Shown here one piece after another: positions 1 to 64,000 of a stretch of DNA of 64,000 bases. Below the pieces are notes generated by a model, which saw only the letters and a program-made list of their open reading frames with translations, did no database searches and had not been told where the DNA came from. Source of the DNA: Halobaculum halobium (GTDB lineage: Archaea > Halobacteriota > Halobacteria > Halobacteriales > Haloferacaceae). Position numbers and translations under genes: made by a program. Every line of letters starts with the position of its first letter. Position 1 is the stretch's first letter. The stretch covers positions 2,294,001 to 2,358,000 of the forward strand of contig NZ_CP126158.1 in assembly GCF_030127145.1 (NCBI RefSeq), read 5' to 3'.

Positions 1-256
1 CGGGACCACGTCGGCACCGACGACCGGGCCGACGCTGACGGACAGAGACACCGCGTCCGAACCTGGAGGGACGCCCCCGGACACGACGGACTCCAGCGCA
101 GCCGCCCCGGGGTTCGGCGTCGCCAGCGCGGTCGGGGGTGTGGGCATCGCCGCGAGCGTCGCGGCCGCGCTCGCCTGGCGGCGATCGGGTCGTCGCGGCA
201 ACAGCGGCGGCGATGTGACCGACGCCGGGGACGACGCGAACGGCGGCGGGGCGTGA
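1..256 (+). CDS. C-terminal end of a surface protein with PGF-CTERM-like anchor (5' truncated)
   Basis: Only the last 84 codons are inside the window; the reading frame runs from base 2 to a TGA at 254-256. The visible part is a Thr/Asp/Pro-rich low-complexity stretch, as expected of a glycosylated wall-spanning linker, then PGFG, a hydrophobic segment of about 20 residues rich in Ala, Val and Gly, and an Arg pair. That order matches the PGF-CTERM sorting signal processed by archaeosortase A in haloarchaea. The protein does not stop soon after the basic residues as usual but continues for about 20 Gly/Asp/Asn-rich residues. The function of the missing N-terminal part cannot be judged. Confidence 0.7.
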
Positions 257-368
257 ATCGCCCCCGGATGCGCGATCCGTCCGCAACGACCGTGAGGGTG
301 TTTCTTCCGGGCGGTCGGCGGGTCCCGCAACCGCAAGCTTTCAACCCTCCGGCGACCAAGACAACGTA

Positions 369-689
369 ATGAGCGACCTCGCGGAGCGCGTCGAGACGTG
401 GATGGTCGGACAGATGCCGATCATCCAGATGCACGGCGGGACGAGCGTCGTGCGCGAGGCGGACGCCGAGGAGGGCGTCGTCGTCGTCGAGCTCGGCGGC
501 ACCTGCTCGGGCTGTGGCATCTCCGACATCACCGCACAGAACATCAAACGGGACCTGATCATGGACTTCGACGAAGTCGAGGAGGTCCACGTGAAGGTGC
601 CCGACACCGGCGAGATGGGCTCCAGCACCGTTGAGGGCGGCCGCGGCGGCGACCTCCAGTACTCGACGGAGTCGTCGGACCACTTCTGA
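369..689 (+). CDS. NifU C-terminal-domain (Nfu-type) Fe-S cluster protein
   Basis: A 106-residue acidic protein consisting of a single NifU C-terminal domain. The signature is GGTCSGCG near residues 48-55, a CxxC pair that in Nfu proteins binds a transient Fe-S cluster at a dimer interface and passes it to client apoproteins. It lacks NifU's N-terminal scaffold and ferredoxin-like parts, so it is a stand-alone Nfu-type carrier in the cytoplasm. The ATG at 369 is preceded about 25 bp upstream by an AT-rich box (around 336-345), typical of a leaderless haloarchaeal start. It stands alone, with the acetyltransferase gene 48 bp downstream on the same strand. Confidence 0.85.
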
Positions 690-737
690 GGCGGCCGCGG
701 CGGTACCGCTTTCACCCAGGCAACCGCCGGTTCATGC

Positions 738-1292
738 GTGCCGAGCGAACGCGAGCGGATGGTGGCCGGCGAGCCCTACGACCCCGACGACCCCGAGTTA
801 GTCGCCGCCCGACGACACGCGCGAACCCTCACGAGCGAGTACAACGACACCGAGCCCGAGGAGTCCGACCGCCGCCGCGACCTCCTCGCGGAGCTGTTCG
901 GCGCGGTCGGCGACGGCGTCGCCGTCGAGCCGCCGTTCCGCTGCGACTACGGCGACAACATCGCCGTCGGCGACGAGTTCTTCGCCAACTTCGACTGCGT
1001 GATCCTCGACGTGGCGCCAGTCGCGTTCGGCGACCACTGTCAACTCGGACCGGGCGTCCACGTCTACACCGCCACCCACCCGATGGACGCCGAGGAGCGA
1101 CGCGGGAGGGAGTCCGGCGAGCCGGTGACCGTCGGCGACGACGTGTGGATCGGCGGTCAGGCCGTCCTGAATCCGGGCGTCACCGTCGGCGACCGCGCGG
1201 TGATCGGCTCCGGCGCGGTGGTGACCCGCGACGTGCCCGCGGACACGTTCGTCGGCGGCAACCCCGCGCGAGTGATCCGAGAAATCGAGTGA
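738..1292 (+). CDS. Sugar (maltose/galactoside-type) O-acetyltransferase
   Basis: A 184-residue hexapeptide-repeat (left-handed beta-helix) acetyltransferase of the Maa/LacA/NodL type, which transfers acetyl from acetyl-CoA to a sugar hydroxyl. The N-terminus (MPSERERMVAGEPYDPDDPE) is the family maltose-acetyltransferase cap, which supports the GTG at 738 over the internal ATG at 759. The catalytic His lies in the YTATHPMD stretch at about residue 116, and the C-terminus has the typical V-x-GNPA-x-V ending (VGGNPARVIREIE). Length is standard for the family. The physiological acceptor sugar is unknown; similar proteins are often annotated only as maltose acetyltransferase. Confidence 0.85.
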   Translation: MPSERERMVAGEPYDPDDPELVAARRHARTLTSEYNDTEPEESDRRRDLLAELFGAVGDGVAVEPPFRCDYGDNIAVGDEFFANFDCVILDVAPVAFGDHCQLGPGVHVYTATHPMDAEERRGRESGEPVTVGDDVWIGGQAVLNPGVTVGDRAVIGSGAVVTRDVPADTFVGGNPARVIREIE

Positions 1293-1325
1293 TGCGGGAG
1301 GGGACACCCCCACAGAACAGTAGCG

Positions 1326-2821
1326 CTACAGCGCCCGCTCCAGCGCCGTCGCCACGCTCCGCGCCTTCTCCGCCAACTCCTCGGTGAGTTCGCCGCGCTC
1401 GACCGCCTCGTCGAGTTCGTCGTCGTCGACGCGCTCGACGCGGCCGTCGCCGTGTTTCACCACGTCGACGTGGAGGTCGACGTACCGCACCGCGTCGGGG
1501 AACGCCTCGACGGGCGTGCAGACGTTCACGTAGGTCCCCTTCCGGTCGCCGTCCTCGTCTCGGTAGACGGTCGGGTACCACCAGCGCCCCTCGCGGAACG
1601 TCGTCGTCGCCACGTCGCCCGCCTCCCGGCGCGCCTCGAGCGCGTCGTAGCTGCCGCCGGCGGTCATCCGGCGCTCGAGCGTGAGCGAGCCGTCGGAGGG
1701 GTCGAGATCGGTCACCTCGCCGCGCCCGAGGACGATGAGCCGGCCGTCGGGTTTCCCGTGGCCGATGGCGACGCGGTCGCCCACGTGCGGGCCGAACTGG
1801 TCGGCGACGACGCCGAACGGGAAGTCGGTGTCGTCGTCGGGGTCGTGCGCGAATTTGCCCGACGCGACGAGCGCCTCCGCGAGGTCGACGCCGGCGGAGG
1901 CCGACCGAGAGGCGGCTTTCGTGCGGTGGTGGCCGGGCATCGTCGTCGTCACCTCGCGGCGCAGGTCGTCGAGCGCGAAGCGGCACTCGCGGCCGAACCA
2001 CACCCACGCGCCGGCCGTCGGCGCGGCCAGCAGCCCGGGTTCGCCCTGCGGATCCTCCAGCGCGCCGTCGAGCGTCCGTGCGTGGTCACTCGCCCGCGTC
2101 AGCGCGTCGCCGAGGGTGTCCATGTCCGCGTCGCGGGCGTCGCGACTCCACTCGATCCCCCAGCCGTCGGGCACGTCGACCGAGAGGAGATCGGTCATGC
2201 CGGCCAGTTCGCGGGCGTCGGCGTCGTCTGCGCCGTCGACGCGGACGCCCTCGCGGCCGGGGACGAGCGTCGCGAGCCCCGCCATCGCGCGGATCCGCGT
2301 GTCGAGGACGGCGCGGTCGTCCTCCCACGGGGCCGCCGGGTCGAGCACCTGCACGCGGAGGACGTCGTCCTCGCCGACGTAGCCGTCGGCGTTGTCGAAC
2401 GGGAGGTATCCCTCTGCCCCGGACCCGCCGAGGTGAATGACGGCGCCGCCGCCGAGCGTCTCGTCGACGACGCCGTCGAACACCGCGCCCAGCGGCGCGG
2501 GGTCGTCCCACGCGAGCGCGTCGAGCCCCGCGTCGAGCAGGTGATCCCGGAGCGCGTCGACGGCGGCGGGCTCGCCGGCGACGCCGACGCCCTGGCGGTC
2601 GTCGGTCGTCTCGACGCTCGCGTCGTGGTCGGCGGCGGGGAGGTCGGCGTCGAAGCGCCGGCGGATCGGGGGCTCGCCTGCACCACGTCGTGGCCGGCGG
2701 AAAGCAGCGACTGCGTGAGCGCCGTCGCGTAGATGCCCCGAACGCGCACGCGGTGACTCCCGGCGTCGTCTCGGTCGTCGCCGCCGTCGCTCTCGTCGCC
2801 GGCACCGTTGCCGCCGGTCAT
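1326..2821 (-). pseudogene. FAU-1/DUF402 (RNase E/G-like) RNA-binding protein, one-base frameshift
   Basis: Two overlapping frames together encode one full-length FAU-1 (AU-1) family protein, an archaeal RNase E/G-related RNA-binding protein that recognises AU-rich RNA and has been linked to 5S rRNA maturation. The N-terminal part starts with ATG at 2821 and reads RVRGIYATALTQ...GHDVVQAS. Homology then continues in another frame (PIRRRFDADL, DRQGVGVAGEP, DDPAPLGAVFDG) to the stop at 1326. The C-terminal half contains the DUF402-like RNase/phosphatase fold. The frame breaks at a run of five G (2668-2672); six G restores one uninterrupted ORF. The start overlaps the stop of the upstream small gene by ATGA, so the two are cotranscribed. 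Probably an intact gene in the organism. Confidence 0.8.
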
Positions 2822-3192
2822 AGCACGTCGGGATCGGTCGCGAAGCGTACGCGGTCGTTCACGGTGTCGCCGAGCGTGAGCTCGACCGTCTCGTCGGTCA
2901 ACACGCGACCGTCCTCGACGGGGACGCCCCAGCGGTCGAACTTCAGGTAGCCCCTGAGGTCTGCCGCGTGGGTGTACACGTCGAGGTGGTCCACGTCGTG
3001 CTCGCGGACGCCGCCGTCGCCGTGTGCGGTGTCCATGTCCGAGTAGTACGTCCCGCCGTCCTCGAAGAAGGCGGCGAGGTCTTCGGCGGTCTCGCCGACC
3101 GCGTCGGCGATGAGGTCGGAGGCAGTGCGGAGGTCGTCGGCGTCGAGCCCGACCTCGCGAAGCGCTGCCTGTTCGCGCGGGTCGAAGTGCAT
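2818..3192 (-). CDS. Conserved haloarchaeal protein, DUF7532-like
   Basis: A 124-residue acidic soluble protein starting MHFDPREQAALREVGL, with no membrane segment and no recognisable catalytic motif. It looks like a small conserved haloarchaeal family that I associate with DUF7532 from the N-terminal DPREQ...LREVGLD pattern; this assignment is from memory and tentative. Its TGA overlaps the ATG of the FAU-1 gene by 4 bp, so the pair forms a translationally coupled operon and the small protein may act with FAU-1 in RNA metabolism (inference from context only). Confidence 0.7.
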   Translation of the reverse strand: MHFDPREQAALREVGLDADDLRTASDLIADAVGETAEDLAAFFEDGGTYYSDMDTAHGDGGVREHDVDHLDVYTHAADLRGYLKFDRWGVPVEDGRVLTDETVELTLGDTVNDRVRFATDPDVL

Positions 3193-3353
3193 ACCGCGGC
3201 TTCGGCGCGGCGCGTGTCAAACGTACCGGTCGCGGGCGAGACGACTGGGGGCCGACCTCGCTCGATCTCGGTCCCCGATCGATCGAGGGCCGCCGATCGA
3301 AGCGTGTCCGCAATAACACCCAAGTCGCCGGCGCGTCTCGCAGTCCACACACG

Positions 3354-4370
3354 ATGGCCAAGAAGGAGCGGACTGATCCGATCGAGGAGGCGGCCGATTC
3401 CTCGGTGGACCTGTACGACGTGGCGACCTGGGAGGAGCGAACGTCGCTTGACGGACTCGCCGTCGCGGTCTATCGGATCCTCTCCGGATCGGCCCGGTGG
3501 GGAACGATCCTCGTCGCGGCGCTGCTGCTGATCGGGATCGGCGGGTTCTCCGCGGTGACGAACCCCGCGATCGGAGCGCTCACGCTGCTGTCGGCGATCC
3601 CGGCGCTGGCGCTGGCCGCGTACGTGTACAGCTCGGACGTCACCACGAACGAACCGCTGGGGCTGCTCGTCGCGACGTTCCTGCTCGGCGTGCTCACCGC
3701 GAACTTCGCGGCGATCCTCAACTCCGTCGCCCAGCCGTACTTCCGCCCGATCGGCTTCATCGGGACGGTGCTGTTCTTCTTCCTGATCGTCGGGCCCGTC
3801 GAGGAGACCGTGAAGCTGCTCGCGGTCAGACTGTACGCCTACGGGCACGACAGCTTCGATTCGGTGCTCGACGGCGCGGTGTACGGCGCGATGGCGGGGC
3901 TCGGCTTCGCGTTCATCGAGAACGCGCTGTACATCTCCCGCGGCATCGAACAGACCGGCCTCGATTTGGGACTGGGATTGATCGGGATCGGCGGCGGGAT
4001 CACGTTCACCCGCGCGCTCGCCGGACCGGGCCACGTCATCTACTCGGCGTTCGCGGGCTACTACCTCGGACTGGCGAAGTTCAACCCCGAGAACCGCGGC
4101 CCCATCGTCGTGAAGGGGCTGATCATCGCAGCACTCATCCACGCCACGTACAACTCCACTGTCGGGATCGGCTCGGCCGCGTTGAACGCGTTCGTCGGAC
4201 TGCCGTCGCTGGCGTCGTCGTTCGTCTACATCGCGCTGTTCGACGGCGTGTTCGCGTTGATCCTCCTACGCAAGATCAACCGGTACCGCACGGCCTACGC
4301 CGACGCCCACGAGGCCGAGGACGCCGGCGAGGAGGCACAGCGCTCGGAGCTGACCGAGTTCGACGCCTGA
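3354..4370 (+). CDS. PrsW-family intramembrane metalloprotease
   Basis: A 338-residue polytopic membrane protein with about eight hydrophobic helices between residues 45 and 310 and a charged N-terminal tail. It carries the PrsW/Rce1-like (CPBP-related) zinc site: VEETVK at about residue 148, FIENALY at about 188, GPGHVIYSAF at about 224 and LIHATYN at about 261. In Bacillus, PrsW cleaves an anti-sigma factor in the membrane; in archaea the substrate is unknown. The start at 3354 is the first ATG after an intergenic region containing an AT-rich ATAACACCC element. Monocistronic, and convergent with sepF. Confidence 0.85.
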   Translation: MAKKERTDPIEEAADSSVDLYDVATWEERTSLDGLAVAVYRILSGSARWGTILVAALLLIGIGGFSAVTNPAIGALTLLSAIPALALAAYVYSSDVTTNEPLGLLVATFLLGVLTANFAAILNSVAQPYFRPIGFIGTVLFFFLIVGPVEETVKLLAVRLYAYGHDSFDSVLDGAVYGAMAGLGFAFIENALYISRGIEQTGLDLGLGLIGIGGGITFTRALAGPGHVIYSAFAGYYLGLAKFNPENRGPIVVKGLIIAALIHATYNSTVGIGSAALNAFVGLPSLASSFVYIALFDGVFALILLRKINRYRTAYADAHEAEDAGEEAQRSELTEFDA

Positions 4371-4397
4371 GGAGAGAACGAAGCCGGTCGGTCGCCC

Positions 4398-4754
4398 TTA
4401 CTCGCCGAGTTTCTCGCGGCTCACGGTCACGCCGGTGGGCGTGATGATGAGCTGGTCGTCGCCCTTCTGGACGATGTCGCCGTCGACCTCGCCGACGACC
4501 TGCCGGAGGTCGTCGATGATCCGTTCGACCGTCTGGTCCGTCGTGGAGTGGCGGGTGATGTCGGCGATGACGAAGTCCCCGTCGTAGACGGCGTCCTTGA
4601 TGTCGATGACGTCCCGCTGGTCGGCGATCTCGGCGATATGGACCTGCATCCCGGCGCCGCCCCGGGCGTTCTCGAAGTCGTCGAGGTCCAGTTCGACGTA
4701 GTCCTCGGCGCTGTGGGTCCCCCCGCCCCCGAGGATCTTACTCATGATGCCCAT
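4398..4754 (-). CDS. sepF: Archaeal cell-division protein SepF
   Basis: A 118-residue SepF homologue. The N-terminus MGIMSKILGGG is the short amphipathic membrane-targeting helix, followed by an acidic linker (EDYVELDLDD) and the DUF552 core (VHIAEIADQRDVIDIKDAVYD, DLRQVVGEVDGDIVQKGDDQ). In haloarchaea SepF anchors FtsZ2/FtsZ1 rings to the membrane. An AT-rich CTTATG element near 4783 lies about 27 bp upstream of the ATG at 4754, so this start is preferred over upstream ATGs at 4763 and 4781; MSKIL at 4745 is the other possibility. Transcribed convergently with prsW. Confidence 0.88.
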   Translation of the reverse strand: MGIMSKILGGGGTHSAEDYVELDLDDFENARGGAGMQVHIAEIADQRDVIDIKDAVYDGDFVIADITRHSTTDQTVERIIDDLRQVVGEVDGDIVQKGDDQLIITPTGVTVSREKLGE

Positions 4755-4937
4755 GTACGTCATCAAACTCGCTCCACCCATAAGTCTGTACGTCGGACGC
4801 GACGCACACGCGCGTCACACGCGGTCGGGCTCGCCGTCGTCGCTGCTCGACTCGCCGCGATCAAGGCGGTTCGACCCCGGGGCCTGCCTTCCGGGAACCC
4901 CGCCTTTTTGCGCCGACCGAACCCACGGGCCCACAAC

Positions 4938-5705
4938 GTGACCTTCAGCATCTGCGTCCGCGAGGAGTACACCGACGAGCAGGGCGAGCGCCAGACGCGG
5001 TTTGGCGTCGCCGTCACGACCCGACTCCCCGGCGTCGGAACGCTGTGTCCGTTCGCCTCCGAGAACGGCGCGGTCGCCACTCAGTCGCTCGTGAACGTGG
5101 AACTGGGGCGCAGGGGCATCGAGTACATCGACGACGGACTCGCCGTCGACGACGCGCTTCAGTCGCTGCTCAACGCCGACGACGGCGCCCCGCAGCGCCA
5201 GCTTCACGGCGTCGACGCCGACGGCACGTTCACCTTCTCGGGCGAGGAGTGCAACGGCTGGTACGGCCACACCAACGGCGAGAACTACACTGTCGCCGGC
5301 AACCTCCTCGCGGGCGAGGCGGTGGTCGAGGCGGTCGCCAGCGCCTACGAGTCGGACGCCTTCGGCGACGCCCCGCTCGCCGAGCGGCTGATCGACGCCC
5401 TTGACGCGGGTCACGCCGAGGGCGGCGACAAGCGCGAGCACCTCCCCGTCCAGTCGGCGGCGCTGCTCGTGGAGACGACCGAAGACCGCGAGGTCGGCAC
5501 CTACTACGACGACCTCCGGGTCGACGCGACGGAGACGCCGATCGCCGACCTTCGCGAGACGTTCGAGGAGGCGCGACGCGGACAGGAGATCCTCATGGAG
5601 GAGTACAGCGACGAGTTGGAGAACGACGACCTCGACGCGGGCGAGGACGACGCGCCTGCGAACGCGGCGGACAACGACGCGACCGACGAGGACGACGCGG
5701 CGTAG
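4938..5705 (+). CDS. DUF1028 family protein (Ntn-hydrolase fold)
   Basis: A 255-residue protein whose N-terminus, MTFSICVREE, is the DUF1028 signature; the family adopts an N-terminal-nucleophile hydrolase fold, and the Thr directly after the initiator would be the candidate nucleophile if Met is removed. Motifs continue with GVAVTTRLPGVGTLCPFASENGAVATQS and NLLAGEAVVEAVASAYE. The GTG at 4938 fits a TTTTTG box about 25 bp upstream and places the Thr at position 2; the longer upstream frame is not family-like. The last 40 residues are an Asp/Ala-rich tail. Substrate unknown. Confidence 0.82.
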   Translation: MTFSICVREEYTDEQGERQTRFGVAVTTRLPGVGTLCPFASENGAVATQSLVNVELGRRGIEYIDDGLAVDDALQSLLNADDGAPQRQLHGVDADGTFTFSGEECNGWYGHTNGENYTVAGNLLAGEAVVEAVASAYESDAFGDAPLAERLIDALDAGHAEGGDKREHLPVQSAALLVETTEDREVGTYYDDLRVDATETPIADLRETFEEARRGQEILMEEYSDELENDDLDAGEDDAPANAADNDATDEDDAA

Positions 5706-5759
5706 TCGCCGGCCTAGTCGCCGGCGCGGTCAGCCGGCGGCCCGTTGACGGTCGCTCGG

Positions 5760-6254
5760 TCAGACGGAGAACTCGTAGAGGTCGTCGCCGACGTGGTGCA
5801 GCGACGAGACGACCTTTCCGGAGTCGCCGACCATCTCGGCGCCGCCGACGAGCGCGCGGCCGACGCCGAGCACCTTCCCGTGGGTCTCCTCGGCGACCGC
5901 GACGAGGTCGCCCTCGGCGATCGAGTCGTCGGCCTCGGTGATCCCCGGACGCATCACGTCGGCGCCGTCGGAGACGAACGACACCGCGCCGGCGTCGACG
6001 GTGACGACGCCGCGCTCGGGTGGGTGGTCGTTGGCGCCGCGGACCGTGAGAAACGGCTCGCGGTCCCCGCCGTCGCCCTCGTAGTACAGCACGTCCGGAT
6101 CGCCGTCGACGAGCACCAGGTCGAACGGCGAGTCGGTCAGCTCGACCAGCTCGAAGGAGTCGCCCCCGAGGTCGACACCGAGGCGATCGGCGAGCGCCTC
6201 GCGGATCTCGGAGACGGCGTCGCTTCGGAGGTGGTGGCGTGACTTCACGTCCAT
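5760..6254 (-). CDS. PUA-domain RNA-binding protein
   Basis: A 164-residue archaeal protein (MDVKSRHHLRSDAVSEIREA) with an N-terminal pre-PUA alpha/beta region of about 80 residues and a C-terminal PUA domain (VTVDAGAVSFVSDGADVMRPGITEAD, then EGDLVAVAEETHGKVLGVGRAL). PUA domains bind structured RNA in tRNA/rRNA modification enzymes and in MCT-1/DENR-like translation factors; the pre-PUA plus PUA arrangement resembles archaeal MCT-1-like proteins. The ATG at 6254 is preferred over 6275 because MDVKSRHHL is the conserved beginning. Monocistronic. Confidence 0.82.
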   Translation of the reverse strand: MDVKSRHHLRSDAVSEIREALADRLGVDLGGDSFELVELTDSPFDLVLVDGDPDVLYYEGDGGDREPFLTVRGANDHPPERGVVTVDAGAVSFVSDGADVMRPGITEADDSIAEGDLVAVAEETHGKVLGVGRALVGGAEMVGDSGKVVSSLHHVGDDLYEFSV

Positions 6255-6421
6255 GTGCGTCTGTCCGCGCGTCACCGGATAAATCGCCCGCTCGCCGCCG
6301 CGGGTCTCTCGTTCGTCGCCGTGGTCCCCCCGTTCGTTGCCGCGGGTGTCTTGAGCGCCGACGCGGCGTGGTCGTCGTTCGCACGATAAACGCTAAGTCG
6401 ACCGACGCCGGAGTACAGGTC

Positions 6422-6751
6422 ATGTGGGGTTCCCGGCGGGACCGGGACCGGTCCGGCGTCATCTGTATCGCCTGCGGCGAGTCGCTCCCCCGCGAGGACG
6501 CTCGCGAGTACGACAAGGAGGGAGACCGCTGGAGTCGCCGCGACAAAGAGTTCGAGTACCTCTGCAAGGAGTGTTACCGTAATTTGTCTCACCAGCCGCG
6601 CGGCGAACTGGAGGCGCTGTTGGTCGATGTCGAGGCGGCCGCCGGCGGCGACTCACAGGAGGCGTACGTCGAGGCGTACCAGCGCGAGGTCGACCGACGC
6701 TACGGCGAGGCGGAAGCCGACGCAGAAGACACCGAGGGGCGTCGCGACTGA
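6422..6751 (+). CDS. Small zinc-ribbon protein (two CxxC pairs)
   Basis: A 109-residue haloarchaeal protein. An N-terminal zinc ribbon is visible: CIAC near residue 15 and CKEC near residue 49, separated by a basic/acidic stretch; the rest is a Glu/Ala/Asp-rich helix. No known catalytic motif. Start ATG at 6422 (MWGSRRDRDRSG) directly follows a non-coding gap; the longer upstream frame lacks family character. It precedes the RNB gene by 129 bp on the same strand. Function unknown; the metal site suggests a nucleic-acid or protein-interaction role (inference). Confidence 0.7.
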   Translation: MWGSRRDRDRSGVICIACGESLPREDAREYDKEGDRWSRRDKEFEYLCKECYRNLSHQPRGELEALLVDVEAAAGGDSQEAYVEAYQREVDRRYGEAEADAEDTEGRRD

Positions 6752-6880
6752 GTGGACGGCAGTGAGCGCCCTCGGCGGCTTCATCGCGGCCCTCTCGCGG
6801 TTCTCGTCGCTCGCTTCGCTCGCTCCTCGACCCGCGCATTCCCCGAAACCCTCACGTACCGCACTCCCGTAGCCGGCGCC

Positions 6881-8212
6881 ATGAGTGACGCACAGTCGGA
6901 AGAGGAGCCGGCCCAAGGCACCGCCGAGGACCAGGGACCGGTCACCATCACGCAGGGGCTCGCGGACGCGCTCGCCGACAAGCGCGAGTCGTTGTTCGCT
7001 GAGTTCGAGATCCGCGACGAGTTTCCCCCGGAGGTGATGCGCGAGGCGAAGGACCGAACCGAGGGCGTCCAACAGGAGATCCAAGACGAGATCGACGAGC
7101 GGCGCGATCTCCGGGAGTTGACCACGTGGACGACCGACCCCGCCGACGCGCAGGACTTCGACGACGCCATCTCCATCGAGGAACACGACGAGGAGTACCA
7201 GCTGTGGGTTCACATCGCCGACGTGAGCCACTACGTTCACCCCGACTCGGCGATGTGGGCGGAGGCCGTCGAGCGCGGAAACACGGTCTACCTGCCGGGA
7301 TACACCATCCACATGCTCCCGCCCGTCTTGGCGGAGACAGTGTGTTCGTTGGTCCCCAACGAAGACCGCCTCGCCCACACCGTCGAGATGCGCCTCGACA
7401 AGGAGACGCTCTCGTTCGAGGAACTGGATATCTACAAGTCCGTCATCAACTCCGACGAGCGCCTCACCTACAAGCAGTGCGAGCGCCGCCTCGACGACCC
7501 CGACGCGCCGCTGCACGAGGAGTGCGTGCTCGCGTACGACGTGGCCGACCAACTCCACGAGCAGCGCAAGGAAGACGGCTCGCTCGTGTTGAATCCGAGC
7601 CGCGACCGCGCCCACACCATCATCGAGGAGTGCATGCTGAAGGCGAACAAGGCGGTCACCCACGAGCTGATGTGGAATCGCGGCGTCGAGGCGATGTACC
7701 GCGTCCACCCGCAGCCGACCCCCGAGCAGTGGAACGAGGCGCTCAAGGAAATTCAGGAACTCGACGGCGTCTCGATCCCCGGCGACGCGTGGGGCGACGA
7801 CCCCCGGAAGGCGGTCAACGCCGCGCTGGAGGAGGCACCGGACCGACAGCTCAACAAGATCCAGCGCGCCGTGCTGAAGGTGATGCCCCGCGCGAAGTAC
7901 ATGAACGACCCCTTCGGCGGGCACCACGCGCTCAACTTCGACATCTACGGCCACTTCACCAGCCCAATCCGGCGGCTCTCGGACCTGATCAACCACTGGA
8001 TCGTCCACGAGAACGACGTGCCCGAGACACTCATCGAACTGTGTGACAGGGCGTCAGACAAGCAGAAGGACGCCGAGACCGCAGAACGCCTGTACAAGCA
8101 GTTCATGCAGGAGGTCGGGCTCGACTCCTACGCGGTGAACAACCGCGGCGTCGAGGTGATGGACGACCCCGAGGACGCGCAGTACGACCGTCCGGACACG
8201 GTCCCGGAGTAG
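6881..8212 (+). CDS. rnr: RNase R/II-like RNB-domain exoribonuclease
   Basis: A 443-residue RNB-domain protein. The catalytic Asp cluster is in TTDPADAQDFDDAIS at residues 83-97, and downstream motifs include VHIADVSHYV, RGNTVYLPGYTIHMLP, EMRLDK and HHALNFDIYGHFTSPIRRLSDLINH. The family degrades RNA processively 3' to 5'. Unlike bacterial RNase R it has no obvious cold-shock or S1 domains, being essentially a bare RNB domain with an acidic 40-residue N-terminus, which is the usual form in haloarchaea (these lack a canonical exosome). The ATG at 6881 is used because the upstream frame translates the intergenic region. Monocistronic. Confidence 0.88.
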   Translation: MSDAQSEEEPAQGTAEDQGPVTITQGLADALADKRESLFAEFEIRDEFPPEVMREAKDRTEGVQQEIQDEIDERRDLRELTTWTTDPADAQDFDDAISIEEHDEEYQLWVHIADVSHYVHPDSAMWAEAVERGNTVYLPGYTIHMLPPVLAETVCSLVPNEDRLAHTVEMRLDKETLSFEELDIYKSVINSDERLTYKQCERRLDDPDAPLHEECVLAYDVADQLHEQRKEDGSLVLNPSRDRAHTIIEECMLKANKAVTHELMWNRGVEAMYRVHPQPTPEQWNEALKEIQELDGVSIPGDAWGDDPRKAVNAALEEAPDRQLNKIQRAVLKVMPRAKYMNDPFGGHHALNFDIYGHFTSPIRRLSDLINHWIVHENDVPETLIELCDRASDKQKDAETAERLYKQFMQEVGLDSYAVNNRGVEVMDDPEDAQYDRPDTVPE

Positions 8213-8215
8213 GTC

Positions 8216-8401
8216 CTACCGGTCGGCGACGACGACCAGATCTGTGGTCGCGCCGCGCCGCTCGAAGTGCACTCGACACTCGTTGCGCCGCAGGAACGAC
8301 TCGACCTCGTGGACGCTCGTCTCCGTCACGTCGATCCGCGCGCGGGTGCCCGTCTCCACGTCGACGCGGTCAGGTGTGGCGACGGTCGGACTCGTGCTCA
8401 T
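8216..8401 (-). CDS. Small conserved haloarchaeal protein (61 aa)
   Basis: Sixty-one residues starting MSTSPTVATPDRVDVETGTR and ending LVVVADR, from the ATG at 8401 to a stop 3 bp after the convergent RNB gene. The predicted fold is a short alpha/beta domain (strand ARIDVTET, helix VHEVESFLRRNEC, strands RVHFERRG and TDLVVVADR). No metal-binding cysteine pairs or membrane segment. The regular secondary-structure pattern and codon usage support a real gene, but I do not recognise a function. A longer ORF running up to 8641 is Arg/Gly-rich upstream and unlikely to be translated. Confidence 0.6.
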   Translation of the reverse strand: MSTSPTVATPDRVDVETGTRARIDVTETSVHEVESFLRRNECRVHFERRGATTDLVVVADR

Positions 8402-8639
8402 ACTTCCTCGTGGGAGTGGGAGGACCTTGTACGCGAGCCATGCGTAGTGAAAGTGAAACTGAGGGACAGCGCCGCGGTACCCCGATCGCGTGGACGTCGC
8501 CGCGGCACCGGCGACAGTTCGGCTCGACTGGGCAGGGCCCGGCGCTTCCGGCTGGTCCTGACGCCCCCGATCATTCTCGCCGCCACCGAGGTTCCCGCCG
8601 TCCCGCCAGTCTGATGTCGGCGGCACCGCTGGAGTGGGC

Positions 8640-9311
8640 ATGGACTACGACGCCGTCGTATTCGACATGGACGGGGTGTTGGTGGAACGTTCGCCGTCGT
8701 GGGTGTTCGACGACGCAGCCGGTCGGGCGCTCGCTGAGGCCGGGATCGACGACCCGACCGACGAGGAGTTCCGAACCGTCCGCGTCCTCCGGAGCGACCT
8801 CGAGGAAGCGATGGCTCACTTCGAGTCGACCCACGATGTCGGCTTCGACCGCCTCTGGCGCCGCCGAAACGAACTCGTCACCGAGAACCAGGTGACCGCT
8901 ATGGTCGAGGGGGAGAAGGGACTCTACGACGACGTCGATGCCGCGCTCGAACTTCCGTGCGCCAGCGGCATCGTGAGTAACAACCAACACGCGGCCGTCG
9001 AACGCGTCCTCGACCGGTTCGGCCTCGGTGACCGCTTCGACACCTACTACGGCCTCGGCCCGGGCCTCGAGGACGTCGGCGCCGAGAAGCCGGGGACGCG
9101 GTACATGGATCGGGCGCTCGCCGATCTGGCGCCCGAGCGGGCGGTGTACGTGGGCGACCGGCCTTCAGACGTGGCCGCAGCACACAACGCCGGTATCGAC
9201 GCTGCGTTCGTCCGTCGGGAGTTCAACGCCGACGACGAACTGGACCCGGCGCCGACGTTCGACGTCGGATCGCTACGCGAACTGCGCGAGACGCTCGTCT
9301 CTGCGAAATAG
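8640..9311 (+). CDS. HAD-superfamily phosphatase (phosphoglycolate-phosphatase-like)
   Basis: A 223-residue HAD hydrolase of cap subfamily I. Motif I is VVFDMDGVLVE (nucleophile Asp at about residue 9, acid/base Asp two residues later), motif II is the Ser of GIVSNNQ, motif III the Lys of GAEKPGTRYM and motif IV YVGDRPSDVAAA. It should hydrolyse a small phosphate ester; the substrate cannot be read from sequence. The ATG at 8640 follows a non-coding gap and gives a standard HAD N-terminus. Its stop is 18 bp before the end of the convergent tRNA-Ala gene. Confidence 0.85.
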   Translation: MDYDAVVFDMDGVLVERSPSWVFDDAAGRALAEAGIDDPTDEEFRTVRVLRSDLEEAMAHFESTHDVGFDRLWRRRNELVTENQVTAMVEGEKGLYDDVDAALELPCASGIVSNNQHAAVERVLDRFGLGDRFDTYYGLGPGLEDVGAEKPGTRYMDRALADLAPERAVYVGDRPSDVAAAHNAGIDAAFVRREFNADDELDPAPTFDVGSLRELRETLVSAK

Positions 9312-9329
9312 GGTCGGGAAACTCGGAAG

Positions 9330-9401
9330 TGGACTCGCTGGGATTTGAACCCAGGGCCTCTTCCTTGCGAAGGAAGCGATCTACCACTGATCTACGAGCC
9401 C
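9330..9401 (-). tRNA. tRNA-Ala (anticodon CGC)
   Basis: A 72-nt cloverleaf on the minus strand. The acceptor stem is GGGCTCG/CGAGTCC and contains the G3:U70 wobble pair, the classical alanine identity element. The anticodon arm is CTTCC-TTCGCAA-GGAAG, giving anticodon CGC, and the T arm is CTGGG-TTCAAAT-CCCAG. The discriminator base is A; no CCA is encoded, as usual in haloarchaea. No intron is visible. Confidence 0.97.
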
Positions 9402-9464
9402 GCATCTGAACGAACCCCGGGATCGCACTTGAGGGTTCCGTTTCGACCCGCCCCCGTGCGTTCT

Positions 9465-10079
9465 TCACACCCGAAGTAGCCGCGCGCGGCCGGCCAGCAG
9501 TCCCGTAGCCAGCCCGACGACGTGGGCGATCAGCGCGCTCCCCGGGCCGCTGAACGCGACCGCGACGAGCAGCGCGAGAACGGCGACGAGGAGGGTCACC
9601 GCGCGCGGCGGGACGTTTACCCGCTTGGCCACCCGCCCGAGCGCGTCGGCGGCGGGGTTGGCGGCGACGACGTAGCCCGTGAGCGCGAACGCGGCGCCGC
9701 TACTCCCCACGACGCCAACGCTGGCGGGGACAAGCAGGCCGCCGAGCCACACCTGCGCGAGGCCGGCGATCGCGCCCGTCGCGAGCACGAACGCGTGAAA
9801 CCGCGGACGTGTCGTGCCCGCGGCGACCGGCAATCCGGCCACGAGCACCACGACGGCATTCACCAGGAGATGCCCGATCCCGACGTGAGCGTACACGCTC
9901 GTCACCAGCGTCCACGGGTGGACGAGCGGCGGGGCCGACAGTACGAACAAGAACCGCGCCATCGGTCGCGCGAACAGGTCGACGAGCCAGAACGCCGCGG
10001 AGACGGCGGCCATGAGCCCGAGGGTATCGATGACGGGGCGGAGCGGGCGGGATCGACCCCAAGCCGCGAGCGCGCGCAT
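9465..10079 (-). CDS. Rhomboid-family intramembrane serine protease
   Basis: A 204-residue membrane protein with about six hydrophobic helices. Rhomboid marks are YAHVGIGHLLVNA (loop/TM2 His-Asn element) at about residues 63-75, the nucleophile Ser within GSSGAAFAL at about residues 126-134, and the second catalytic residue His in the last helix (LIAHVVGLATGLLAGR). These define a Ser-His dyad cleaving transmembrane substrates. The short N-terminus (MRALAAWGRSRPLRPV) is basic. It ends 63 bp from the start of the tRNA-Ala gene on the same strand and lies downstream of the rps10 terminator, so it is probably transcribed on its own. Confidence 0.85.
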   Translation of the reverse strand: MRALAAWGRSRPLRPVIDTLGLMAAVSAAFWLVDLFARPMARFLFVLSAPPLVHPWTLVTSVYAHVGIGHLLVNAVVVLVAGLPVAAGTTRPRFHAFVLATGAIAGLAQVWLGGLLVPASVGVVGSSGAAFALTGYVVAANPAADALGRVAKRVNVPPRAVTLLVAVLALLVAVAFSGPGSALIAHVVGLATGLLAGRARLLRV

Positions 10080-10128
10080 ACCGTCGAGTACGCTGCGAGG
10101 CGCAAAACGGTGCCGCCGCTGGCGGGCG

Positions 10129-10172
10129 AAAAAACGGAGAGAACGGTGTCAGTCGTCGGACCGTGTGGTCCG
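10129..10172 (-). terminator. Hairpin plus T-run downstream of rps10
   Basis: On the minus strand, 12 bp after the rps10 stop codon, CGGACC-ACAC-GGTCCG (10157-10172) forms a perfect 6-bp stem. About 20 nt further on is a run of six T (10129-10134). T-rich tracts terminate archaeal transcription; this one probably ends the tuf-rps10 transcript and separates it from the rhomboid gene. Confidence 0.6.
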
Positions 10173-10184
10173 GTGCGCCTCAGG

Positions 10185-10499
10185 TCAGTCCTCGAGGACG
10201 ATCTCGATGGAGACGTCGTTCGGGACCTGAATCCGCATGAGCTGTCGGAGCGCGCGTTCGTCGGCGTCGATGTCGATCAGCCGCTTGTGGACGCGCATCT
10301 CCCAGTGCTCCCAGGTCGCGGTCCCCTCGCCGTCGGGGGATTTACGCGACGGGACTTCCAGCGTCTTCGTGGGGAGCGGGATGGGACCCGACAGCGCCAC
10401 GCCGGTTTTGTCCGCGATCTCGCGGACGTCGTCGCAGATGTCGTCCAGGTCGTCGGGGCTCGTGCCCGCGAGTCGGACGCGCGCTTGCTGTCCGGGCAT
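10185..10499 (-). CDS. rps10: 30S ribosomal protein S10
   Basis: A 104-residue archaeal uS10. The core motifs are [45 protein letters not shown] and [15 protein letters not shown]. It sits in the head of the small subunit; bacterial homologues also act as NusE in antitermination. The ATG at 10499 directly abuts the stop codon of tuf (no intergenic base), so it is translated from the EF-1alpha mRNA, the conserved archaeal tuf-rps10 pairing. Confidence 0.97.
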
Positions 10500-11765
10500 T
10501 TACCGCTCGTTGACGGAGAGCACCTTGCCCGCCGCGATGGTCTGACCCATGTCGCGGATGGCGAAGGAGCCCAGCTCCGGAATCTCGCTGGACGGCTCGA
10601 TGCTGAGGGGCTTCTGCGGGCGCACCGTCACGATGGCCGCGTCGCCGGACTTGATGAAGTCCGGGTTCTCCTCGGCGACCTCGCCCGAGGACGGGTCGAG
10701 CTTCTGGTCGAGCGATTCGACCGTACACGCGACCTGCGCCGTGTGGGCGTGGAAGACGGGAGTGTAGCCGGCCGTGATGACCGACGGGTGCTGCATGACG
10801 ACGACCTGCGCCTGGAAGGTCTCGGCGACCGTCGGCGGGTCGTCCGCGGGACCGCAGACGTCGCCGCGGCGGATGTCGTCCTTGCCGACGCCGCGGACGT
10901 TGAAGCCGACGTTGTCGCCGGGGCCCGCGTAGTCGACCTCCTCGTGGTGCATCTCGACCGTCTTCACCTCGCCGCCCACGTCGGACGGCTGGAAGGAGAC
11001 GTTGTCGCCGGGAGTCATCTCGCCGGTCTCGATCCGTCCGACGGGGACGGTCCCGATACCCGAGATGGTGTAGACGTCCTGGATGGGCAGACGCAGCGGC
11101 GCGTCCGTCGGCGGCTCCGACTCCGGCAGGTTGTTGAGGGCCTCCAGGAGGATGTCGCCGTCGTACCACGGCGTGTTGTCCGAGCGCTCGGCGATGTTGT
11201 CGCCCTCGAACGCCGAGATCGGGATGAAGCTCGCGTCCTCGGTGCCGAAGCGGACCTGCTTGAGCAGCTCCTCGACCTCGGAGACGACCTCCTTGTAGGA
11301 GTCCTCCGAGTAGTCGACGAGGTCCATCTTGTTGATCCCGATGATCAGCTCGTTGATACCCAGCGTGCGCGCCAGGAAGACGTGCTCGCGGGTCTGGGGC
11401 GCGACGCCGTCGTCGGCCGCGACGACGAGCACCGCGTTGTCGGCCTGCGAGGCGCCCGTGATCATGTTCTTCACGAAGTCACGGTGGCCCGGGCAGTCGA
11501 CGATGGTGAAGTAGTACTTGTCGGTGTCGAACTCCTGGTGGGCGATGTCGATCGTGACACCGCGCTCTCGCTCCTCGGCCAGGTTGTCCATGACGTAGGC
11601 GAACTCGAAGCCGCCCTTGCCCTTCTCCTCGGCCTCCTCTCGGTGCTGTTCGATCACGTGCTCGGGGACGCTCCCGGTCTCGAAGAGGAGCCGCCCGACG
11701 AGCGTGGACTTCCCGTGGTCGACGTGGCCGATGATGGCCAAGTTCTGGTGGGGTTTGTCGCTCAT
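10500..11765 (-). CDS. tuf: Translation elongation factor EF-1alpha (EF-Tu)
   Basis: A 421-residue GTPase delivering aminoacyl-tRNA to the ribosome. G1 is GHVDHGKST at about residue 14, switch II/G3 is DCPGHRDF, G4 is NKMD, and the beta-barrel domains 2 and 3 follow ([28 protein letters not shown]). The start is the ATG at 11765 ([10 protein letters not shown]); the upstream frame (Arg/Gly/Ser-rich) is not family-like. A TTTTAGGG element at about 11815-11822 is a plausible TATA box, leaving a short 5' UTR. Cotranscribed with rps10. Confidence 0.97.
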
Positions 11766-11886
11766 TGTTGAATCAAGCGCTGAGGCGCTCTGTAAGGACG
11801 TGTAACGTCCGAACGCCCTAAAACCATTTCGATACGTCAGGCAGCCCACCCCGTCGCCTTCCTGCGATTTGGTCGTGCGTACCCCT

Positions 11887-11909
11887 CCCGTGTGTGGTGG
11901 TTACACGGG
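11887..11909. repeat. Inverted repeat in the hom-tuf intergenic region
   Basis: CCCGTGT (11887-11893) and ACACGGG (11903-11909) form a perfect 7-bp inverted repeat with a 9-nt spacer. It lies about 105 bp after the hom stop and about 120 bp before the tuf start. It could end the ACT-hom transcript or bind a regulator; no T-run follows immediately. Confidence 0.4.
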
Positions 11910-12014
11910 TCGTCTCGGATCGACGCGGCTCCCCGAGCGAGGGGTTCGATCCAGCTAACGAGGACCGAGAATATCCACCCAGACCGATCGGACGGCGGTT
12001 GTCGACGGAGCTGG

Positions 12015-12989
12015 CTACTCCAGCCGGGCCACGTCGGCAAGCACGGCGCTCGCTGTCTCCTCGCCGCCGGCCCCGCGGCCGGAGATGGCGAGCCCGCCCG
12101 CGTACTCGTGGTCGATCTCGACGATGTTGCGCGTGCCGGTCACCGACAGCGTCCCGTTCTCGGGCACCAGCCGGGGACCGACGCTGACGCCGTCCCGGGT
12201 CGCCTCGCCGACGAGCCGGACCGTCCGACCGTCCTCGGCCGCGAGTTCCAGTGCGCTTCCGGGGATGTCGCGGATGCCCTCCACGTCCGCGTCCGCGAGC
12301 GTCACCGCGGCGTCGCGAAGCTCCTCGAGGGAGTCGCAGTCGGCCTCCCGGAGCACGTTCGCGAGGATGACGCACTTCAGCGCGGCGTCCGTTCCCTCCA
12401 CGTCGAAAGACGGGTCCGCCTCCGCGACGCCCAGGTCTTGGGCCTCAGCGAGCACGTGGTCGTAGTCGAGCCCCTCTGCGGCCATCCGCGAGAGCACGAA
12501 GTTCGCCGTGCCGTTGAGCACGCCGCGGACCGCCGAGACGTGTTGTGCGCCCAGATCGGCGACGGTCGCACACACCGGAATGGCGCCGCCGACGGTCGCC
12601 TCGAAGTACACCTCGCCCGCGGAGTCGGCCTCCAGCGCGCGCACCTCGGCGTATCGCTCGGCGACCGGTCCCTTGTTTGCGAGGACGACGTGTCTGTCAC
12701 GCTCCAGCGCGGTGCGCACGTGGGAGAACCCGGGTTCGGCGTCGCCGAGCGTCGTAGGCGTCGCCTCTACGAGCACGTCGTACTCGGCTGCAAGCGCATC
12801 GCCGGGTGAATCGCCGCCGAGCGCCTCGCCGGCGTCCTTGCGGGCGAGCGCGGCGTCGACGTCGACACCGTCCGGATCGACGACCGCCGCCGAGGAGTCG
12901 GCCAGTGCCGTCACCTCGTGGCCGTACTCGGGAGCTAACTCCGCGACCGCGCGGCCGACCGCGCCGGCGCCGAGGACGCCGAGCTTCAT
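12015..12989 (-). CDS. hom: Homoserine dehydrogenase
   Basis: A 324-residue NAD(P)-dependent enzyme reducing aspartate semialdehyde to homoserine for threonine and methionine synthesis. It begins MKLGVLGAGAVGRAVAELAP, the Rossmann GxGxxG. The catalytic domain shows HVVLANKGPVAE, FEATVGGAIPV and GVLNGTANFVLSRM, and AEADPSFDVEGTDAALK contains the conserved Asp/Lys catalytic region. There is no fused C-terminal ACT domain, but the adjacent upstream gene encodes two ACT domains and overlaps this start by 4 bp, so allosteric control has probably been split off as a separate subunit (inference). Confidence 0.92.
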   Translation of the reverse strand: MKLGVLGAGAVGRAVAELAPEYGHEVTALADSSAAVVDPDGVDVDAALARKDAGEALGGDSPGDALAAEYDVLVEATPTTLGDAEPGFSHVRTALERDRHVVLANKGPVAERYAEVRALEADSAGEVYFEATVGGAIPVCATVADLGAQHVSAVRGVLNGTANFVLSRMAAEGLDYDHVLAEAQDLGVAEADPSFDVEGTDAALKCVILANVLREADCDSLEELRDAAVTLADADVEGIRDIPGSALELAAEDGRTVRLVGEATRDGVSVGPRLVPENGTLSVTGTRNIVEIDHEYAGGLAISGRGAGGEETASAVLADVARLE

Positions 12990-13585
12990 CGGTGACCCTC
13001 CAACGGCGCGATGACGTTGATATCCTTCTCGTCGGCGACCTCGCGGACCGTCTCGACGACGCTCGCGGTCTCGCCGGCGTGCGCTCGCAGGCGGAGTCGG
13101 GCGCTCGAGTGCGCCGCGGACCCGGCGCCGGCCGGCGCCGACAGGTCGATGTCGGCCACGGACGCCCCGGAGCGGTCTTGGATGCGCTTGAGCGTGTCTG
13201 AAAGGTCCGTATCCACGAGGTGGCCGACGAGGACGACGGTCACCTCGTCGCCGTACTCCTCGGCGTCGGCCTGAATGACGTTGACGCCACGCTCGCGTAG
13301 GTCTTCGAGGAGCCCCTCGAAGCGGTCGGGCGGACACTCGATGTCGACCTCGACCGGGATGCGTCCCCGCGGCGTGAGGCTGCCGCGCTCGTGGAAGATC
13401 GACAGCAGGTTCGCGCCGTTGTCCGCGATGGGTTTGAGCGCCGCCAGTAACTGACCGGGCTCGTCGACCAGTTCGAGTCTGATCGTATGCGCCTGCAACT
13501 CGGTCTCGTGACCGCCGTCCGTCTCCGCCCCTTCCTCGGACGCCGCCGGCTGCTCGCCGGGGGCGGGCGTCGACTCCGAGGGCAT
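12986..13585 (-). CDS. Double-ACT-domain amino-acid-binding protein
   Basis: A 199-residue protein. After an acidic leader of about 30 residues come two ACT domains: IRLELVDEPGQLLAALKPIADNG at about 34-56 (domain 1, ending RGVNVIQADAEEYGDE) and the second from TVVLVGHLVDTDLSDTLKRI at about 116, ending EKDINVIAPLEGHR. ACT domains bind amino acids and regulate partner enzymes. Coupled (ATGA overlap) to hom, it is the likely threonine-sensing regulatory subunit of homoserine dehydrogenase. The ATG at 13585 immediately follows an in-frame TAG that closes a 57-codon upstream ORF starting at 13759. Confidence 0.85.
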   Translation of the reverse strand: MPSESTPAPGEQPAASEEGAETDGGHETELQAHTIRLELVDEPGQLLAALKPIADNGANLLSIFHERGSLTPRGRIPVEVDIECPPDRFEGLLEDLRERGVNVIQADAEEYGDEVTVVLVGHLVDTDLSDTLKRIQDRSGASVADIDLSAPAGAGSAAHSSARLRLRAHAGETASVVETVREVADEKDINVIAPLEGHR

Positions 13586-13588
13586 CTA

Positions 13589-13991
13589 CCGGGCCCTCCG
13601 TCCGCTCGCGTGCGTCCCCGCCGGTCCCGCGTCGGCGACCGCCGCCGTCCGTGTCCCGTCGGGGGGTGTGACACCGGACCCAATAATTGTGATCGGCGTG
13701 CGGGGCTGATTGACTCGTTCGCAGCCGTCGCGCCGACCGTGGGTCGTGCCACTTGGCATATGTGCCCTGTGTAGACGGGGAGGTGATAAGCCTTCCACCG
13801 TGGCGATGCTTGCCAGTGTGTGAACGATCCTGTGAAATACCCGATGGTCTCTCGGCGGATCGGGGGCCGCGTCGACAGTTTCTCGGTCGCGTCGCAGGGT
13901 CGTCAGCCGCCGGTCGGCGCCGCCGCTGGGGCGCACGCGACGAGAGAGAAAGACGGAATCCGAGACCGACCGCGGCGCTCGGAGCGCTACC
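13589..13991. other. Intergenic region between the ACT-hom operon and fusA
   Basis: About 400 bp. On the minus strand an AT-rich CTTATCA element (around 13785-13792) is about 25-30 bp from an ATG at 13759, which opens a 57-codon ORF in the same frame as the ACT gene and separated from it only by a TAG. A second AT-rich site (CAATTATTGGG, around 13680-13690) is closer to the ACT gene. The fusA terminator hairpin occupies the far end. I see no convincing full gene; plus-strand ORFs here are Arg-rich shadows. Confidence 0.5.
13941..13983 (-). terminator. Hairpin and pyrimidine tract downstream of fusA
   Basis: Just after the fusA stop, TCCGAG (minus strand, 13978-13983) pairs with CTCGGA (13959-13964) to make a 6-bp stem with a GC-rich 13-nt loop. 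It is followed by the pyrimidine-rich TTCCGTCTTTCTCTCTCG. This arrangement is a plausible transcription terminator for EF-2. Confidence 0.5.
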
Positions 13992-16184
13992 TCAGATGTA
14001 GTCGATCGACTGCGGCAGCTCGAGCTTCATGCCCTTCCGCTCGCGGATCTCCATGATCTTCTCGCGCTGGAGGTTGTCCACGAGCACGCGGAAGCCCGCG
14101 TTCTCCGTGTTCCAGGAGGCGCGGCCCTCGGTGGCCGAGCGGATGTCGCTGGAGAAGCCGATCATCTCCTCGACGGGCGCGATGCCCTCGATGACCATGA
14201 GGTCGCCCTCCTGGTACATGTCGTCGACGCGGCCGCGGCGGCCCTGGATCTCGCCGGAGGCGTCGCCCATGTGCTCGCTGGGCACGTCGATGCGGACGTC
14301 CTGGATCGGCTCCAGGAGGCGAACCTCGCCGTCGATGAGCGAGCGGTGGACGGCGTCGCGGACGGCGGGGATGACCTGCGCCGGACCGCGGTGGATGGTG
14401 TCCTCGTGCAGGCGAGCGTCGTGCAGGCGCAGCAGCGATCCCTGCACGGGCTCGGCCGCGAGGGGCCCGTCGTTGAGCGCCTCTTCGAGGCCCTCGATGA
14501 CCAGTTCCATCGTCTCGTTGAGGTGCTGAATCCCCTTCGTGTCGTCGATGAGGACGTTCGTCCCGTGGATGTGCTCCACGTTCTGAGACGTGTCCTTGTC
14601 CATGCCGGCGTCCTGCAGCGCCTCGCGGCGCTCCAGTTCGGGCATGCTCATCGAGGCTTCGCCCAGCTGGATCGTCTCGACGATGTCCTCGCTGAGGGGC
14701 TCGATGGTGATGTAGAACTTGTTGTGCCGGTTCGGCGAGACGCCCTCGACCTCCCGCGACGCCTCCTGGGGCTGCTCGCGGTAGACGACGATCGGCTCAC
14801 CGGTCTGCACCGGGATGCCCTGGTTCTTCTGGATGCGCTGGGTGATGACCTCGAGGTGGAGCTCGCCCTGCCCGGAGATGAGGTGCTCGCCGGTGTCCTC
14901 GTTAATCTCCACGCGGATGGTCGGGTCCTCCTTGGCGACCTGCTGGAGCGTCTTGATGAGCTTCGGCAGGTCGTCCATCGACTTCGCCTCGACGGACTTC
15001 GTGATGACCGGCTCGGAGATGTGCTCGATCGACTCGAACGGCGTCATCTCCTTGTCGGAGACCGTGGAGCCCGCGATAGCGTCCTTCAGGCCGGTGACGG
15101 CCGCGATGTTCCCGGCGGGGACCCCGCGGTCGAGCTCTTCGCGCTCGCCGCCCATGTAGATGCCCACCGACTGGACGCGGTTCTTGCCCGCGGTGCCGGA
15201 GACGTACAGCTCCTGGCCCTTCTCGAGCGTGCCGGAGAAGACGCGACCCGTCACGATCTCACCGGCGTGGGGGTCCATCCCGATGTCGGTCGCCATGAAG
15301 ACGATGTCGCCCTCGCGGTTGACCGTCCGCATGTCCTCGGCGATCTCGGACTGGTCGTCGCCGCGCCAGATACGCGGGATACGGAACGGCTGCGCCTTGA
15401 GGGGGTTCGGGAAGTGCTCGGCGACCATGTCGAGCACGACGTTCGACAGCGGCGTGCGCTCGTGGAGCTCCTGCCGCTTGTGATCCTGCTCCAGCTCGAT
15501 GATGTCGGCGAACGACATGCCGGTGCGCTGCATCGACGGGAGCGAGACGCCCCACTTGTACAGCGCCGAGCCGAACCCGACGGTGCCCTCCTCGACGGAG
15601 ACCGTCCAGTCCTCGGTGATGTCGTCCATCTCCTCGGTCATCCCGCGGATGAGTTCGTTGACGTCGCCGATGACGTCTTGGAGGCGCTGTTGCATCTCCT
15701 CGGGCCCCTCCTGGAGCTCGGAGATGAGGCGGTCGACCTTGTTGATGAACAGCGCCGGCTTGACGCCCTCGCGGAGCGCCTGCCGAACGACCGTCTCCGT
15801 CTGGGGCATCGCGCCCTCGACGGCGTCAACGACGACGAGCGCGCCGTCGACGGCGCGCATCGCGCGGGTCACGTCGCCGCCGAAGTCGACGTGGCCGGGC
15901 GTGTCGATGAGGTTGATGAGGTGGTTCTCCTCCTCGTACTCGTGGGTCATCGAAACGTTCGCCGCGTCGATGGTGATACCGCGCTCTTGCTCGTCCTCCT
16001 CGGTGTCCATCACGAGCTGCGTCGCCTCGTCCGCGTCGGCGATCATGCCCGCGCCGGCGAGCAGGTTGTCCGTCAGTGTCGTCTTCCCGTGGTCGACGTG
16101 AGCAGCGATGGCGATGTTCCGGATCTGCTCCGGCTCATCCATCAGTTCCTCACATTCCTGTACGATTTTCTTTCGTCGGCCCAT
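13992..16184 (-). CDS. fusA: Translation elongation factor EF-2
   Basis: A 730-residue archaeal EF-2, the ribosomal translocase. G1 is [14 protein letters not shown] at about residue 27, switch I ends [13 protein letters not shown]3 is [27 protein letters not shown] (read in parts) and G4 is NKVDRL. The diphthamide region near the C-terminus reads [13 protein letters not shown], where the His before Arg-Gly is the modified residue. In the classical archaeal str cluster fusA follows rps7 directly; here about 4.2 kb with several genes on the other strand lies between them, so fusA needs its own promoter (CTTTTGA box near 16210). Confidence 0.97.
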
Positions 16185-16186
16185 TA

Positions 16187-16209
16187 CCGACCGGTATTCT
16201 CCGACCGGT
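16187..16209 (-). promoter_or_regulatory. Tandem 9-bp repeats in the fusA core promoter
   Basis: Immediately upstream of the fusA ATG (16184), ACCGGTCGG occurs twice in the same orientation, 14 bp apart (16187-16195 and 16201-16209). The upstream copy abuts a CTTTTGA TATA-like box about 27-30 bp from the start codon, so transcription is probably leaderless. The repeats fall in the initiation window and could be an operator or chance. Confidence 0.4.
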
Positions 16210-16358
16210 CAAAAGGGTAGTGCTTTGCCGGCGTCGAAACTGCCGAATCCCCCCGTCACACCGCGTGGTACGCCGTCTCGTGGACCGGTCGATCGCCGTC
16301 GCACTCCGTTCCGATCGGCACAAGAGTCAACTCGATCCAGATCGTGCCAACAGTACAC

Positions 16359-17123
16359 ATGGACATTCGCGTCCGCGGCGCCGTCCCGCCCGATCCGTTT
16401 CTCGGGGCGGCGGCGCTCTTTGAGACCGAACGTGACCTGGGCCTCCCGGTGGAGGTTCGGGTCCGCAACAACCCCGAGGAGCGGACGTGGGCGGGCCACT
16501 ACGACGACCGCCACGTGCTCAACATCTCCCGGAAGGCCGCGACCTCGGCGATGGCGCGCGAACTCGCCTTACACGAACTGTCGCACATGGCTCGCTACGA
16601 GGAGCCGCACCCGTCGCACCACCAGTCGACCGACGAGGCGCTGTTTCTCGCGCTCTCTGGCGCCTCCGTGGAGCGACGGAAGATCCAGCACTGCTACCAG
16701 ATCGCGAACCACATGAAGGACGTGTACGCAGACGACATCACCCTCTCAGTCGGCCCCGGCGAGAAGCTCGTCACGTTCTTCGAGTCCCAGTTGGCTGCGG
16801 CCGTCGCCGACCGACCCCGCGACCACCCGCACCCCGATTCCCGACGGCTGACGCCCGGCTCCGACCCCGATATCACCGCCGTCAACGCCGCGTTCGCGCT
16901 CGCGATGTGCGAGCGCCACGGCCTCGTCGACGACGACCACCGCCTGTACGACCTGGCGCACGCGGCGGCCGACGACGCGCCGGAGGTCGACGTCCAGGGG
17001 TTCACGCGGCTGTTCCGATCGCTGGCGGCCGACCCGTCGAAGTCGGAGTACCGCAAGGCGCTGGTCGACGCCGCCCGGCTGTACGCGGTCGACGCCGGCG
17101 GCGGCCCTGTCGCCGCGGATTAA
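16359..17123 (+). CDS. DUF5781-like protein with HExxH zinc-protease motif
   Basis: A 254-residue soluble archaeal protein starting MDIRVRGAVPPDPFLGAAAL. It contains LALHELSHMARYEEPHPSHH at about residues 72-91, i.e. an HExxH zinc-binding signature in a helix, followed by a candidate downstream acidic ligand in TDEALFLALSG. The second half is helical and Ala/Asp-rich (NAAFALAMCERHGLVDDDHR). This suggests a small cytosolic metallopeptidase; DUF5781 is my tentative family name. The ATG at 16359 gives a conserved-looking start; a GTG at 16344 is an alternative. It faces fusA head to head. Confidence 0.7.
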   Translation: MDIRVRGAVPPDPFLGAAALFETERDLGLPVEVRVRNNPEERTWAGHYDDRHVLNISRKAATSAMARELALHELSHMARYEEPHPSHHQSTDEALFLALSGASVERRKIQHCYQIANHMKDVYADDITLSVGPGEKLVTFFESQLAAAVADRPRDHPHPDSRRLTPGSDPDITAVNAAFALAMCERHGLVDDDHRLYDLAHAAADDAPEVDVQGFTRLFRSLAADPSKSEYRKALVDAARLYAVDAGGGPVAAD

Positions 17124-17627
17124 CCGCGGAGCGATCGGCGGGGGTGACCGCCCGCTGTCGGACGTCGATCGACTCGAACCACTGGTGCCGCCGGTCCCGA
17201 CCTCGGCAGCTCACGACGGCGCGTTCGCCGGCTTCCGGCGCGTATTCGCGGTCACCGCGGTCGTTGGGGCCGTCGCGACCTCATGGGCTTGCTCCCGCGG
17301 TTCACGCGAAAGTTGGGGCGTCGGCGCGGGCACCGTCTGCCTGACCGTCCGTGCGCTCGGTTGCTCCTCGTCGTGGGGGTGTTCGCGCGCGACGCCCGCG
17401 CCGACGTCGTTCCGCTCTTCCTGATTACCAGACCGATCCTCGCACCGGCGTGGATCGACCAGTTCCTGGCGTTCGTGACGAGCGGCAGGATCGCTGACTG
17501 GAGCCCGAGCGAGCGGCGGGGACCGGATGGCTCGCGAGCCGGACGGGCGCGACCCATCGCCCGTGGGCCCCAGTGGTTCCGCCTTCGTATTTGAAGCCTC
17601 GCCCGGACCGTCGCCGAGGCGACGGTC
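17124..17627. other. About 500 bp without a confident gene
   Basis: No frame shows a convincing protein. The best candidate is a plus-strand ORF at 17283-17594 with one hydrophobic stretch (LLLVVGVFA) and DVVPLFLITRPILAP, flanked by Arg-rich sequence. It could be a remnant of a small membrane protein with further frame errors, or chance. No RNA gene or repeat was recognised. Confidence 0.35.
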
Positions 17628-18254
17628 TCACGTCCCGTCGGGGTACCGAACGGCGGTGCGGGCGCCGTCGGCCTCGCGCCACTCCTCGCGGCTCACCGAG
17701 AACCGGTGGTGATCTGCGGGCTCGTCGTAGCGGCCGGCGTGGTTGCGGAGGAGCCCCTCGTATCGGCCGCCGTGGCGGTCGATGTATCGCTCGACGGCTC
17801 GGCGAGAACGGTCGTTGTCGCCGTGGATCGGCACCGCTGCGACGCCGACGTCCAGCCGATCGAAGGCCACCTCCAGGAGTGCGTCGGCGCGCTCGCCGGA
17901 GTAGCGCCGCCCCCAGAACGGCTGGCGTAGCCAGACCGCGAGCAACGCGAGGTCCTTCTCCCACTGACAAAGTAGTCCGGCGGTCCCCGCGAACTCGCCG
18001 GCGTCGGGCTCGCCGGTCCGGGGCCGGACGACCCACTCGGCGCGCTCGCGCTCCTCCCACTGTCGCTCGAACGCCGCGAGGCGGTCCGCCGCGTCGGCGA
18101 GCGTGTCGAGCGGCTCCCACGGGAGGTACGCCGTCTCGGCGTCGATCGTCGGACTCCGATCGGATGCGACTTCGTACAGGGTCCGCGGCGAGACGCGCTC
18201 GCGCGAGCACCGTTCGAGACGCAGGCGGTCGGTCTCGATGACCTCCGGGAACAC
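17628..18254 (-). CDS. GNAT family N-acetyltransferase (RimJ/RimL type)
   Basis: A 208-residue protein beginning MFPEVIETDRLRLERCSRE, the usual first strand of RimJ/RimL-type GNAT enzymes that acetylate protein N-termini, ribosomal proteins or small amines with acetyl-CoA. The acetyl-CoA-binding segment is WLRQPFWGRRYSGERADALLEVAFDRLDV, and the later element IHGDNDRSRRAVERYIDRHGGR carries the conserved N-x-x-S-x-R. The start is GTG at 18254; no ATG alternative exists upstream. Monocistronic. Substrate unknown. Confidence 0.83.
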   Translation of the reverse strand: MFPEVIETDRLRLERCSRERVSPRTLYEVASDRSPTIDAETAYLPWEPLDTLADAADRLAAFERQWEERERAEWVVRPRTGEPDAGEFAGTAGLLCQWEKDLALLAVWLRQPFWGRRYSGERADALLEVAFDRLDVGVAAVPIHGDNDRSRRAVERYIDRHGGRYEGLLRNHAGRYDEPADHHRFSVSREEWREADGARTAVRYPDGT

Positions 18255-18423
18255 GTGCCCGGCCTTTCCTGCCGTGGGTAAAGCCGTTCCCCCGGTTCGA
18301 CATTCCGTCAGGACGCACTGTCGACGCCGGGTCGGGACCGCGGTCAGTCAACGCGTCTGACGGGCCGCGTCGATCCGCCCGAGCGACCGAACACCTATGC
18401 GGCGGGCGGACGGAGCGCTCGCC

Positions 18424-19146
18424 ATGGCTGTCGACGCGGTGTTGTTCGATCTGGACGACACCCTCTACCCGTACGACCCGTGTAACGAGGCGGGCAAGCG
18501 CGCCGCCTACGAGACGTACCGCGACCGCGGCGGCGACCTCGACGCCGAGGCGTTCGAGGCGCGACGCGGCCGCGCCCGCCGCGGGACGAAACGCGAGGTC
18601 GGCGAGACCGCGAGCAGCCACAACCGCCACATCTACTACGCGCGGCTGGCCGCCGACCTGCCGGGGGCGTTCGACGCCGACCTCGCGCGCGCCCTCGGCG
18701 ACGCCTACTGGGACGCTTACCTCGACGAGATGGCAGCGTTCGACGGCGCCCTCGACACGCTCGCCGCGCTCCGGGACGCCGGCGTCGACGTGGCGATCGT
18801 GACGAACCTCACGACGCGCGTCCAACTCCGCAAGCTCGCCCGCCTCGGCGCAGACGAGCACCTCGACGCGCTCGTCACCAGCGAGGAGGTCGGCCGCGAG
18901 AAGCCGGCCGCGCCTGTGTTTACCGCGGCGCTGGCGCGGCTCGACCGCGCGCCCTCCGAGGCGCTCGTCGTCGGTAATTCCCCCGTCAACGACATCGAGG
19001 GCGGCAACGCGCTCGACATGGAGACGGCGCTGTTCAACGGGCCCGAGCGGCACGAGGGCGCCGGGTCTCCGGACGACCCGAACGACCTCCGGACGCCCGA
19101 CCATCGACTCGACTCGCTGGCGGCGGTGACGGAGGTGGCGCTGTGA
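18424..19146 (+). CDS. HAD-superfamily hydrolase, coupled to an aldolase gene
   Basis: A 240-residue HAD phosphatase. Motif I is [13 protein letters not shown] at about residues 7-19, motif II the Thr of [10 protein letters not shown], motif III the Lys of [10 protein letters not shown] and motif [20 protein letters not shown]. The cap is helical (pyrimidine-5-nucleotidase/haloacid-dehalogenase-like). Start ATG at 18424 (MAVDAVLF). Its TGA overlaps the GTG of the class II aldolase (GTGA), so the two products are made together and may perform consecutive steps on a sugar phosphate (inference). Confidence 0.84.
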
Positions 19147-19820
19147 GCGACGACACCGACCCCACAGTGCTACGCGAGGCGCGCGATGCCGTGGTCGAGT
19201 ATGCCCCGGAACTCGCGCGGCTCACGCCCGGACGGACCGGGAACCTCAGCGTCCGCGACGGCGGCCGCTTCGCCGTCACGCCCACCGGCGTCGCATACGA
19301 CGCGTTCGATACCGAGGACGTCCCCGTGGTCAACCTCGACGGGGAGCGCGTCGCCGGTCGAATGAAGCCCTCCAGCGAGGTGCCGATGCACCGGCACATC
19401 TACCGGGGATTCGGCGCCGGCGACGCCGTCGAGGGCGACGGTCCCGGCGCAATCGTCCACACCCACTCGCCGTGGGCGACGACGATGGCGGTGCTTCACC
19501 GGGAGCTCCCGCCGATCCACTACATGATCGTCGCGGTCGGGAAGCGGGTCCCTGTCGCCGAGTACGCCCCCTACGGCACCGAGGAACTCGCCGCGAACGT
19601 CGTCGCCGCCATGGAGGAGGCGAACGCGACGGCGTCGTTCATCGAGAACCACGGGCTCGTCGTCACCGCCGACGACATCGAGACCGCCCTGGAGCACACC
19701 ACCCACGTCGAGGACCTCTCGCGGCTGTACCTCCAGTCGTCCGCCGTCGGCGATCCGACGGAGCTCCCCGAGGCCGAACTCGACACCGCGATCGAACAGT
19801 TCGAGGGGTACGGTCAGTAG
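19143..19820 (+). CDS. Class II (zinc) aldolase, fuculose-1-phosphate-aldolase-like
   Basis: A 225-residue class II aldolase/adducin-domain protein. The phosphate-binding loop is [20 protein letters not shown] at about residues 30-49, the acidic catalytic Glu lies in [15 protein letters not shown], zinc ligands are the His pair of [14 protein letters not shown] and a later His in [12 protein letters not shown]. Such enzymes cleave L-fuculose-1-P, ribulose-5-P or 5-deoxyribulose-1-P to DHAP (or glycolaldehyde phosphate) and an aldehyde. GTG start at 19143 by 4-bp overlap with the HAD gene. The HAD-aldolase pairing recalls DHAP-shunt salvage of 5-deoxy sugars, but the substrate is not determined. 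Confidence 0.83.
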
Positions 19821-19915
19821 CGCGCGTCCGGCCGGTGGGCTCGGTCGCGTCACCGGCTTTGCCCACCATCGGAACCGTCGAAACGACAAAGTAATATCAC
19901 TATAGGAGTAGCATC

Positions 19916-20251
19916 ATGTCCGAGGCCCCTCGCGTGTCGCCTGAGACGTACGATACGTGGTTAGCGCTCCTTGCCGATGAACGCCGCCGGCGACTCCTCC
20001 TCGAACTGGCAGGCAGCTCCCCGTCGGAGGGAGGCCTGTCGGTCCCTGAAGACATCGTCAACCCGAACGAGGACCCGGTCACGCTGTCGGTTCAGCTCAG
20101 GCACGTTCACCTCCCGAAGCTCGCCGACTCGAACCTCATCGACTGGAACCGCGACGCCGACGTCGTCTCGCCGGGCCTCGCGTTCGACCGGATCCGGCCG
20201 CTCATCAGGGCGATTCGGTCCCTCGACGGCGCCGGCGTCGTCAGGAACTGA
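19916..20251 (+). CDS. Small winged-helix protein (DUF7344-like)
   Basis: A 111-residue haloarchaeal protein with an ArsR-like wHTH: TWLALLADERRRRLLLELAG (helices 1-2), VTLSVQLRHVHLPKLADSNL (recognition region) and LIDWNRDADVVSPG (wing). This layout is that of the DUF7344 family of putative transcription regulators common in haloarchaea. The ATG at 19916 has a purine-rich TAGGAGTAG about 8 bp upstream and an AT-rich AATATCACTATA box before that, supporting the start. It lies 95 bp after the aldolase gene but has its own promoter-like sequence. Target unknown. Confidence 0.75.
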   Translation: MSEAPRVSPETYDTWLALLADERRRRLLLELAGSSPSEGGLSVPEDIVNPNEDPVTLSVQLRHVHLPKLADSNLIDWNRDADVVSPGLAFDRIRPLIRAIRSLDGAGVVRN

Positions 20252-20382
20252 GCACGCCTCCCGGCTGGGCTGGAGCGCAGAATCGCACCTGCGGAACGGC
20301 AGGCGGCGTCGCTGGCGAGAACGGAAAGGCGAACGCGAAGAACTGCGGCAGAAGGACCGCGAGTCTGCCGTCGCTGGCGCGG

Positions 20383-21021
20383 TCAGCGGGCGGCGGCGGC
20401 GACGCGCTCGGTCTCTTCTTTCTGGGAGATGGAGTACGTCTGGACGTCGTAACGGGCGGCGCCGATGAGCTGGTCCGCGAGCGCGTCGGCGGCGCTGGTC
20501 GTCGTCTTGTAGCTGGCGCCCTGAACCCCCTGGGCGATGAACTTCAGCGACTGGTCGACGCGGCGCTGGGGCGCGACGTCGACGGCCTTCGGGACGGAGA
20601 TGCCGCCGTACTTCAGGCGGACGGTCTCCTCGCGGGGGGCGGCGTTCTCGACGGCCTCGACGAGCACCTGCACCGGGTTGTCCTCGGTGCGGGCGTGGAC
20701 GGTGTCGAAGGCGTCGCGGACGATACGCTGGGCCTGCTGCTTCTTCCCGGTGTTCTCGTCGGTCTGCATCAGGCGGTTGACGAGCCGCTCGACGAGCGAG
20801 ATCTCCGACTTCTGGAACTGCTTGGACGCGTGGCGACCCATCGTGTGGGCGATGGGAGTCACGTTCATGTACTTCCGCGTGGACGGGTCGGAGTACTCGA
20901 TCTCCGAGACGTCCCACTCGCCGAACAGCAGGGCGTTCTCGACGGCCTGCTCGGAGTCGGCGGGCGCGTCCGGGTCCGGTGCCTCGGCGTCGACGTCGGC
21001 GTCTTGCTCTGACTCGCTCAT
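20383..21021 (-). CDS. rps7: 30S ribosomal protein S7
   Basis: A 212-residue archaeal uS7 with an acidic 30-residue N-terminal extension, then LFGEWDVSEIEYSDPS, RKYMNVTPIAHTMGRHASKQF, KSEISLVERLVNRLMQTDENTGKK and the C-terminal KEETERVAAAAR. It nucleates the 30S head on 16S rRNA. The start overlaps the rps12 stop by one base (TAATG), so both are translated from one message. Unlike in most archaea, fusA does not follow. Confidence 0.97.
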   Translation of the reverse strand: MSESEQDADVDAEAPDPDAPADSEQAVENALLFGEWDVSEIEYSDPSTRKYMNVTPIAHTMGRHASKQFQKSEISLVERLVNRLMQTDENTGKKQQAQRIVRDAFDTVHARTEDNPVQVLVEAVENAAPREETVRLKYGGISVPKAVDVAPQRRVDQSLKFIAQGVQGASYKTTTSAADALADQLIGAARYDVQTYSISQKEETERVAAAAR

Positions 21022-21449
21022 TATCGGACGGGCTTCTCCGCGTTGCCGCGGACCAGTTCGATCATCGACACGCCGTTCACCTTCTCGACCTTGTAGTTGA
21101 CGCCGGAGAGGTCACCCATGGCGCGACCCTTCGCGCCACCGATACCCGCGATGGTGACCTCGTCGTGCTCGTCGATGAACGAGATGGCGCCGTCGCCGGG
21201 ACAGAACGCCGTGACCTGCTTCCCGTTCTTGATGAGCTGGACCCGGACGCACTTCCGGATCGCCGAGTTGGGCTGCTTCGCCTCGATACCGACCTTCTCC
21301 AGGACGATCCCGCGACCCTGCGGGGCGCCCTCGAGGGGATCGGACTTCTCCGACAGACCGCGCTCGCGTCGCGCGTACTCCGAGTCGGACCACCGTCGCT
21401 TCTGGCGGTCCTTCTTGAGCTTCCGCGCGGCGTATTTGCCGTTAGCCAT
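21021..21449 (-). CDS. rps12: 30S ribosomal protein S12
   Basis: A 142-residue uS12, the decoding-centre protein. Marks are the basic N-terminus [52 protein letters not shown]-like sequence, and [21 protein letters not shown]. Length and motifs match archaeal S12. In the archaeal str cluster it normally follows nusA directly; here the mscS gene (21687-22589) is inserted between them on the same strand. Confidence 0.97.
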
Positions 21450-21686
21450 CGTACACCTCCGTTTTCAGCGGAGCTACCTAAGGGTTCCCTTTCGATCGCA
21501 CCGAGACGGACGGAGAGGCGATTAGCGGTACCTCTCGTGGAAGCTGAGACCGTTAGGCGGATCCTCTCGCGGGCGCAGCGCCGGTTTCGACGCGGATCGG
21601 TCGCTCTCCGGGCGTCGCTGTCCGTGCGCTGCGTCGCCGGACGGCTCGATGCGCAGCCGCCGACTGTGCCGCTGCACCGGGACCGC

Positions 21687-22589
21687 TCACTCCGGAGGCC
21701 CCGGTCGATCCGCGTCCGCTCCGACCGTCACGTCGAGGCGTCCCGACAACGCCCGGCCGCTTGCGGGGCCGAGCGTGATACCGGCCTCCTCGAAGGCGTC
21801 GATCACCCGGGCGCGAAACCGCGATCGGATCCCGATGAGGTCGCCGTCCGCCGGCTCGCGAACGAGGAACTCCGCACGTAGCGCGACGGTTCCCTCCCCC
21901 AGATCGGCCACGCGCGCCGCCGGCGACGGGTCGGGGAGGGTTCGCGGTTCGGCCGCGGCGGCCTTGACGATCAGATCGCGTGCCCGGGCGATGTCGTCGT
22001 CGTACGCGAGATGGACCGTCTCTGTGATTCTGAACCGATCGCGGCCGTAGGGTCTCGTGATCGTGTTGCTCGTCAGCTCGGTGTTCGGGACCGTGAGCGT
22101 CTCGTAGTCGACCGTCCGGATCCGGGTCACCCGGAAGTCGACGGCTTCGACGACGCCCTCGCCGCCGGGCCACTGGATCCAATCGCCCACGTTGAAGTCA
22201 GGGTCGGCGACGAGAAACAGTCCGCTGACGAGCGATCCAAGCACGTCGCGGCCGGCGGTCCCGACCGCGAACGTGAGCGCCGCGATGAGCAGCGCGGACT
22301 CGGTGAACACCGACCCGTACCCCGCGGCGAGGATACCGAGTACCGTCGCCACGCCGGCGAGCAGCACCGCCAAGTACGTCTCTGTCGCCGACTGGATCGT
22401 CGGGTTGTTGCGGTTGCGCGACCGGACCGCCCGGACCGCGATCGGAAGCGCTGTCGCTCGTCCGACGAGGTACACCGACAGCGTCACGACCGCGAACACG
22501 ACCACGTCCGTGAGCGCGTCGCTGGACGCGACCAGTCCGTCGGGGACGGAGACCGCGGCGATCACGACCGAGACGAGCGTTCGAGACAT
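21687..22589 (-). CDS. mscS: Small-conductance mechanosensitive channel family protein (MscS)
   Basis: A 300-residue membrane protein with three or four hydrophobic helices in the first 140 residues. The pore-lining TM3 (LLIAALTFAVGTAGRDVLGSLVSGLFL) leads into the MscS beta domain (FNVGDWIQWPGGEGVVEAVDFRVTRIRTVDYETLTVPNTELTSNTI, read in parts), and then an alpha/beta C-terminal cage. Such channels release solutes on hypo-osmotic shock. It lies between nusA and rps12 in the same direction, interrupting the conserved order, with a palindromic promoter region at 22623-22642. Confidence 0.9.
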   Translation of the reverse strand: MSRTLVSVVIAAVSVPDGLVASSDALTDVVVFAVVTLSVYLVGRATALPIAVRAVRSRNRNNPTIQSATETYLAVLLAGVATVLGILAAGYGSVFTESALLIAALTFAVGTAGRDVLGSLVSGLFLVADPDFNVGDWIQWPGGEGVVEAVDFRVTRIRTVDYETLTVPNTELTSNTITRPYGRDRFRITETVHLAYDDDIARARDLIVKAAAAEPRTLPDPSPAARVADLGEGTVALRAEFLVREPADGDLIGIRSRFRARVIDAFEEAGITLGPASGRALSGRLDVTVGADADRPGPPE

Positions 22590-22622
22590 GTGCCGCTACA
22601 CGGGCGGATTCGACAAGAGCGT

Positions 22623-22642
22623 GCGGTATATTCGGATACCGC
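22623..22642. promoter_or_regulatory. Palindromic site over the mscS promoter
   Basis: GCGGTAT (22623-22629) and ATACCGC (22636-22642) form a perfect 7-bp inverted repeat with a 6-nt spacer. The AT-rich centre (GAATATACC on the minus strand) is about 40 bp upstream of the mscS ATG, where a TATA box is expected. It also lies about 50 bp after the nusA stop, so a terminator role for the RNAP operon is the alternative reading. Confidence 0.5.
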
Positions 22643-22690
22643 GGTGAGTGACCACAGGGCGGGGTGAGCGCCCTCCGGTCGCGGACGGAC

Positions 22691-23116
22691 TCAGGCCAAC
22701 TGCACGTCGTCGATGTTGAAGTGGCGCTTCGCGAGGGTGCGCGCCACCCGGATGTTGCGCCCGTCTCCGCCGATGGCGACCCCGCGGTCGGCCTCGACGA
22801 CTTCGACGTACGCGACGACGTCGTTCTGTCGACTCACCGTCACGCCGCGCACCGCCGCCGGCGCGAGCGCGTTCGCGACGAACGCCTCCGGCGTGTCGGC
22901 GTCCTCGACCAGTTCGACCGAGGCGTCGAATCGATCCTCAACGCGCTCGACCGTCTTCCCGCCGGGGCCGACCGCCTCGGCCATCTCGCCCGCGGGGATG
23001 AGGAAGACGAGCCGATCACCGTCCTCGAACACGAGGCAGTCCACCGGCGCGACGCCGACGAGTTCGTCGAACGTGCCGATGTACCGGCGCGCCTCGTCCG
23101 TGATCTCGACGCGCAC
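22691..23116 (-). CDS. nusA: Archaeal NusA-like transcription factor (KH domains)
   Basis: A 141-residue archaeal NusA consisting of two KH domains: VFLIPAGEMAEAVGPGGKTVERVEDRF (read as KH1 with GPGGK) and the second around AIGGDGRNIRVARTLAKRHFNI. It lacks the bacterial N-terminal and S1 domains, as usual in archaea, and binds RNA during elongation/termination. It starts 2 bp after the rpoA2 stop, so it is the promoter-distal gene of the RNA polymerase operon. Confidence 0.93.
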   Translation of the reverse strand: MRVEITDEARRYIGTFDELVGVAPVDCLVFEDGDRLVFLIPAGEMAEAVGPGGKTVERVEDRFDASVELVEDADTPEAFVANALAPAAVRGVTVSRQNDVVAYVEVVEADRGVAIGGDGRNIRVARTLAKRHFNIDDVQLA

Positions 23117-23118
23117 CG

Positions 23119-24363
23119 TCAGTCGTCGGCCGACTTCGGCTCGGGCGCCGACCCCATCCGGAGGTCGACGTCGCCGGTGCCGATCGCCACCGGCTTCCCG
23201 ACGATGACGTTCTCGATGACGCCGTTGAGGTCGTCGGCCTCGCCGTGGATCGCGGCGTCGAGCAGGTGGTTCACCGTCACCTCGAACGCCGCGCGCGCGA
23301 GCACGGAGTCCTTCGACCCGGAGATACCGTGGCGGCCGATCGACTCGACGGTGCCGCGGTTCGTCATGATGTCCGAGACGAGCATCAGGTGGCGGATGTT
23401 CACGTCGTCGAGCCCCTGCTCTTCGAGCGTCTCCATCGTCTCGTTGATGATGGTTTCGCGGGCGGCCTCGACGCCGAGCGTTCGGTAGATCTCGTGGATG
23501 TTGTTACACGTCGTGCGCGAGGCGTCGACGCCCTCGATCTCCAGGGCGTCGGCGAACGCCGACCCCTCGGTGTAGAGCACGTACTCGTCCTCGCCGTCGT
23601 CCATCTCCTCCTTGCGGATGACGACGCGGGAGACCTCCTCGATCCCCTTGAAGACGATGTCCCGCAGTTCCTCGACGAGCTGGAGCAGATCGCGGTAGCT
23701 CGGCTCGTCGGGGCCGAACTCGATCGTCGTCCCCGAGTGGCGCGCGGTGACACCGAGGGAGTCCTCGATGATGTCAGCGACGATGCCGGCGACCTCGGTC
23801 GAGTCCTCGTGGGTGGGCCACCGTTCGAGTAACGTCTCCTCGTTGAGGTCGATGCGCACGACCATGTCCGCGACGTTCGTCGACACGTCGCCCAGCGCGA
23901 GGATCTTCGTCGCCTCCAGCTGCCAGACGACCTCGTGCGCCTTCTCGCGGTCGGTCGCGTGCTCGTCGTCGAGGTGGACGACCATGATCGGCGTGTCCGG
24001 CGTCTTCCGGGCGTCCACCAGCTCGATGAGCCGGGGGAGGCCCTGGGTCACGTCCATCTCCGCGACGCCCGCGTAGTGGAACGTGTTCATCGTCATCTGC
24101 GTCCCGGGCTCGCCGATACTCTGCGCGGAGACGGTCCCCACGGGGTCGAGCGGGTCGACGCGCGTGTCGAGGTACCGCGACTCGGCGGCCTGCGCGATCT
24201 CGTTGGCCTGCTCGGCCGTCACGCCGCCGCGCCCGTCGATGTTCTCGTAGATGTCGTCTTTCAGTCGCCGCGGCAACTCGGTGTCCTCAACGACCAGCGC
24301 GATGTCCTCGGTGACCTCTTCGTGGGCGTCGATGAAGCGGTCGACCGATCCGCCGTCAGTCAT
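23119..24363 (-). CDS. rpoA2: DNA-directed RNA polymerase subunit A''
   Basis: A 414-residue subunit corresponding to the C-terminal third of bacterial beta-prime (Rpb1). It contains the trigger-loop region [25 protein letters not shown], then [21 protein letters not shown] and the C-terminal clamp/jaw elements [20 protein letters not shown]. No intein. It overlaps the rpoA1 stop by 8 bp, ensuring coupled synthesis of the split largest subunit. Confidence 0.97.
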
Positions 24364-27307
24364 CGCTCACCCCCACGCCGCCCGCCTTGTCAAGGCCGGG
24401 CCCGGCGTACTCCGAGAGGTTGGTCGGCGCCTCGCGACGGCCGAGGAAGCGCTCTTTCTCCTCTTCGGAGCCGAACTCGGCGTCGACGATGCGGTCGGTG
24501 ATCTGCGGGATGTCGATGGGGCTGTCCTCGTTGGAAGACACCTTCACGGGCGAGGTGCCGTCCTCGCCGAACTCGAACTGGACGATGGTGCCGGAGGTGT
24601 CCCGCACCGTGCCGTCGTACTGCGTCTCCAGTTCCGACAGCGCGTTGATCAGGCGACGCTGCAGGTACCCGGACTTCGAGGTCCGGACCGCAGTGTCGAC
24701 CAGTCCCTCGCGGCCGCCCATCGCGTGGAAGAAGAACTCCTCGGGCGTCAGCCCCGAGCGGTAGGAGTTCTCCACGAACCCGTGTGCCTCCGCCGAGAGG
24801 TCGTCGGGCTCGTAGTGGGCGAGCGTGCGGTCCTCGTAGCCGCGGTTGATTCGCTCGCCGCGAACCGCCTGCTGGCCGACGCAGCCGGTCATCTGGGTCA
24901 GGTTCAGCATCGACCCACGCGCGCCGGAGCGCGCCATGATGACGGCGGGGTTGTCGTCGGCGAAGTGGTCCTCGGCGATCTCACCGGCGGAGTCGCGAGC
25001 CTTGCCGAGCGTCTGCATGATCTTCATCTCCAGCGTCTCGTCGATCGTCCGCCCGGGCAGGCTCTCCAGGTCGCCGCGCTCGTACGTCTCGATGAGCTCC
25101 TGGACCCGCTCGTACGCCGAGTCGATCGCCTCGTCGACCTGCTCGGTCGCCTGCGGCGGGATCGACTCGTCGTCGATGCCGAGCGAGAATCCGAAGTGCA
25201 TGATGGCGCGCATCGCCAGCGACGCCACCTCGTTGATGAACACGCGGGCACGCGTCTCGGAGTACACCTTCGTGAGCGTGTCGACGACCTCACCGCCGAA
25301 CGCGCCGACGGCGTCCTCGTCGATCGTTCCCTCGATGAGCTGGCCGTTCTCGATGACGACATCGTCGCCTGTCGAGGAGGTGAACTCCAGGTTCAGGTCG
25401 TCGGGGAGCAGCTCCGAGAAGACGGTCTGTCCGGTCCATATCTCCTGACCGGCGTCGTTCGTGCCGTCGGGGTCGGGCAGCTCGTCGACCGAGGTCGCGC
25501 GCAGGAGGTCCAGCGCCTGCGTCTCCGTGAACTCGGGGTTCTCGTGGGTCAGCAGGTACGTCCCAGAGATGTGGTCCTGGATGGCCCCGATGATGTTCTC
25601 GCCGAAGCGCGGCGAGAGTATCTGCTCTTGCACGCGCATGAGGACCCGCGCCTCCGCGCGGGCCTCCTCGTTCTGGAGCGCGTGCATGTTCATCTCGTCG
25701 CCGTCGAAGTCGGCGTTGTACGGCGGACAGACGACGGTGTTGAGCCGGAACGTCTTGTACGGCATGACCACGACCTCGTGGGCCATGATCGACATCCGGT
25801 GCAGCGAGGGCTGTCGGTTGAAGATCACGACGTCGCCGTCGACGAGGTGACGGTTCACCTCCCAGCCGGGCTCGACCTTCTCGGCGAGCTCCTCGCAGTT
25901 CTTCTCGGTCACCTTCAGCCGGCGGCCGTCGGGCCGCTTGACGTAGTTGGCGCCGGGGTGCGCCTCGGGGCCGTTGCGGACGTACTGCCGGGCGCGGTCG
26001 ATGTTGCGCTCGGCGACGTTCATGACCTGCGTCATCTCCTCGGCGACCCGTTCGGGGACGCCGACCTCGTTCAGCGAGAGGGTGGGATCGGGACTGATGA
26101 CGGTCCGCGCGGAGAAGTTCACGCGCTTCCCGGACAGGGAGCCGCGGAAGCGACCCTCCTTGCCCTTGAGGCGCTGAGAGAGCGTCTTCAGCGGGCGGCC
26201 CGAGCGGTGTCGCGCGGGCGGCGTTCCGGAGATTTCGTTGTCCACGAACGTGGTGACGTGGTACTGGAGCAGCTCCCACAGGTCCTCGATGATGAGCTGC
26301 GGGGCGCCCGCCTCGCGGTTCTCCATGAACCGCTGGTTGATCCGGATGATGTCGACCAGCTTGTGGGTCAAGTCGTCCTCCGAGCGCTGCCCGTTGTCCA
26401 GCGTGATCGAGGGGCGGGTCGTGACCGGCGGGACCGGCAGCACGGTCAGGATCATCCACTCCGGCCGGGATTTCTGGGGGTGGATGCCGAGGGGTTCGAG
26501 GTCCTCGTCCGGGATGTCCTCGAACCAGTCGCGGATGTCGCTCGGCATCAGCTTATTCATGTCCTCGATCGTGAGATCGATTCCGAGGGCCTTCTCCAGC
26601 GCCTTGCGGTCCTCCTTTCGCGGGCGGAACTCGCCCGAGAGGATCTCGTTGATCCGGTCGAGCGCGATGCCCGTCTCGTCGGCGAGATCCATCGGAGACA
26701 TGGCCTCGGCCTCGTCGGCCTCCTCCTCCTCGTCTTCGGGCTCGTCCGGCTGCATCGCGCGCGTGATGAGCTCGGAGTAGTCGCCCGAGAGGACGTCTTG
26801 GACCTCGTAGTAGGTGGTCGGCTTCTCGTGTTTGATGTCCGCCTGCGGCTCGCCGCAGTGCGGGCAGTTGTTGGCCTTGCGGGCCTGCCGAACCGCCGAC
26901 TTCAGCACGTCGGTGGGGTCGCCGCCGAGGTCCTTCGTGCGGACCAACTTCTCCTTGTACTCCTCTTTCTCCTCGGCGGTGAGCGCGAGCCGGCCGCAGT
27001 TGCGGCACGTCGAGCGCAGCAGCCGACGGATGAGCTTCGTGAAGCCGACGTGGATGACGGGTGCGGCCAGTTCGATGTGGCCGAAGTGGCCGTTACACGA
27101 CCCGGAGTGCTTGCCGCAGGTGCGGCACTCCAGTCCGGGGTCGATGACGCCGAGCCGCGGGTCCATCAGCCCCATGTCGATGGGGTAGCCGTCGTCGTCG
27201 TAGGTGTCCGCGGTGATGACCTTCGTCGCGGACATGTCCCGATACGTCTCCGGGTCCATCAGCCCGAAGTTGATGCCGCCGATCTCTTTGGGTGTCTGGC
27301 CTGCCAT
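24356..27307 (-). CDS. rpoA1: DNA-directed RNA polymerase subunit A'
   Basis: A 983-residue N-terminal part of the largest RNAP subunit. The clamp zinc sites are visible near the N-terminus ([17 protein letters not shown], then CRNCG and CPHCG), and the catalytic Mg-binding loop is [12 protein letters not shown] at about residue 529. A haloarchaeal acidic insertion ([17 protein letters not shown]) is near residue 190. No intein. It begins 2 bp after rpoB1 ends and overlaps rpoA2 by 8 bp. Confidence 0.98.
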
Positions 27308-27309
27308 AG

Positions 27310-29139
27310 TTAGACTGCGTCCTCAAGTTCGAGGGTCGGTCGAATGCCGAGCGCCTTCATTTCGTCGAGCAGCAGCTTGAACGCGTAGCTGATGTCCATC
27401 TCGTGGATGTCGTCCTCGTCGCCCGTGATTGGGTCGTAGATCCGACGCTGCTCGACGTCCTCGACGGCCACCATCCCCGTCTCCTCGGAGATGTACACCG
27501 TCTCCTTGTCGGAGGCGTCGAGCAGCCGTTCGTTCAGCGCCATCGCGGCGCCGTGCCCGATGAGCACCTCGCGCTCCATCTCGCCGACGCGGAGGCCACC
27601 CTCGCGGGCGCGGCCCTCGGTCGGCTGGCGGGTGAGCACCTGCACCGGCCCGCGCGAGCGGGCGTGCAGCTTGTTGCTCACCATGTGGTACAGCTTGTGG
27701 TAGAAGATCGTCCCGACGAAGATCTCCGCCTCGATCTTCTCGCCGGTGACGCCCGAGTACATGACCTCCTTCCCGGAGGACTTGTACCCGTGCTCCTCCA
27801 GCGACGAGCGCAGCGCCTCCTCGCCCTCGCCCTGGAACGCCGTCCCGTCGACGCGGCGGCCCTCCAGCGAGCCGACCTTGCCGCCGAGCATCTCCAGCAC
27901 GTGGCCCACCGTCATGCGCGACGGGAGCGCGTGCGGGTTCATCACGAGGTCGGGAACGAGCCCGTCCTCGGTGAACGGCATGTCCTCCTGCGGGGCGAGG
28001 TGGCCCACGACGCCCTTCTGGCCGTGGCGGGACGCGAACTTGTCCCCGAGCTCGGGGATCCGCTCGTCGCGCACCGAGACCTTCGAGAGCTTCGAGCCGT
28101 CCTCGCCCTCCATCAGCGTGACCGTGTCGACGACGCCCGACTCGCCCGAGCGCATCGTGACGCTGGTTTCACGCCGCTTCTGCGGGGAGAGTCCCCCCAT
28201 GTCGTCGGGCTCCTCTAAGAACCGCGGCGGCGACGTCTTCCCGAGCAGGACGGAGTTCTCGTCGACCTTCGTCTCGGGGTTGACGAGGCCATCCTCGTCG
28301 AGGTGGGTGTACGCGTCCTCGCCGCGGGCGCCGCGCACGTCTTGGGAGGGGACCTCGAAGCGGTCCTCCTGGCCGCCGGGGTAGCGGCGCTCCTCGCCCT
28401 CGTAGGTGCGGAAGAAGTGCGAGCGCTGCATCGCGCGGTCGACGCTCCCCTTGTTCATGACGAGCGCGTCCTCGATGTTGAACCCCTCGTAGGACATGAC
28501 CGCGACGACGAAGTTCTGCGCGGCCGGTCGCTCGTCGAACCCGATCTGCTCGGTGGTCTGCGTCTTGACCATCGACAGCTGCGGGTAGTGCAGGAGGTGC
28601 TGGCGGGTGTCCGGTCGGATACGGTAGTTAGCCGACGGCAGCCCGAGGGACTGCTTCATCATTCCCGCGCCCATCGTAATGCGCGGCGAGGCGTTGTGCT
28701 CGGGGTACGGGATCATCCCCGCGCCGATTCCGAAGATGAGCTGCGGGTCGATCTCCAGGTGCGTCGTCCGCGAGTTCACGTCCTCCTCGTCGGTGGCGAC
28801 GTAGATGTCCTCCTCCTCCTCGGCGTCGATGAACTCGACGATGCCGTGGTCGACGAGGTCCTCGAACTCGATCTCGTCGTTCTCCAGCGCCTCGATCGTC
28901 TCGTCGTCGAGGAGCGGCTCCCCGTTCTCCACGACGATGAGCGGGCGCCGGGCGCGCCCGGCGTCTGCGTTGACGATGACCTCGTTCGTCCGGTCCTTCA
29001 CCGAGACGTTCACCATGTCGGAGACGTCGCCGCGGCGGCGCGCCTCCCGGATCTGTGACGCGAGCTGGGTGGGGTCCGGGTGGGTCCCCACCAGGCTCCC
29101 GTTGACGTAGACTTTCGCTTCTCGTTGTTGGCTTGCCAT
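27310..29139 (-). CDS. rpoB1: DNA-directed RNA polymerase subunit B'
   Basis: A 609-residue C-terminal part of the second-largest subunit (bacterial beta, Rpb2). Typical motifs are [63 protein letters not shown] and the DNA/RNA-hybrid region RLRVGEMER-type sequence near the end ([20 protein letters not shown]). Starts 3 bp after rpoB2 stops. The B subunit is split into B'' and B', as in other haloarchaea. Confidence 0.98.
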
Positions 29140-29142
29140 GTG

Positions 29143-30708
29143 TTAGTCGTCCGCGGATGCGCGGTCAACGCCCTCGATGCCGGGGATACCCTCGACACCC
29201 ATGGACGCGAGTTCTCGCTTCAGTCCCTGTTCGTCCTCGATGTTCTGGGAGAGCTCCATCGCCTGCGCGAAGTTCTTCACCAGGCCGCAGTTCGGTCCCT
29301 CCGGCGTCTCGGAGGGACAGATGCGACCCCACTGGGTCGCGTGCAGGTCGCGCGCCTCGAAGTGCGGCTGCGAGCGCGACAGCGGCGAGCGTAGACGGCG
29401 GAGGTGCGACAGGACGCCCATGTAGTCCGTCCGATCGACCAGCTGGGAGACGCCCGAGCGGCCGCCCACCCAGTTCCCCGTCGCGATGGGGTGTTCCAGG
29501 CGTTCGGTCAGCACGTCCGAGCGGACCACCGTGTTGACGGTGAGCTGGCGGTTGCGCATGTTGGCGCGTTCGAGCTGATACTTCACGTCGCGCGCGAGCT
29601 TGTTCAGCGCCGTCCGGAACAGGTCCGTCATCAGGTCGCCCGAGACCTTGAGGCGCTTGTTGGCGTAGTGGTCCTTGTCGTCGGATTCGCGGCGGTTGAG
29701 CGCGAGCTCGAAGCACGCCTCGGCCATCCGACAGAGGTAGTACGCCTTGTTGATGCGAACGTCCTCCTCCTCGACGCCCTCCTCGTGGAGGTGCGGCAGG
29801 AGATAGCGGTCGATGACGTAGTTCGCCCGCTTGAGCTGGTAGTTCTTCCCCTGGCCGGAGGCGACGCGCTCGCCGAGAGTCTCGATGGCCCCCTCCTCGG
29901 TTTGCACGTCGGCTTCCTCCAGGTTCTCCAGCATGAACTTGACAATCTCCGGGTCGTCGGAGACGCGGTGGACGATCTCCTCGTCGGACTCCAGTCCGAG
30001 CGCACGCACGAGCGTGACGAAGTTGACGGAGCCGGACACCGAGGGGAAGCTCACTTCGAGCAGCCCCTCGCGGTTGCGCTCACACAGAACGAGCGCGCGG
30101 TACCCGCGCCGCTGGGAGAACGTCTTGGCGACCTGAATCTCGTCGCCGTACTTCGAGTCGTACTCGGCGAGGATCTTGTTGGGCGCGAGGTCCTCGCTGG
30201 TCATGAGCACGCGCTCGGAGCCGTTGACGATGAAGTAGCCGCCGGGGTCGACGGGGTCCTCGCCGATCTCGATGAGTTCCTCGTCGGAGAATCCGGAGAT
30301 GTTGCACTTGTTGGAGCCGACCATGATCGGCATCCGGCCGACCTTCGTCTCGGTCTGGTCGACGACCGTCTCCGGCTCGTCTTCGCCGCCGCGGATGATC
30401 TTCATCTCCATGAAGACCGGGGCGGCGTAGGTGATGTTCCGCAGGCGGGCCTCCTGCGGGTACAGCAGTTCCTCGGAGCCGTCGGCCTCGCGGACGCGCG
30501 GCGTCGTCATCCGCACGTCGCCGAGTTCGACGTAGACGGGCTCTTGGCCCTCCTTGTCGCCGATGTCCGTCTCGATCGTCTCCTTCTCGTCGACCACGCG
30601 CTGCATGCCGCGGTCGAGGAAGTTGTTGAACGAGCGGAAGTGGTGCTCCGCGAGTCGCTCTTGGGAGAAGTACTCTCGGGAGACGGAGCGGCGTGCCTCT
30701 CTGTTCAT
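29143..30708 (-). CDS. rpoB2: DNA-directed RNA polymerase subunit B''
   Basis: A 521-residue N-terminal part of the second-largest subunit, containing protrusion, lobe and fork regions: [42 protein letters not shown]-like sequence, and the C-terminal fork motif [19 protein letters not shown]-like region ([20 protein letters not shown]). The ATG at 30708 overlaps the rpoH stop by 4 bp. Confidence 0.98.
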
Positions 30709-30935
30709 TCTACCACCAGTCGGTAGACGACCGCCGTGTCGGTCGTTCGCGAGTCCCGTTCGACGCGGATCACGTCGCCCGTTTCGGCCTCGTCAGGCAC
30801 GGCGGGGTCTGTCCGCTTGATCTTGGGGAGATCGGTCCGTTTGATGTTGTACTCCTCGAGCATCTCCTCGATCTCGCCGTCGTCTTCGAGGAGCGTGTGG
30901 TCGGGTACGAGTTCGTGTTCGCTTACGTTTACCAT
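30705..30935 (-). CDS. rpoH: DNA-directed RNA polymerase subunit H
   Basis: A 76-residue archaeal RNAP subunit H (Rpb5 C-terminal domain). Visible features: [16 protein letters not shown] at the N-terminus, [18 protein letters not shown] in the middle, and a C-terminus reading [20 protein letters not shown]. First gene of the RNAP operon. A GGTTATGTGG element at about 31019-31028 is the likely TATA box, leaving a 5' UTR of some 60-70 nt. Confidence 0.96.
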
Positions 30936-31225
30936 GGCTTGGTGAAGTTCGTGGTCGCGCGCGGCCGTGTTTGCTGGGGAGAAGTCTTCACGAGATACTA
31001 CGGCGGTCTAGACTATCCGTCCACATAACCCTTGCCAAACGAGTCGGGGACCGGTCGCTGGTCACCACACCGCTTGCACAGCCCACCGATCCGTGCCCGC
31101 CAATATGAACGTTACGGCGCACGGTATCGCGGGACACAGCGCGATCGGATGAGAAGTCTTAATTATGTACCCGGGAAAGGAATGGATGCGCAGAGGCGAG
31201 GTGGAAACCCGCCGACGCGACGCAC
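30936..31225. other. Divergent promoter region between rpoH and tRNA-Asp
   Basis: About 290 bp. On the minus strand GGTTATGTGG (31019-31028) is the likely rpoH promoter. On the plus strand CTTAATTATGTAC (31158-31170) is a strong AT-rich TATA-like box about 57 bp upstream of the mature tRNA-Asp 5' end, implying a short leader removed by RNase P. No ORF of protein-like composition was seen. Confidence 0.5.
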
Positions 31226-31298
31226 GCCCGGATGGTGTAGTGGCCCATCATACGACCCTGTCACGGTCGTGACGCGGGTTCAAATCCCGCTCCGGGCG
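31226..31298 (+). tRNA. tRNA-Asp (anticodon GTC)
   Basis: A 73-nt cloverleaf. The acceptor stem is GCCCGGA/TCCGGGC with discriminator G73 (an aspartate identity element). The anticodon arm is CGACC-CTGTCAC-GGTCG, giving anticodon GTC, and the T arm is CGGGT-TCAAAT-type with stem GCGGG/CCCGC. No CCA encoded; no intron. Confidence 0.97.
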
Positions 31299-31573
31299 CT
31301 TCTATCGGACGCAACGCGAACGAGAAGCCGAGCGACCGGTGAGCAGTGTTCGTGACGGTGTACGGCGGAATCTGACTCGGCGAGCGACGCGAACAAAAGG
31401 TGAAGTGGCCGCCGTTCTACTCCCGCTCCCGACGCTTCTGACGAGGCAACGACGGCGAGCGAAGCGATCGACTCGCGCGAGGTGTCGCCCGACCGCGAGA
31501 AGGCGCGGCGGCACGCGCAAGGACGCGAGTAGTTTCGGAACTCCCGTACCCGATTGGCTCCCACCGGCTTCGC

Positions 31574-31711
31574 TCAGATGACGAACAGCAGGAACGCGAC
31601 GAGAAATCCGGCCGCCATCAGCAGCATCAACACGACGAAGACGCCGAGCACGGGCTTCTCGACCGCGCCGGCGACGAGCTTCTCACGGATCGACCTCCCG
31701 TCGGCGCTCAC
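31574..31711 (-). CDS. 45-residue single-span membrane protein
   Basis: A 46-codon ORF starting at GTG 31711: a basic/polar N-terminus (MSADGRSIREKLVAGAVEKP) followed by one hydrophobic helix of about 23 residues (VLGVFVVLMLLMAAGFLVAF) ending LLFVI. The composition is exactly that of a small tail-anchored or single-pass inner-membrane peptide and is unlikely by chance in such GC-rich DNA. It ends 2-3 turns of DNA away from nothing else on this strand and precedes the HerA-like gene's 3' end. I recognise similar short membrane proteins in haloarchaea but not a function. Confidence 0.65.
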   Translation of the reverse strand: MSADGRSIREKLVAGAVEKPVLGVFVVLMLLMAAGFLVAFLLFVI

Positions 31712-31768
31712 GACCGAATCACGTCCATGCCTCCGCTTGTCGGGCGTCGCGGATAACGCTTCACTCGT

Positions 31769-32871
31769 TCACTCGTGGTCCTCGACCCGGTCACGATCGC
31801 TCACGCGCGGGCTGGCACCGCCGTCCGGGGTCCGACGCTCCCGTACGCGAACCGTGGTCGCGGTCTCGCTCGCATCGTCGACGACGAGCGCCTCTCCCAC
31901 GCTCGTTGGGAGCCGCCCGGCGAGGTCTCCCTCGAGTGCGACCGGCCTGGCCGCTCCGAGGGCGTCGATATCCGCGCGGCTGTGCAGTCGATGCGCCACC
32001 AGCAGATCCGCCTGCGAGACGGCGACCGCCGGCAGCGCCGCGGGTCGCTGGGTCGCACACGCGAGCGAGACGCCCGGGGAGCGCCCCCGGGTGAGAATCG
32101 TCGCCAGCGCGGCGCCGGCGACTCCGTCGAAGAAGGCGTGGGCCTCGTCGATGAACAGCCACGGGAGCCGGTCGATCGCCCGCCGAACGCGGGCGTCGTA
32201 GAGCCCCGCGCGGCGGCCGCACACACCGCGCTCGCGGCGGCCGACGGGAGCCCGGAGCAGTCGAGCACCGTCGGCTCGCCCGACGCGAGCGCCGCCGGGG
32301 TGAGTCCGTTGGGGTCGAACGCGTCCCACTCGGCGGCGAGTTCGAGGTGGGCGTCAGCGGCTCGGCGCGTCGCCCGCCCCGCGTCGGCGTCGGCGACGTA
32401 CTCGCGCGCGCCGGTGATTGAGGGCGTCGGCGCCTCGGCGACCGCGCGCCACACGAGCGAGCCGACCGCGCCCGCCGGATCCAGGTCCAGCAGCGCGGGC
32501 CAGGACGCCGGTGGAACGGCGTCTGGGCGGATTCGCGGTCGTCGGTGGACCGTGCCGCCGTCGGCCGCGAGCCCGCCCAGCACTCCCATCGGATCGACGA
32601 CCACGGGTACGAGCCCGTCAGCAGCGGCCACGCCCTCTGCGAGCACCGCGAGGGTGTGCGTCTTTCCGGCGCCGCGTTTCCCGACCACGAGCGCCGCGTG
32701 CGGGCTGTCGACGTCGACCGCCACGCGGGCGCCGAGGCTGTCGTCGGGCGCGCGGAACCGCCCGAGCGGGGCGACCGGCCCGCCCTCGTCTCGCGCTGGC
32801 GACGAGGGAGGCGGCTCGTCGAACGCCGCCGCGTGTCTCGGTCTGTCTTCTTCGGTGCCGATCACGTGCAC
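31769..32871 (-). pseudogene. HerA-like P-loop ATPase, one-base frameshift
   Basis: Two frames together encode one ATPase. The first (start about GTG 32871, MHVIGTEED-type beginning) carries Walker A in ALVVGKRGAGKTHTLAVLAE and VVVDPMGVLGGLA. Homology resumes in another frame with the Walker B WLFIDEAHAFFDGVAG, the sensor-like SLACATQRPAALPAVAVSQADLLVAH and an acidic C-terminus. This architecture resembles small HerA/FtsK-like DUF87 ATPases that move or restructure DNA. The frames meet at a run of four C (32204-32207; G on the coding strand); one extra base joins ARG to LYDARVRRAIDRLP. Probably an assembly error, not gene decay. Confidence 0.75.
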
Positions 32872-32946
32872 GGCGAGCGTGCCCACGGTACCGGCGATAA
32901 ACCCTCGCGCGAACGTTCAAATACGAACCCGAGGGCACCGGGATGT

Positions 32947-33504
32947 ATGTCTCCCGACAGCCCGCGGTTGCGTCCGGACGCCGAACCCGTCGGCTCCGCT
33001 CGTTCGATCTCCGACGCCGTTCGCCGCCACGTTCGGTCGGTCGCGGCGACGGAGCGCCGACGGTTCGCGGAGCTTCGTCGCGACGAGCGCGCCATCGAAG
33101 GGCTCCCAGTCAGACTTGTCATCGCGCTCGTCGTCGGGGTCGCCTGCCTCAGCGTGATGTTGAACATGGTCAGCGGCGTGGAGGGGCTGGCCGTCTCGGA
33201 GCTCGACGTCCGCCCGTCCCCGGAGGTCACGACACCCGGCGAGCAGGACCTCGCACTCACCGTCGTCGATCCGGAGGGCCAGCCTGTCTCCGGCGCGACG
33301 GTCGTCGTGTCGGGCGACACGGCTCGACTCGACGGCGTCGCGACCGCCCGAACCGGAACGAACGGGACGGCGACGGTGACCGTCGAGCCGACGCTCGGCC
33401 CGAATCGCGAACAGGGCACCCTCACCGTCTCGATCAAGCCGCCCGCTGACGGGCAATACGCCGACAGGCGGGGAAACACCCGCGTGCTCGTCGTGGCTGA
33501 GTGA
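32947..33504 (+). CDS. Single-span membrane protein with extracellular Ig-like domain
   Basis: A 185-residue haloarchaeal protein. A cytoplasmic N-terminus of about 55 residues (rich in Arg, VRRHVRSVAATERRRFAEL) precedes one hydrophobic helix (VRLVIALVVGVACLSVMLNM), then a domain of about 110 residues resembling CarboxypepD_reg/Big-type beta sandwiches (PGEQDLALTVVDPEGQPVSG, ATARTGTNGTATVTVEPTLG). It would be anchored in the membrane with the beta sandwich outside. The ATG at 32947 is in frame; the ATG four bases earlier is not. Likely divergently transcribed from the HerA-like gene. Function unknown. Confidence 0.7.
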   Translation: MSPDSPRLRPDAEPVGSARSISDAVRRHVRSVAATERRRFAELRRDERAIEGLPVRLVIALVVGVACLSVMLNMVSGVEGLAVSELDVRPSPEVTTPGEQDLALTVVDPEGQPVSGATVVVSGDTARLDGVATARTGTNGTATVTVEPTLGPNREQGTLTVSIKPPADGQYADRRGNTRVLVVAE

Positions 33505-33583
33505 GGACTGCGACGTGCTTCAGGCGGGGTGACGGCGCTGGCTGCCGCAAGGACTATCGCCTCAGATCGAGCACGCTCGCCGT

Positions 33584-34429
33584 GTGCCCTCCATCACGAC
33601 GCGCCTCTCGAAGGGAGTCGACGACGCGATCGCACACCTCCCGCTCGCGCTTGTTCCGATAGCGCTGGCGCTGGCGGACGCGAACAAGATCGGAGCCGTC
33701 CTCGCGTTCGACGGCGTCCACGTCGGCGTCCGGTTCACGCTCCCGGTTTCTGTACTCTCGGTGTGGAGCTTCGTCTCCATCCCGAACGCCGGCGGCGCCG
33801 TCTCGGCGGGGCTCTCGCCGGGCGATATCGCGGACCCGTCGGTTCTCGCGTTCGCCGTCACCGGGATCGTCCTCACGAGCGCGCTGTCGGCGGGCTACTT
33901 CGGGGCCCTCGCCAACGCGCCCGCGGGAGAGCCGTACCGGTTCGCCGCGAACGTGCGCCGCTATTTCGCGCCGTTTCTCGCGTTCTCCGTGGCCCCGGTC
34001 GCGGCGCTCTCGCCGCTCATCCTTCTCTCGGGAGCGCCCGCCGGGGTCGGTATCGCCGTGCTGGTGCTCGTCGTTCCGGTCGTCGTGGTCGCCGCGTACC
34101 TCTTCTACGCCACGCCGTATCTCCTCGTCCTGAGAGACACTGACCTGGTCTCGGCCCTGCGAGCGTCGTACGCCCTCGCGACCGAGGGCGGTGCGTATCT
34201 CTCGTACGCCGTCGGGTTCGTCGGCGCGGTCGCCGTCGTCTCTCCCCCGCTCTCGGCGTTCGTGGTCTCGGTTCCGGTCATCGGCCTTGCGGTGGGCGTT
34301 CCGGTCGGCGCGGTCCTCGGGCTCGCCGGGAACCTCACGACGATGCGATTCGTGGCCGACATCGACCCTGAGAGCGCCGGGTTCGACTGTAACGGAGACG
34401 ACCGCGGCTCGGACGCCGAGGAACGGTGA
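33584..34429 (+). CDS. Polytopic membrane protein (haloarchaeal, unknown function)
   Basis: A 281-residue protein with about six hydrophobic helices (for example PLALVPIALALADANKIGAV, VLAFAVTGIVLTSALSAGYF, FLAFSVAPVAALSPLILLSG, GVGIAVLVLVVPVVVVAAYL, YAVGFVGAVAVVSPPLSAFV). The motif FYATPYLLVLRDTDLVSALRASYALATEGG between helices resembles DUF4013/DUF7847-type haloarchaeal membrane proteins. A charged C-terminal tail of about 20 residues follows. The start is GTG at 33584 (no ATG nearby). Function unknown. Confidence 0.72.
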   Translation: MPSITTRLSKGVDDAIAHLPLALVPIALALADANKIGAVLAFDGVHVGVRFTLPVSVLSVWSFVSIPNAGGAVSAGLSPGDIADPSVLAFAVTGIVLTSALSAGYFGALANAPAGEPYRFAANVRRYFAPFLAFSVAPVAALSPLILLSGAPAGVGIAVLVLVVPVVVVAAYLFYATPYLLVLRDTDLVSALRASYALATEGGAYLSYAVGFVGAVAVVSPPLSAFVVSVPVIGLAVGVPVGAVLGLAGNLTTMRFVADIDPESAGFDCNGDDRGSDAEER

Positions 34430-34478
34430 GGGTGTGGCACCGGCTGGTGTTCACGGGACTTCGGAGATGCGGTGTCGG

Positions 34479-34784
34479 TCAGTCCCCCGACAACGGAACC
34501 ACGGCGATTCGCCCGTCGGCCTGGACGTGGATCCGGTGGTCGAGGTAGGTGAACTCCACGAGCGTGTTGGCGTCGCCGCTCCGACGACAGAGCTGGTCGA
34601 GCGCGTCGGGGTCGACCACCTCGAACAGCGGCGCGTGTCGCATGGGGTCCTCACTGCGGATCGCCGCGGTCGCCTCGACGACGGCGATGCTCACGTCGAG
34701 CGCGTCGGGATCGAACGTCGCGGTGTACCTTCCGGTTTCGGGGTCGTGAGTGACGGAGACCGATTCGGCGGGATCGGGATTCAC
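34479..34784 (-). CDS. HalOD1 output-domain protein
   Basis: A 101-residue stand-alone HalOD1 domain, an abundant haloarchaeal output domain of signalling proteins. Typical elements: FDPDALDVSIAVVEATAAIR (the SIAVVEA helix), LFEVVDPDALDQLCRR and the C-terminal strands VEFTYLDHRIHVQADGRIAV. No DNA-binding motif. The GTG at 34784 overlaps the TGA of a 53-codon ORF (34781-34942) that may be a leader or an unrelated frame. Confidence 0.82.
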   Translation of the reverse strand: MNPDPAESVSVTHDPETGRYTATFDPDALDVSIAVVEATAAIRSEDPMRHAPLFEVVDPDALDQLCRRSGDANTLVEFTYLDHRIHVQADGRIAVVPLSGD

Positions 34785-35069
34785 TGGAGCGCTCCCCCGT
34801 TAGGGGTGCCGACGTCGGGTGATCGACGACTGTCTGTCGGGTGGCGTCCGAAGCGGACGTGCCGGCGTCGATCAGCCGTGTGGGCGGGGGAGACCGCACA
34901 GTGGCTGGAGGGGGGCCCTTGATCGACGTCGTCATGATCCATGGTTACACACACGCAGGAGAGGTGATTGATTCTTTCGCTCGCCGCGTCAGCCGCGGTC
35001 GGCCCACCGGAATCCGCGTCGCCGACGCCGCGAGGGCTAACACGCCGGCCCGCGAATGGCCGGTGTCGA
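34785..35069. other. Divergent region between HalOD1 and the VOC dioxygenase gene
   Basis: About 285 bp. On the minus strand a 53-codon ORF (ATG 34942, MDHDDVDQGPPSSH...) ends in a TGA overlapping the HalOD1 GTG; its composition (Ser/Pro/Arg-rich) is not strongly protein-like. An AT-rich GAAAGAATCAATCA stretch near 34964-34977 could carry promoters in both directions. Nothing else recognised. Confidence 0.4.
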
Positions 35070-36020
35070 ATGCTCACCGACACAGCCGGTATCCACCACG
35101 TCACGTCGATGGTCGGCGACGCCCAGACCAATCTCGACTTCTACGTCGAGACGCTCGGGCTCCGGCTCGTGAAACGGACAGTCAACCACGAGGACGTGCT
35201 TCGCTATCACCTGTACTACGGGAACGGTTCGGGCGAGTTGGGGACCGTCTACACCTGTTTTCCGTACCCGAACGAGCCGCCGGGGCGCCGCGGGCGCCCG
35301 CAGATCACCGCGGCGTCGTTCGCGGTTCCGGCGGGCTCGCTCGACTACTGGGCCGACCGACTTGACGAGCGCGGCGCCGACGTCGAGCGCGTCGATCGCT
35401 TCGACGAATCGGCGCTCCGATTCGCGGACCCCTCGGGGACTCGGCTCGAACTCGTCGCCGCCGATCAGGCTGTCGACCCGTGGGCCGATGGGCCGGTACC
35501 TGCGCACGCCGCGATCCGCGGCATCCACGGCGTGACCGCGCTACCGACGAACCCGTTCGCGACCGCGAGCGTCCTCGACACGCTCGGGCTCGATCTCGTC
35601 GGAGAGGAAGATGACCGCGTCCGCTACCGCGCCGGCGGCGATCACTCGACGGTCGTCGACCTGCTGGACCGGGACGCCGCGTTCGCACGGGAAGGGACTG
35701 GAAGCATTCATCACGTCGCGTTCCGCGTCGCCGACGAGGCGGAGTTGCGCGAGTGGCACGACCTCTTCCGCGAGCGCGACGTCGAGGTGTCCCGGATCCG
35801 CGACAGGTACTACTACAAGGCGATCTACGTCCGCGAGCCGGGCGGGATCCTGATCGAACTGTCGACGGACGGACCGGGGTTCGGGATCGACGAGGACGCC
35901 GCGCGGTTCGGCGAGTCGCTGGTGCTCCCGCCGTGGGCCGAGGAGGACCGCGAGATGATCGAGGGACAGCTCCCGCCGCTGGACGTGCCGAAGACGGGGC
36001 CCGCGGCTGCTGACAACTGA
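35070..36020 (+). CDS. Ring-cleaving (VOC-family) dioxygenase
   Basis: A 316-residue two-module vicinal-oxygen-chelate protein. Module 1 starts IHHVTSMVGDAQTNLDFYVETLGLRLVKRTVNHED; module 2 contains IRGIHGVTALPTNPFATASV and GSIHHVAFRVADEAELREWH. Metal ligands are the first-strand His residues and Glu of GGILIELSTDGPGF. This is the MhqO/MhqA (hydroquinone/catechol extradiol dioxygenase) type. Start ATG at 35070 (MLTDTAGIHH). Its TGA shares a base with the ATG of the next gene, a carboxylesterase/phospholipase, reproducing the dioxygenase-hydrolase pair of Mhq-type systems. Substrate is inferred only. Confidence 0.82.
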   Translation: MLTDTAGIHHVTSMVGDAQTNLDFYVETLGLRLVKRTVNHEDVLRYHLYYGNGSGELGTVYTCFPYPNEPPGRRGRPQITAASFAVPAGSLDYWADRLDERGADVERVDRFDESALRFADPSGTRLELVAADQAVDPWADGPVPAHAAIRGIHGVTALPTNPFATASVLDTLGLDLVGEEDDRVRYRAGGDHSTVVDLLDRDAAFAREGTGSIHHVAFRVADEAELREWHDLFRERDVEVSRIRDRYYYKAIYVREPGGILIELSTDGPGFGIDEDAARFGESLVLPPWAEEDREMIEGQLPPLDVPKTGPAAADN

Positions 36021-36732
36021 TGTTCTCCGGAGGGAGGCTGCCCGACGACCTCCCGGGTCCCCACGCCGGCCAGCCCGTCGTCTCCGCGGGCGCTCCCCGC
36101 GGGGCGGCCGACGCGGCGGTCGTGTGTCTCCATGGCCGCGGCGCGACCGCGCAGGGCGCGATCAACCTCTATGAACCAGTCGCCCGCCACGGCGTCGCGT
36201 TCGTCGCCCCGCAGGCGGCCCGGAGTAGGTGGTTCCCCCACGCGGCCGACGAGCCGCGCGAACGGAACGAGCCGCACGTCTCCTCCGCACTAGCGGTCCT
36301 CGAGGCGGTCTCGGAGCGAACGTGTGAGGTGCTCGATCTCCCGGCCCAGCGGGTCGTCCTCACCGGGTTCTCGCAGGGCGCGGTCGTCGTCGCGGAGTAC
36401 GCCGCCGCGACCGGCGGTCGACATCCGCTCGCGCTGCTCAGCGGCGGGTTGCTCGGCCCGACCGTCGACCGGGAGTCGTACCGAGGGGGACGGACGGCGG
36501 GTCTGACGGCACGTTGGACAGCGCCCTCGACGGCACGCCGGTGTTGGTCGCCGGCGGCGCTGACGACGGCCGCGTGCCGGTCGAGCGCCTCGCGGCGACG
36601 GCGGCCGTGTTCCGGGCGCTTGGCGGCGACGTGACCGAACGCGTCTCCGACGGCGTCGGCCACGAGGTGACAGACGACGAGTTCGCGTGGCTGGGCGATC
36701 TGCTCGCGGGGCTACTGGACGAGGCGGCGTAG
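36020..36732 (+). pseudogene. Phospholipase/carboxylesterase-family hydrolase, one-base frameshift
   Basis: Two frames make one alpha/beta hydrolase. Frame 1 gives VVCLHGRGATAQGAINLYEP, FVAPQAARSRWFPHA and the nucleophile elbow LTGFSQGAVVVAEYAA (Ser). The other frame supplies PVLVAGGADDGRVPVERLAATAAV (catalytic Asp region) and the His-containing GVGHEVTDDEFAWLGDLLAG. They join at a run of five G (36485-36489); six G gives a continuous protein of about 237 residues. This is the MhqD/YodD-like (phospholipase/carboxylesterase) family. Translationally coupled to the dioxygenase (TGATG). Probably functional in the organism. Confidence 0.78.
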
Positions 36733-36800
36733 AAGCGTGGAGAGTCGATGCCGAACCGGGGGCGAGACGGCTCGCGTGCCGTCGACCAGGGTGTCGCGGC

Positions 36801-36977
36801 TCACCGCATCGCGTCGAGCGAGCGAACGGTGTCGGACATCAGGTACGCCTCGGGGCGACGTTCGTCGCGGATCTCGAGCGCGTCGAACGTCTCTCGCCCG
36901 TCGTCGACGGTGATCCGGTAGGCGCGACTCGAGAGCGAGACGGGATAGTCGGCTGTATCGGCGTCGGTGCGCGTCAC
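36801..36977 (-). CDS. Small conserved haloarchaeal protein (58 aa, DUF7331-like)
   Basis: A 58-residue protein starting at GTG 36977 (MTRTDADTADYPVSLSSR...) and ending EAYLMSDTVRSLDAMR. The C-terminal pattern (acidic, then a short strand, then an xSDT motif) resembles small haloarchaeal DUF7331 proteins; the assignment is tentative. A TTATAC box about 27 bp upstream fits a leaderless start at this GTG. No cysteines or membrane segment. Function unknown. Confidence 0.6.
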   Translation of the reverse strand: MTRTDADTADYPVSLSSRAYRITVDDGRETFDALEIRDERRPEAYLMSDTVRSLDAMR

Positions 36978-37126
36978 ACTGTCGGTTCCCGTCGCGCGGG
37001 TATAACTACCGCGATTCGCGTGTTTTAGCCCCGAACACGCCGCTTTACAGCGATTCAAGAATCGGCAGGATTCACCGCATCGCCGCCCGCGGGCGATCTG
37101 ACCTCCCCGGAACGTTCGCCGAGTGG

Positions 37127-37765
37127 TCACTCCTCGAACAGTTCCCGGTACAGAGTCGCCTCCGCGCGCCGGAGTCGCTCGAGGAACGCGCTCTTCGAGA
37201 GGTCGAGTTCGTCGGCGACCGCCGCCGAGGTCGCCGCTCTCGGAACCGCGAAGTAGCCGGCCTCGACCGCCGCACGGAGCGCCTCGATCTGCGGCGGCGT
37301 GAGCCCGAACCTGCCGGCGACGGGATCCGCCTCCTCGCGCAGCGGGTACGTACGCGTTAGCCGTACACCGACGGTCTCGCCGGCCGTCGCCATTACGCCC
37401 TGGAGCACGTCGTGGCCGACGACGGCGCCGGTCACGGTCGCGTCGCCGTCGCGGTAGGCGACGTCCTCGACGAGGAGCCCTGCGGAGACCAGTTCGTGAA
37501 CGACGCACGGGTGTTTCGAGAGACAGCGATAGGTGTCGCGCTCCCCCGCTCGCGAGCGGTGGAGATACCGGACCCGGTCGTCACCGTCGAGGTGGGCCGC
37601 GAGGTCGTCGTCCCGGGGCGCGCCGAAGCGCAGCAGGACGTTCCCGTCCCGGCGGAGCTGCGGCGGCTTCGCTCGCACCGGCGTCCGCGTCGCCGCCGTC
37701 GCCTCCGCGAGCGGACAGTCGTCGCCGCTCACGCGTACCTCCACGACGAGACACTCGGCGATCAT
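37127..37765 (-). CDS. Bacterio-opsin-activator-type HTH_10 transcription regulator
   Basis: A 212-residue haloarchaeal regulator. The N-terminal domain of about 150 residues is the BAT/GAF-like ligand or sensor part; the C-terminal HTH_10 is FGLTPPQIEALRAAVEAGYF...ATSAAVADELDLSKSAFLERLRRAEATL (cut here for length), with the classic recognition helix SKSAFLERLRRAE. It reads away from paaA across a 112-bp region containing a perfect inverted repeat, so it is the natural candidate regulator of the phenylacetate genes (inference from position). Confidence 0.82.
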   Translation of the reverse strand: MIAECLVVEVRVSGDDCPLAEATAATRTPVRAKPPQLRRDGNVLLRFGAPRDDDLAAHLDGDDRVRYLHRSRAGERDTYRCLSKHPCVVHELVSAGLLVEDVAYRDGDATVTGAVVGHDVLQGVMATAGETVGVRLTRTYPLREEADPVAGRFGLTPPQIEALRAAVEAGYFAVPRAATSAAVADELDLSKSAFLERLRRAEATLYRELFEE

Positions 37766-37812
37766 CGTCGCACCTCGGCGTCCCGGGTCACCGTGTGAGT
37801 ACGTATCGCGAT

Positions 37813-37835
37813 CACATATAAAACACGCATATGTG
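37813..37835. promoter_or_regulatory. Palindromic candidate operator and promoter of paaA
   Basis: CACATAT (37813-37819) and ATATGTG (37829-37835) form a perfect 7-bp inverted repeat with a 9-nt spacer. The left half overlaps ATATAAAA, a consensus-like TATA box about 55-60 bp upstream of the paaA ATG; the same sequence read leftwards (TTTTATATG) can serve the HTH_10 gene, whose start is about 50 bp away. A dimeric regulator bound here would control both promoters. Confidence 0.55.
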
Positions 37836-37877
37836 CGGGTGAACCGGTAAGCCGTCTAACGAGAAGGATCGATCATC

Positions 37878-38816
37878 ATGGATATCGAGACGGTGAAAGA
37901 ACAGGCGGGCCCCCGGCAGTTCGGCCCGAACGACGACATGCCCGAGGAGTACCGTCGGGCGGCGACCCGGATGATCCAGTTTCACGCGAACAGCGAGGTC
38001 ATGGGCGGCTACCTCGACAAGGAGTTCACTCGCCACGCGCCGTCGCTCGACCGGAAGCTGGCGAACACCGCAAAGGTGCAAGACGAGATCGGGCACGCGC
38101 AACTGCTGTACCGCGCCGCCGAGACGCTCGGCGTGAAGACGCGCGACGAGATGCTCGACGAGTTGCAGAACGGCGAGGGGAAGTTCCTCAACTGCTTCCA
38201 CTACCCCGTCGACTCGTGGTACGAGGCGCCGATGATCGACTTCTTCGTCGACGGCGGCGCGATGCGCCGGCAGGCGACGCTCAAGTCGACGAGTTGGACG
38301 CCGTACGCCCACGCGATGGACAAGGTGTGCTTCGAGGAGGGGTTCCACGTGAAACACGGCGAGTCGATCCTCCGGGAGCTGATGCGCGGATCGAAAGCGA
38401 CCCAAGAGCGCACCCAGGAGACCTTCGAGGAGTGGTGGCCCCGCATCCTCCAGTTCTTCGGGCCGACGAACGACGAGTCCACGCACAACGACTTCGCCCA
38501 AGAGGTCGGCCTGAAGACGACCTCGAACGACGAACTCCGCAACTCGTTCCTCAACATGTACGTCCCCAAGGCGGAGAAGTACGGGCTGGAGATCCCGGAG
38601 TACCCCCGCATCTTCGAGCGCGACGACGGGACGATGGCCGTCCGGGAGTCCGACCTCGACTGGGACGAGTTCTGGACGATCGCGAAGAACGACTCCGAGG
38701 GGAGCCGCGAGCAGATCGGCTCGCGCGCTCGCCGACAGGAGGCTGTCGCCTGGGTTCGCGAGAGCCTCGACTCGTGGGAAGGAACCGCCGCGGGAACGCC
38801 GCAGGCGGCCGACTGA
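37878..38816 (+). CDS. paaA: 1,2-phenylacetyl-CoA epoxidase, catalytic subunit PaaA
   Basis: A 312-residue diiron ferritin-like oxygenase subunit converting phenylacetyl-CoA to ring-1,2-epoxyphenylacetyl-CoA. Metal-ligand motifs are DEIGHAQLLYRAAETL at about residues 69-84 and EEGFHVKHGESILRELM at about 153-169; the length matches bacterial PaaA (about 310). An AAGGAT Shine-Dalgarno-like element is 10-14 bp upstream of the ATG. First gene of paaABCD plus zinc ribbon; 2 bp separate it from paaB. Confidence 0.92.
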   Translation: MDIETVKEQAGPRQFGPNDDMPEEYRRAATRMIQFHANSEVMGGYLDKEFTRHAPSLDRKLANTAKVQDEIGHAQLLYRAAETLGVKTRDEMLDELQNGEGKFLNCFHYPVDSWYEAPMIDFFVDGGAMRRQATLKSTSWTPYAHAMDKVCFEEGFHVKHGESILRELMRGSKATQERTQETFEEWWPRILQFFGPTNDESTHNDFAQEVGLKTTSNDELRNSFLNMYVPKAEKYGLEIPEYPRIFERDDGTMAVRESDLDWDEFWTIAKNDSEGSREQIGSRARRQEAVAWVRESLDSWEGTAAGTPQAAD

Positions 38817-38818
38817 CT

Positions 38819-39160
38819 ATGATCTGGGAAGTGTTCAGACAGGAGAAGCCGGGCGACTACCACCGCCACGTCGGCAACGTCCACGCACCCGACCGCGAGA
38901 TGGCGAAGCTGTTCGCGCAGATCCAGCACGCCCGCCGGATGCAGACCAACTCGCTGTGGGTGGTGCCGCAGCCCGAGATCGGCGAGGTCGACGCCGAGGA
39001 CGCCGCCTTCGGCGGCCGCACGGACAAGTCGTACCGCTGGGCGATGACGTACAACGACATCGACTCGTCGTTCGCCCAGGAGGTCGAGGACAGCGAGGCC
39101 GAACAGCGCGAGGCGGCGAGAACGCGCCGCGAGCAGCTCGAATCGGAGGGCGAGCGATGA
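38819..39160 (+). CDS. paaB: 1,2-phenylacetyl-CoA epoxidase subunit PaaB
   Basis: A 113-residue PaaB homologue: WEVFRQEKPGDYHRHVGNVHAPDREMAKLF at the start, ARRMQTNSLWVVPQ in the middle and FGGRTDKSYRWAMTYN later (TDKSYRW is characteristic). PaaB bridges PaaAC heterodimers into the active complex. The start is ATG at 38819; it overlaps paaC by 4 bp (ATGA). A Glu/Arg-rich tail of about 20 residues is typical for haloarchaea. Confidence 0.9.
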   Translation: MIWEVFRQEKPGDYHRHVGNVHAPDREMAKLFAQIQHARRMQTNSLWVVPQPEIGEVDAEDAAFGGRTDKSYRWAMTYNDIDSSFAQEVEDSEAEQREAARTRREQLESEGER

Positions 39161-40056
39161 CCGAGCGCGACGCGATCTCGGGCGATGCACAGCGGGTCGC
39201 AGACGACGACGCCGCAGCGGAGTCCGAACCGCCCGCCGCGGCGTCGCTCGACCGCGGTTCTCTCACCCCCGAGCAGCAGCTCGCGCTGGAGGAACTCCTG
39301 TTCCGACTGGCAGACGACGAGTTCGTCCACGCCGAACGTCTCACCGAGTGGCAGATATACGCGCCGACTATCGAATCGGACCTCGCGCTCGCCAACGTCG
39401 CCCAAGACGAGTTCGGCCACGCCCGCCTGTGGTACGACCTCCTGCAGGAACTCGGATACACCGAGGAGGAGTGCATCTGGCGGCGCGACGCCGGCGACTG
39501 GACGCACGCGACGATCGTCGAGCGCCCGTTCGCCGACGACGGCTGGGGCGACGCCGTCGTCCGAACCTACCTGTACGACGCGGCCGAGCGCGTCCGCCTC
39601 GAAGCGCTGACCGACACCAGCTACGCCCCCCTTGCGGACCGCGTGGGCAAGGTGCTCGCCGAGGAGGAGTATCACCGCGACCACGCGGTGAGCTGGCTCG
39701 AACGCCTGGCGAGCGACGACGACGCCCGCGAGCGCCTCCAGGCCGCCGTCGACGACCTGTTCCCCCACGCGCTGTCGCTGTTCCATCCGGGCGAGCGCGA
39801 GGACGCGATCCGGGCAGCCGGCTTCCGTCGCGAGTCGCTGACGGCGATGCGCGAGGAGTGGCTCGACACCGTCATTCCGACTCTGGAGGGGTACGGGCTC
39901 GTCGTGCCTGAACCCGGTGAGGTCACTCGTCCGGACGCCCGCGGCCGCGACGGGACTCACACCGACGCGTGGTTCGACCTGCAGGAGGCGTTCACCGCGA
40001 CCCACCGCGAGGTCGACTTCGAGACGCCCGCACGCCTGCGCGGGGAGGAGGCGTAG
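39157..40056 (+). CDS. paaC: 1,2-phenylacetyl-CoA epoxidase, structural subunit PaaC
   Basis: A 299-residue PaaC with an acidic N-terminal extension of about 40 residues absent from bacterial PaaC (about 250). Ferritin-like motifs remain: ADDEFVHAERLTEWQ, NVAQDEFGHARLWYDLLQELG and EEEYHRDHAVSWLERL. It partners PaaA in the catalytic core. Overlaps paaB by 4 bp; its stop is directly followed by the paaD ATG at 40057. Confidence 0.9.
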   Translation: MTERDAISGDAQRVADDDAAAESEPPAAASLDRGSLTPEQQLALEELLFRLADDEFVHAERLTEWQIYAPTIESDLALANVAQDEFGHARLWYDLLQELGYTEEECIWRRDAGDWTHATIVERPFADDGWGDAVVRTYLYDAAERVRLEALTDTSYAPLADRVGKVLAEEEYHRDHAVSWLERLASDDDARERLQAAVDDLFPHALSLFHPGEREDAIRAAGFRRESLTAMREEWLDTVIPTLEGYGLVVPEPGEVTRPDARGRDGTHTDAWFDLQEAFTATHREVDFETPARLRGEEA

Positions 40057-40518
40057 ATGCCGACGAACATGCCGACCGACACGCCGGGCGACGCGGGGAC
40101 CGGCGCACCCGACGGCGCGGCCACCGACGCCGAGGCGTGCGCCTACACCGCCTACGAGGACGGCGAGGCGCCCGAGGAGTACCCGAAGACGGGCGCGGGC
40201 GCCACGGGCGTCGAGGCCGACGTGTGGGACGCGCTGTTCGAGGTCGACGATCCGGAGATGCCCGTCAGCGTCGTGGATCTCGGCCTGATATACGACGTGT
40301 CCGTCGACGGGGACGGACGTTGCGAGGTGGAGATGACACTCACGTACACCGGCTGTCCCGCCCGCGACATGATCACGAACGACGTGCGCTGCGCCGCAGC
40401 GACCGCGCCGGGCGTCGAGGCGGCGGAGGTGCGCCTGCGGTACTCGCCCGAGTGGACCGTCGCGATGGTGACCGACGCGGGGCGCGAGGCCCTGCGCGAA
40501 TTCGGGTTGAGCGTGTGA
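40057..40518 (+). CDS. paaD: PaaD-like DUF59/MIP18 iron-sulfur assembly protein (core domain only)
   Basis: A 153-residue protein. After an acidic linker of about 55 residues comes the DUF59/MIP18 domain: VWDALFEVDDPEMPVSVVDLGLIYDV and MTLTYTGCPARDMITNDVRCA, containing the conserved Cys of TGCPARD. In bacteria PaaD has this domain fused to a C-terminal zinc ribbon; here the ribbon is a separate gene whose ATG shares the TGATG junction with this stop codon. PaaD is thought to help assemble or load the iron centre of the epoxidase system. Confidence 0.88.
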   Translation: MPTNMPTDTPGDAGTGAPDGAATDAEACAYTAYEDGEAPEEYPKTGAGATGVEADVWDALFEVDDPEMPVSVVDLGLIYDVSVDGDGRCEVEMTLTYTGCPARDMITNDVRCAAATAPGVEAAEVRLRYSPEWTVAMVTDAGREALREFGLSV

Positions 40519-40706
40519 TGCGCCGGAATGCGCCGGATCCGAGCGTCGCCGCCGGGGTCGCCGGAAGGGACGCGGACGACGACCCCGCGGAGTGTCCGTA
40601 CTGCGGATCGACCGACACCGAGCGCGAGCACCCAAAGGGGCCGGGGTTGTGCCGGTCGATGCATTTCTGCAACGCCTGCGGGGAGCCGTTCGAGCGGTTC
40701 GGCTAG
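40518..40706 (+). CDS. Stand-alone PaaD-type zinc ribbon (62 aa)
   Basis: A 62-residue protein with a four-Cys zinc ribbon, ECPYCGSTDTERE...GLCRSMHFCNACGEPFERF. This matches the C-terminal zinc ribbon of bacterial PaaD (CPxCGSxDTE ... CxxxxxCxxCxEPF). The ATG at 40518 overlaps the paaD stop (TGATG), so both are made from one message and probably reconstitute a bipartite PaaD. This interpretation is sequence-based and I regard it as well supported by motif match and context. Confidence 0.85.
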   Translation: MRRNAPDPSVAAGVAGRDADDDPAECPYCGSTDTEREHPKGPGLCRSMHFCNACGEPFERFG

Positions 40707-40785
40707 TCGGCGGGCGCGCACGCGGCGGCCACTGCGTGCTTTCGTGGCCGAGGTTTATGACGATCTGCTGCAACTACCGAACGCG

Positions 40786-41043
40786 ATGTCCCTACGGAAC
40801 CCCGCCGGACGGATCCGGTATCCGCTCGCCCTCCTCGCGGTCGTGGTCGGCGTGCTCCTCCTGGAGTTTCTCGCCGAGGTCACGCTGAACAGGTACGTCG
40901 AGACCGGCTCGACGTGGCTCCCGACGGTCGGAACGATCGGTGAGACCGCGACCGCGTACCTGCTCCCACTGAGCATCCTCTCGACGTTCGTGGTCCCCGC
41001 CGTCGCTTTCTACCTGGGCGTTCGCTACGCTCGGTCGGCCTGA
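40786..41043 (+). CDS. Small two-helix membrane protein (85 aa)
   Basis: An 85-residue protein with two hydrophobic helices, YPLALLAVVVGVLLLEFLAE and YLLPLSILSTFVVPAVAFYL, joined by a polar loop of about 25 residues. The ATG at 40786 has a GGTTTATGA TATA-like box about 28-30 bp upstream, which fits a leaderless start and an independent promoter from paa. Not obviously related to phenylacetate metabolism. Function unknown. Confidence 0.65.
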   Translation: MSLRNPAGRIRYPLALLAVVVGVLLLEFLAEVTLNRYVETGSTWLPTVGTIGETATAYLLPLSILSTFVVPAVAFYLGVRYARSA

Positions 41044-41082
41044 GCGTCAGCACCGGCGCCAGCGTCCACACCCTTCGCGGGC

Positions 41083-41673
41083 TCAGAACTGCCGCTCGAA
41101 CTCCGTGATGTCCGAGACGGTGTAGTACGGCCCGCCCAGGCGACCCACCGTCGGGAGCTTCCGCTGGTCGATCTGGCCGTCGGTGAGCGTGTCGTCGTCG
41201 ACGTGGACGTACTCCACCTCCCCGAGGACCATCAGCCGGTCGTGGACCTCCATCGAGTCGTACAGCGTGCACTCCATGGTGACGGCCGCCTCCGCGACGC
41301 GCGGGACGTCGATGCGGCAACAGTCGGCGCGCGTCACGCCGACCTCGTCGAACTCGCTTTCCTCCGGCGGCAGCGACTCGGCGCTGTGGTCCATCCGCTC
41401 CAGCAGGGGTTCGGTGACGACGTTCACCGCGAACTCGCCGATGTCGAGCGCGTTTCGCGGGGTGTCTTTGAGCCCGCCGTTGGCGTCGTTCGGAGAGTTG
41501 AACAGCACCACTGGTTCCCGAGAGGAGACGTAGTTGTACGAGCTAAACGGTGCGAGGTTGTCGACGCCGTCCCCGTCGACGGTGCTGATCCACGCGATCG
41601 GACGCGGCGAGACGGCGGTCTTGATTATCCGTGCGATCTCCCGGGGCGTCCGGTCGGAGACGGCTGTTTCCAT
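41083..41673 (-). CDS. Flavin reductase-like (FMN-binding split-barrel) protein
   Basis: A 196-residue flavin_reductase/DIM6-NTAB family protein: SPRPIAWISTVDGDGVDNLAPFSSYNYVSS at about residues 22-51 is the FMN-binding start, then GEFAVNVVTEPLLERMDHSA and the C-terminal DGQIDQRKLPTVGRLGGPYY. Members bind FMN and reduce flavin with NAD(P)H or act as flavin-dependent enzymes. Convergent with the paa block and followed upstream by maoC on the same strand. It could supply electrons to an oxygenase, but nothing in the sequence proves a link with PaaABC. Confidence 0.8.
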   Translation of the reverse strand: METAVSDRTPREIARIIKTAVSPRPIAWISTVDGDGVDNLAPFSSYNYVSSREPVVLFNSPNDANGGLKDTPRNALDIGEFAVNVVTEPLLERMDHSAESLPPEESEFDEVGVTRADCCRIDVPRVAEAAVTMECTLYDSMEVHDRLMVLGEVEYVHVDDDTLTDGQIDQRKLPTVGRLGGPYYTVSDITEFERQF

Positions 41674-41766
41674 CGCTGTACCCTGGCACGACCCCGCACA
41701 AATACCCGCGGGTACGGGCGGTTCGTCCCGCTACCGCGGGCGGTTTCTCCCGCTACCCTACACCGC

Positions 41767-42249
41767 TCACGCGTGCGGGTCGTCGGCCGCGGCGCGGGTC
41801 TTGATGAGGAACTTCATGTCGCCCTGCAGGACGACGGTGTCGTCCTGGTTGGTCACCTCGCAGTCGATGACCACGAGGCCGGCGTCGTCGCGGCTGGACA
41901 CGTCCTTCGTCTCCGTCACCTCCATCTCCATCGAGATGGTGTCGCCGATGAACACGGGGTTCGGGAGGTCCATGTAGTTCATCCCGAGGAACGCCAGCGC
42001 GGTCCGCTCGACGATGCCGGTTCGATACACGAACCCGGTCGCCTGCACGAACGTCATCGGGCCGTGAGCGATGCGCTCGCCGAAGGCGTTGTCCTCGGCG
42101 TACTCGGCGTTCGTGTGTAGTTCGGTCCAGTCGCCCGTCAGCGCCGAGTGCATCACGAAATCCGACTCGGTGACGGTCCGCCCGACGCTCACGAACTCCT
42201 GGCCGGCCTCGAAGTCCTCGAAGTAGTGCGGCTCGTAGCTGTAAGCCAT
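41767..42249 (-). CDS. MaoC-like (R)-specific enoyl-CoA hydratase
   Basis: A 160-residue hot-dog-fold MaoC dehydratase: YFEDFEAGQEFVSVGRTVTESDFVMHSALTGDWTELHTNAEYA (read in parts), with the catalytic-type Asp/His pair in GDWTELHTN, and RIAHGPMTFVQATGFVYRTG. This type also forms the hydratase half of PaaZ in the bacterial phenylacetate pathway (inference that it may serve there). Start ATG at 42249. Lies about 115 bp from the divergent histidine-kinase gene. Confidence 0.82.
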   Translation of the reverse strand: MAYSYEPHYFEDFEAGQEFVSVGRTVTESDFVMHSALTGDWTELHTNAEYAEDNAFGERIAHGPMTFVQATGFVYRTGIVERTALAFLGMNYMDLPNPVFIGDTISMEMEVTETKDVSSRDDAGLVVIDCEVTNQDDTVVLQGDMKFLIKTRAAADDPHA

Positions 42250-42364
42250 AGTGGGGGAACACCGGATCGCGTGAAAGTCGTTTCGCGTGGGGTGGTTCGA
42301 CCCCCGAGCAGTTCGAATACAGAAGCAAATACTCTTGACTGTGAGGCCGTAGACTACAGTAGAT

Positions 42365-44194
42365 TTGACTGGAGTAATCGGGAGTACAATCGTCGTTAGC
42401 TCCGTTGCCGCGGGCGTCGGCTCTCTGGCGCTGGTGTGGTATCTCGACCGCCACCGGGGGTCGGCCGGCGCCGGATGGCTGATGGCGACACTCTCGGCGC
42501 AGACGCTGTGGGCGCTCGCGTACGCGGTCGGGCTCCTCACGTCCGACCTCGCGGTCCGGGCGTACGCGGAAGCCTTGGCTTGGGTCGGGATGGTGTGGCT
42601 CGGGCCGCTGTTTCTCGGATTTGCCTTCGCGTACACCGGCCGGTCTGACCTCCTCCGCACGCGGGGGGTTCGACTGCTGTTCACGATCCCGGCGGCGGCG
42701 TCGCTGCTCGCGCTCACCCACCCGTTTCACGACTGGCTGTGGCTGTTCCTCAGGCGGTCGCCCGAGTTCGGGATCGCGACGGTCCGATACACGATCCAAC
42801 TTCCGGGGTATGCGGCCCTTCTGGTCAGTCTCGGGGCGGCGGGGGTCGGCGTCCTCTTGCTGGTGGGAGCGATCCACGCGTACGGGCCGCTGTACCGTCG
42901 AGAAGCGACCGCACTGGCGCTCACGACGCTGTTCCCGGCTACCGGGGTGGTCGTGTGGCTCGTCGGCGTCGGTCCGTGGCCCGAAGTGAACTTCGGGGTG
43001 CCGCTGTTGCTGTTCCACGTCGTCCTCGACGCGTACGCCTTCGTCGGGACCCGCATCTTCGAGACGGCACCGACCACGCAGCGGGCCGCCAAGCGGAGCG
43101 CGCTCGACGACCTCGCGGAGCCGTTGCTGGTCCTCGACACGGAGGCGGCCGTCGTGAACCTGAACCGTCGGGCGGAAACCCTGTTCGGCGTGGACGACAC
43201 GCACACGCTCCCGATCTCGTTCCACGATATCGCGGGGGCGGACCTCGACCGCGTTCGGTCGACGGGCGAACTCACCGTCACTGGGCCCGACGGCGGGATC
43301 TTCTCGGCCTCGTACACGCCGCTGAGCGATCCCCGCGGCGACGACGTCGGCGGACTGCTCGTGCTCCACGAGGTGACCGTCGAGCGTCGTCGCAAAGAGC
43401 AACTGTCGGTGCTCAACCGGATCCTCCGGCACAACCTCCGGAACGAACTGACCGTCGCCAGAGGCAACGCGCAGTCGATCCAAGTGAGCGCCACCGACAC
43501 CGCGCTCCGGACGCAGGCGGGGGCGATCGTCGAGTCCAGCGACCGACTGCTCGCGACCGCGAAGAAAGCGAAGGAGTTCGCGCAGGTGCAGGGACGCGAC
43601 CTCGAGCTGTCCGTCGTTGACGTGACAGAGGTGGTCAACGACGTGTGGCGAGACCTCGGGGAGTCGTACCCCCACGCCGAGGTCACGGCGGAAGTCGAGC
43701 CCGTCGAGACCCGGCTCCGAACGGACGCTCGGGTGCTCTCGCTGGTGCTCTCGAATCTAATCGAGAACGCGATCGTCCACGCGGGCGAGCGCGAAGACCG
43801 GACTCGGCCCGCCCCGACGGTCGTCGTTCGGGTCACCGACGCCCCGACCGACGAGTCGGCCACCGTCGTCGAGGTCGCCGACGACAACCCCCGGATCGCC
43901 GACTCGGAGATCGCGGCGCTCCGTGCCGGCGACGAGACGGCGCTGGAACACGGGAGCGGGATCGGCCTGTGGATCGCCCACTGGTGTGTCACCGCGCTCA
44001 ACGGCCGCATCGAGTTCGACTACGACGACGGAAACGTCGTTCGGGTCACGCTTGCGAGGGACACGGCCGAGGGCGCCGACCACTCCGCCGCAGTCGATGG
44101 CGCCGCGGAGACGGCCGGCGGCCCCGGCAGTCTGCGTGCCGACCACACACCGGGGACGACGTCGGGGGCAGGTCCCTCGGAGGCCGACGACTGA
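42365..44194 (+). CDS. Membrane-bound sensor histidine kinase (7TM, PAS, HisKA, HATPase)
   Basis: A 609-residue sensor kinase. Residues about 5-235 hold seven hydrophobic segments of the N-terminal 7TM kinase-sensor type; then a PAS-like domain (LLVLDTEAAVVNLNRRAETLFG). The phospho-acceptor His is in RILRHNLRNELTVARGN at about residue 355, and the HATPase_c has N box LVLSNLIENAIVHAG and G boxes VEVADDNPRI and EHGSGIGLWIAHW. A disordered acidic tail ends the protein. The best start is TTG at 42365; no ATG/GTG fits TM1. No cognate receiver is adjacent. Confidence 0.8.
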   Translation: MTGVIGSTIVVSSVAAGVGSLALVWYLDRHRGSAGAGWLMATLSAQTLWALAYAVGLLTSDLAVRAYAEALAWVGMVWLGPLFLGFAFAYTGRSDLLRTRGVRLLFTIPAAASLLALTHPFHDWLWLFLRRSPEFGIATVRYTIQLPGYAALLVSLGAAGVGVLLLVGAIHAYGPLYRREATALALTTLFPATGVVVWLVGVGPWPEVNFGVPLLLFHVVLDAYAFVGTRIFETAPTTQRAAKRSALDDLAEPLLVLDTEAAVVNLNRRAETLFGVDDTHTLPISFHDIAGADLDRVRSTGELTVTGPDGGIFSASYTPLSDPRGDDVGGLLVLHEVTVERRRKEQLSVLNRILRHNLRNELTVARGNAQSIQVSATDTALRTQAGAIVESSDRLLATAKKAKEFAQVQGRDLELSVVDVTEVVNDVWRDLGESYPHAEVTAEVEPVETRLRTDARVLSLVLSNLIENAIVHAGEREDRTRPAPTVVVRVTDAPTDESATVVEVADDNPRIADSEIAALRAGDETALEHGSGIGLWIAHWCVTALNGRIEFDYDDGNVVRVTLARDTAEGADHSAAVDGAAETAGGPGSLRADHTPGTTSGAGPSEADD

Positions 44195-44251
44195 GCGCCG
44201 AACTCGCGACGCGATGGCAACGCACATGCCGCCGCGGCCGAACCACGAATC

Positions 44252-45277
44252 ATGTACGACGTGGGGATCGCCGGCTGCGGGGTCATCGGCACCCGACTCG
44301 CGGAATCGTTCGCGGAGCACTCGGACACGGTCGTCGCGGCCGCCTGCGACGTGGACGCCGAGCGCGCGGAATCGTTCGCCGCCGAGCGCGACGCCGCCGC
44401 CTACACCGACCACAGGGCGATGCTCGCCGACGAGGACCTCGACGTGCTGTACGTCGGCGTTCCGCCGGTGCACCACCGCGAGATCGCCGGGGACGGCCTC
44501 GCGGCCGGCGTCAACGTCATCTGCGAGAAGCCGATCGCCGAGGACGCCGAGACGGGCGCGGAACTGGCCGCGATGGAGGCCGACACCGACCTCGTCACGG
44601 CGGTGAACCTCCCGTTCCGCTACACGCCGGGGTTCGTCGAACTGCGCGAGCGCGTCGCCGCCGGCGACATCGGCGATCCGCGGCGCGTCTCGCTGGACTT
44701 CCGGTTCCCGCAGTGGCCCCGCGAGTGGCAGGACGTCGACTGGCTGGAGTCGCGCGAGCAGGGCGGGCCGATCCGCGAGGTCGGGACGCACTTCCTGTTC
44801 GGCGTGCGAGAGCTGTTCGGCGGCGTCGGTCGACTGAGCGCCGAAGTGCGGTACAGCGCCCCCGACGCCTACGAGGAGTCGGTCGTCGGGTGGTTCGAAG
44901 CGGGTGGCGACGGCGCCGTCGTCGCCGATGGAGCCCGCGGCGGCGCAGCCGATGTCGGCGCCGAAGCCGTCCACGGCACGATCGACCTTCTCACCGACCA
45001 CGAACAGCCCGAGGAGAACGCGATCACCGTCACCGGGACGGAGGGCGAACTGACGCTCACCGAGTGGTACCGGCTCACCGCTGCCCCCGGCACCGACGCC
45101 GAGGAGGAACTGTGCGCCGAGCGCGAGTCGACGACGCTGAGGCTCGTCGACGAGTTCGTCACCGCGCTGGATGGCGGCGAGGGCGACCTCGTCTCGTTCG
45201 CTGAGGCGACGGCGGTCCAGCGCCTCGTCGACGCGGTGTTCGACTCCGCGGGCGAGCCGGTCGACCTGTCGTCGTAG
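44252..45277 (+). CDS. Gfo/Idh/MocA-family NAD(P)-dependent oxidoreductase
   Basis: A 341-residue protein with an N-terminal Rossmann fold (MYDVGIAGCGVIGTRLAESF, GxGxxG) and the family motif VICEKPIAEDAETGAEL at about residue 89 (EKP is the coenzyme/catalytic motif). The C-terminal alpha/beta catalytic domain follows (TAVNLPFRYTPGFVELRERV). Substrates of this family are sugars, inositols or biliverdin; none can be assigned here. Lies between two signalling genes and has its own apparent promoter region. Confidence 0.83.
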   Translation: MYDVGIAGCGVIGTRLAESFAEHSDTVVAAACDVDAERAESFAAERDAAAYTDHRAMLADEDLDVLYVGVPPVHHREIAGDGLAAGVNVICEKPIAEDAETGAELAAMEADTDLVTAVNLPFRYTPGFVELRERVAAGDIGDPRRVSLDFRFPQWPREWQDVDWLESREQGGPIREVGTHFLFGVRELFGGVGRLSAEVRYSAPDAYEESVVGWFEAGGDGAVVADGARGGAADVGAEAVHGTIDLLTDHEQPEENAITVTGTEGELTLTEWYRLTAAPGTDAEEELCAERESTTLRLVDEFVTALDGGEGDLVSFAEATAVQRLVDAVFDSAGEPVDLSS

Positions 45278-45362
45278 CCGGCGGCGACACCGCCGCGACG
45301 GTTGTGTTCTCGCGTTGACTCGTCTCCCCATGATTAACTACGCGCCCTTCCGTACTCCCCCT

Positions 45363-46799
45363 ATGGTTGGTCTTTCGCGAATCGATCCGGGTGTCCCGGG
45401 TCTCTCTACGGTTCTCCACGGCGGATTCGTCCCCGAGCGCGCGTACATGCTCCGGGGCGGCGCCGGAACCGGGAAGACGGTGCTGGGGCTGCAGTTTCTC
45501 GCGGCCTGCGAGGGATCGACGCTGTTCATCGGATTCGAAGAACCGACCGAGAACATCCGGCGGAACGCGTCGACGCTCGGGATCGACACCGACGACGTCT
45601 CGTTTCTCGATCTGAGTCCCGACGGCGACGCGTTCGCGGCGGACGCCTCCTACGACGTGTTCGGCGCCGACGAGGTCGAGGGCGACGCCATCACCGCGCA
45701 GATCCGCGAGGCGGTCGAGGCGACCGACCCGGATCGGGTGTTCATCGATCCGATGACCCAGCTTCGCCACTACGTGCGAGACGACTACCAGTTCCGCCGG
45801 AAGGTGTCGTCGTTCATCCGCTACCTCACCGACCGCGGGACGACGGTCCTCTTTTCGACGCAGCCGACGGGGTCGGTTTCCGACGAGGACCTGGAGTTCA
45901 TCTGCGACGGGACGATCACCCTCGCGCACGCCGAGAAGGGTCGGACGCTGGAGGTGACGAAGTTCCGCGGGTCGTCGTTCGCCTCGGGCGTCCACACCGC
46001 CCGGGTCGACGACGGCGGCGTCCGCGTCTACCCGCAGTTGGTCCCCGGCGACCACGACATCGGGTTCACGTCCGAGACCGTCTCCTCGGGCGTCGCCGAA
46101 CTCGACGACCTCCTCCACGGCGGCATCGACCGCGGCACCGTCTCGGTCATCTCGGGCCCCAGCGGCGTCGGGAAGACGACCACGGCGACGCACTTCCTCG
46201 TCGAGGCCGCCGCCCGCGGGGAGCACTCCGTCGCGTACCTGTTCGAGGAGAGCGCGGCGACGTACACCCACCGCGCGGGAGCGATCGGCCTTCCCGTGAC
46301 CGAACTGCGCGACCGCGGCGCGCTCGACGTACGCGAGATCGAACCGCTCGGCGTCTCGCCCGACGAGTTCGCCGCCGACGTGCGCGAGGCCGTCGAGGAG
46401 GACGGCGCGCGGACGGTCCTCATCGACGGCGTGTCGGGCTACCGGCTCTCGCTGCGCGGCGAGGACGACGATCTGGTCCGCGAACTGCACGCGCTGTGTC
46501 GCTACCTCCGGAACATGGGCGTCGCGGTGATCCTCGTCGACGACGTCGCCTCGATCACCGGCGACTTCCAGGTGACGAGCGACCGGATCAGCTACCTCGC
46601 GGACACCATCGTGTTCCTCCGGTACATCGAACTCACCGGCGAACTGCAGAAGGCGATCGGCGTGCTGAAGAAGCGGACCTCCGACTTCGAGCGCACGCTC
46701 CGAGAGTTCCGGATCACCGACGACGGCATCGCCCTCGGCGACCCCATGACTCGGCTCCGGGGAGTCCTCTCCGGCTCGCCGGAGTTAGTCGATGACTGA
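45363..46799 (+). CDS. KaiC-like double RecA-domain ATPase
   Basis: A 478-residue protein with two KaiC-type RecA domains. CI has Walker A GGAGTGKT at residues 32-39, the paired catalytic glutamates in LFIGFEEPTENI and Walker B VFIDPMTQL. CII has GPSGVGKTT at about residue 265, AYLFEESAATY and VLIDGVSGYRL. At the KaiC phosphorylation loop it reads VTSDRISYLADTI: the positions matching T426 and S431 are kept and T432 is Tyr. The start ATG 45363 gives the normal KaiC beginning. It overlaps the next gene, a histidine kinase, by 8 bp. No KaiA or KaiB gene in the window. Confidence 0.88.
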   Translation: MVGLSRIDPGVPGLSTVLHGGFVPERAYMLRGGAGTGKTVLGLQFLAACEGSTLFIGFEEPTENIRRNASTLGIDTDDVSFLDLSPDGDAFAADASYDVFGADEVEGDAITAQIREAVEATDPDRVFIDPMTQLRHYVRDDYQFRRKVSSFIRYLTDRGTTVLFSTQPTGSVSDEDLEFICDGTITLAHAEKGRTLEVTKFRGSSFASGVHTARVDDGGVRVYPQLVPGDHDIGFTSETVSSGVAELDDLLHGGIDRGTVSVISGPSGVGKTTTATHFLVEAAARGEHSVAYLFEESAATYTHRAGAIGLPVTELRDRGALDVREIEPLGVSPDEFAADVREAVEEDGARTVLIDGVSGYRLSLRGEDDDLVRELHALCRYLRNMGVAVILVDDVASITGDFQVTSDRISYLADTIVFLRYIELTGELQKAIGVLKKRTSDFERTLREFRITDDGIALGDPMTRLRGVLSGSPELVDD

Positions 46800-48783
46800 C
46801 GGTCCGGCGACCGACCCGGGCGCAGCGGGCGAGGCGCCTCCGACCACGGTGCTGGTTGTCGTCGACGACGACGCGGACCGCGGGCTCCTCCGCGAGTGGC
46901 TCGCCGAAAGCGACGAGTTCACGCCGCGCGTCGTCGACGCCGGCGACCTCGCGGCGTTCGAGGCCGACTTCGACGTCTGCCTGTTCGACGTTGAGGGCGT
47001 CCGGACCGTCGCCGACGCGCTCGCTGCCCACCGCGAATCGACGGTGACGTACACGCCGACCCTACTGTACGTCCCCGAGCGCTACGGCGACGCAGAGGCC
47101 GTCCTCGCGCGCCTCGGAAGCACGGGCGACCACGTCGACGACGTGATCGACGCGCCGGTCCGGCGCGCGAACCTCGCCAGACGGCTGCGCACGCTCGCTC
47201 GCGCGAGGCACTTCTCGACCAAACTCGAGCACAGTCGGGACCGCCATCGGCGACTCGTCCGCAGGCTACCGGACGCCGTCTTCGTCTGCTCCGACGGGCG
47301 CGTGACGTACGCGAACCCCGCGGCGGCATCGCTGCTTGGCGTCGAGTCGGAGGCGGTTCGGGGCCGGGAGTTCGTCGATCTCGTCCCCGCGGTCGATCGC
47401 GACAGCGTCGGTCGCGCCTTGGAGACGGCCGGCGCCGACGGGCGCAGCGAACCGGTCGAGACGGTGCTGCAGCGGACGGTGGTCCGAAACGCGGACGGGG
47501 GCGCCGAACCGGCAGAACCGGCGGCATCGGACGCGGCGTCAGCCGACGCGTCGGATACCGCGCCGACGGACGCGGACTCCGGCGAAGGGTCGGTCTCCGA
47601 GCCACTGATCGACCCGGCGGGTCCGGTGCCCGTCGAGATGACCGCGATCGACGCCGGCGACGGCGACGTACAGGTGATCGCTCACGACCTCCGTCAGCGG
47701 CGCGAACGACAGGAGCGACTGGCGCTGTACCGGCGCGCGATGGACGAGGCGACCGTCGGCATCACCATCGCCGAGCACTCCTCCGACGAGGAGGGACTCA
47801 TCTACGCGAACGAGGAGTTCAAGCGGCTCAGCGGCCTCGACGACGACGAACTCATCGGACACAACCCCCGGATGTTGCAGACGGACGAGACCGACCCGGA
47901 ACCGGTTGCGAGACTTCGGCGGGCCATCGAACTCGGCGAGGAGACCTCGGTCGTGCTGTTGAACAAGCGGAGCGACGGGCGCAAGTGGTACAACGCGCTC
48001 GACATCTCGCCGATCCGCGGCCCCGACGGCGAGGTGACACACTACCTCGGGTTCCAACGCGACGTGACCGAGTGGATGTCCCACCAACAACGCCTCTCGG
48101 TGTTGGACCGCGTGCTCAGGCACAACATCCGCAACCGCCTGAACGTCGTGCTCGGCTATGCCGACCGGGCGGAGCGATCGATCGCGGCGGCCGACCGGAC
48201 GGACGAACCGCTCGCCGTCGACGCCGAGGAACTCCGAGCCGACATCGACCGCATCCGGGAGGCGGCGACGGACATCCTCGAACTGTCCGACAGCGCGCGG
48301 CGCTTTCGCGAGGACGTGGGCGCCGACGGCGACGACGACCCCGTCGACGCCGCGACCATCGTCGTCGACGTCGCCAGCGCGCTCGCTGCCGAGGCCGACG
48401 GCGCGGACGTACTGGTGTCGACGCCGGACGACTCCGCTACGGTCGCCGGCGCGACCCCCCTCTCGTTGGTGGTCGACGAACTACTCTCGAACGCCCTCGA
48501 ACACGTTGACGATCCGACAGTCTGCCTCTCGCTGTCGATCGAGGGCGACGAGGTCGTCCTCCGCGTCGCCGACGACGGCCCGGGGATCCCCCCCGACAGC
48601 CGCGCGCCGCTGGACTCCGGTGCGGAAACGCCGACCGAACACGGGCAGGGCGTGGGGCTGTGGCTCGTCCGCTGGACGATCGACGCGGTCGGCGGGACCG
48701 TGCGCTACGAGGACGGAGCCGACGGCGGCGCGGTCGTCACCGCCCGGTTCCCGATCGCGGAGGACGAAGCGACGGCGGGGTGA
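46792..48783 (+). CDS. Soluble PAS-domain histidine kinase coupled to KaiC-like ATPase
   Basis: A 663-residue kinase without membrane helices. Residues about 20-140 resemble a receiver-like domain (VLVVVDDDADRGLLREWLAE), then a PAS domain (DAVFVCSDGRVTYANPAAAS) with an Ala/Asp-rich linker near 250, a second PAS (VGITIAEHSSDEEGLIYANE, RKWYNALDISPI and GFQRDVTEWM), the H box DRVLRHNIRNRLNVVLGYADR at about residue 442, and HATPase motifs LSLVVDELLSNALEHVDD and ADDGPGIPPD. The ATG lies inside the kaiC-like gene (8-bp overlap), so both proteins are cotranslated and likely act together. The Asp/Cys-Leu sequence of the first domain should be checked for a true phosphorylation Asp. Confidence 0.83.
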   Translation: MTDGPATDPGAAGEAPPTTVLVVVDDDADRGLLREWLAESDEFTPRVVDAGDLAAFEADFDVCLFDVEGVRTVADALAAHRESTVTYTPTLLYVPERYGDAEAVLARLGSTGDHVDDVIDAPVRRANLARRLRTLARARHFSTKLEHSRDRHRRLVRRLPDAVFVCSDGRVTYANPAAASLLGVESEAVRGREFVDLVPAVDRDSVGRALETAGADGRSEPVETVLQRTVVRNADGGAEPAEPAASDAASADASDTAPTDADSGEGSVSEPLIDPAGPVPVEMTAIDAGDGDVQVIAHDLRQRRERQERLALYRRAMDEATVGITIAEHSSDEEGLIYANEEFKRLSGLDDDELIGHNPRMLQTDETDPEPVARLRRAIELGEETSVVLLNKRSDGRKWYNALDISPIRGPDGEVTHYLGFQRDVTEWMSHQQRLSVLDRVLRHNIRNRLNVVLGYADRAERSIAAADRTDEPLAVDAEELRADIDRIREAATDILELSDSARRFREDVGADGDDDPVDAATIVVDVASALAAEADGADVLVSTPDDSATVAGATPLSLVVDELLSNALEHVDDPTVCLSLSIEGDEVVLRVADDGPGIPPDSRAPLDSGAETPTEHGQGVGLWLVRWTIDAVGGTVRYEDGADGGAVVTARFPIAEDEATAG

Positions 48784-50526
48784 TCAGCGGCCGCCGGCTT
48801 CCCGCGTCTCCCCCCGGAGCCAGAGGTACTCACAGCCCCCCAGCGTCACCGCGACGCCGCTGTCGGCGACGCGGTAGTCGGCGCTCCCGAGGACGGGTTC
48901 GGCACCGGCCGGGTCGATATCGAAGTCGACGACGACCTCGCGGGGCTCGCTCGCGAGGTTGTGGACCGTCAGGAGCCCGCGCCCGTCGTGGTCGAACCGG
49001 TGGGCCCAGACGTCGTCCGGGTCGACGTGGACGATCGAACAGTCGCCGCGGGCGACCTCCGGCGACCGCTTCCTGGCGTCGACCGCGTCCGCGACGCGCT
49101 CGAACAGCGAGCCCGGGACGCCTCGCTGGCTCGCCACGTCCGCCTGGAACACGCCCGGCCAGCCGGTGCCGTCGACCGGGATCACGAGGTCCTCGGGGTC
49201 GGCCGTCGAGAAACCAGCGTTCGGCTCGTCGCCGTCCCACCGCATCGGCGTGCGGACCGCCTGCCGCTCCGGCAGATCCAGGTCCGCGTGCATGCCGATC
49301 TCGTCGCCGGAGTTGACGATCGGGGTGCCCGGCAGCGACAGCAGGAGGCTGTGGGCCATCGCGATCCGGTCGTGGTCGCCGTCGTACAGGTCCGCCAGCC
49401 GGAGGCGGTGTCCGCGCCCGAATATCCACGAGTCGCGCCCGTCGCCGCCCTGTCGGAACTCCTCGCGGGCGTGTTCGAGCGCCTCGTGCGGAAGCTTCAG
49501 CAGGTTCCACTCGTCGTGGTTGCGAAGGAAGTTGGCCCACCAGACGTGCCCCCCGGGTTCGGCCTCCGGGATCTGCTCGAACATGCGGTACAACGGCCAG
49601 CCGTCTCCGACGCCGACGCCGTAGGTGACGTGGGAGTTGCCCACGAAGTTGAACAGCCCGTCGAACCCCTCGCCGCCGGCGAAGTAGAAGTCAAGCCGGT
49701 CGGGTTCGTCGTCAGCCTCGGCCAGCAGCACCGCCTCCTCGTTGACGTCGCGTGCGCGACGCTTCAGTTCACGGAACAGCCACTGTGGATCGTCCAGCCG
49801 GTGGGCGTCGTGCCCCTTCGGCAGGACCATCGGGTGGGCCGCGTCGATCCGGAAGCCGTCGACGCCGCGCTCCAGCCAGAACTCCGCGATGGCGAACAGC
49901 TCCTCCTGCACGGCGGGGTTGGCGACGTTGAGGTCGGGTTGGTGGCCGTAGAACTGGTGGAAGTAGTGCTTGCCGGCGACCTCGTCGTACGACCAGACCC
50001 CGTCCTCGAACTCCGGGAAGATGTTCCCGGTGTGATACGCGTCGTCGATGTGGCTCGTCCACAGGTAGTAGTCGTGGTACTTCGAGTCGGGGTCCTCGCG
50101 GGCGCGCTGGAACCACTCGTGGTCGGTCGAGGTGTGATTGAGCACGAGGTCGGTGACGAGGCGCATCCCCCGGGCGTCGAGTTCGGCGACGAGTTCGGCG
50201 AACTCGTCGAGCGATCCGAGCCGGTCGTCCACGTCGCGGTAGTCGGCGACGTCGTAGCCGTTGTCGCGGAGCGGACTGGGGTAGAACGGCCGGAGCCACA
50301 GGCAGTCGACGCCGAGGTCTTCCAGGTAGTCGAGCCGGTCGATCAGCCCCCGGAAGTCGCCCCAGCCGTCGCCGTCGCTGTCCTGAAACGTCTTCACGTC
50401 GAGGCTGTACACGACCGCGTCGCGATACCACTCGGGGTGGCCGCCGTCGGCGAACACCTCGGCGGCCGCCGCCGCGTCCGCCCTTCGCGGCCCTCGTGTC
50501 CCGTCCGCGTTCGCGTCGACATCCAT
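48784..50526 (-). CDS. GH13 alpha-amylase-family enzyme, trehalose-synthase-like
   Basis: A 580-residue glycoside hydrolase family 13 protein. Near the N-terminus: WYRDAVVYSLDVKTFQDSDG, GDFRGLIDRLDYLEDLGVDC and LRPFYPSPLRDNGYDVADYR, as in trehalose synthase (TreS) and alpha-glucosidase-type GH13. The catalytic nucleophile Asp is in GVDGFRIDAAHPM, the acid/base Glu in VLLAEADDEP, and the third Asp in LRNHDEWNLLK. TreS isomerises maltose to trehalose; it can also be a glucosidase. The ATG at 50526 is preferred to the GTG at 50535. It ends exactly after the kinase gene on the other strand. Confidence 0.82.
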   Translation of the reverse strand: MDVDANADGTRGPRRADAAAAAEVFADGGHPEWYRDAVVYSLDVKTFQDSDGDGWGDFRGLIDRLDYLEDLGVDCLWLRPFYPSPLRDNGYDVADYRDVDDRLGSLDEFAELVAELDARGMRLVTDLVLNHTSTDHEWFQRAREDPDSKYHDYYLWTSHIDDAYHTGNIFPEFEDGVWSYDEVAGKHYFHQFYGHQPDLNVANPAVQEELFAIAEFWLERGVDGFRIDAAHPMVLPKGHDAHRLDDPQWLFRELKRRARDVNEEAVLLAEADDEPDRLDFYFAGGEGFDGLFNFVGNSHVTYGVGVGDGWPLYRMFEQIPEAEPGGHVWWANFLRNHDEWNLLKLPHEALEHAREEFRQGGDGRDSWIFGRGHRLRLADLYDGDHDRIAMAHSLLLSLPGTPIVNSGDEIGMHADLDLPERQAVRTPMRWDGDEPNAGFSTADPEDLVIPVDGTGWPGVFQADVASQRGVPGSLFERVADAVDARKRSPEVARGDCSIVHVDPDDVWAHRFDHDGRGLLTVHNLASEPREVVVDFDIDPAGAEPVLGSADYRVADSGVAVTLGGCEYLWLRGETREAGGR

Positions 50527-50580
50527 CCTTGTCACTCGTCGGCGTGGCCGGCGGTAAAAGGCCTCGGAGCGAGCCGACGG

Positions 50581-51430
50581 TCAGCGATCGGTGCCGGTCA
50601 GCCGGTCGTCCCAGTCGATCCACTCGTGTTCCCAGCCGGTCTTCGCGAAGTACCCCTGCTCGGAGAACTCGGCGTCCTCGCGACGCGTCCGGTTGCGAAC
50701 GCCGGCGCCGGCCTGCTCGCCCTCGACGAGCAGCGGGGACAGCGACACCGGCCCCGCCGTCTCGGCCTCGACCAGGTCGTCGGGACCGGCGGTGTCGGGG
50801 GCGTCCACGGCACCGGTGTCGCTCGAACGTACGGCGCCGGCGTCGCCGGACACGGCGTCGTCGTCGTCGCGCTCGTAGGCGACGACCGTCTGGTCGGCGC
50901 CGCGGCCCCGCGGGAGCACCAGCCGACCACCGGGCGCCAGTTGGTCGACGACGTCGCGCGGCGGCTCGACGGCGGCCGCCTCCACGAGGATCCGGTCGAA
51001 CGGCGCGTACGCCGGCAGGCCGCGCGCACCGTCGGCACGGTCGACGAGGACCGCGTCGTAGCCGGCCGCCGAGAGGTTCTGGCGCGCGTCGTACACCAGC
51101 CGCCGCGAGATGTCGACAGCGTGGACGTGGCGCGCGCCCGCGACCTCCGCGAGCACCGCCGCGGTGTAGCCGATGCCGGCGCCGACGACGAGCGTCTCGT
51201 CGCCCGCACCCGGGTCCAGCGCCGACAGCAGCCGCGCCGCGTTCGACGGCGAGAGCACCCGGCTCCCCCTGTTCGCCCGCGCGGTTCGCGTACGGCGCCT
51301 CCGCGACGAACTCCTCGCGGGGGACCGTCGCCATCGCCTCGTGAACCGCCGGCGCGATCGACCGCCCGAGGCTGTGCTCGACCGCGTCGAGCATGTCCTC
51401 GCGCAGCAGCGCCGGGTCGGGTCCGTCCAT
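50581..51430 (-). pseudogene. pcm: Protein-L-isoaspartate O-methyltransferase, one-base frameshift
   Basis: Frame 1 (ATG 51430) gives MDGPDPALLREDMLDAVEH, VPREEFVAEAPYANRAGEQG; a second frame carries SRVLSPSNAARLLSALDPGAG, the SAM-binding TLVVGAGIGYTAAVLAEVAG and ILVEAAAVEPPRDVVDQLAPGG. These reconstruct PCMT, which methylates isoaspartyl residues for protein repair. They meet at a run of five C (51265-51269): removing one base (four) joins EQG to SRVL. Unlike the other sites this is an extra base. A low-complexity acidic linker (residues about 200-250) precedes a C-terminus ending WEHEWIDWDDRLTG. Confidence 0.78.
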
Positions 51431-51564
51431 TGCCGACCGAAGGCACTCGCGGAATATGAACCGCACGCTCGGCGTCGGCCCCGCGGGGGCTCGACCGGAC
51501 GGTTGTGCGCGAGTCGCGCACCCAAAGACGAGCGTCTTTGCGGTGCCGCCTGTGAACCGAGATC

Positions 51565-51858
51565 ATGAACGAAGACGGTCGCGAGGCAGTCGCCGATCTC
51601 CCGCCGAGCGCGAAGCTCGTGTTCGTCGTGCTGGAGAACCACGAGCGACTGACCCAGGCGGCGCTCGCCGAGGAGACGCTGCTCCCCCAGCGGACGGTTC
51701 GGTACGCCCTCGACGAACTCCGCGACGCCGGCGTGTTGCGCGAGGAGTTGAACATCATGGACGCCCGCCAGCGCTTCTACTCGCTATCTGACGGGGAGCG
51801 CGACGCCGAGGATCCGGCAGTCGGCCTCGCGTCGGAGTCGCCGGCGTCGGCCCGCTGA
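51565..51858 (+). CDS. MarR-like winged-helix regulator (97 aa)
   Basis: A 97-residue helix-turn-helix protein: LPPSAKLVFVVLENHERLTQ (helix 1-2), AALAEETLLPQRTVRYALDE (recognition helix) and LRDAGVLREELNIMDARQRF (wing) of the MarR/TrmB type. The tail is Glu/Ala/Ser-rich. The ATG at 51565 is the only good start. It is divergent from pcm and its 3' end faces the membrane-protein gene at 51875. DNA target unknown. Confidence 0.75.
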   Translation: MNEDGREAVADLPPSAKLVFVVLENHERLTQAALAEETLLPQRTVRYALDELRDAGVLREELNIMDARQRFYSLSDGERDAEDPAVGLASESPASAR

Positions 51859-51874
51859 AGCGGGCGGACCCGGA

Positions 51875-52201
51875 TCAGGACGACGACTTGGACCGACGGA
51901 ACGCGCGGAGCCGGGAGCGTATCCACCGCGCGAGAGCGACGACCGCGACCGCCTCGGCGTAACAGCCGAGGGCGGCCAGCATCCAGAACCCCGTGTCGCC
52001 GACGACGATCCCCGCCTCGTTGTACAGCGCCGTGTCGAACAGGAACGCCGCCGCGAGGGCCGGCCACGCGACGACGGTCGCCTCCTCGGGGAGGGGGGTG
52101 ATGCGCGCGAGTGCGACGACAGTCAGCACTGCGGCGGTGACGGCGAGCGTCGCGCGGGCGGTCGCCGCCGCTCGGAGGGCCGCGTGGAGGGAACGTAGCA
52201 T
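51875..52201 (-). CDS. Three-helix membrane protein (108 aa)
   Basis: A 108-residue protein with hydrophobic segments TARATLAVTAAVLTVVALAR, ATVVAWPALAAAFLFDTALY and GFWMLAALGCYAEAVAVVAL, ending in a basic tail (RWIRSRLRAFRRSKS). The start is ATG at 52201. Such small membrane proteins are common in haloarchaea; no function can be named. Confidence 0.65.
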   Translation of the reverse strand: MLRSLHAALRAAATARATLAVTAAVLTVVALARITPLPEEATVVAWPALAAAFLFDTALYNEAGIVVGDTGFWMLAALGCYAEAVAVVALARWIRSRLRAFRRSKSSS

Positions 52202-52298
52202 CGGTCGCACGTGTGTCCCAACCGAGAAAGCACTGCCGGGGGACCCGCGGGACCGCCGCGCAGCGGCGCTCGGGTATCCGGCCGCACGGCGGGGCGGC

Positions 52299-53606
52299 TC
52301 ACTCGGTCGGCAGGTGACACGCGGAGTCGCGATCGCCCTCCCCGCGCTCGGGGTTCTCACGGACGCACGGCGAGCCGAACGCCTCGCGGATCCGGCCGAC
52401 AGCGGTCGCGTCGTCGCCGGCGACGGCGTCGTCGACGGCCGCCGAGAGCGCGCGGCCGGCGTCGCCGTCGGGACCGGGGAGACCGTACTCCGCCCGGAGG
52501 GCTCGCCCGAGCGAGTCCGCGTCGTCGCCGTCGGCACGAGCGCGGAGGCGATCGAGGTCGACCTCTCCCCCGGCTAGGTCGACACGGAGGTCGATCACCG
52601 CGCCGTACTCGGCGCTCGTGAGGCCGCTGTCCTCCGGCGGGATCACCTCCGGACATCTCGTGTGGAACCGACAGCCGTCCGGCGGGTCGGCCGGATCGGG
52701 CATGGCCCCCGAGAGGGAGTGTCGGGGGCGTTCGGCTCGGGGATCCGGCGTCGGGACGGCCGCGGCGAGCGCGCGCGTGTACGGGTGAGCGGGGTCGTCC
52801 AACACCGATCTCGTCGCCCCAGTCTCGACCAGCTCGCCGGCGTACATGACGGCGACGCGGTCGCACGCCCGCCGCACCACGCTCACGTCGTGGCTAACGA
52901 ACAGGAGCGAGAGGTCGAACGCCTCCCGAAGCTCCGCCAGCAGATCGAGTAGCTCCGCCTGCACGGATACGTCGAGCGCGGCAGTGGGCTCGTCGAGGAC
53001 GACGAACGCCGGATCCAACGCGAGCGCGCGAGCGATGCCGACGCGGCGCTTCTGGCCGCCCGAGAGCTCGTGGGGGTAGCGGTCGCGGTGGGCAGCGGTC
53101 AGGCCGACGCGCTCGAACAGCGTCGCCACGCGCTCGCGGCGTCGCCGTCGGGCCACCCCGCGGACCCGCAGCGGCTCGGCGGCCGATTCCCCCACCGTCA
53201 GTTGCGGGTCGAGGCTCGACGCCGGGTCCTGGAACACCATCGCAGTTCGCCGGCGGAGGTCGTCGAATCCGCCCGCCTCATCGCCGACGGGCGCGCCGTC
53301 GAACCGGACGGTCCCGCCCGTGGGCTCCGTCAAGTGGAGCAGCGTCTCGGCGAGGGTCGACTTCCCGCTCCCCGACTCCCCGATGAGCCCGAGCGCCTCC
53401 CCGCGTCCGATCTCGAAGGAGACGCCGTCGACCGCGCGGACCGCCCCGGTCCGCCGTCGCAACACCCCCGAGCGGACCGGGTAGTGCTTTTCCAGGTCGT
53501 CGACGACCACCAGCGGCTCCGCGGCTGCGCCGTCGGTGCCGTCGGTGGTCGGCTCCGGGTCCGCGGCGGTCGAGGCCGGACCTGCGGAGGCGTCCGGCTG
53601 GCTCAT
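52299..53606 (-). CDS. Dipeptide/oligopeptide ABC transporter, ATP-binding protein (OppF/DppF type)
   Basis: A 435-residue ABC ATPase. Walker [21 protein letters not shown] at about residue 80, signature [20 protein letters not shown] and Walker [13 protein letters not shown]. The OppF-type C-terminal peptide-transport cluster [17 protein letters not shown] is followed, only after about 100 extra residues, by the closing C...ACHL ([19 protein letters not shown]), so the C-terminal domain carries a long insert. Start ATG at 53606 ([10 protein letters not shown]). It follows the OppD-type ATPase with an expected 4-bp overlap once the frame there is restored. Confidence 0.85.
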
Positions 53607-54732
53607 CCCGCCCCCCACCGCCACCGCCCGTCGACGCGTCGGCGTCGTCCGTCACGTCGCGCGTTGCGTCGTCGGCCGCCCGGGCCGACTCGGAGGGCGA
53701 CTCGGGGTCGGGCTCGATGACCGCCGGGTCTCGAACGCCGTCGTGGAACACGCAGGCGGCACCGCCGCCGCCGTCGACGCCGTGGAGCGGCGGTCCGTCG
53801 CCGCTCCGGCACTCCCCGACCGCGTGTGGGCACCGGGGGTGGAAGGGGCATCCACCGGGGGGATCGAGGGGGTCCGGCGGCTCGCCGCCGATCCGCCCGC
53901 CCCCGCGACCGGGAAGCGAGTCGAGCAGCGCCCGAGTGTAGGGATGTGCCGGGCGCTCGAACACTCGCGTCACGGGACCGCGCTCCAGTACCCGACCGGC
54001 GTACATGACGACGACGCGGTCGGCGATGCCGGCGACGACGCCGAGGTCGTGGGTGACGAACAGCGTCGCGAGCCCCTCTTCGGCGCCGAGGTCGGCGAAG
54101 AGGTCGAGGATCTGCGCCTGCACGGTCACGTCGAGGGCGGTCGTGGGCTCGTCGGCGATCAGGAGGTCGGGATCGCCCGCGAGCGCCGTCGCGATGGCGA
54201 CGCGCTGTTTCATCCCGCCCGAGAGCTGGTGGGGGTACTCGTCGGCGCGCGCCGCGGGGTTCGGGAGGCCGACCCGGTCGAGCAGGTCGACGGCGCGTTC
54301 GCGCGCCGCGGCGGCGTCGACGTCGCGGTGGTGTCCGACCGCCTCGGCGACTTGGTCGCCGACGGTGTAGACGGGGTCGAGCGACCGCTGCGGGTCCTGG
54401 AACACGTACGCGACGCGGTCGCCGCGGACCGCGCGGAGGTGGCGCTCGGAACACGCCAGCAGGTCCCGGTCGTCGAAGCGTACCTCGCCGTCGACGACCT
54501 CGCCGGGCGGGTCGACCAACCGCGCGATCGACTCACAGGCGACGGTCTTGCCCGATCCGGATTCCCCGACGAGACACACCGTCTCGCCCGGGTACACGTC
54601 GAAGGAGACGCCGTCGACCGCGCGGACCGTTCCGTCACCGGTCGGGAACTGCGTCCGGAGATCCCGAACCGAAATCAGGGGGGACGCGTCGCCGCCGCGG
54701 TCGGGCCCGAACTGGCCGTCGCCGCGGCTCAC
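53603..54732 (-). CDS. Dipeptide/oligopeptide ABC transporter, ATP-binding protein (OppD/DppD type), C-terminal frame likely wrong
   Basis: An ABC ATPase of about 375 residues: Walker A CLVGESGSGKTVACESIARL, signature HQLSGGMKQRVAIATALAGD, Walker B LLIADEPTTALDVTVQAQIL, and the peptide-transporter C-terminus GCPFHPRCPHAVGECRSGDG. GTG start at 54732 by overlap (GTGA) with the DppC stop. In the sequence as given, the frame has no stop at the end of the domain and runs on into the OppF gene; an extra G in the six-C run 53611-53616 would place a TGA at 53603-53605, overlapping OppF's ATG. So the C-terminus is probably mis-assembled. Confidence 0.82.
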
Positions 54733-55925
54733 CGTCGCACCTCCGTCCGCGAGTCGAGTACGTCGCGCAGCGCGTCGCCGAGCACGGACATCGCGGCGAC
54801 GGTACACACGAGGGGGATCGCGGCGAAGGCGACCGTCCACCACAGCTCCGGGAACCGCGAGAAGCCGATCGCGATGGTCGACCCCCACGACCTCGCGAGC
54901 GGGTTCGTGAACCCGAGGTACGCGATCCCCGCCTCGACGAGCACGAGCGTCGGCATCCGGTTCGCGACGGCGGCGACGACGGTGTCGGAGACGTTCGGCA
55001 CGATGTGCCGGCGGACGATCTGCGGGCCGCTCATGCCGGCGTCGCGGGCGGCGCGAACGTACCCCGCGTCGACCCGCGAGGCGGCCGCGCTCCGCACGAG
55101 GCGGGCGGTACCGTCCCAGTCGAACAGCCCGAACACGGCGACGATCGTCACCAGGCTCCGGCTGAACGTCTCCTGCACCAGCAGGACGACGAACACCGCC
55201 GGGACGACCCGCTGGAGGTCGACGTACCGCATCAGGAGTGCGTCGACCCGACCGCCGTAGTACGCCGCGACCGTGCCGACGAGGACCGCCGTCGGAACGA
55301 CGAGCGCGGCCGTGACCAGCGACACCTGTACGGCGACGCGAGCGCCCTCGACGATCAGGTGGATCATCCCGTGGCCGTCGACGGTCGTTCCGAGCGGGAA
55401 GCGCCACGTGCCGGGGCAGACGTTGCCGTCGAGCGACGCCTGACAGTACGGGATCGTGGGCGACATCTCGACGCTCGTCCAGGCGGGCGGCTGCGCCGCC
55501 GGCACGCCGTAGGGGATCCCATCGGTCGACTCGATACCGAGCAGCGACAGGGTCCGCGCGCCGAACGTCGCCGCGTACCACAACACCAGGAGGTACGCGG
55601 CAGACACGAGCGCCGCGGGCTTCCGGCGGAGCCGCCGCCAGTACAGACGCCGGAGGTCGGGGCGACGGGCCAGCGGTGCAAGCGCCCACCCGACGACCGC
55701 CAGCGACGCGTAGTAGAGGTACTCGATGATCCCGGCGGACACGCCCCAGAACGGGACGATCCCCGTCGGCGTGACGAACGCTTCCCACAGGGCGGCGCCC
55801 CCGAGCACGGTCCAGGCGACGAGCAGCGCGAGCGTTCGCGGGGCGACCCGGAGCCGCTCTGTGACCCCTCGGTCGCCAGCCTCGATGGCGAACCGGTCGT
55901 CGGGGGAGTCGTGCGCGCGGCTCAC
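54729..55925 (-). CDS. Dipeptide/oligopeptide ABC transporter permease (DppC type)
   Basis: A 398-residue permease with about six hydrophobic helices. The typical DppC-type ABC-ATPase-contact loop is RLVRSAAASRVDAGYVRAARDAGMSGPQIVRRHIVPN (read in parts), with AARDAGMSGPQIVRRHI characteristic. The long N-terminal region has two predicted TM segments. The start is GTG at 55925; there is no in-frame ATG closer than 56066, whose product looks non-family. It overlaps the OppD gene by GTGA at its 3' end. The partner permease gene (56280) is on the opposite strand. Confidence 0.82.
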   Translation of the reverse strand: MSRAHDSPDDRFAIEAGDRGVTERLRVAPRTLALLVAWTVLGGAALWEAFVTPTGIVPFWGVSAGIIEYLYYASLAVVGWALAPLARRPDLRRLYWRRLRRKPAALVSAAYLLVLWYAATFGARTLSLLGIESTDGIPYGVPAAQPPAWTSVEMSPTIPYCQASLDGNVCPGTWRFPLGTTVDGHGMIHLIVEGARVAVQVSLVTAALVVPTAVLVGTVAAYYGGRVDALLMRYVDLQRVVPAVFVVLLVQETFSRSLVTIVAVFGLFDWDGTARLVRSAAASRVDAGYVRAARDAGMSGPQIVRRHIVPNVSDTVVAAVANRMPTLVLVEAGIAYLGFTNPLARSWGSTIAIGFSRFPELWWTVAFAAIPLVCTVAAMSVLGDALRDVLDSRTEVRR

Positions 55926-56279
55926 GGCGGTCCCTCCGAGCCAGCTCGCACGTCGCCCCCGCGGGCCGGGGTCGCGGGTCGTCGTCGAACGGCGGCCATT
56001 GACACGTCGGGGGACAGAGCGGCGCGATAAATGGGTAGCGGAGGCTAAAACCGCCGGATCAGCCACGGAACAGTTATTTCATTGTCAACGGGATTGGCCC
56101 GGTGTGCAGCAGTCGTCCCACGAGGGGACGCCTCACGCCCGTCCCCGTTCGCGTTCGCGTCCCCCGCTCGCATCTCCGGCGCGTTCCCGGTCGTGGCCCG
56201 TCCGTCGATCACGTCCCGACTCTCGCCGGCGATGGGGCGGGCGTCCTCCGACCGCCCGCCGGGACGGAGCTGATCGCCC
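55926..56279. other. Divergent intergenic region between dppC- and dppB-type permease genes
   Basis: About 350 bp between head-to-head permease genes. A TTTTAGCC element (minus strand, 56043-56050) and an AT-rich CAGTTATTTCATTG stretch (plus strand, 56071-56084) are likely divergent promoters. An ORF at 56082-56273 reads as Pro/Ser/Arg-rich and does not look real. No substrate-binding-protein gene is present. Confidence 0.45.
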
Positions 56280-57233
56280 GTGAGCCGGCGCGCGTTCCTC
56301 GCACGCCGGGCCGGCTGGGCAGTGTTCGTCGTCTGGGTCGTGCTCACCGGGGCGTTCCTCGCGTTCGTCGCCGCGCCGGACCACAACCTCAGCATCCTCC
56401 AGTACGGGCTTCCGCCGGACGAGGCGCGCCGGGTCGCAGAGCAGTACCGCGAGCGGATGCACTACGACGAGCCGCTGCTCCGCCGATACGCCCACTGGAT
56501 GTGGGAAGTGGGAACGTTCCAGTTCGGCCGGTCGTACGTGCAGGGTCGATCGGTGAACGCCATCCTCGCGCCGGCGCTGCGGCTCACCCTCGCGTACCTC
56601 GCTCCGGGGGTCGGCCTCGCGGTGCTTCTGGGCGTCCTCGGCGGGCTGGCGGTCTCGCTGTGGCGTGGCCTCGTCGGTCGCGCCGCGGACGCGTTCGGTC
56701 ACGTGGGCGCCGCCTTCCCGGCGTTCCTCCTCGCGGAGGCGCTCGCGCTGCTCGCGGTCGGGGAGGCGGACATCGTCGCACAGTGGAACTCCGAGGTGGG
56801 TCCGTTCGCCGAGTCGAATCCGGCCGTCCTCGCGGTCGCCGTCGCGGTCGTCGCGACGACGCTGGGCGCGACGCTGCTGCGCTATGCGACCGCGGAGACG
56901 GCCGCCGTGGCGGGGGAGCCGTTCGTGAAACGCCTTCGAGCCAACGGTGCCCCACCGCGACGGATCGCCGCGCACGTGCTCCGCAACGCGGCCCCGCCGC
57001 TGGTCGCGCTGTTCTCGATCCGCGTGCTCGCGGTCCTCCTGCTGGGCGTCTATCTCGTCGAGACGGCGCTGGGGATCCCCGGCTTCGGCGAGGTGACGCT
57101 GACGGCGATCCGCGACCGCGACGTCGCCGTCATACTCGCGGCCACGCTGATCACGACGCTACTGGGCGTGCTCAGCACGCTCGTCGAGGACGTGGTGACC
57201 GTGGTTCTCGACCCTCGATCCGGATCGGAGTGA
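56280..57233 (+). CDS. Dipeptide/oligopeptide ABC transporter permease (DppB type)
   Basis: A 317-residue permease: N-terminal TM (AGWAVFVVWVVLTGAFLAFV), DppB-type motifs EQYRERMHYDEPLLRRYAHW and the ABC-contact loop GEPFVKRLRANGAPPRRIAAHVLRNAAPPL, with the final LLLGVYLVETALGIPGFGEV. Hydrophobic helices number about six. The start is GTG at 56280. Its orientation is opposite to the dppC-oppD-oppF genes, although permease pairs are usually adjacent and codirectional. Confidence 0.85.
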   Translation: MSRRAFLARRAGWAVFVVWVVLTGAFLAFVAAPDHNLSILQYGLPPDEARRVAEQYRERMHYDEPLLRRYAHWMWEVGTFQFGRSYVQGRSVNAILAPALRLTLAYLAPGVGLAVLLGVLGGLAVSLWRGLVGRAADAFGHVGAAFPAFLLAEALALLAVGEADIVAQWNSEVGPFAESNPAVLAVAVAVVATTLGATLLRYATAETAAVAGEPFVKRLRANGAPPRRIAAHVLRNAAPPLVALFSIRVLAVLLLGVYLVETALGIPGFGEVTLTAIRDRDVAVILAATLITTLLGVLSTLVEDVVTVVLDPRSGSE

Positions 57234-57263
57234 CCGCCCGCCGAGGCCGAGAACGGCTTCCCG

Positions 57264-58193
57264 TCAGTCGGTGGTACCGATCGCGGCGCTGCGCCCGGTT
57301 CCGGGAATCGCCGCCATCCGTACGTCGGTGAGTCCGGCGTCGATCAACCAGTCGCGGACGGGTTCGGGAGCGTGGGCACCGCCGTGGCCGGCGGCGAGTC
57401 CGCGAACCTCCGCCGTGACCGTCGCTCCGACGTCTCCGTCGCCGTCGGCGAACACGTCCGTCGCGACGACGGCGCCGTCGCCGCCGAGGAGGTCGGCGGC
57501 GGTCGAGCAGATCGCGCGCGCCTCGGCGGGATCCATCGCGGAGAGGGCGTCGCCGAGGAACGCCACGTCGAAGCGGGGATCGAGGGCCGCGGGGGTGCCC
57601 TCGTACACCCGGACGCTGTCGCCGTGCACCCGGCCGAGCAGCTCGGCCGTCGCCGGCGACGTGACCAGCGTCGCATCGAACCCCCGGGCGGCGAACTCGG
57701 CGGCGTACACGCCCGATCCCCCGCACACGTCGACGACCGCGTCGGCGTCGGGGGCCGCACGGACCGCGGCGGTGACGCACGCGCGGACGGTCTGCTCGTC
57801 GCTGGCGTAGTGGGCGCCCAGCGCGTTCGCCTCCCACGCGTCGTGGCGCTCGGGCGGGACGTCCGTCTCCAGCGTCTCCGGCAGCCCGGTGAGTTCGTCG
57901 AGCGCGTCGAGTTCGTGCGGGACCGACCCGATGGAACGCACGTCGCGCTTGGCGAGCATGCCGAGCGCGCGATTCGTCGGCTCGTACTCGCCGTCGACGA
58001 GTTCGAAGAAGCTCAGGTCCGCCAGCGCCTCGGTCAACCGTTCGGCTGCCTGCTCGGACACGTCAGTCGCGGCAGCCACCGCCGCCGGCGTCCCCGCCGT
58101 CGACAGCAGCGCCTCCAGCACGCCCGTCCGCCGCGCGGCCCACACGAGGAACAGCGCCTCGGTCCCGAGGCCGGTTCGGTCGTCGCTCGGCAT
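57264..58193 (-). CDS. SAM-dependent methyltransferase
   Basis: A 309-residue methyltransferase of the O-methyltransferase/AcHNMT type. An N-terminal helical domain (DRTGLGTEALFLVWAARRTGVLEALLSTAG) is followed by an SAM-binding Rossmann fold, VVDVCGGSGVYAAEFAARGF at about residue 154, and FDVAFLGDALSAMDPAEARAI. The C-terminal substrate domain ends MAAIPGTGRSAAIGTTD. The substrate, probably a hydroxylated small molecule, is unknown. Convergent with dppB (30 bp). Confidence 0.8.
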   Translation of the reverse strand: MPSDDRTGLGTEALFLVWAARRTGVLEALLSTAGTPAAVAAATDVSEQAAERLTEALADLSFFELVDGEYEPTNRALGMLAKRDVRSIGSVPHELDALDELTGLPETLETDVPPERHDAWEANALGAHYASDEQTVRACVTAAVRAAPDADAVVDVCGGSGVYAAEFAARGFDATLVTSPATAELLGRVHGDSVRVYEGTPAALDPRFDVAFLGDALSAMDPAEARAICSTAADLLGGDGAVVATDVFADGDGDVGATVTAEVRGLAAGHGGAHAPEPVRDWLIDAGLTDVRMAAIPGTGRSAAIGTTD

Positions 58194-58346
58194 CGGTTCG
58201 TGAGATTTCCGGGAGGAGGAAAAGACCGTCCCTCCGGGTCGCGGCCGCGTCGGCCTCGCGCGACCAATCGCCGGTCCGGCACGAGTGACGATTCTCGCGG
58301 CGCGAGCGGCCGTACGACCTGCTCGCGCGCGGCGGTGCGTCGTCGC

Positions 58347-59443
58347 CTACGGCTCGCGCAGGCCGTCGACGACCCCCGAAACGCGGCTCCGTCGAGCGCG
58401 ACCGAGGGCCCCGCCCACGCGGCGTATCGGGTCCCGTCCTCGCGCCACAGCGCCTCCCACGCGCCGCGGTCTTCGTCGAGCGCGGCGTAGTACACGTCCG
58501 TGCCGCGCAGGTTGATCCGCTCGCGTCGCTCGGGCGTCTGATCGGCCGGCTCCGGCGGGATGGTCGGTGCGAGCGGGCTCGCCTCGCCGGCGGCGGTGAC
58601 CCAGAGGTGGTCGCTCCCGTTCGCTCGGTTCCGGAGGACGACCTCGACCGCGTCGGCGTCGGGAAAGGCGAGCGCGGAGTCGAGGATGAACACGTCGTCG
58701 GTCGCCGGCACCAGCGGGCGGGCGGGCGGGTCCCTCGCGAGCGCCGCGAGCGAGACCGGACGGCTCTCGTCGTACGGGCGCGGCCCCGAGTACGCCCACA
58801 GGCCGTGCGGGACGCCCGGCGGCCGACAGCCGTACCGGACCCAGTAGTTCAGCGCGTGAAACGGCGCCGCGCGGACGTCGCGGCTCGCGGCCGGATCGGC
58901 GGGCTCGACTCCCCGCACGAAGGCGGCGAGTTCGTCGTCGTCGAACGCGCCCTCGGTGACCGACGCCTCGACTTGGGCGCGCTCGCGCTGGATGCACGCG
59001 CCTCGTCTCCCCTCGTAGTCGGTGCCGAGCCAGCCGACGGCGTCGCCGCAATCGACGGGCGTCGGCTCGGGCGTGCGCCACAGGGGCGCGACGCCGGCGG
59101 CCGGCGGCGCCCAGTCGTACAGGAACTGTTTGACCCGCAGGGTGCGCCCGTCGCCGCGGACGACCGCCCGAACGCTCGCGGGGTTGCCGTCGCTCCACGG
59201 CGTTTGCCCGATGTCGGCCGCCTCGACGCCCTCGGGCCTGCCCGGCGGCTGTTCGGGTCGGTACGTGACCGTCTCGACCGCGCAGTCGTCGGGGAGCGCC
59301 GTCGGTTCGTGAACGACGAAGTTGGCGTTGGCGGCGGCCTCGGCGAACGTCGTCTCCCGGGGTCGCTCGGCCGCGTCGGGGTCGGTCAGCCGGGCACTTG
59401 GGTCGGCGACGCGCCAGTGTCGCTTCGGATCGCGATCGCTCAT
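58347..59443 (-). pseudogene. Unknown haloarchaeal protein, one-base frameshift near the end
   Basis: About 365 residues starting MSDRDPKRHWRVADPSARLT. It contains an acidic, Trp/Pro-rich fold with VVHEPTALPDDCAVETVTYR, VLRNRANGSDHLWVTAAGEA and RLNLRGTDVYYAALDEDRG-type elements; I do not recognise the family. As given, the last part runs on in a wrong frame (SSTACASRRR). One extra G in the run of five at 58373-58377 makes it end GVVDGLREP with a TAG at 58347. The same one-base pattern is seen in five other genes. Confidence 0.65.
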
Positions 59444-59664
59444 CGACACACCTCCGCGACGGGGTGGGGACCGGTTCGCATGATTCGACACTGGCCGCGT
59501 CGGGGCAAAAGCGCTCGCTGAAGCTCGTTTCTATCTGCGAACTGTCAGAAATTGGCGGCACCACGCTCGCTCCGGCCGACGACGCGTGGGCAACGGCCGA
59601 CTCCGCGCAGCCGTCGGCTCCCGACACGGGCGCCCGCTCCACCCAGTTTGCCGCGGCAGGTGAC

Positions 59665-60318
59665 TTACCAGGCGGACCAGGCGGCGGTTTTCGTGTCGCG
59701 GGCGTACACGCGCTTCACGTCCTTTGCGTACACCATGTCGCCCTCGTGGTCGAACTTCTCGTGGCGGTAGGTGTCGGCGGCTTCGTCGCGGACTTGGACG
59801 CCCTCGACTTCGAGTTCGTCGTCGCCGAACGAGACCGTCTCGCCGACGACGAACTCGTAGTCGCCGGGGACGTACACCTTCAGGCTCCGGGTCTCGTCGC
59901 GGCGGCCGTCCTTCGGGTGGACGGTGATGTTGACCGCGACGTTGTCGACGACGCGCGTCCAGACGGTCGCGGCGTGGTCGAGGTCGGACTCCTCGACGCG
60001 ACGGTCGCCCGACAGCTCGATGGAGGTGACGCGCACCTGCTGGATCGCCTCCTCCGTCTCGACGATGAACTCGTCGCCGGTCGCGACCTGCTGGTCGGGC
60101 TCCCCGTCGAGCGTCGCGGTGTAGGAGTCGCCGTCCTGCGAGACGACCACGTCGACGTCGACGGTCGTCGGCTCGGGCACCTCGACCTTGTGGGTGTGGC
60201 CGCAGACCGTGCACTGCACCGTGGCGTGACCGCCGGGCTTCAGCACCTCGTGGGGCGTCTCCTCGCCGCAGCCCGGGCACTCCACGGGCACCTGCGAGGG
60301 AACGTCGGAATCGCTCAT
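59665..60318 (-). CDS. HVO_0476-type zinc-finger protein
   Basis: A 217-residue protein starting MSDSDVPSQVPVECPGCGEE. The N-terminal zinc ribbon is CPGC...CTVCGHTHK; the rest is beta-rich and acidic (VDVDVVVSQDGDSYTATLDG, VPGDYEFVVGETVSFGDDEL). I recognise the overall pattern as the haloarchaeal family exemplified by HVO_0476, whose function is not known to me. Start ATG at 60318; the longer frame upstream is not conserved-looking. Monocistronic. Confidence 0.75.
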   Translation of the reverse strand: MSDSDVPSQVPVECPGCGEETPHEVLKPGGHATVQCTVCGHTHKVEVPEPTTVDVDVVVSQDGDSYTATLDGEPDQQVATGDEFIVETEEAIQQVRVTSIELSGDRRVEESDLDHAATVWTRVVDNVAVNITVHPKDGRRDETRSLKVYVPGDYEFVVGETVSFGDDELEVEGVQVRDEAADTYRHEKFDHEGDMVYAKDVKRVYARDTKTAAWSAW

Positions 60319-60549
60319 ACTCCGGATACCGCGTCGCGCCGTAAGAAGCCTCGTTTCTCCGGATGCGTGTGTGGTTGCGTGTCGGGGTCCGTCGCCGACG
60401 GAAGGCGCGGGTCGGCCCCGGCGATCGACGCCCGTGCGGGACATCGCGGGGGATAACTGCGGCCGTGGCGACGGCCCGATCGATCACCCGGCGGTCGCCG
60501 ACGGCCGTCGGAGCCGAACGGCTAACTCCGCGGCGACCAAGGCACGGAC

Positions 60550-61491
60550 ATGCCCGTCCCCTCGGCCCCCGTCGACCCCGACATCCGGCTCGCGGTCACG
60601 ACGCGCGCGGAGACGTTCGAGCGCCTCCGCGAGCGACTCGCTCCCCACGATATCGCCGTCGAGCACGTCCAGCCTGACGAGCGCGTGCTCCGGGTCGCCG
60701 GCGGCGACGTGGACCGCGACGCCGACGCGAACAGCGACAGCGAGGGCGCCGACGAGTTCGCCGGCTTCGACGCCGGCTGGGTGTACCCGTCGCGGCTGAT
60801 GGAGGGGGCAGTCGTCGACGCGCGCCTCGGCGTCCCGTGGGTGAACGGCCGCGATGCGGTCCTCGCCTCGCGCAACAAGGCGGGGGCGCTCGCGCGCCTC
60901 GCCGACGCCGGCCTCCCGGTGCCGACGACGCGTCTCGTGTCGAACCCCGCCGACGACGAGGCTGTGCTGGCCGCGGCCGACGAAGTTGGGTACCCGCTTG
61001 TCGTCAAGCCGAACTCCGCGACCCGCGGCGTCGGCGTCGCGAGGGTGTCTGACCCGGACTCGCTGCTCGGCGTGACCGACTACCTCGATCTGGTCCACGA
61101 CTACCGCGCGACCGGCGACAAGTCGTACCTGCTCCAGGAGTACCTCCCCGACGCCACCGACTACCGGGTCATGGTGCTCGACGGCGACTACGCCGGCGCG
61201 GTCGAGCGCCGGCTCCCCGAGGCGGCGCTCGCGGCGGGGAACTGGAAGCACAACGTCCACCGCGGCGCCGTCGCCGAGGGCGTCGATCTCCCCGGAGCGG
61301 CTCGACGGCTCGCCGAGCGCGCGGCCGAGACGCTTGCGATCCCGCTGCTCGGAGTGGATCTGCTGGAGTCGGAGGGTCGGCTCGTCGTCTCGGAGACCAA
61401 CGCCAGACCGACGATCGACGCCGCCGAGAAGTACCGCGATGGGTTCGACGCTTCCCTGGCGACGCTCGTGCGGCGAACGGCGAACCGGTAG
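60550..61491 (+). CDS. RimK/LysX/CofF-like ATP-grasp ligase
   Basis: A 313-residue ATP-grasp protein. ATP-binding elements are VLASRNKAGALARLADAGLP, YPLVVKPNSATRGVGVARVS (glycine-rich loop) and SYLLQEYLPDATDYRVMVLD, with Mg ligands in LLGVDLLESEGRLVVSETNA (Glu, Asn) at about residues 270-290. RimK-type enzymes add amino acids (glutamate, lysine) to a carboxylate, as in RimK, LysX, MptN or CofF. The exact reaction is not determinable. Start ATG at 60550. Confidence 0.82.
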   Translation: MPVPSAPVDPDIRLAVTTRAETFERLRERLAPHDIAVEHVQPDERVLRVAGGDVDRDADANSDSEGADEFAGFDAGWVYPSRLMEGAVVDARLGVPWVNGRDAVLASRNKAGALARLADAGLPVPTTRLVSNPADDEAVLAAADEVGYPLVVKPNSATRGVGVARVSDPDSLLGVTDYLDLVHDYRATGDKSYLLQEYLPDATDYRVMVLDGDYAGAVERRLPEAALAAGNWKHNVHRGAVAEGVDLPGAARRLAERAAETLAIPLLGVDLLESEGRLVVSETNARPTIDAAEKYRDGFDASLATLVRRTANR

Positions 61492-61614
61492 GCTGCAAAA
61501 TCGGTAGATCGCAAACCGGTAGACCGCGACCGATCGGCTGCGAAGCGGGGACCGGTGACGGAACTCGGTGAAGACAGAAGCAGCAGGCGGCGGAGGCGGA
61601 ACGCGGCGGCTGGG

Positions 61615-61995
61615 CTACTCCACGTCGATGTCGGCAGACGGCTCCAGCGCGTCGAAGGTGACTTCGAGCACGCCGTTATTGAACGACGCCGACGCGGAGT
61701 GCTCGTCGACGCGAACGGGGAGTCGGACGCGCTCGTCGAAGCGGCGCCCGGCGGTCTCGGCAGCGATCGTGAGCGTGCTGCCGTCGCACTGGAGGTCGAT
61801 CGCCCCCTTGTCGACGCCGGGGAGGTCGGCCACGAGGCGGAGCGTCTCGCCCTCCTCGTACACCGCCACGTGGGTCTCGTCGCCGAAGCCGGCGTCGCCG
61901 ACGCCGGGCTCGCCGGCCGCGCCGGTCATCTCGCTCATCATCCGCTCGATCTCATCGAAGATGTCGCCGAACGGATCGTCGCGGTCGTCGCGCAT
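61615..61995 (-). CDS. hsp20: Hsp20/alpha-crystallin small heat-shock protein
   Basis: A 126-residue small heat-shock protein. N-terminus: FGDIFDEIERMMSEMTGAAG. The alpha-crystallin beta-sandwich follows: HVAVYEEGETLRLVADLPGV, GAIDLQCDGSTLTIAAETAG, RVRLPVRVDEHSASASFNNG and the terminal VLEVTFDALE strand. Such proteins hold unfolding proteins. The ATG at 61995 is preferred. Divergent from gap by about 190 bp. Confidence 0.86.
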   Translation of the reverse strand: MRDDRDDPFGDIFDEIERMMSEMTGAAGEPGVGDAGFGDETHVAVYEEGETLRLVADLPGVDKGAIDLQCDGSTLTIAAETAGRRFDERVRLPVRVDEHSASASFNNGVLEVTFDALEPSADIDVE

Positions 61996-62185
61996 ACTCA
62001 CTCCTGGTAGTTCGCTCCCCCGAATAAGCCTTCTCCCCCCGGCAGTGTCAGTCCGCTGTCCTGCCGTCGCTCTCACCCCGAAACCCGCGGAGGAATCGTC
62101 GCGGTCGGCGACAGCGACGACCGAACTCGGCCGCGGATCCGACGCACCCGCAAGCGATAAGTCCCCGCAAATCGGTTATTCGTAT

Positions 62186-63244
62186 ATGAGTAAATCGTAT
62201 CTAGCCGCGGGCGACGACGTCGACGAGCCGGTCCGCGTCGGACTGAACGGATTCGGTCGGATCGGCCGCAACGTCTTCCGCGCGGTGCTCGAGGACCCGC
62301 GGATCGAACTCGCTGGCATCAACGACGTGATGGACGGCGAGGAGATGCGGTACCTCGCCGCCTACGACACGGTGATGGGCCGCCTCGACGGCGTCAGCTA
62401 CGACGCCGACGCGCGCGAGCTGCAAATCGGCGACACCGCGGTGCCGATCCTCGACGAACAGGACCCCGCGGATCTCCCGTGGGACGAGTTCGACGTGGAC
62501 GTCGCCCTGGAATGTACCGGCGTGTTCCGCACGAAGAGCGACGCCGAAAAGCACGTCGAGGCGGGCGCAGACGTGGCGGTGATCTCCGCGCCGCCGAAGG
62601 GCGAGGAACCGGTTAAGCAGCTCGTGTACGGCGTCAACCACGAGGCAGAGTACGAGGGCGAGGTGGTCGTCTCGAACGCCTCCTGTACGACCAACTCAGT
62701 GACGCCGGTCGCGATGGTGCTCGACGAGGAGTTCGGCATCGAGTCGGGAACGCTGACGACCGTCCACGCGTACACCGGGAGCCAGAACCTCGTCGACGGT
62801 CCGAAAGCGAAGACTCGTCGCGGCCGTGCGGCCGCCGAGAACATCGTGCCCACGTCCACGGGCGCCGCCCAGGCGGCCACCGACATCCTCCCGCAGCTGA
62901 AGGGCAAGCTCGACGGCATGGCGATGCGTGTCCCCGTCCCGAACGGGTCGCTCACGGAGCTCGTGGTCGACCTCGACTCGTCGCCCTCCCCGGAGGAGAT
63001 CAACGAGGCGTTCCGCGACGCCGCCGACTCGGGCCCGCTCGCTGGCGTGCTCGGTTACACCGACGACGAGGTCGTCAGCCGCGACATCCTGGGGCTGCCG
63101 TTCTCCTCGTACGTCGACCTCCGCTCGACGAACGTCGTCGGCGAGCACGACGAGGGGATCGCGAAGATCCTGACGTGGTACGACAACGAGTACGGCTTCT
63201 CGAACCGCATGCTCGACGTGGCAGCCTACGTCGACGCGTACTGA
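62186..63244 (+). CDS. gap: Glyceraldehyde-3-phosphate dehydrogenase, type I (bacterial-like)
   Basis: A 352-residue GAPDH. It contains the N-terminal Rossmann motif VGLNGFGRIGRNVFRAVLED, the catalytic Cys in SNASCTTNSVTPVAMVLDEEFGI (read in parts) at about residue 165, and the C-terminal WYDNEYGFSNRMLDVAAYV. The Cys-Thr-Thr motif marks the phosphorylating bacterial/eukaryotic type (GapI-like), distinct from the archaeal type II enzyme used in gluconeogenesis. The start ATG at 62186 (MSKSYLAAGDD) follows a GGTTATTCGTAT TATA-like box. Confidence 0.93.
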   Translation: MSKSYLAAGDDVDEPVRVGLNGFGRIGRNVFRAVLEDPRIELAGINDVMDGEEMRYLAAYDTVMGRLDGVSYDADARELQIGDTAVPILDEQDPADLPWDEFDVDVALECTGVFRTKSDAEKHVEAGADVAVISAPPKGEEPVKQLVYGVNHEAEYEGEVVVSNASCTTNSVTPVAMVLDEEFGIESGTLTTVHAYTGSQNLVDGPKAKTRRGRAAAENIVPTSTGAAQAATDILPQLKGKLDGMAMRVPVPNGSLTELVVDLDSSPSPEEINEAFRDAADSGPLAGVLGYTDDEVVSRDILGLPFSSYVDLRSTNVVGEHDEGIAKILTWYDNEYGFSNRMLDVAAYVDAY

Positions 63245-63245
63245 G

Positions 63246-64000
63246 TCACCGGGACTGCGAGGCGACCGTCTCGGAATCCGCTCCGGGTCCTGTCGCGCCG
63301 GAGCTCTGATCTGGTTCGGTACACGCCCCCCGGACCCCGATTTTGACGCCGCCGTCGTAGTCGCCATCGACGGCGGCCGTCCACCCGTGAACACGGGCGA
63401 GCGTTCGCACGTTCGGCAGTGCGATCCCCGCCTCCGCGTCGGGGACGGCGCCGCCGTACTCGAAGAACGCCTCCGGGTCCAAGTCGGCGTGCTCGTGTCC
63501 GTCGTCGGCCACCCACAGCCCACCTTCGACGAGTCGCACGTGGACCCGGCTGGCCTCGTTGTGGACGGCGAACCGGAACGCGCTCACGAGCAGCGACCGA
63601 AGCCGGTCGGGGTCGCCACGGATCGAGCCGCCGTTCTCGCGGTTGAACTCGACCCCGTCGGGGTCGAGCGAGCGCCACGCCTCGTCGGCGGCGGCGGCGA
63701 AGTCGATGTCCTCGGTCGCCTCGATCGTCTTGCCCTTGCGCGCGAGATCGGCGAAGTCTTCGACGAGCTGTCGCATCCGCTCGGCCGTTCGTGAGGCGGT
63801 CCTGAGGGAGTCACGGGCGGACTGCACGTCGCCGCGTTCCAGCTCCGAGCCGGCGATGTCGACGCGGCCGGCGACGATCTGGAGCGTGTTGAACAGCTCG
63901 TGGCGCATCGCGGCGGCGATGGACTCGAGCTGTTCGTTCTGTCTGGCCAGCTCCTGTCGCCGTCGCTCTGCCTCGGTCACGTCGCTCAGCATCACCAACC
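63246..64000 (-). CDS. Histidine kinase, C-terminal part (5' end outside the window)
   Basis: About 250 residues of a sensor kinase whose N-terminus lies beyond the right edge. Visible: a PAS-like end (VMLSDVTEAERRRQELARQN), the phospho-acceptor His in SIAAAMRHELFNTLQIVAGR and the HATPase domain (SLLVSAFRFAVHNEASRVHV, GLWVADDGHEHADLD). The C-terminal G boxes are less canonical (EAGIALPNVRTLARVHGW). Convergent with gap; the stops are adjacent. Confidence 0.78.
   Translation of the reverse strand, partial: LVMLSDVTEAERRRQELARQNEQLESIAAAMRHELFNTLQIVAGRVDIAGSELERGDVQSARDSLRTASRTAERMRQLVEDFADLARKGKTIEATEDIDFAAAADEAWRSLDPDGVEFNRENGGSIRGDPDRLRSLLVSAFRFAVHNEASRVHVRLVEGGLWVADDGHEHADLDPEAFFEYGGAVPDAEAGIALPNVRTLARVHGWTAAVDGDYDGGVKIGVRGACTEPDQSSGATGPGADSETVASQSR

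Follow-up and report, generated by a model that had tools for sequence, protein, structure and literature searches.

In the 64,000-nucleotide stretch of the Halobaculum halobium genome analysed here (the window), an HTH_10 regulator gene and paaA are separated by an intergenic gap of 112 bp that forms a divergent promoter region (Table 1). The names of the genes that follow paaA were assigned from the resemblance of their open reading frames and from the annotated gene order of Haloferax. These paaB-E-type genes probably constitute an operon controlled from the paaA promoter. Convergent with the paa genes lies a flavin-reductase-like gene (41083–41673, minus strand), followed by a MaoC-like gene, both named by resemblance only. 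Within Halobaculum, the intergenic gap measures 84 bp in L001, 105 bp in L003, 112 bp in the window and 138 bp in L002. The variable part is the stretch between the TATA box and the regulator start (37766–37814 in the window), which suggests small insertions or alternative start codons.

Table 1. Genes and sequence elements at the paaA locus, in window coordinates.
Feature	Position	Strand	Remarks
HTH_10 regulator gene	37127..37765	-	212 aa; divergent from paaA; Pfam HTH_10 8.1e-17
Perfect palindrome CACATATAAAACACGCATATGTG	37813-37835	+	7-bp inverted repeat, 9-bp spacer; not conserved
Conserved TATA element, columns 1-8	37815..37822	+	mean information 1.40 bits/column
Conserved operator-like block, columns 9-37, 29 bases	37823..37851	+	0.97 bits/column
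Main imperfect dyad	37824..37839	+	centre 37831/37832 (columns 17/18); consensus like CCCGTCTATAGACGGG; window pairs 6/8
Second, weaker overlapping dyad	37834..37849	+	centre 37841/37842, 10 bp downstream of main
paaA, phenylacetyl-CoA epoxidase subunit	37878..38816	+	Pfam PaaA_PaaC 7.8e-69; TIGR02156 278.3 bits, cut-off 280 (just missed)
paaB, paaC, paaD, short PaaE-annotated-type gene	38813..40706 (approximate)	+	3' of paaA

A sequence-only reading of this DNA had singled out the perfect palindrome CACATAT-N9-ATATGTG, as an arrangement that would suit autoregulation and control of the phenylacetate genes by the adjacent regulator. The palindrome is indeed exact and lies inside the intergenic gap, where it overlaps ATATAAAA. 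Its specific pattern has a single match in the window, even when up to three mismatches are allowed. Exact inverted repeats of the same 7-N9-7 geometry but of any sequence occur 23 times in the 64 kb, 7-bp inverted repeats with spacers of 0–20 occur 428 times, and at least one of the latter arose in 481 of 5000 mononucleotide shuffles of the intergenic gap. Since 7-bp inverted repeats are this frequent both in the window and in the shuffled gap, an unspecified palindrome is weak evidence for function. The conservation across haloarchaeal paa promoters that the proposal called for did not materialise. Among the 100-bp regions upstream of 81 paaA genes, the window matches the palindrome without mismatch and L040 with two, whereas the other 79 differ at four positions or more. 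The left arm is absent even from the congeneric loci L001–L003, whose regulators are 86.7–88.6% identical. This absence of conservation led us to discard the palindrome as the operator. That it nevertheless acts as a functional operator in H. halobium itself, as its perfect repeat and its overlap with the TATA box might suggest, seems extremely unlikely given the missing arm in congeners and the recurrence of the same geometry in the window. Under the explanation that we favour, the palindrome arose by chance, as a prolongation of part of a conserved site into the TATA box.

This conserved site was revealed by aligning the 100 bp upstream of paaA from the window and from 80 haloarchaeal loci (the best 80 of 88). 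All 81 regions share an ungapped block of 40 columns (alignment A1; 79 distinct sites from 81) with the consensus TATATAAA-n-CCCGTCTATgGaCGGGTnAATCGGTAAG, in which column 1 corresponds to window position 37815. The block comprises the TATA element and, directly adjoining it, the operator-like block of Table 1. Outside it, information amounts to 0.15 bits/column in the preceding 40 bases and 0.25 bits/column in the following 25. The strongest columns are those of the TATA box, a central AT, an AA and a GTAAG. The spacing between TATA and block is fixed, and the distance from the end of the block to the paaA start codon varies between 20 and 32 nt. When both strands of each locus were scored with a matrix of columns 9–37, trained without the genus of that locus (a MAG lacking a genus name being taken as a genus by itself), the site came out first in 81 of 81 loci; the site positions were fixed by an alignment that contains every locus. 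The main dyad alone (columns 10–25) ranks first in 48 of the 81 loci and never below fourth. As judged from these alignments, a putative operator-like switch that overlaps the palindrome at the paaA core promoter is conserved in the haloarchaea examined.

The block contains two overlapping imperfect dyads. For the main dyad, the Watson-Crick fraction over 8 positions in the 79 distinct sites is 0.636, compared with a column-shuffled mean of 0.588; the next best symmetry centres reach 0.454 and 0.453. The symmetry is thus imperfect and only modestly above the column shuffles, which we count against interpreting the block as an operator. When G-U pairs are included, 71.7% of the main dyad is paired (shuffled 68.0, with 1 of 500 shuffles as high), falling to 31.8–44.0% when the arms are slid by 1–3 columns. 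The corresponding values for the second dyad are 63.1% (shuffled 59.2, 0 of 500 as high) and 25.0–48.8%. The number of paired cells and the covariation score both lie above nearly all shuffles; the slid controls favour the named dyads, these structures having been read from the consensus. Further pair types in the main dyad show no excess (378 of 500 shuffles as high), and neither do the four pairs of the second dyad that changed on both sides (490 of 500).

Columns 13, 22 and 33 tend to switch jointly, reading G-C-G in 39 of the 81 sites, C-G-C in 18 and a mixture in 24. Such joint switching would be consistent with a single protein recognising three half-sites. On a tree of 76 regulators, the three columns changed 7, 4 and 6 times, respectively, and the switch falls mostly within one large clade (column 22: 4 changes). 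An independent-pairs test on this tree gave no support for coordinated change of the three columns. We therefore did not retain coordinated change of the dyad arms as strong evidence, weakened as it is by the one-clade bias and this null result. For regulator residues that vary with the operator type, the same clade is a confounder. The regulator segment SKSAFLERL, which is presumably the recognition helix, is nearly invariant.

To what extent regulator, paaA and site travel together was assessed in 145 sampled genomes of the class, with thresholds of E≤1e-25 for the regulator and E≤1e-60 for PaaA. The genomes overlap the loci described above; for example, G111, G065 and G095 hold the records of L005, L007 and L075. 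The regulator is present in 68 of the 145 genomes (in G020 the match spans residues 76–210 only) and PaaA in 69, namely the same 68 and G123. The PaaA of G123 is a distant, 42% identical protein, in a genome that has neither the regulator nor the site. For 67 of the 69 PaaA genes, the site model R1, applied under stricter filters to the best 45 first-look candidates per genome (own-genome scans used the best 150), places a site in the 110 bp ahead of the gene. The site at paaA of G120 is weak, with 12.2 bits and an E-value of 0.008 with filters off. Three genomes lacking paaA have R1 matches with E-values of 0.02–0.04, which is in the chance range. Co-occurrence of this kind is a sign of shared fate, not of contact.

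The regulator lies upstream of and divergent from paaA in 75 of the 80 loci, with gaps of 60–816 bp, and is not divergently adjacent in six of the 68 genomes. In three of these (G062, G082 and G144) it is encoded on the same strand, about 3 kb from paaA; in the other three (G072, G095 and G120) it is found about 250 kb from paaA or on another contig, with the site at paaA. Searching stretches from G072, G082, G095 and G120 (L116–L122) gave no match at E≤1 at the regulator and the site at paaA. In G062 and G144, which were covered by the coarser class scan only, there is one match each, at paaA, and none at the regulator. Beside the regulator in L122, a TATA box is accompanied by an apparent degenerate trace of the site that scores below threshold. 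Likewise, R1 has no match at E≤1 other than that at paaA in the seven loci whose regulator start is 246–749 nt away from the site. Because the site is found at paaA even when the regulator is unlinked or far away, the putative element is kept for paaA and not for the regulator. Autoregulation through this site, a second part of the earlier proposal, is accordingly not a conserved feature, no site being found at the distant or unlinked regulators of the seven loci and six genomes. At most, autoregulation via the element would be a by-product of a shared promoter.

The site is also retained at five paaA copies whose fetched loci contain no regulator (L058, L069, L073, L075 and L076). These copies might indicate that a different conserved factor binds the operator, with the HTH_10 gene as a mere neighbour. 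All of them except L076, however, come from genomes with a regulator elsewhere, as expected for control in trans: L058/L064, L069/L059 and L073/L041 each belong to the same organism, and the coordinates of L075 are those of the paaA contig of G095. Moreover, the 68 genomes, out of 145, that have the regulator are also those with orthologous paaA, three times without linkage. We consider another factor improbable.

The reach of the site beyond paaA appears narrow. In the H. halobium genome, with 150 of 253 first-look candidates scored, R1 gives a single match at E≤10, which falls at paaA, and the next match in the window after paaA scores 5.9 bits. Likewise, the sole strong match is at paaA in 40.6 kb of Haloferax alexandrinus BNX82 and in 32.6 kb of H. 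mediterranei, where the regulator gene is E6P09_RS16050, even though paaK is present in the searched Haloferax stretches, in another unit. Across the 145 genomes there are seven matches at E≤0.05 away from paaA (best 45 candidates scored per genome). The proposal that the regulator controls the phenylacetate genes thus stands in part: the association of the regulator with paaA, through co-occurrence in 68 of 145 genomes and an operator-like site, speaks for it, and "phenylacetate genes" is too wide a term for the target. A wider regulon was considered and set aside, since only scattered extra sites came to light (L125 and, less clearly, L123, L124 and L007), none of them in the own-genome search.

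The site-like element of L125 (1472–1499) is on another contig of G095, a genome in which paaA and regulator are unlinked. It lies about 40 nt before the ATG of a gene that, by resemblance, encodes a branched-chain-amino-acid-type ABC substrate-binding protein, and may represent a possible expansion of the regulon. In L123, a site-like element (2440–2471, minus strand) is found 272 nt upstream of an EthD-like gene, and in L124 another (5091–5123) 309 nt upstream of an alpha/beta-hydrolase-like gene. That of L007 (405–436, the same record as G065 C112:7734–7765) is on the far side of the regulator, with no obvious gene.

The scarcity of sites also bears on whether the block could be a specialised core promoter, consisting of a downstream element specific for a TFB or TBP variant together with an initiator, rather than the operator of any regulator. 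The block is contiguous with the TATA box, includes the expected start, and has its strongest columns in the TATA, central AT, AA and GTAAG positions, all of which would suit such an element. A basal element should recur, however, and neither the one site in the own genome (best 150 first-look candidates scored) nor the seven matches away from paaA in the class scan (best 45 per genome, stricter filters) amount to recurrence; the dyad symmetry would also be left unexplained. We regard a specialised core promoter as very improbable.

The position of the regulator start relative to the block raises a further aspect of the promoter. Measured from column 1 in 76 loci, the regulator starts at a distance of 20–35 nt in 59, 36–75 nt in nine, 246–749 nt in seven and –1 nt in one; in L014, the regulator start codon touches the block. 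With 20–35 nt available, there is hardly space for a leaderless regulator transcript to have a TATA box of its own at about –27. As the only box at the right distance for such a transcript is that of paaA, regulator and paaA probably share one TATA box, read on opposite strands, in most of the loci where they are adjacent. At 49 nt, the regulator start of the window is more distant from column 1 than in most loci, and a shared TATA box would require a short leader there. One-TATA divergence has been described in Pyrococcus furiosus, where a single TATA element can serve two divergent starts about 50 bp apart (PMC6640164). In the P. furiosus case, the bidirectional promoter is discussed as a source of antisense transcripts (PMC6640164), whereas here the opposite transcript would be that of the regulator gene, with a putative operator on one side.

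The regulator itself carries a C-terminal HTH_10 domain (PF04967; 61.2 bits against a cut-off of 23.1), which is matched at E≤0.01 by all 60 relatives scanned (alignment A2, 60 of the 76 regulators). DmsR_N and BAT score 23.4 and 20.1 bits in the window protein and miss their cut-offs of 27 and 25.8 bits, while 31 and 58 of the 60 relatives, respectively, match them at E≤0.01. Neither PAS nor GAF is among the Pfam matches of the window regulator, and no PaaX (GntR-type) or TetR-type domain was found in it or in the 60 relatives at E≤0.01. The protein thus falls outside the domain definitions of Bat, of the DmsR/NarO subgroup (DmsR_N) and of PaaX/PaaR. HTH_10-type matches occur at 15 places in the own genome. 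Cys5 and Cys81 are present in 76 of 76 regulators and Cys17 and Cys87 in 75 of 76. In a rough alignment, none of seven own-genome paralogues has the four-Cys set, and one cysteine of L085 aligns with Cys87. These near-invariant residues hint at a thiol or metal signal.

An AlphaFold2 model of the regulator, computed with the 60-row alignment (mean pLDDT 87.4, pTM 0.61), has an alpha/beta fold in its N-terminal part, followed by a helical C-terminus. Structurally, the N-terminal part is matched best by Ta1207 of Thermoplasma acidophilum (PDB 5m86; VIA Z 10.4 over 138 residues, rmsd 3.1, 9% identity), whose chain has 321 residues; the shared fold shows no function. Other matches reach Z values of at most 8.0 and include ferredoxin/ACT/NikR-like folds and, for the HTH, sigma region 4. 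We disregarded them, their Z values lying within the range of common arrangements. A search for solved relatives by sequence returned one match at chance level (E 0.62). The predicted fold would suit a sensor of a ligand, of metal or of redox state and is proof of none.

Conservation of the element, its fixed position, its approximate dyad symmetry, its co-occurrence with the regulator and its tracking of paaA are direct observations. Binding by the HTH_10 protein, repression, a signal, the start site and the shared TATA box are what we infer beyond them. We consider it likely that the operator-like block is the operator of the neighbouring HTH_10 protein, which would act as a dedicated haloarchaeal paa regulator and repress paaA until it receives a signal. 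Probably as a single dimer or as a cooperating pair of dimers, the protein would occupy half-sites spaced by about one helical turn, on the side of the TATA box that faces paaA. If transcription starts about 25 bp from the TATA box, the bound region would extend from approximately –22 to +6 of paaA. There, the bound regulator would be expected to hinder the recruitment of RNA polymerase and so repress paaA and the paaB-E genes. Release may be triggered by phenylacetyl-CoA, to which bacterial PaaX and PaaR respond, or by a thiol, metal or redox cue perceived through the four cysteines.

We prefer repression over activation because of the position of the site between the TATA box and the start. 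An operator downstream of the TATA box fits steric repression, and activator sites usually lie upstream of the BRE/TATA. The main rival uses the same site and the same regulator but has paaA activated, for instance by stabilising TFB or the polymerase downstream of the TATA box. Characterised HTH_10 proteins are mostly described as activators, among them the bacterioopsin activators, NarO and DmsR, and the strong conservation would fit either sign. On the other hand, in each of the 81 promoters the block is situated between the TATA box and the expected start, a position from which a bound protein should obstruct the polymerase, and for NarO, repression of the dms operon is described alongside activation of nar. 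Activation through this site seems unlikely to us, though it is the strongest competitor of the repressor model.

A more elaborate version of that model would combine the four cysteines with the shared promoter. Here, a cysteine-based HTH_10 repressor would set the direction of the single shared TATA box and thereby gate an oxygen-consuming pathway. Binding on the paaA side would shut paaA and leave TBP/TFB free to fire towards the regulator gene. Metal or redox damage at the four-Cys site, or phenylacetyl-CoA, would then flip the box towards paaA. We hold this arrangement to be unlikely.

Repression by the HTH_10 protein would have a parallel in bacteria, where the repressors PaaX (GntR-type) and PaaR (TetR-type) bind inverted repeats at paa promoters and respond to phenylacetyl-CoA, the first pathway intermediate (PMC9493321). 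Regulation of a paa promoter through inverted repeats would be the common element; the candidate haloarchaeal pair differs in its HTH_10 family, its operator and its archaeal TATA-type promoter. Within the HTH_10 proteins, NarO and DmsR are said to lack PAS and GAF, as found for the window regulator; this comparison is made by domains and published descriptions. NarO has a cysteine motif. In contrast to NarO and DmsR, the presumed target here is an oxygen-dependent catabolic operon, with the site downstream of the TATA box. A thiol-based regulator of the TrmB family in Haloferax volcanii provides a precedent for cysteine-based regulation in haloarchaea, although it belongs to another DNA-binding family and acts in the oxidative stress response (PMC9426492).

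Expression data from the literature touch on the proposed signal. In Haloferax alexandrinus DSM 27206, silver at 0.1 and/or 0.5 mM increased the transcripts of paaA, paaB, paaC, paaD, paaH, paaI, paaJ and paaK by about 5- to 16-fold, with no entry for these genes at 0.25 mM; the authors relate the induction to oxidative stress (PMC10694973). The effect might be explained if silver attacks the cysteines of the regulator; the published values do not single out the regulator. We did not adopt the silver response as proof. paaK and paaH rise too, although by the gene order of BNX82 they lie in other units; BNX82, a different strain, has its strong site only at paaA in the 40.6 kb searched; and no response of these genes is listed at 0.25 mM.

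A 2026 survey of phenylacetate pathways reports most Halobacteria to be without local transcriptional regulators; the regulators it names are PaaX and PaaR, with PaaX found in one haloarchaeon (PMC13186573). Among the papers listed in our literature searches, which lie largely outside subscription journals, no title or opening of an abstract described a haloarchaeal paa regulator or this site. A local regulator-operator pair for paa genes is of a known kind, and we did not find the HTH_10 family or this promoter layout described for paa. The HTH_10 gene would be a candidate local regulator that the survey did not count (PMC13186573). The candidate regulator-operator pair accompanies orthologous paaA in 68 of the 68 genomes that bear it among the 145 (one site being weak). 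It could serve as a model for DNA recognition by HTH_10 proteins, and the locus would offer a testable case of one TATA box serving both a regulator and its target.
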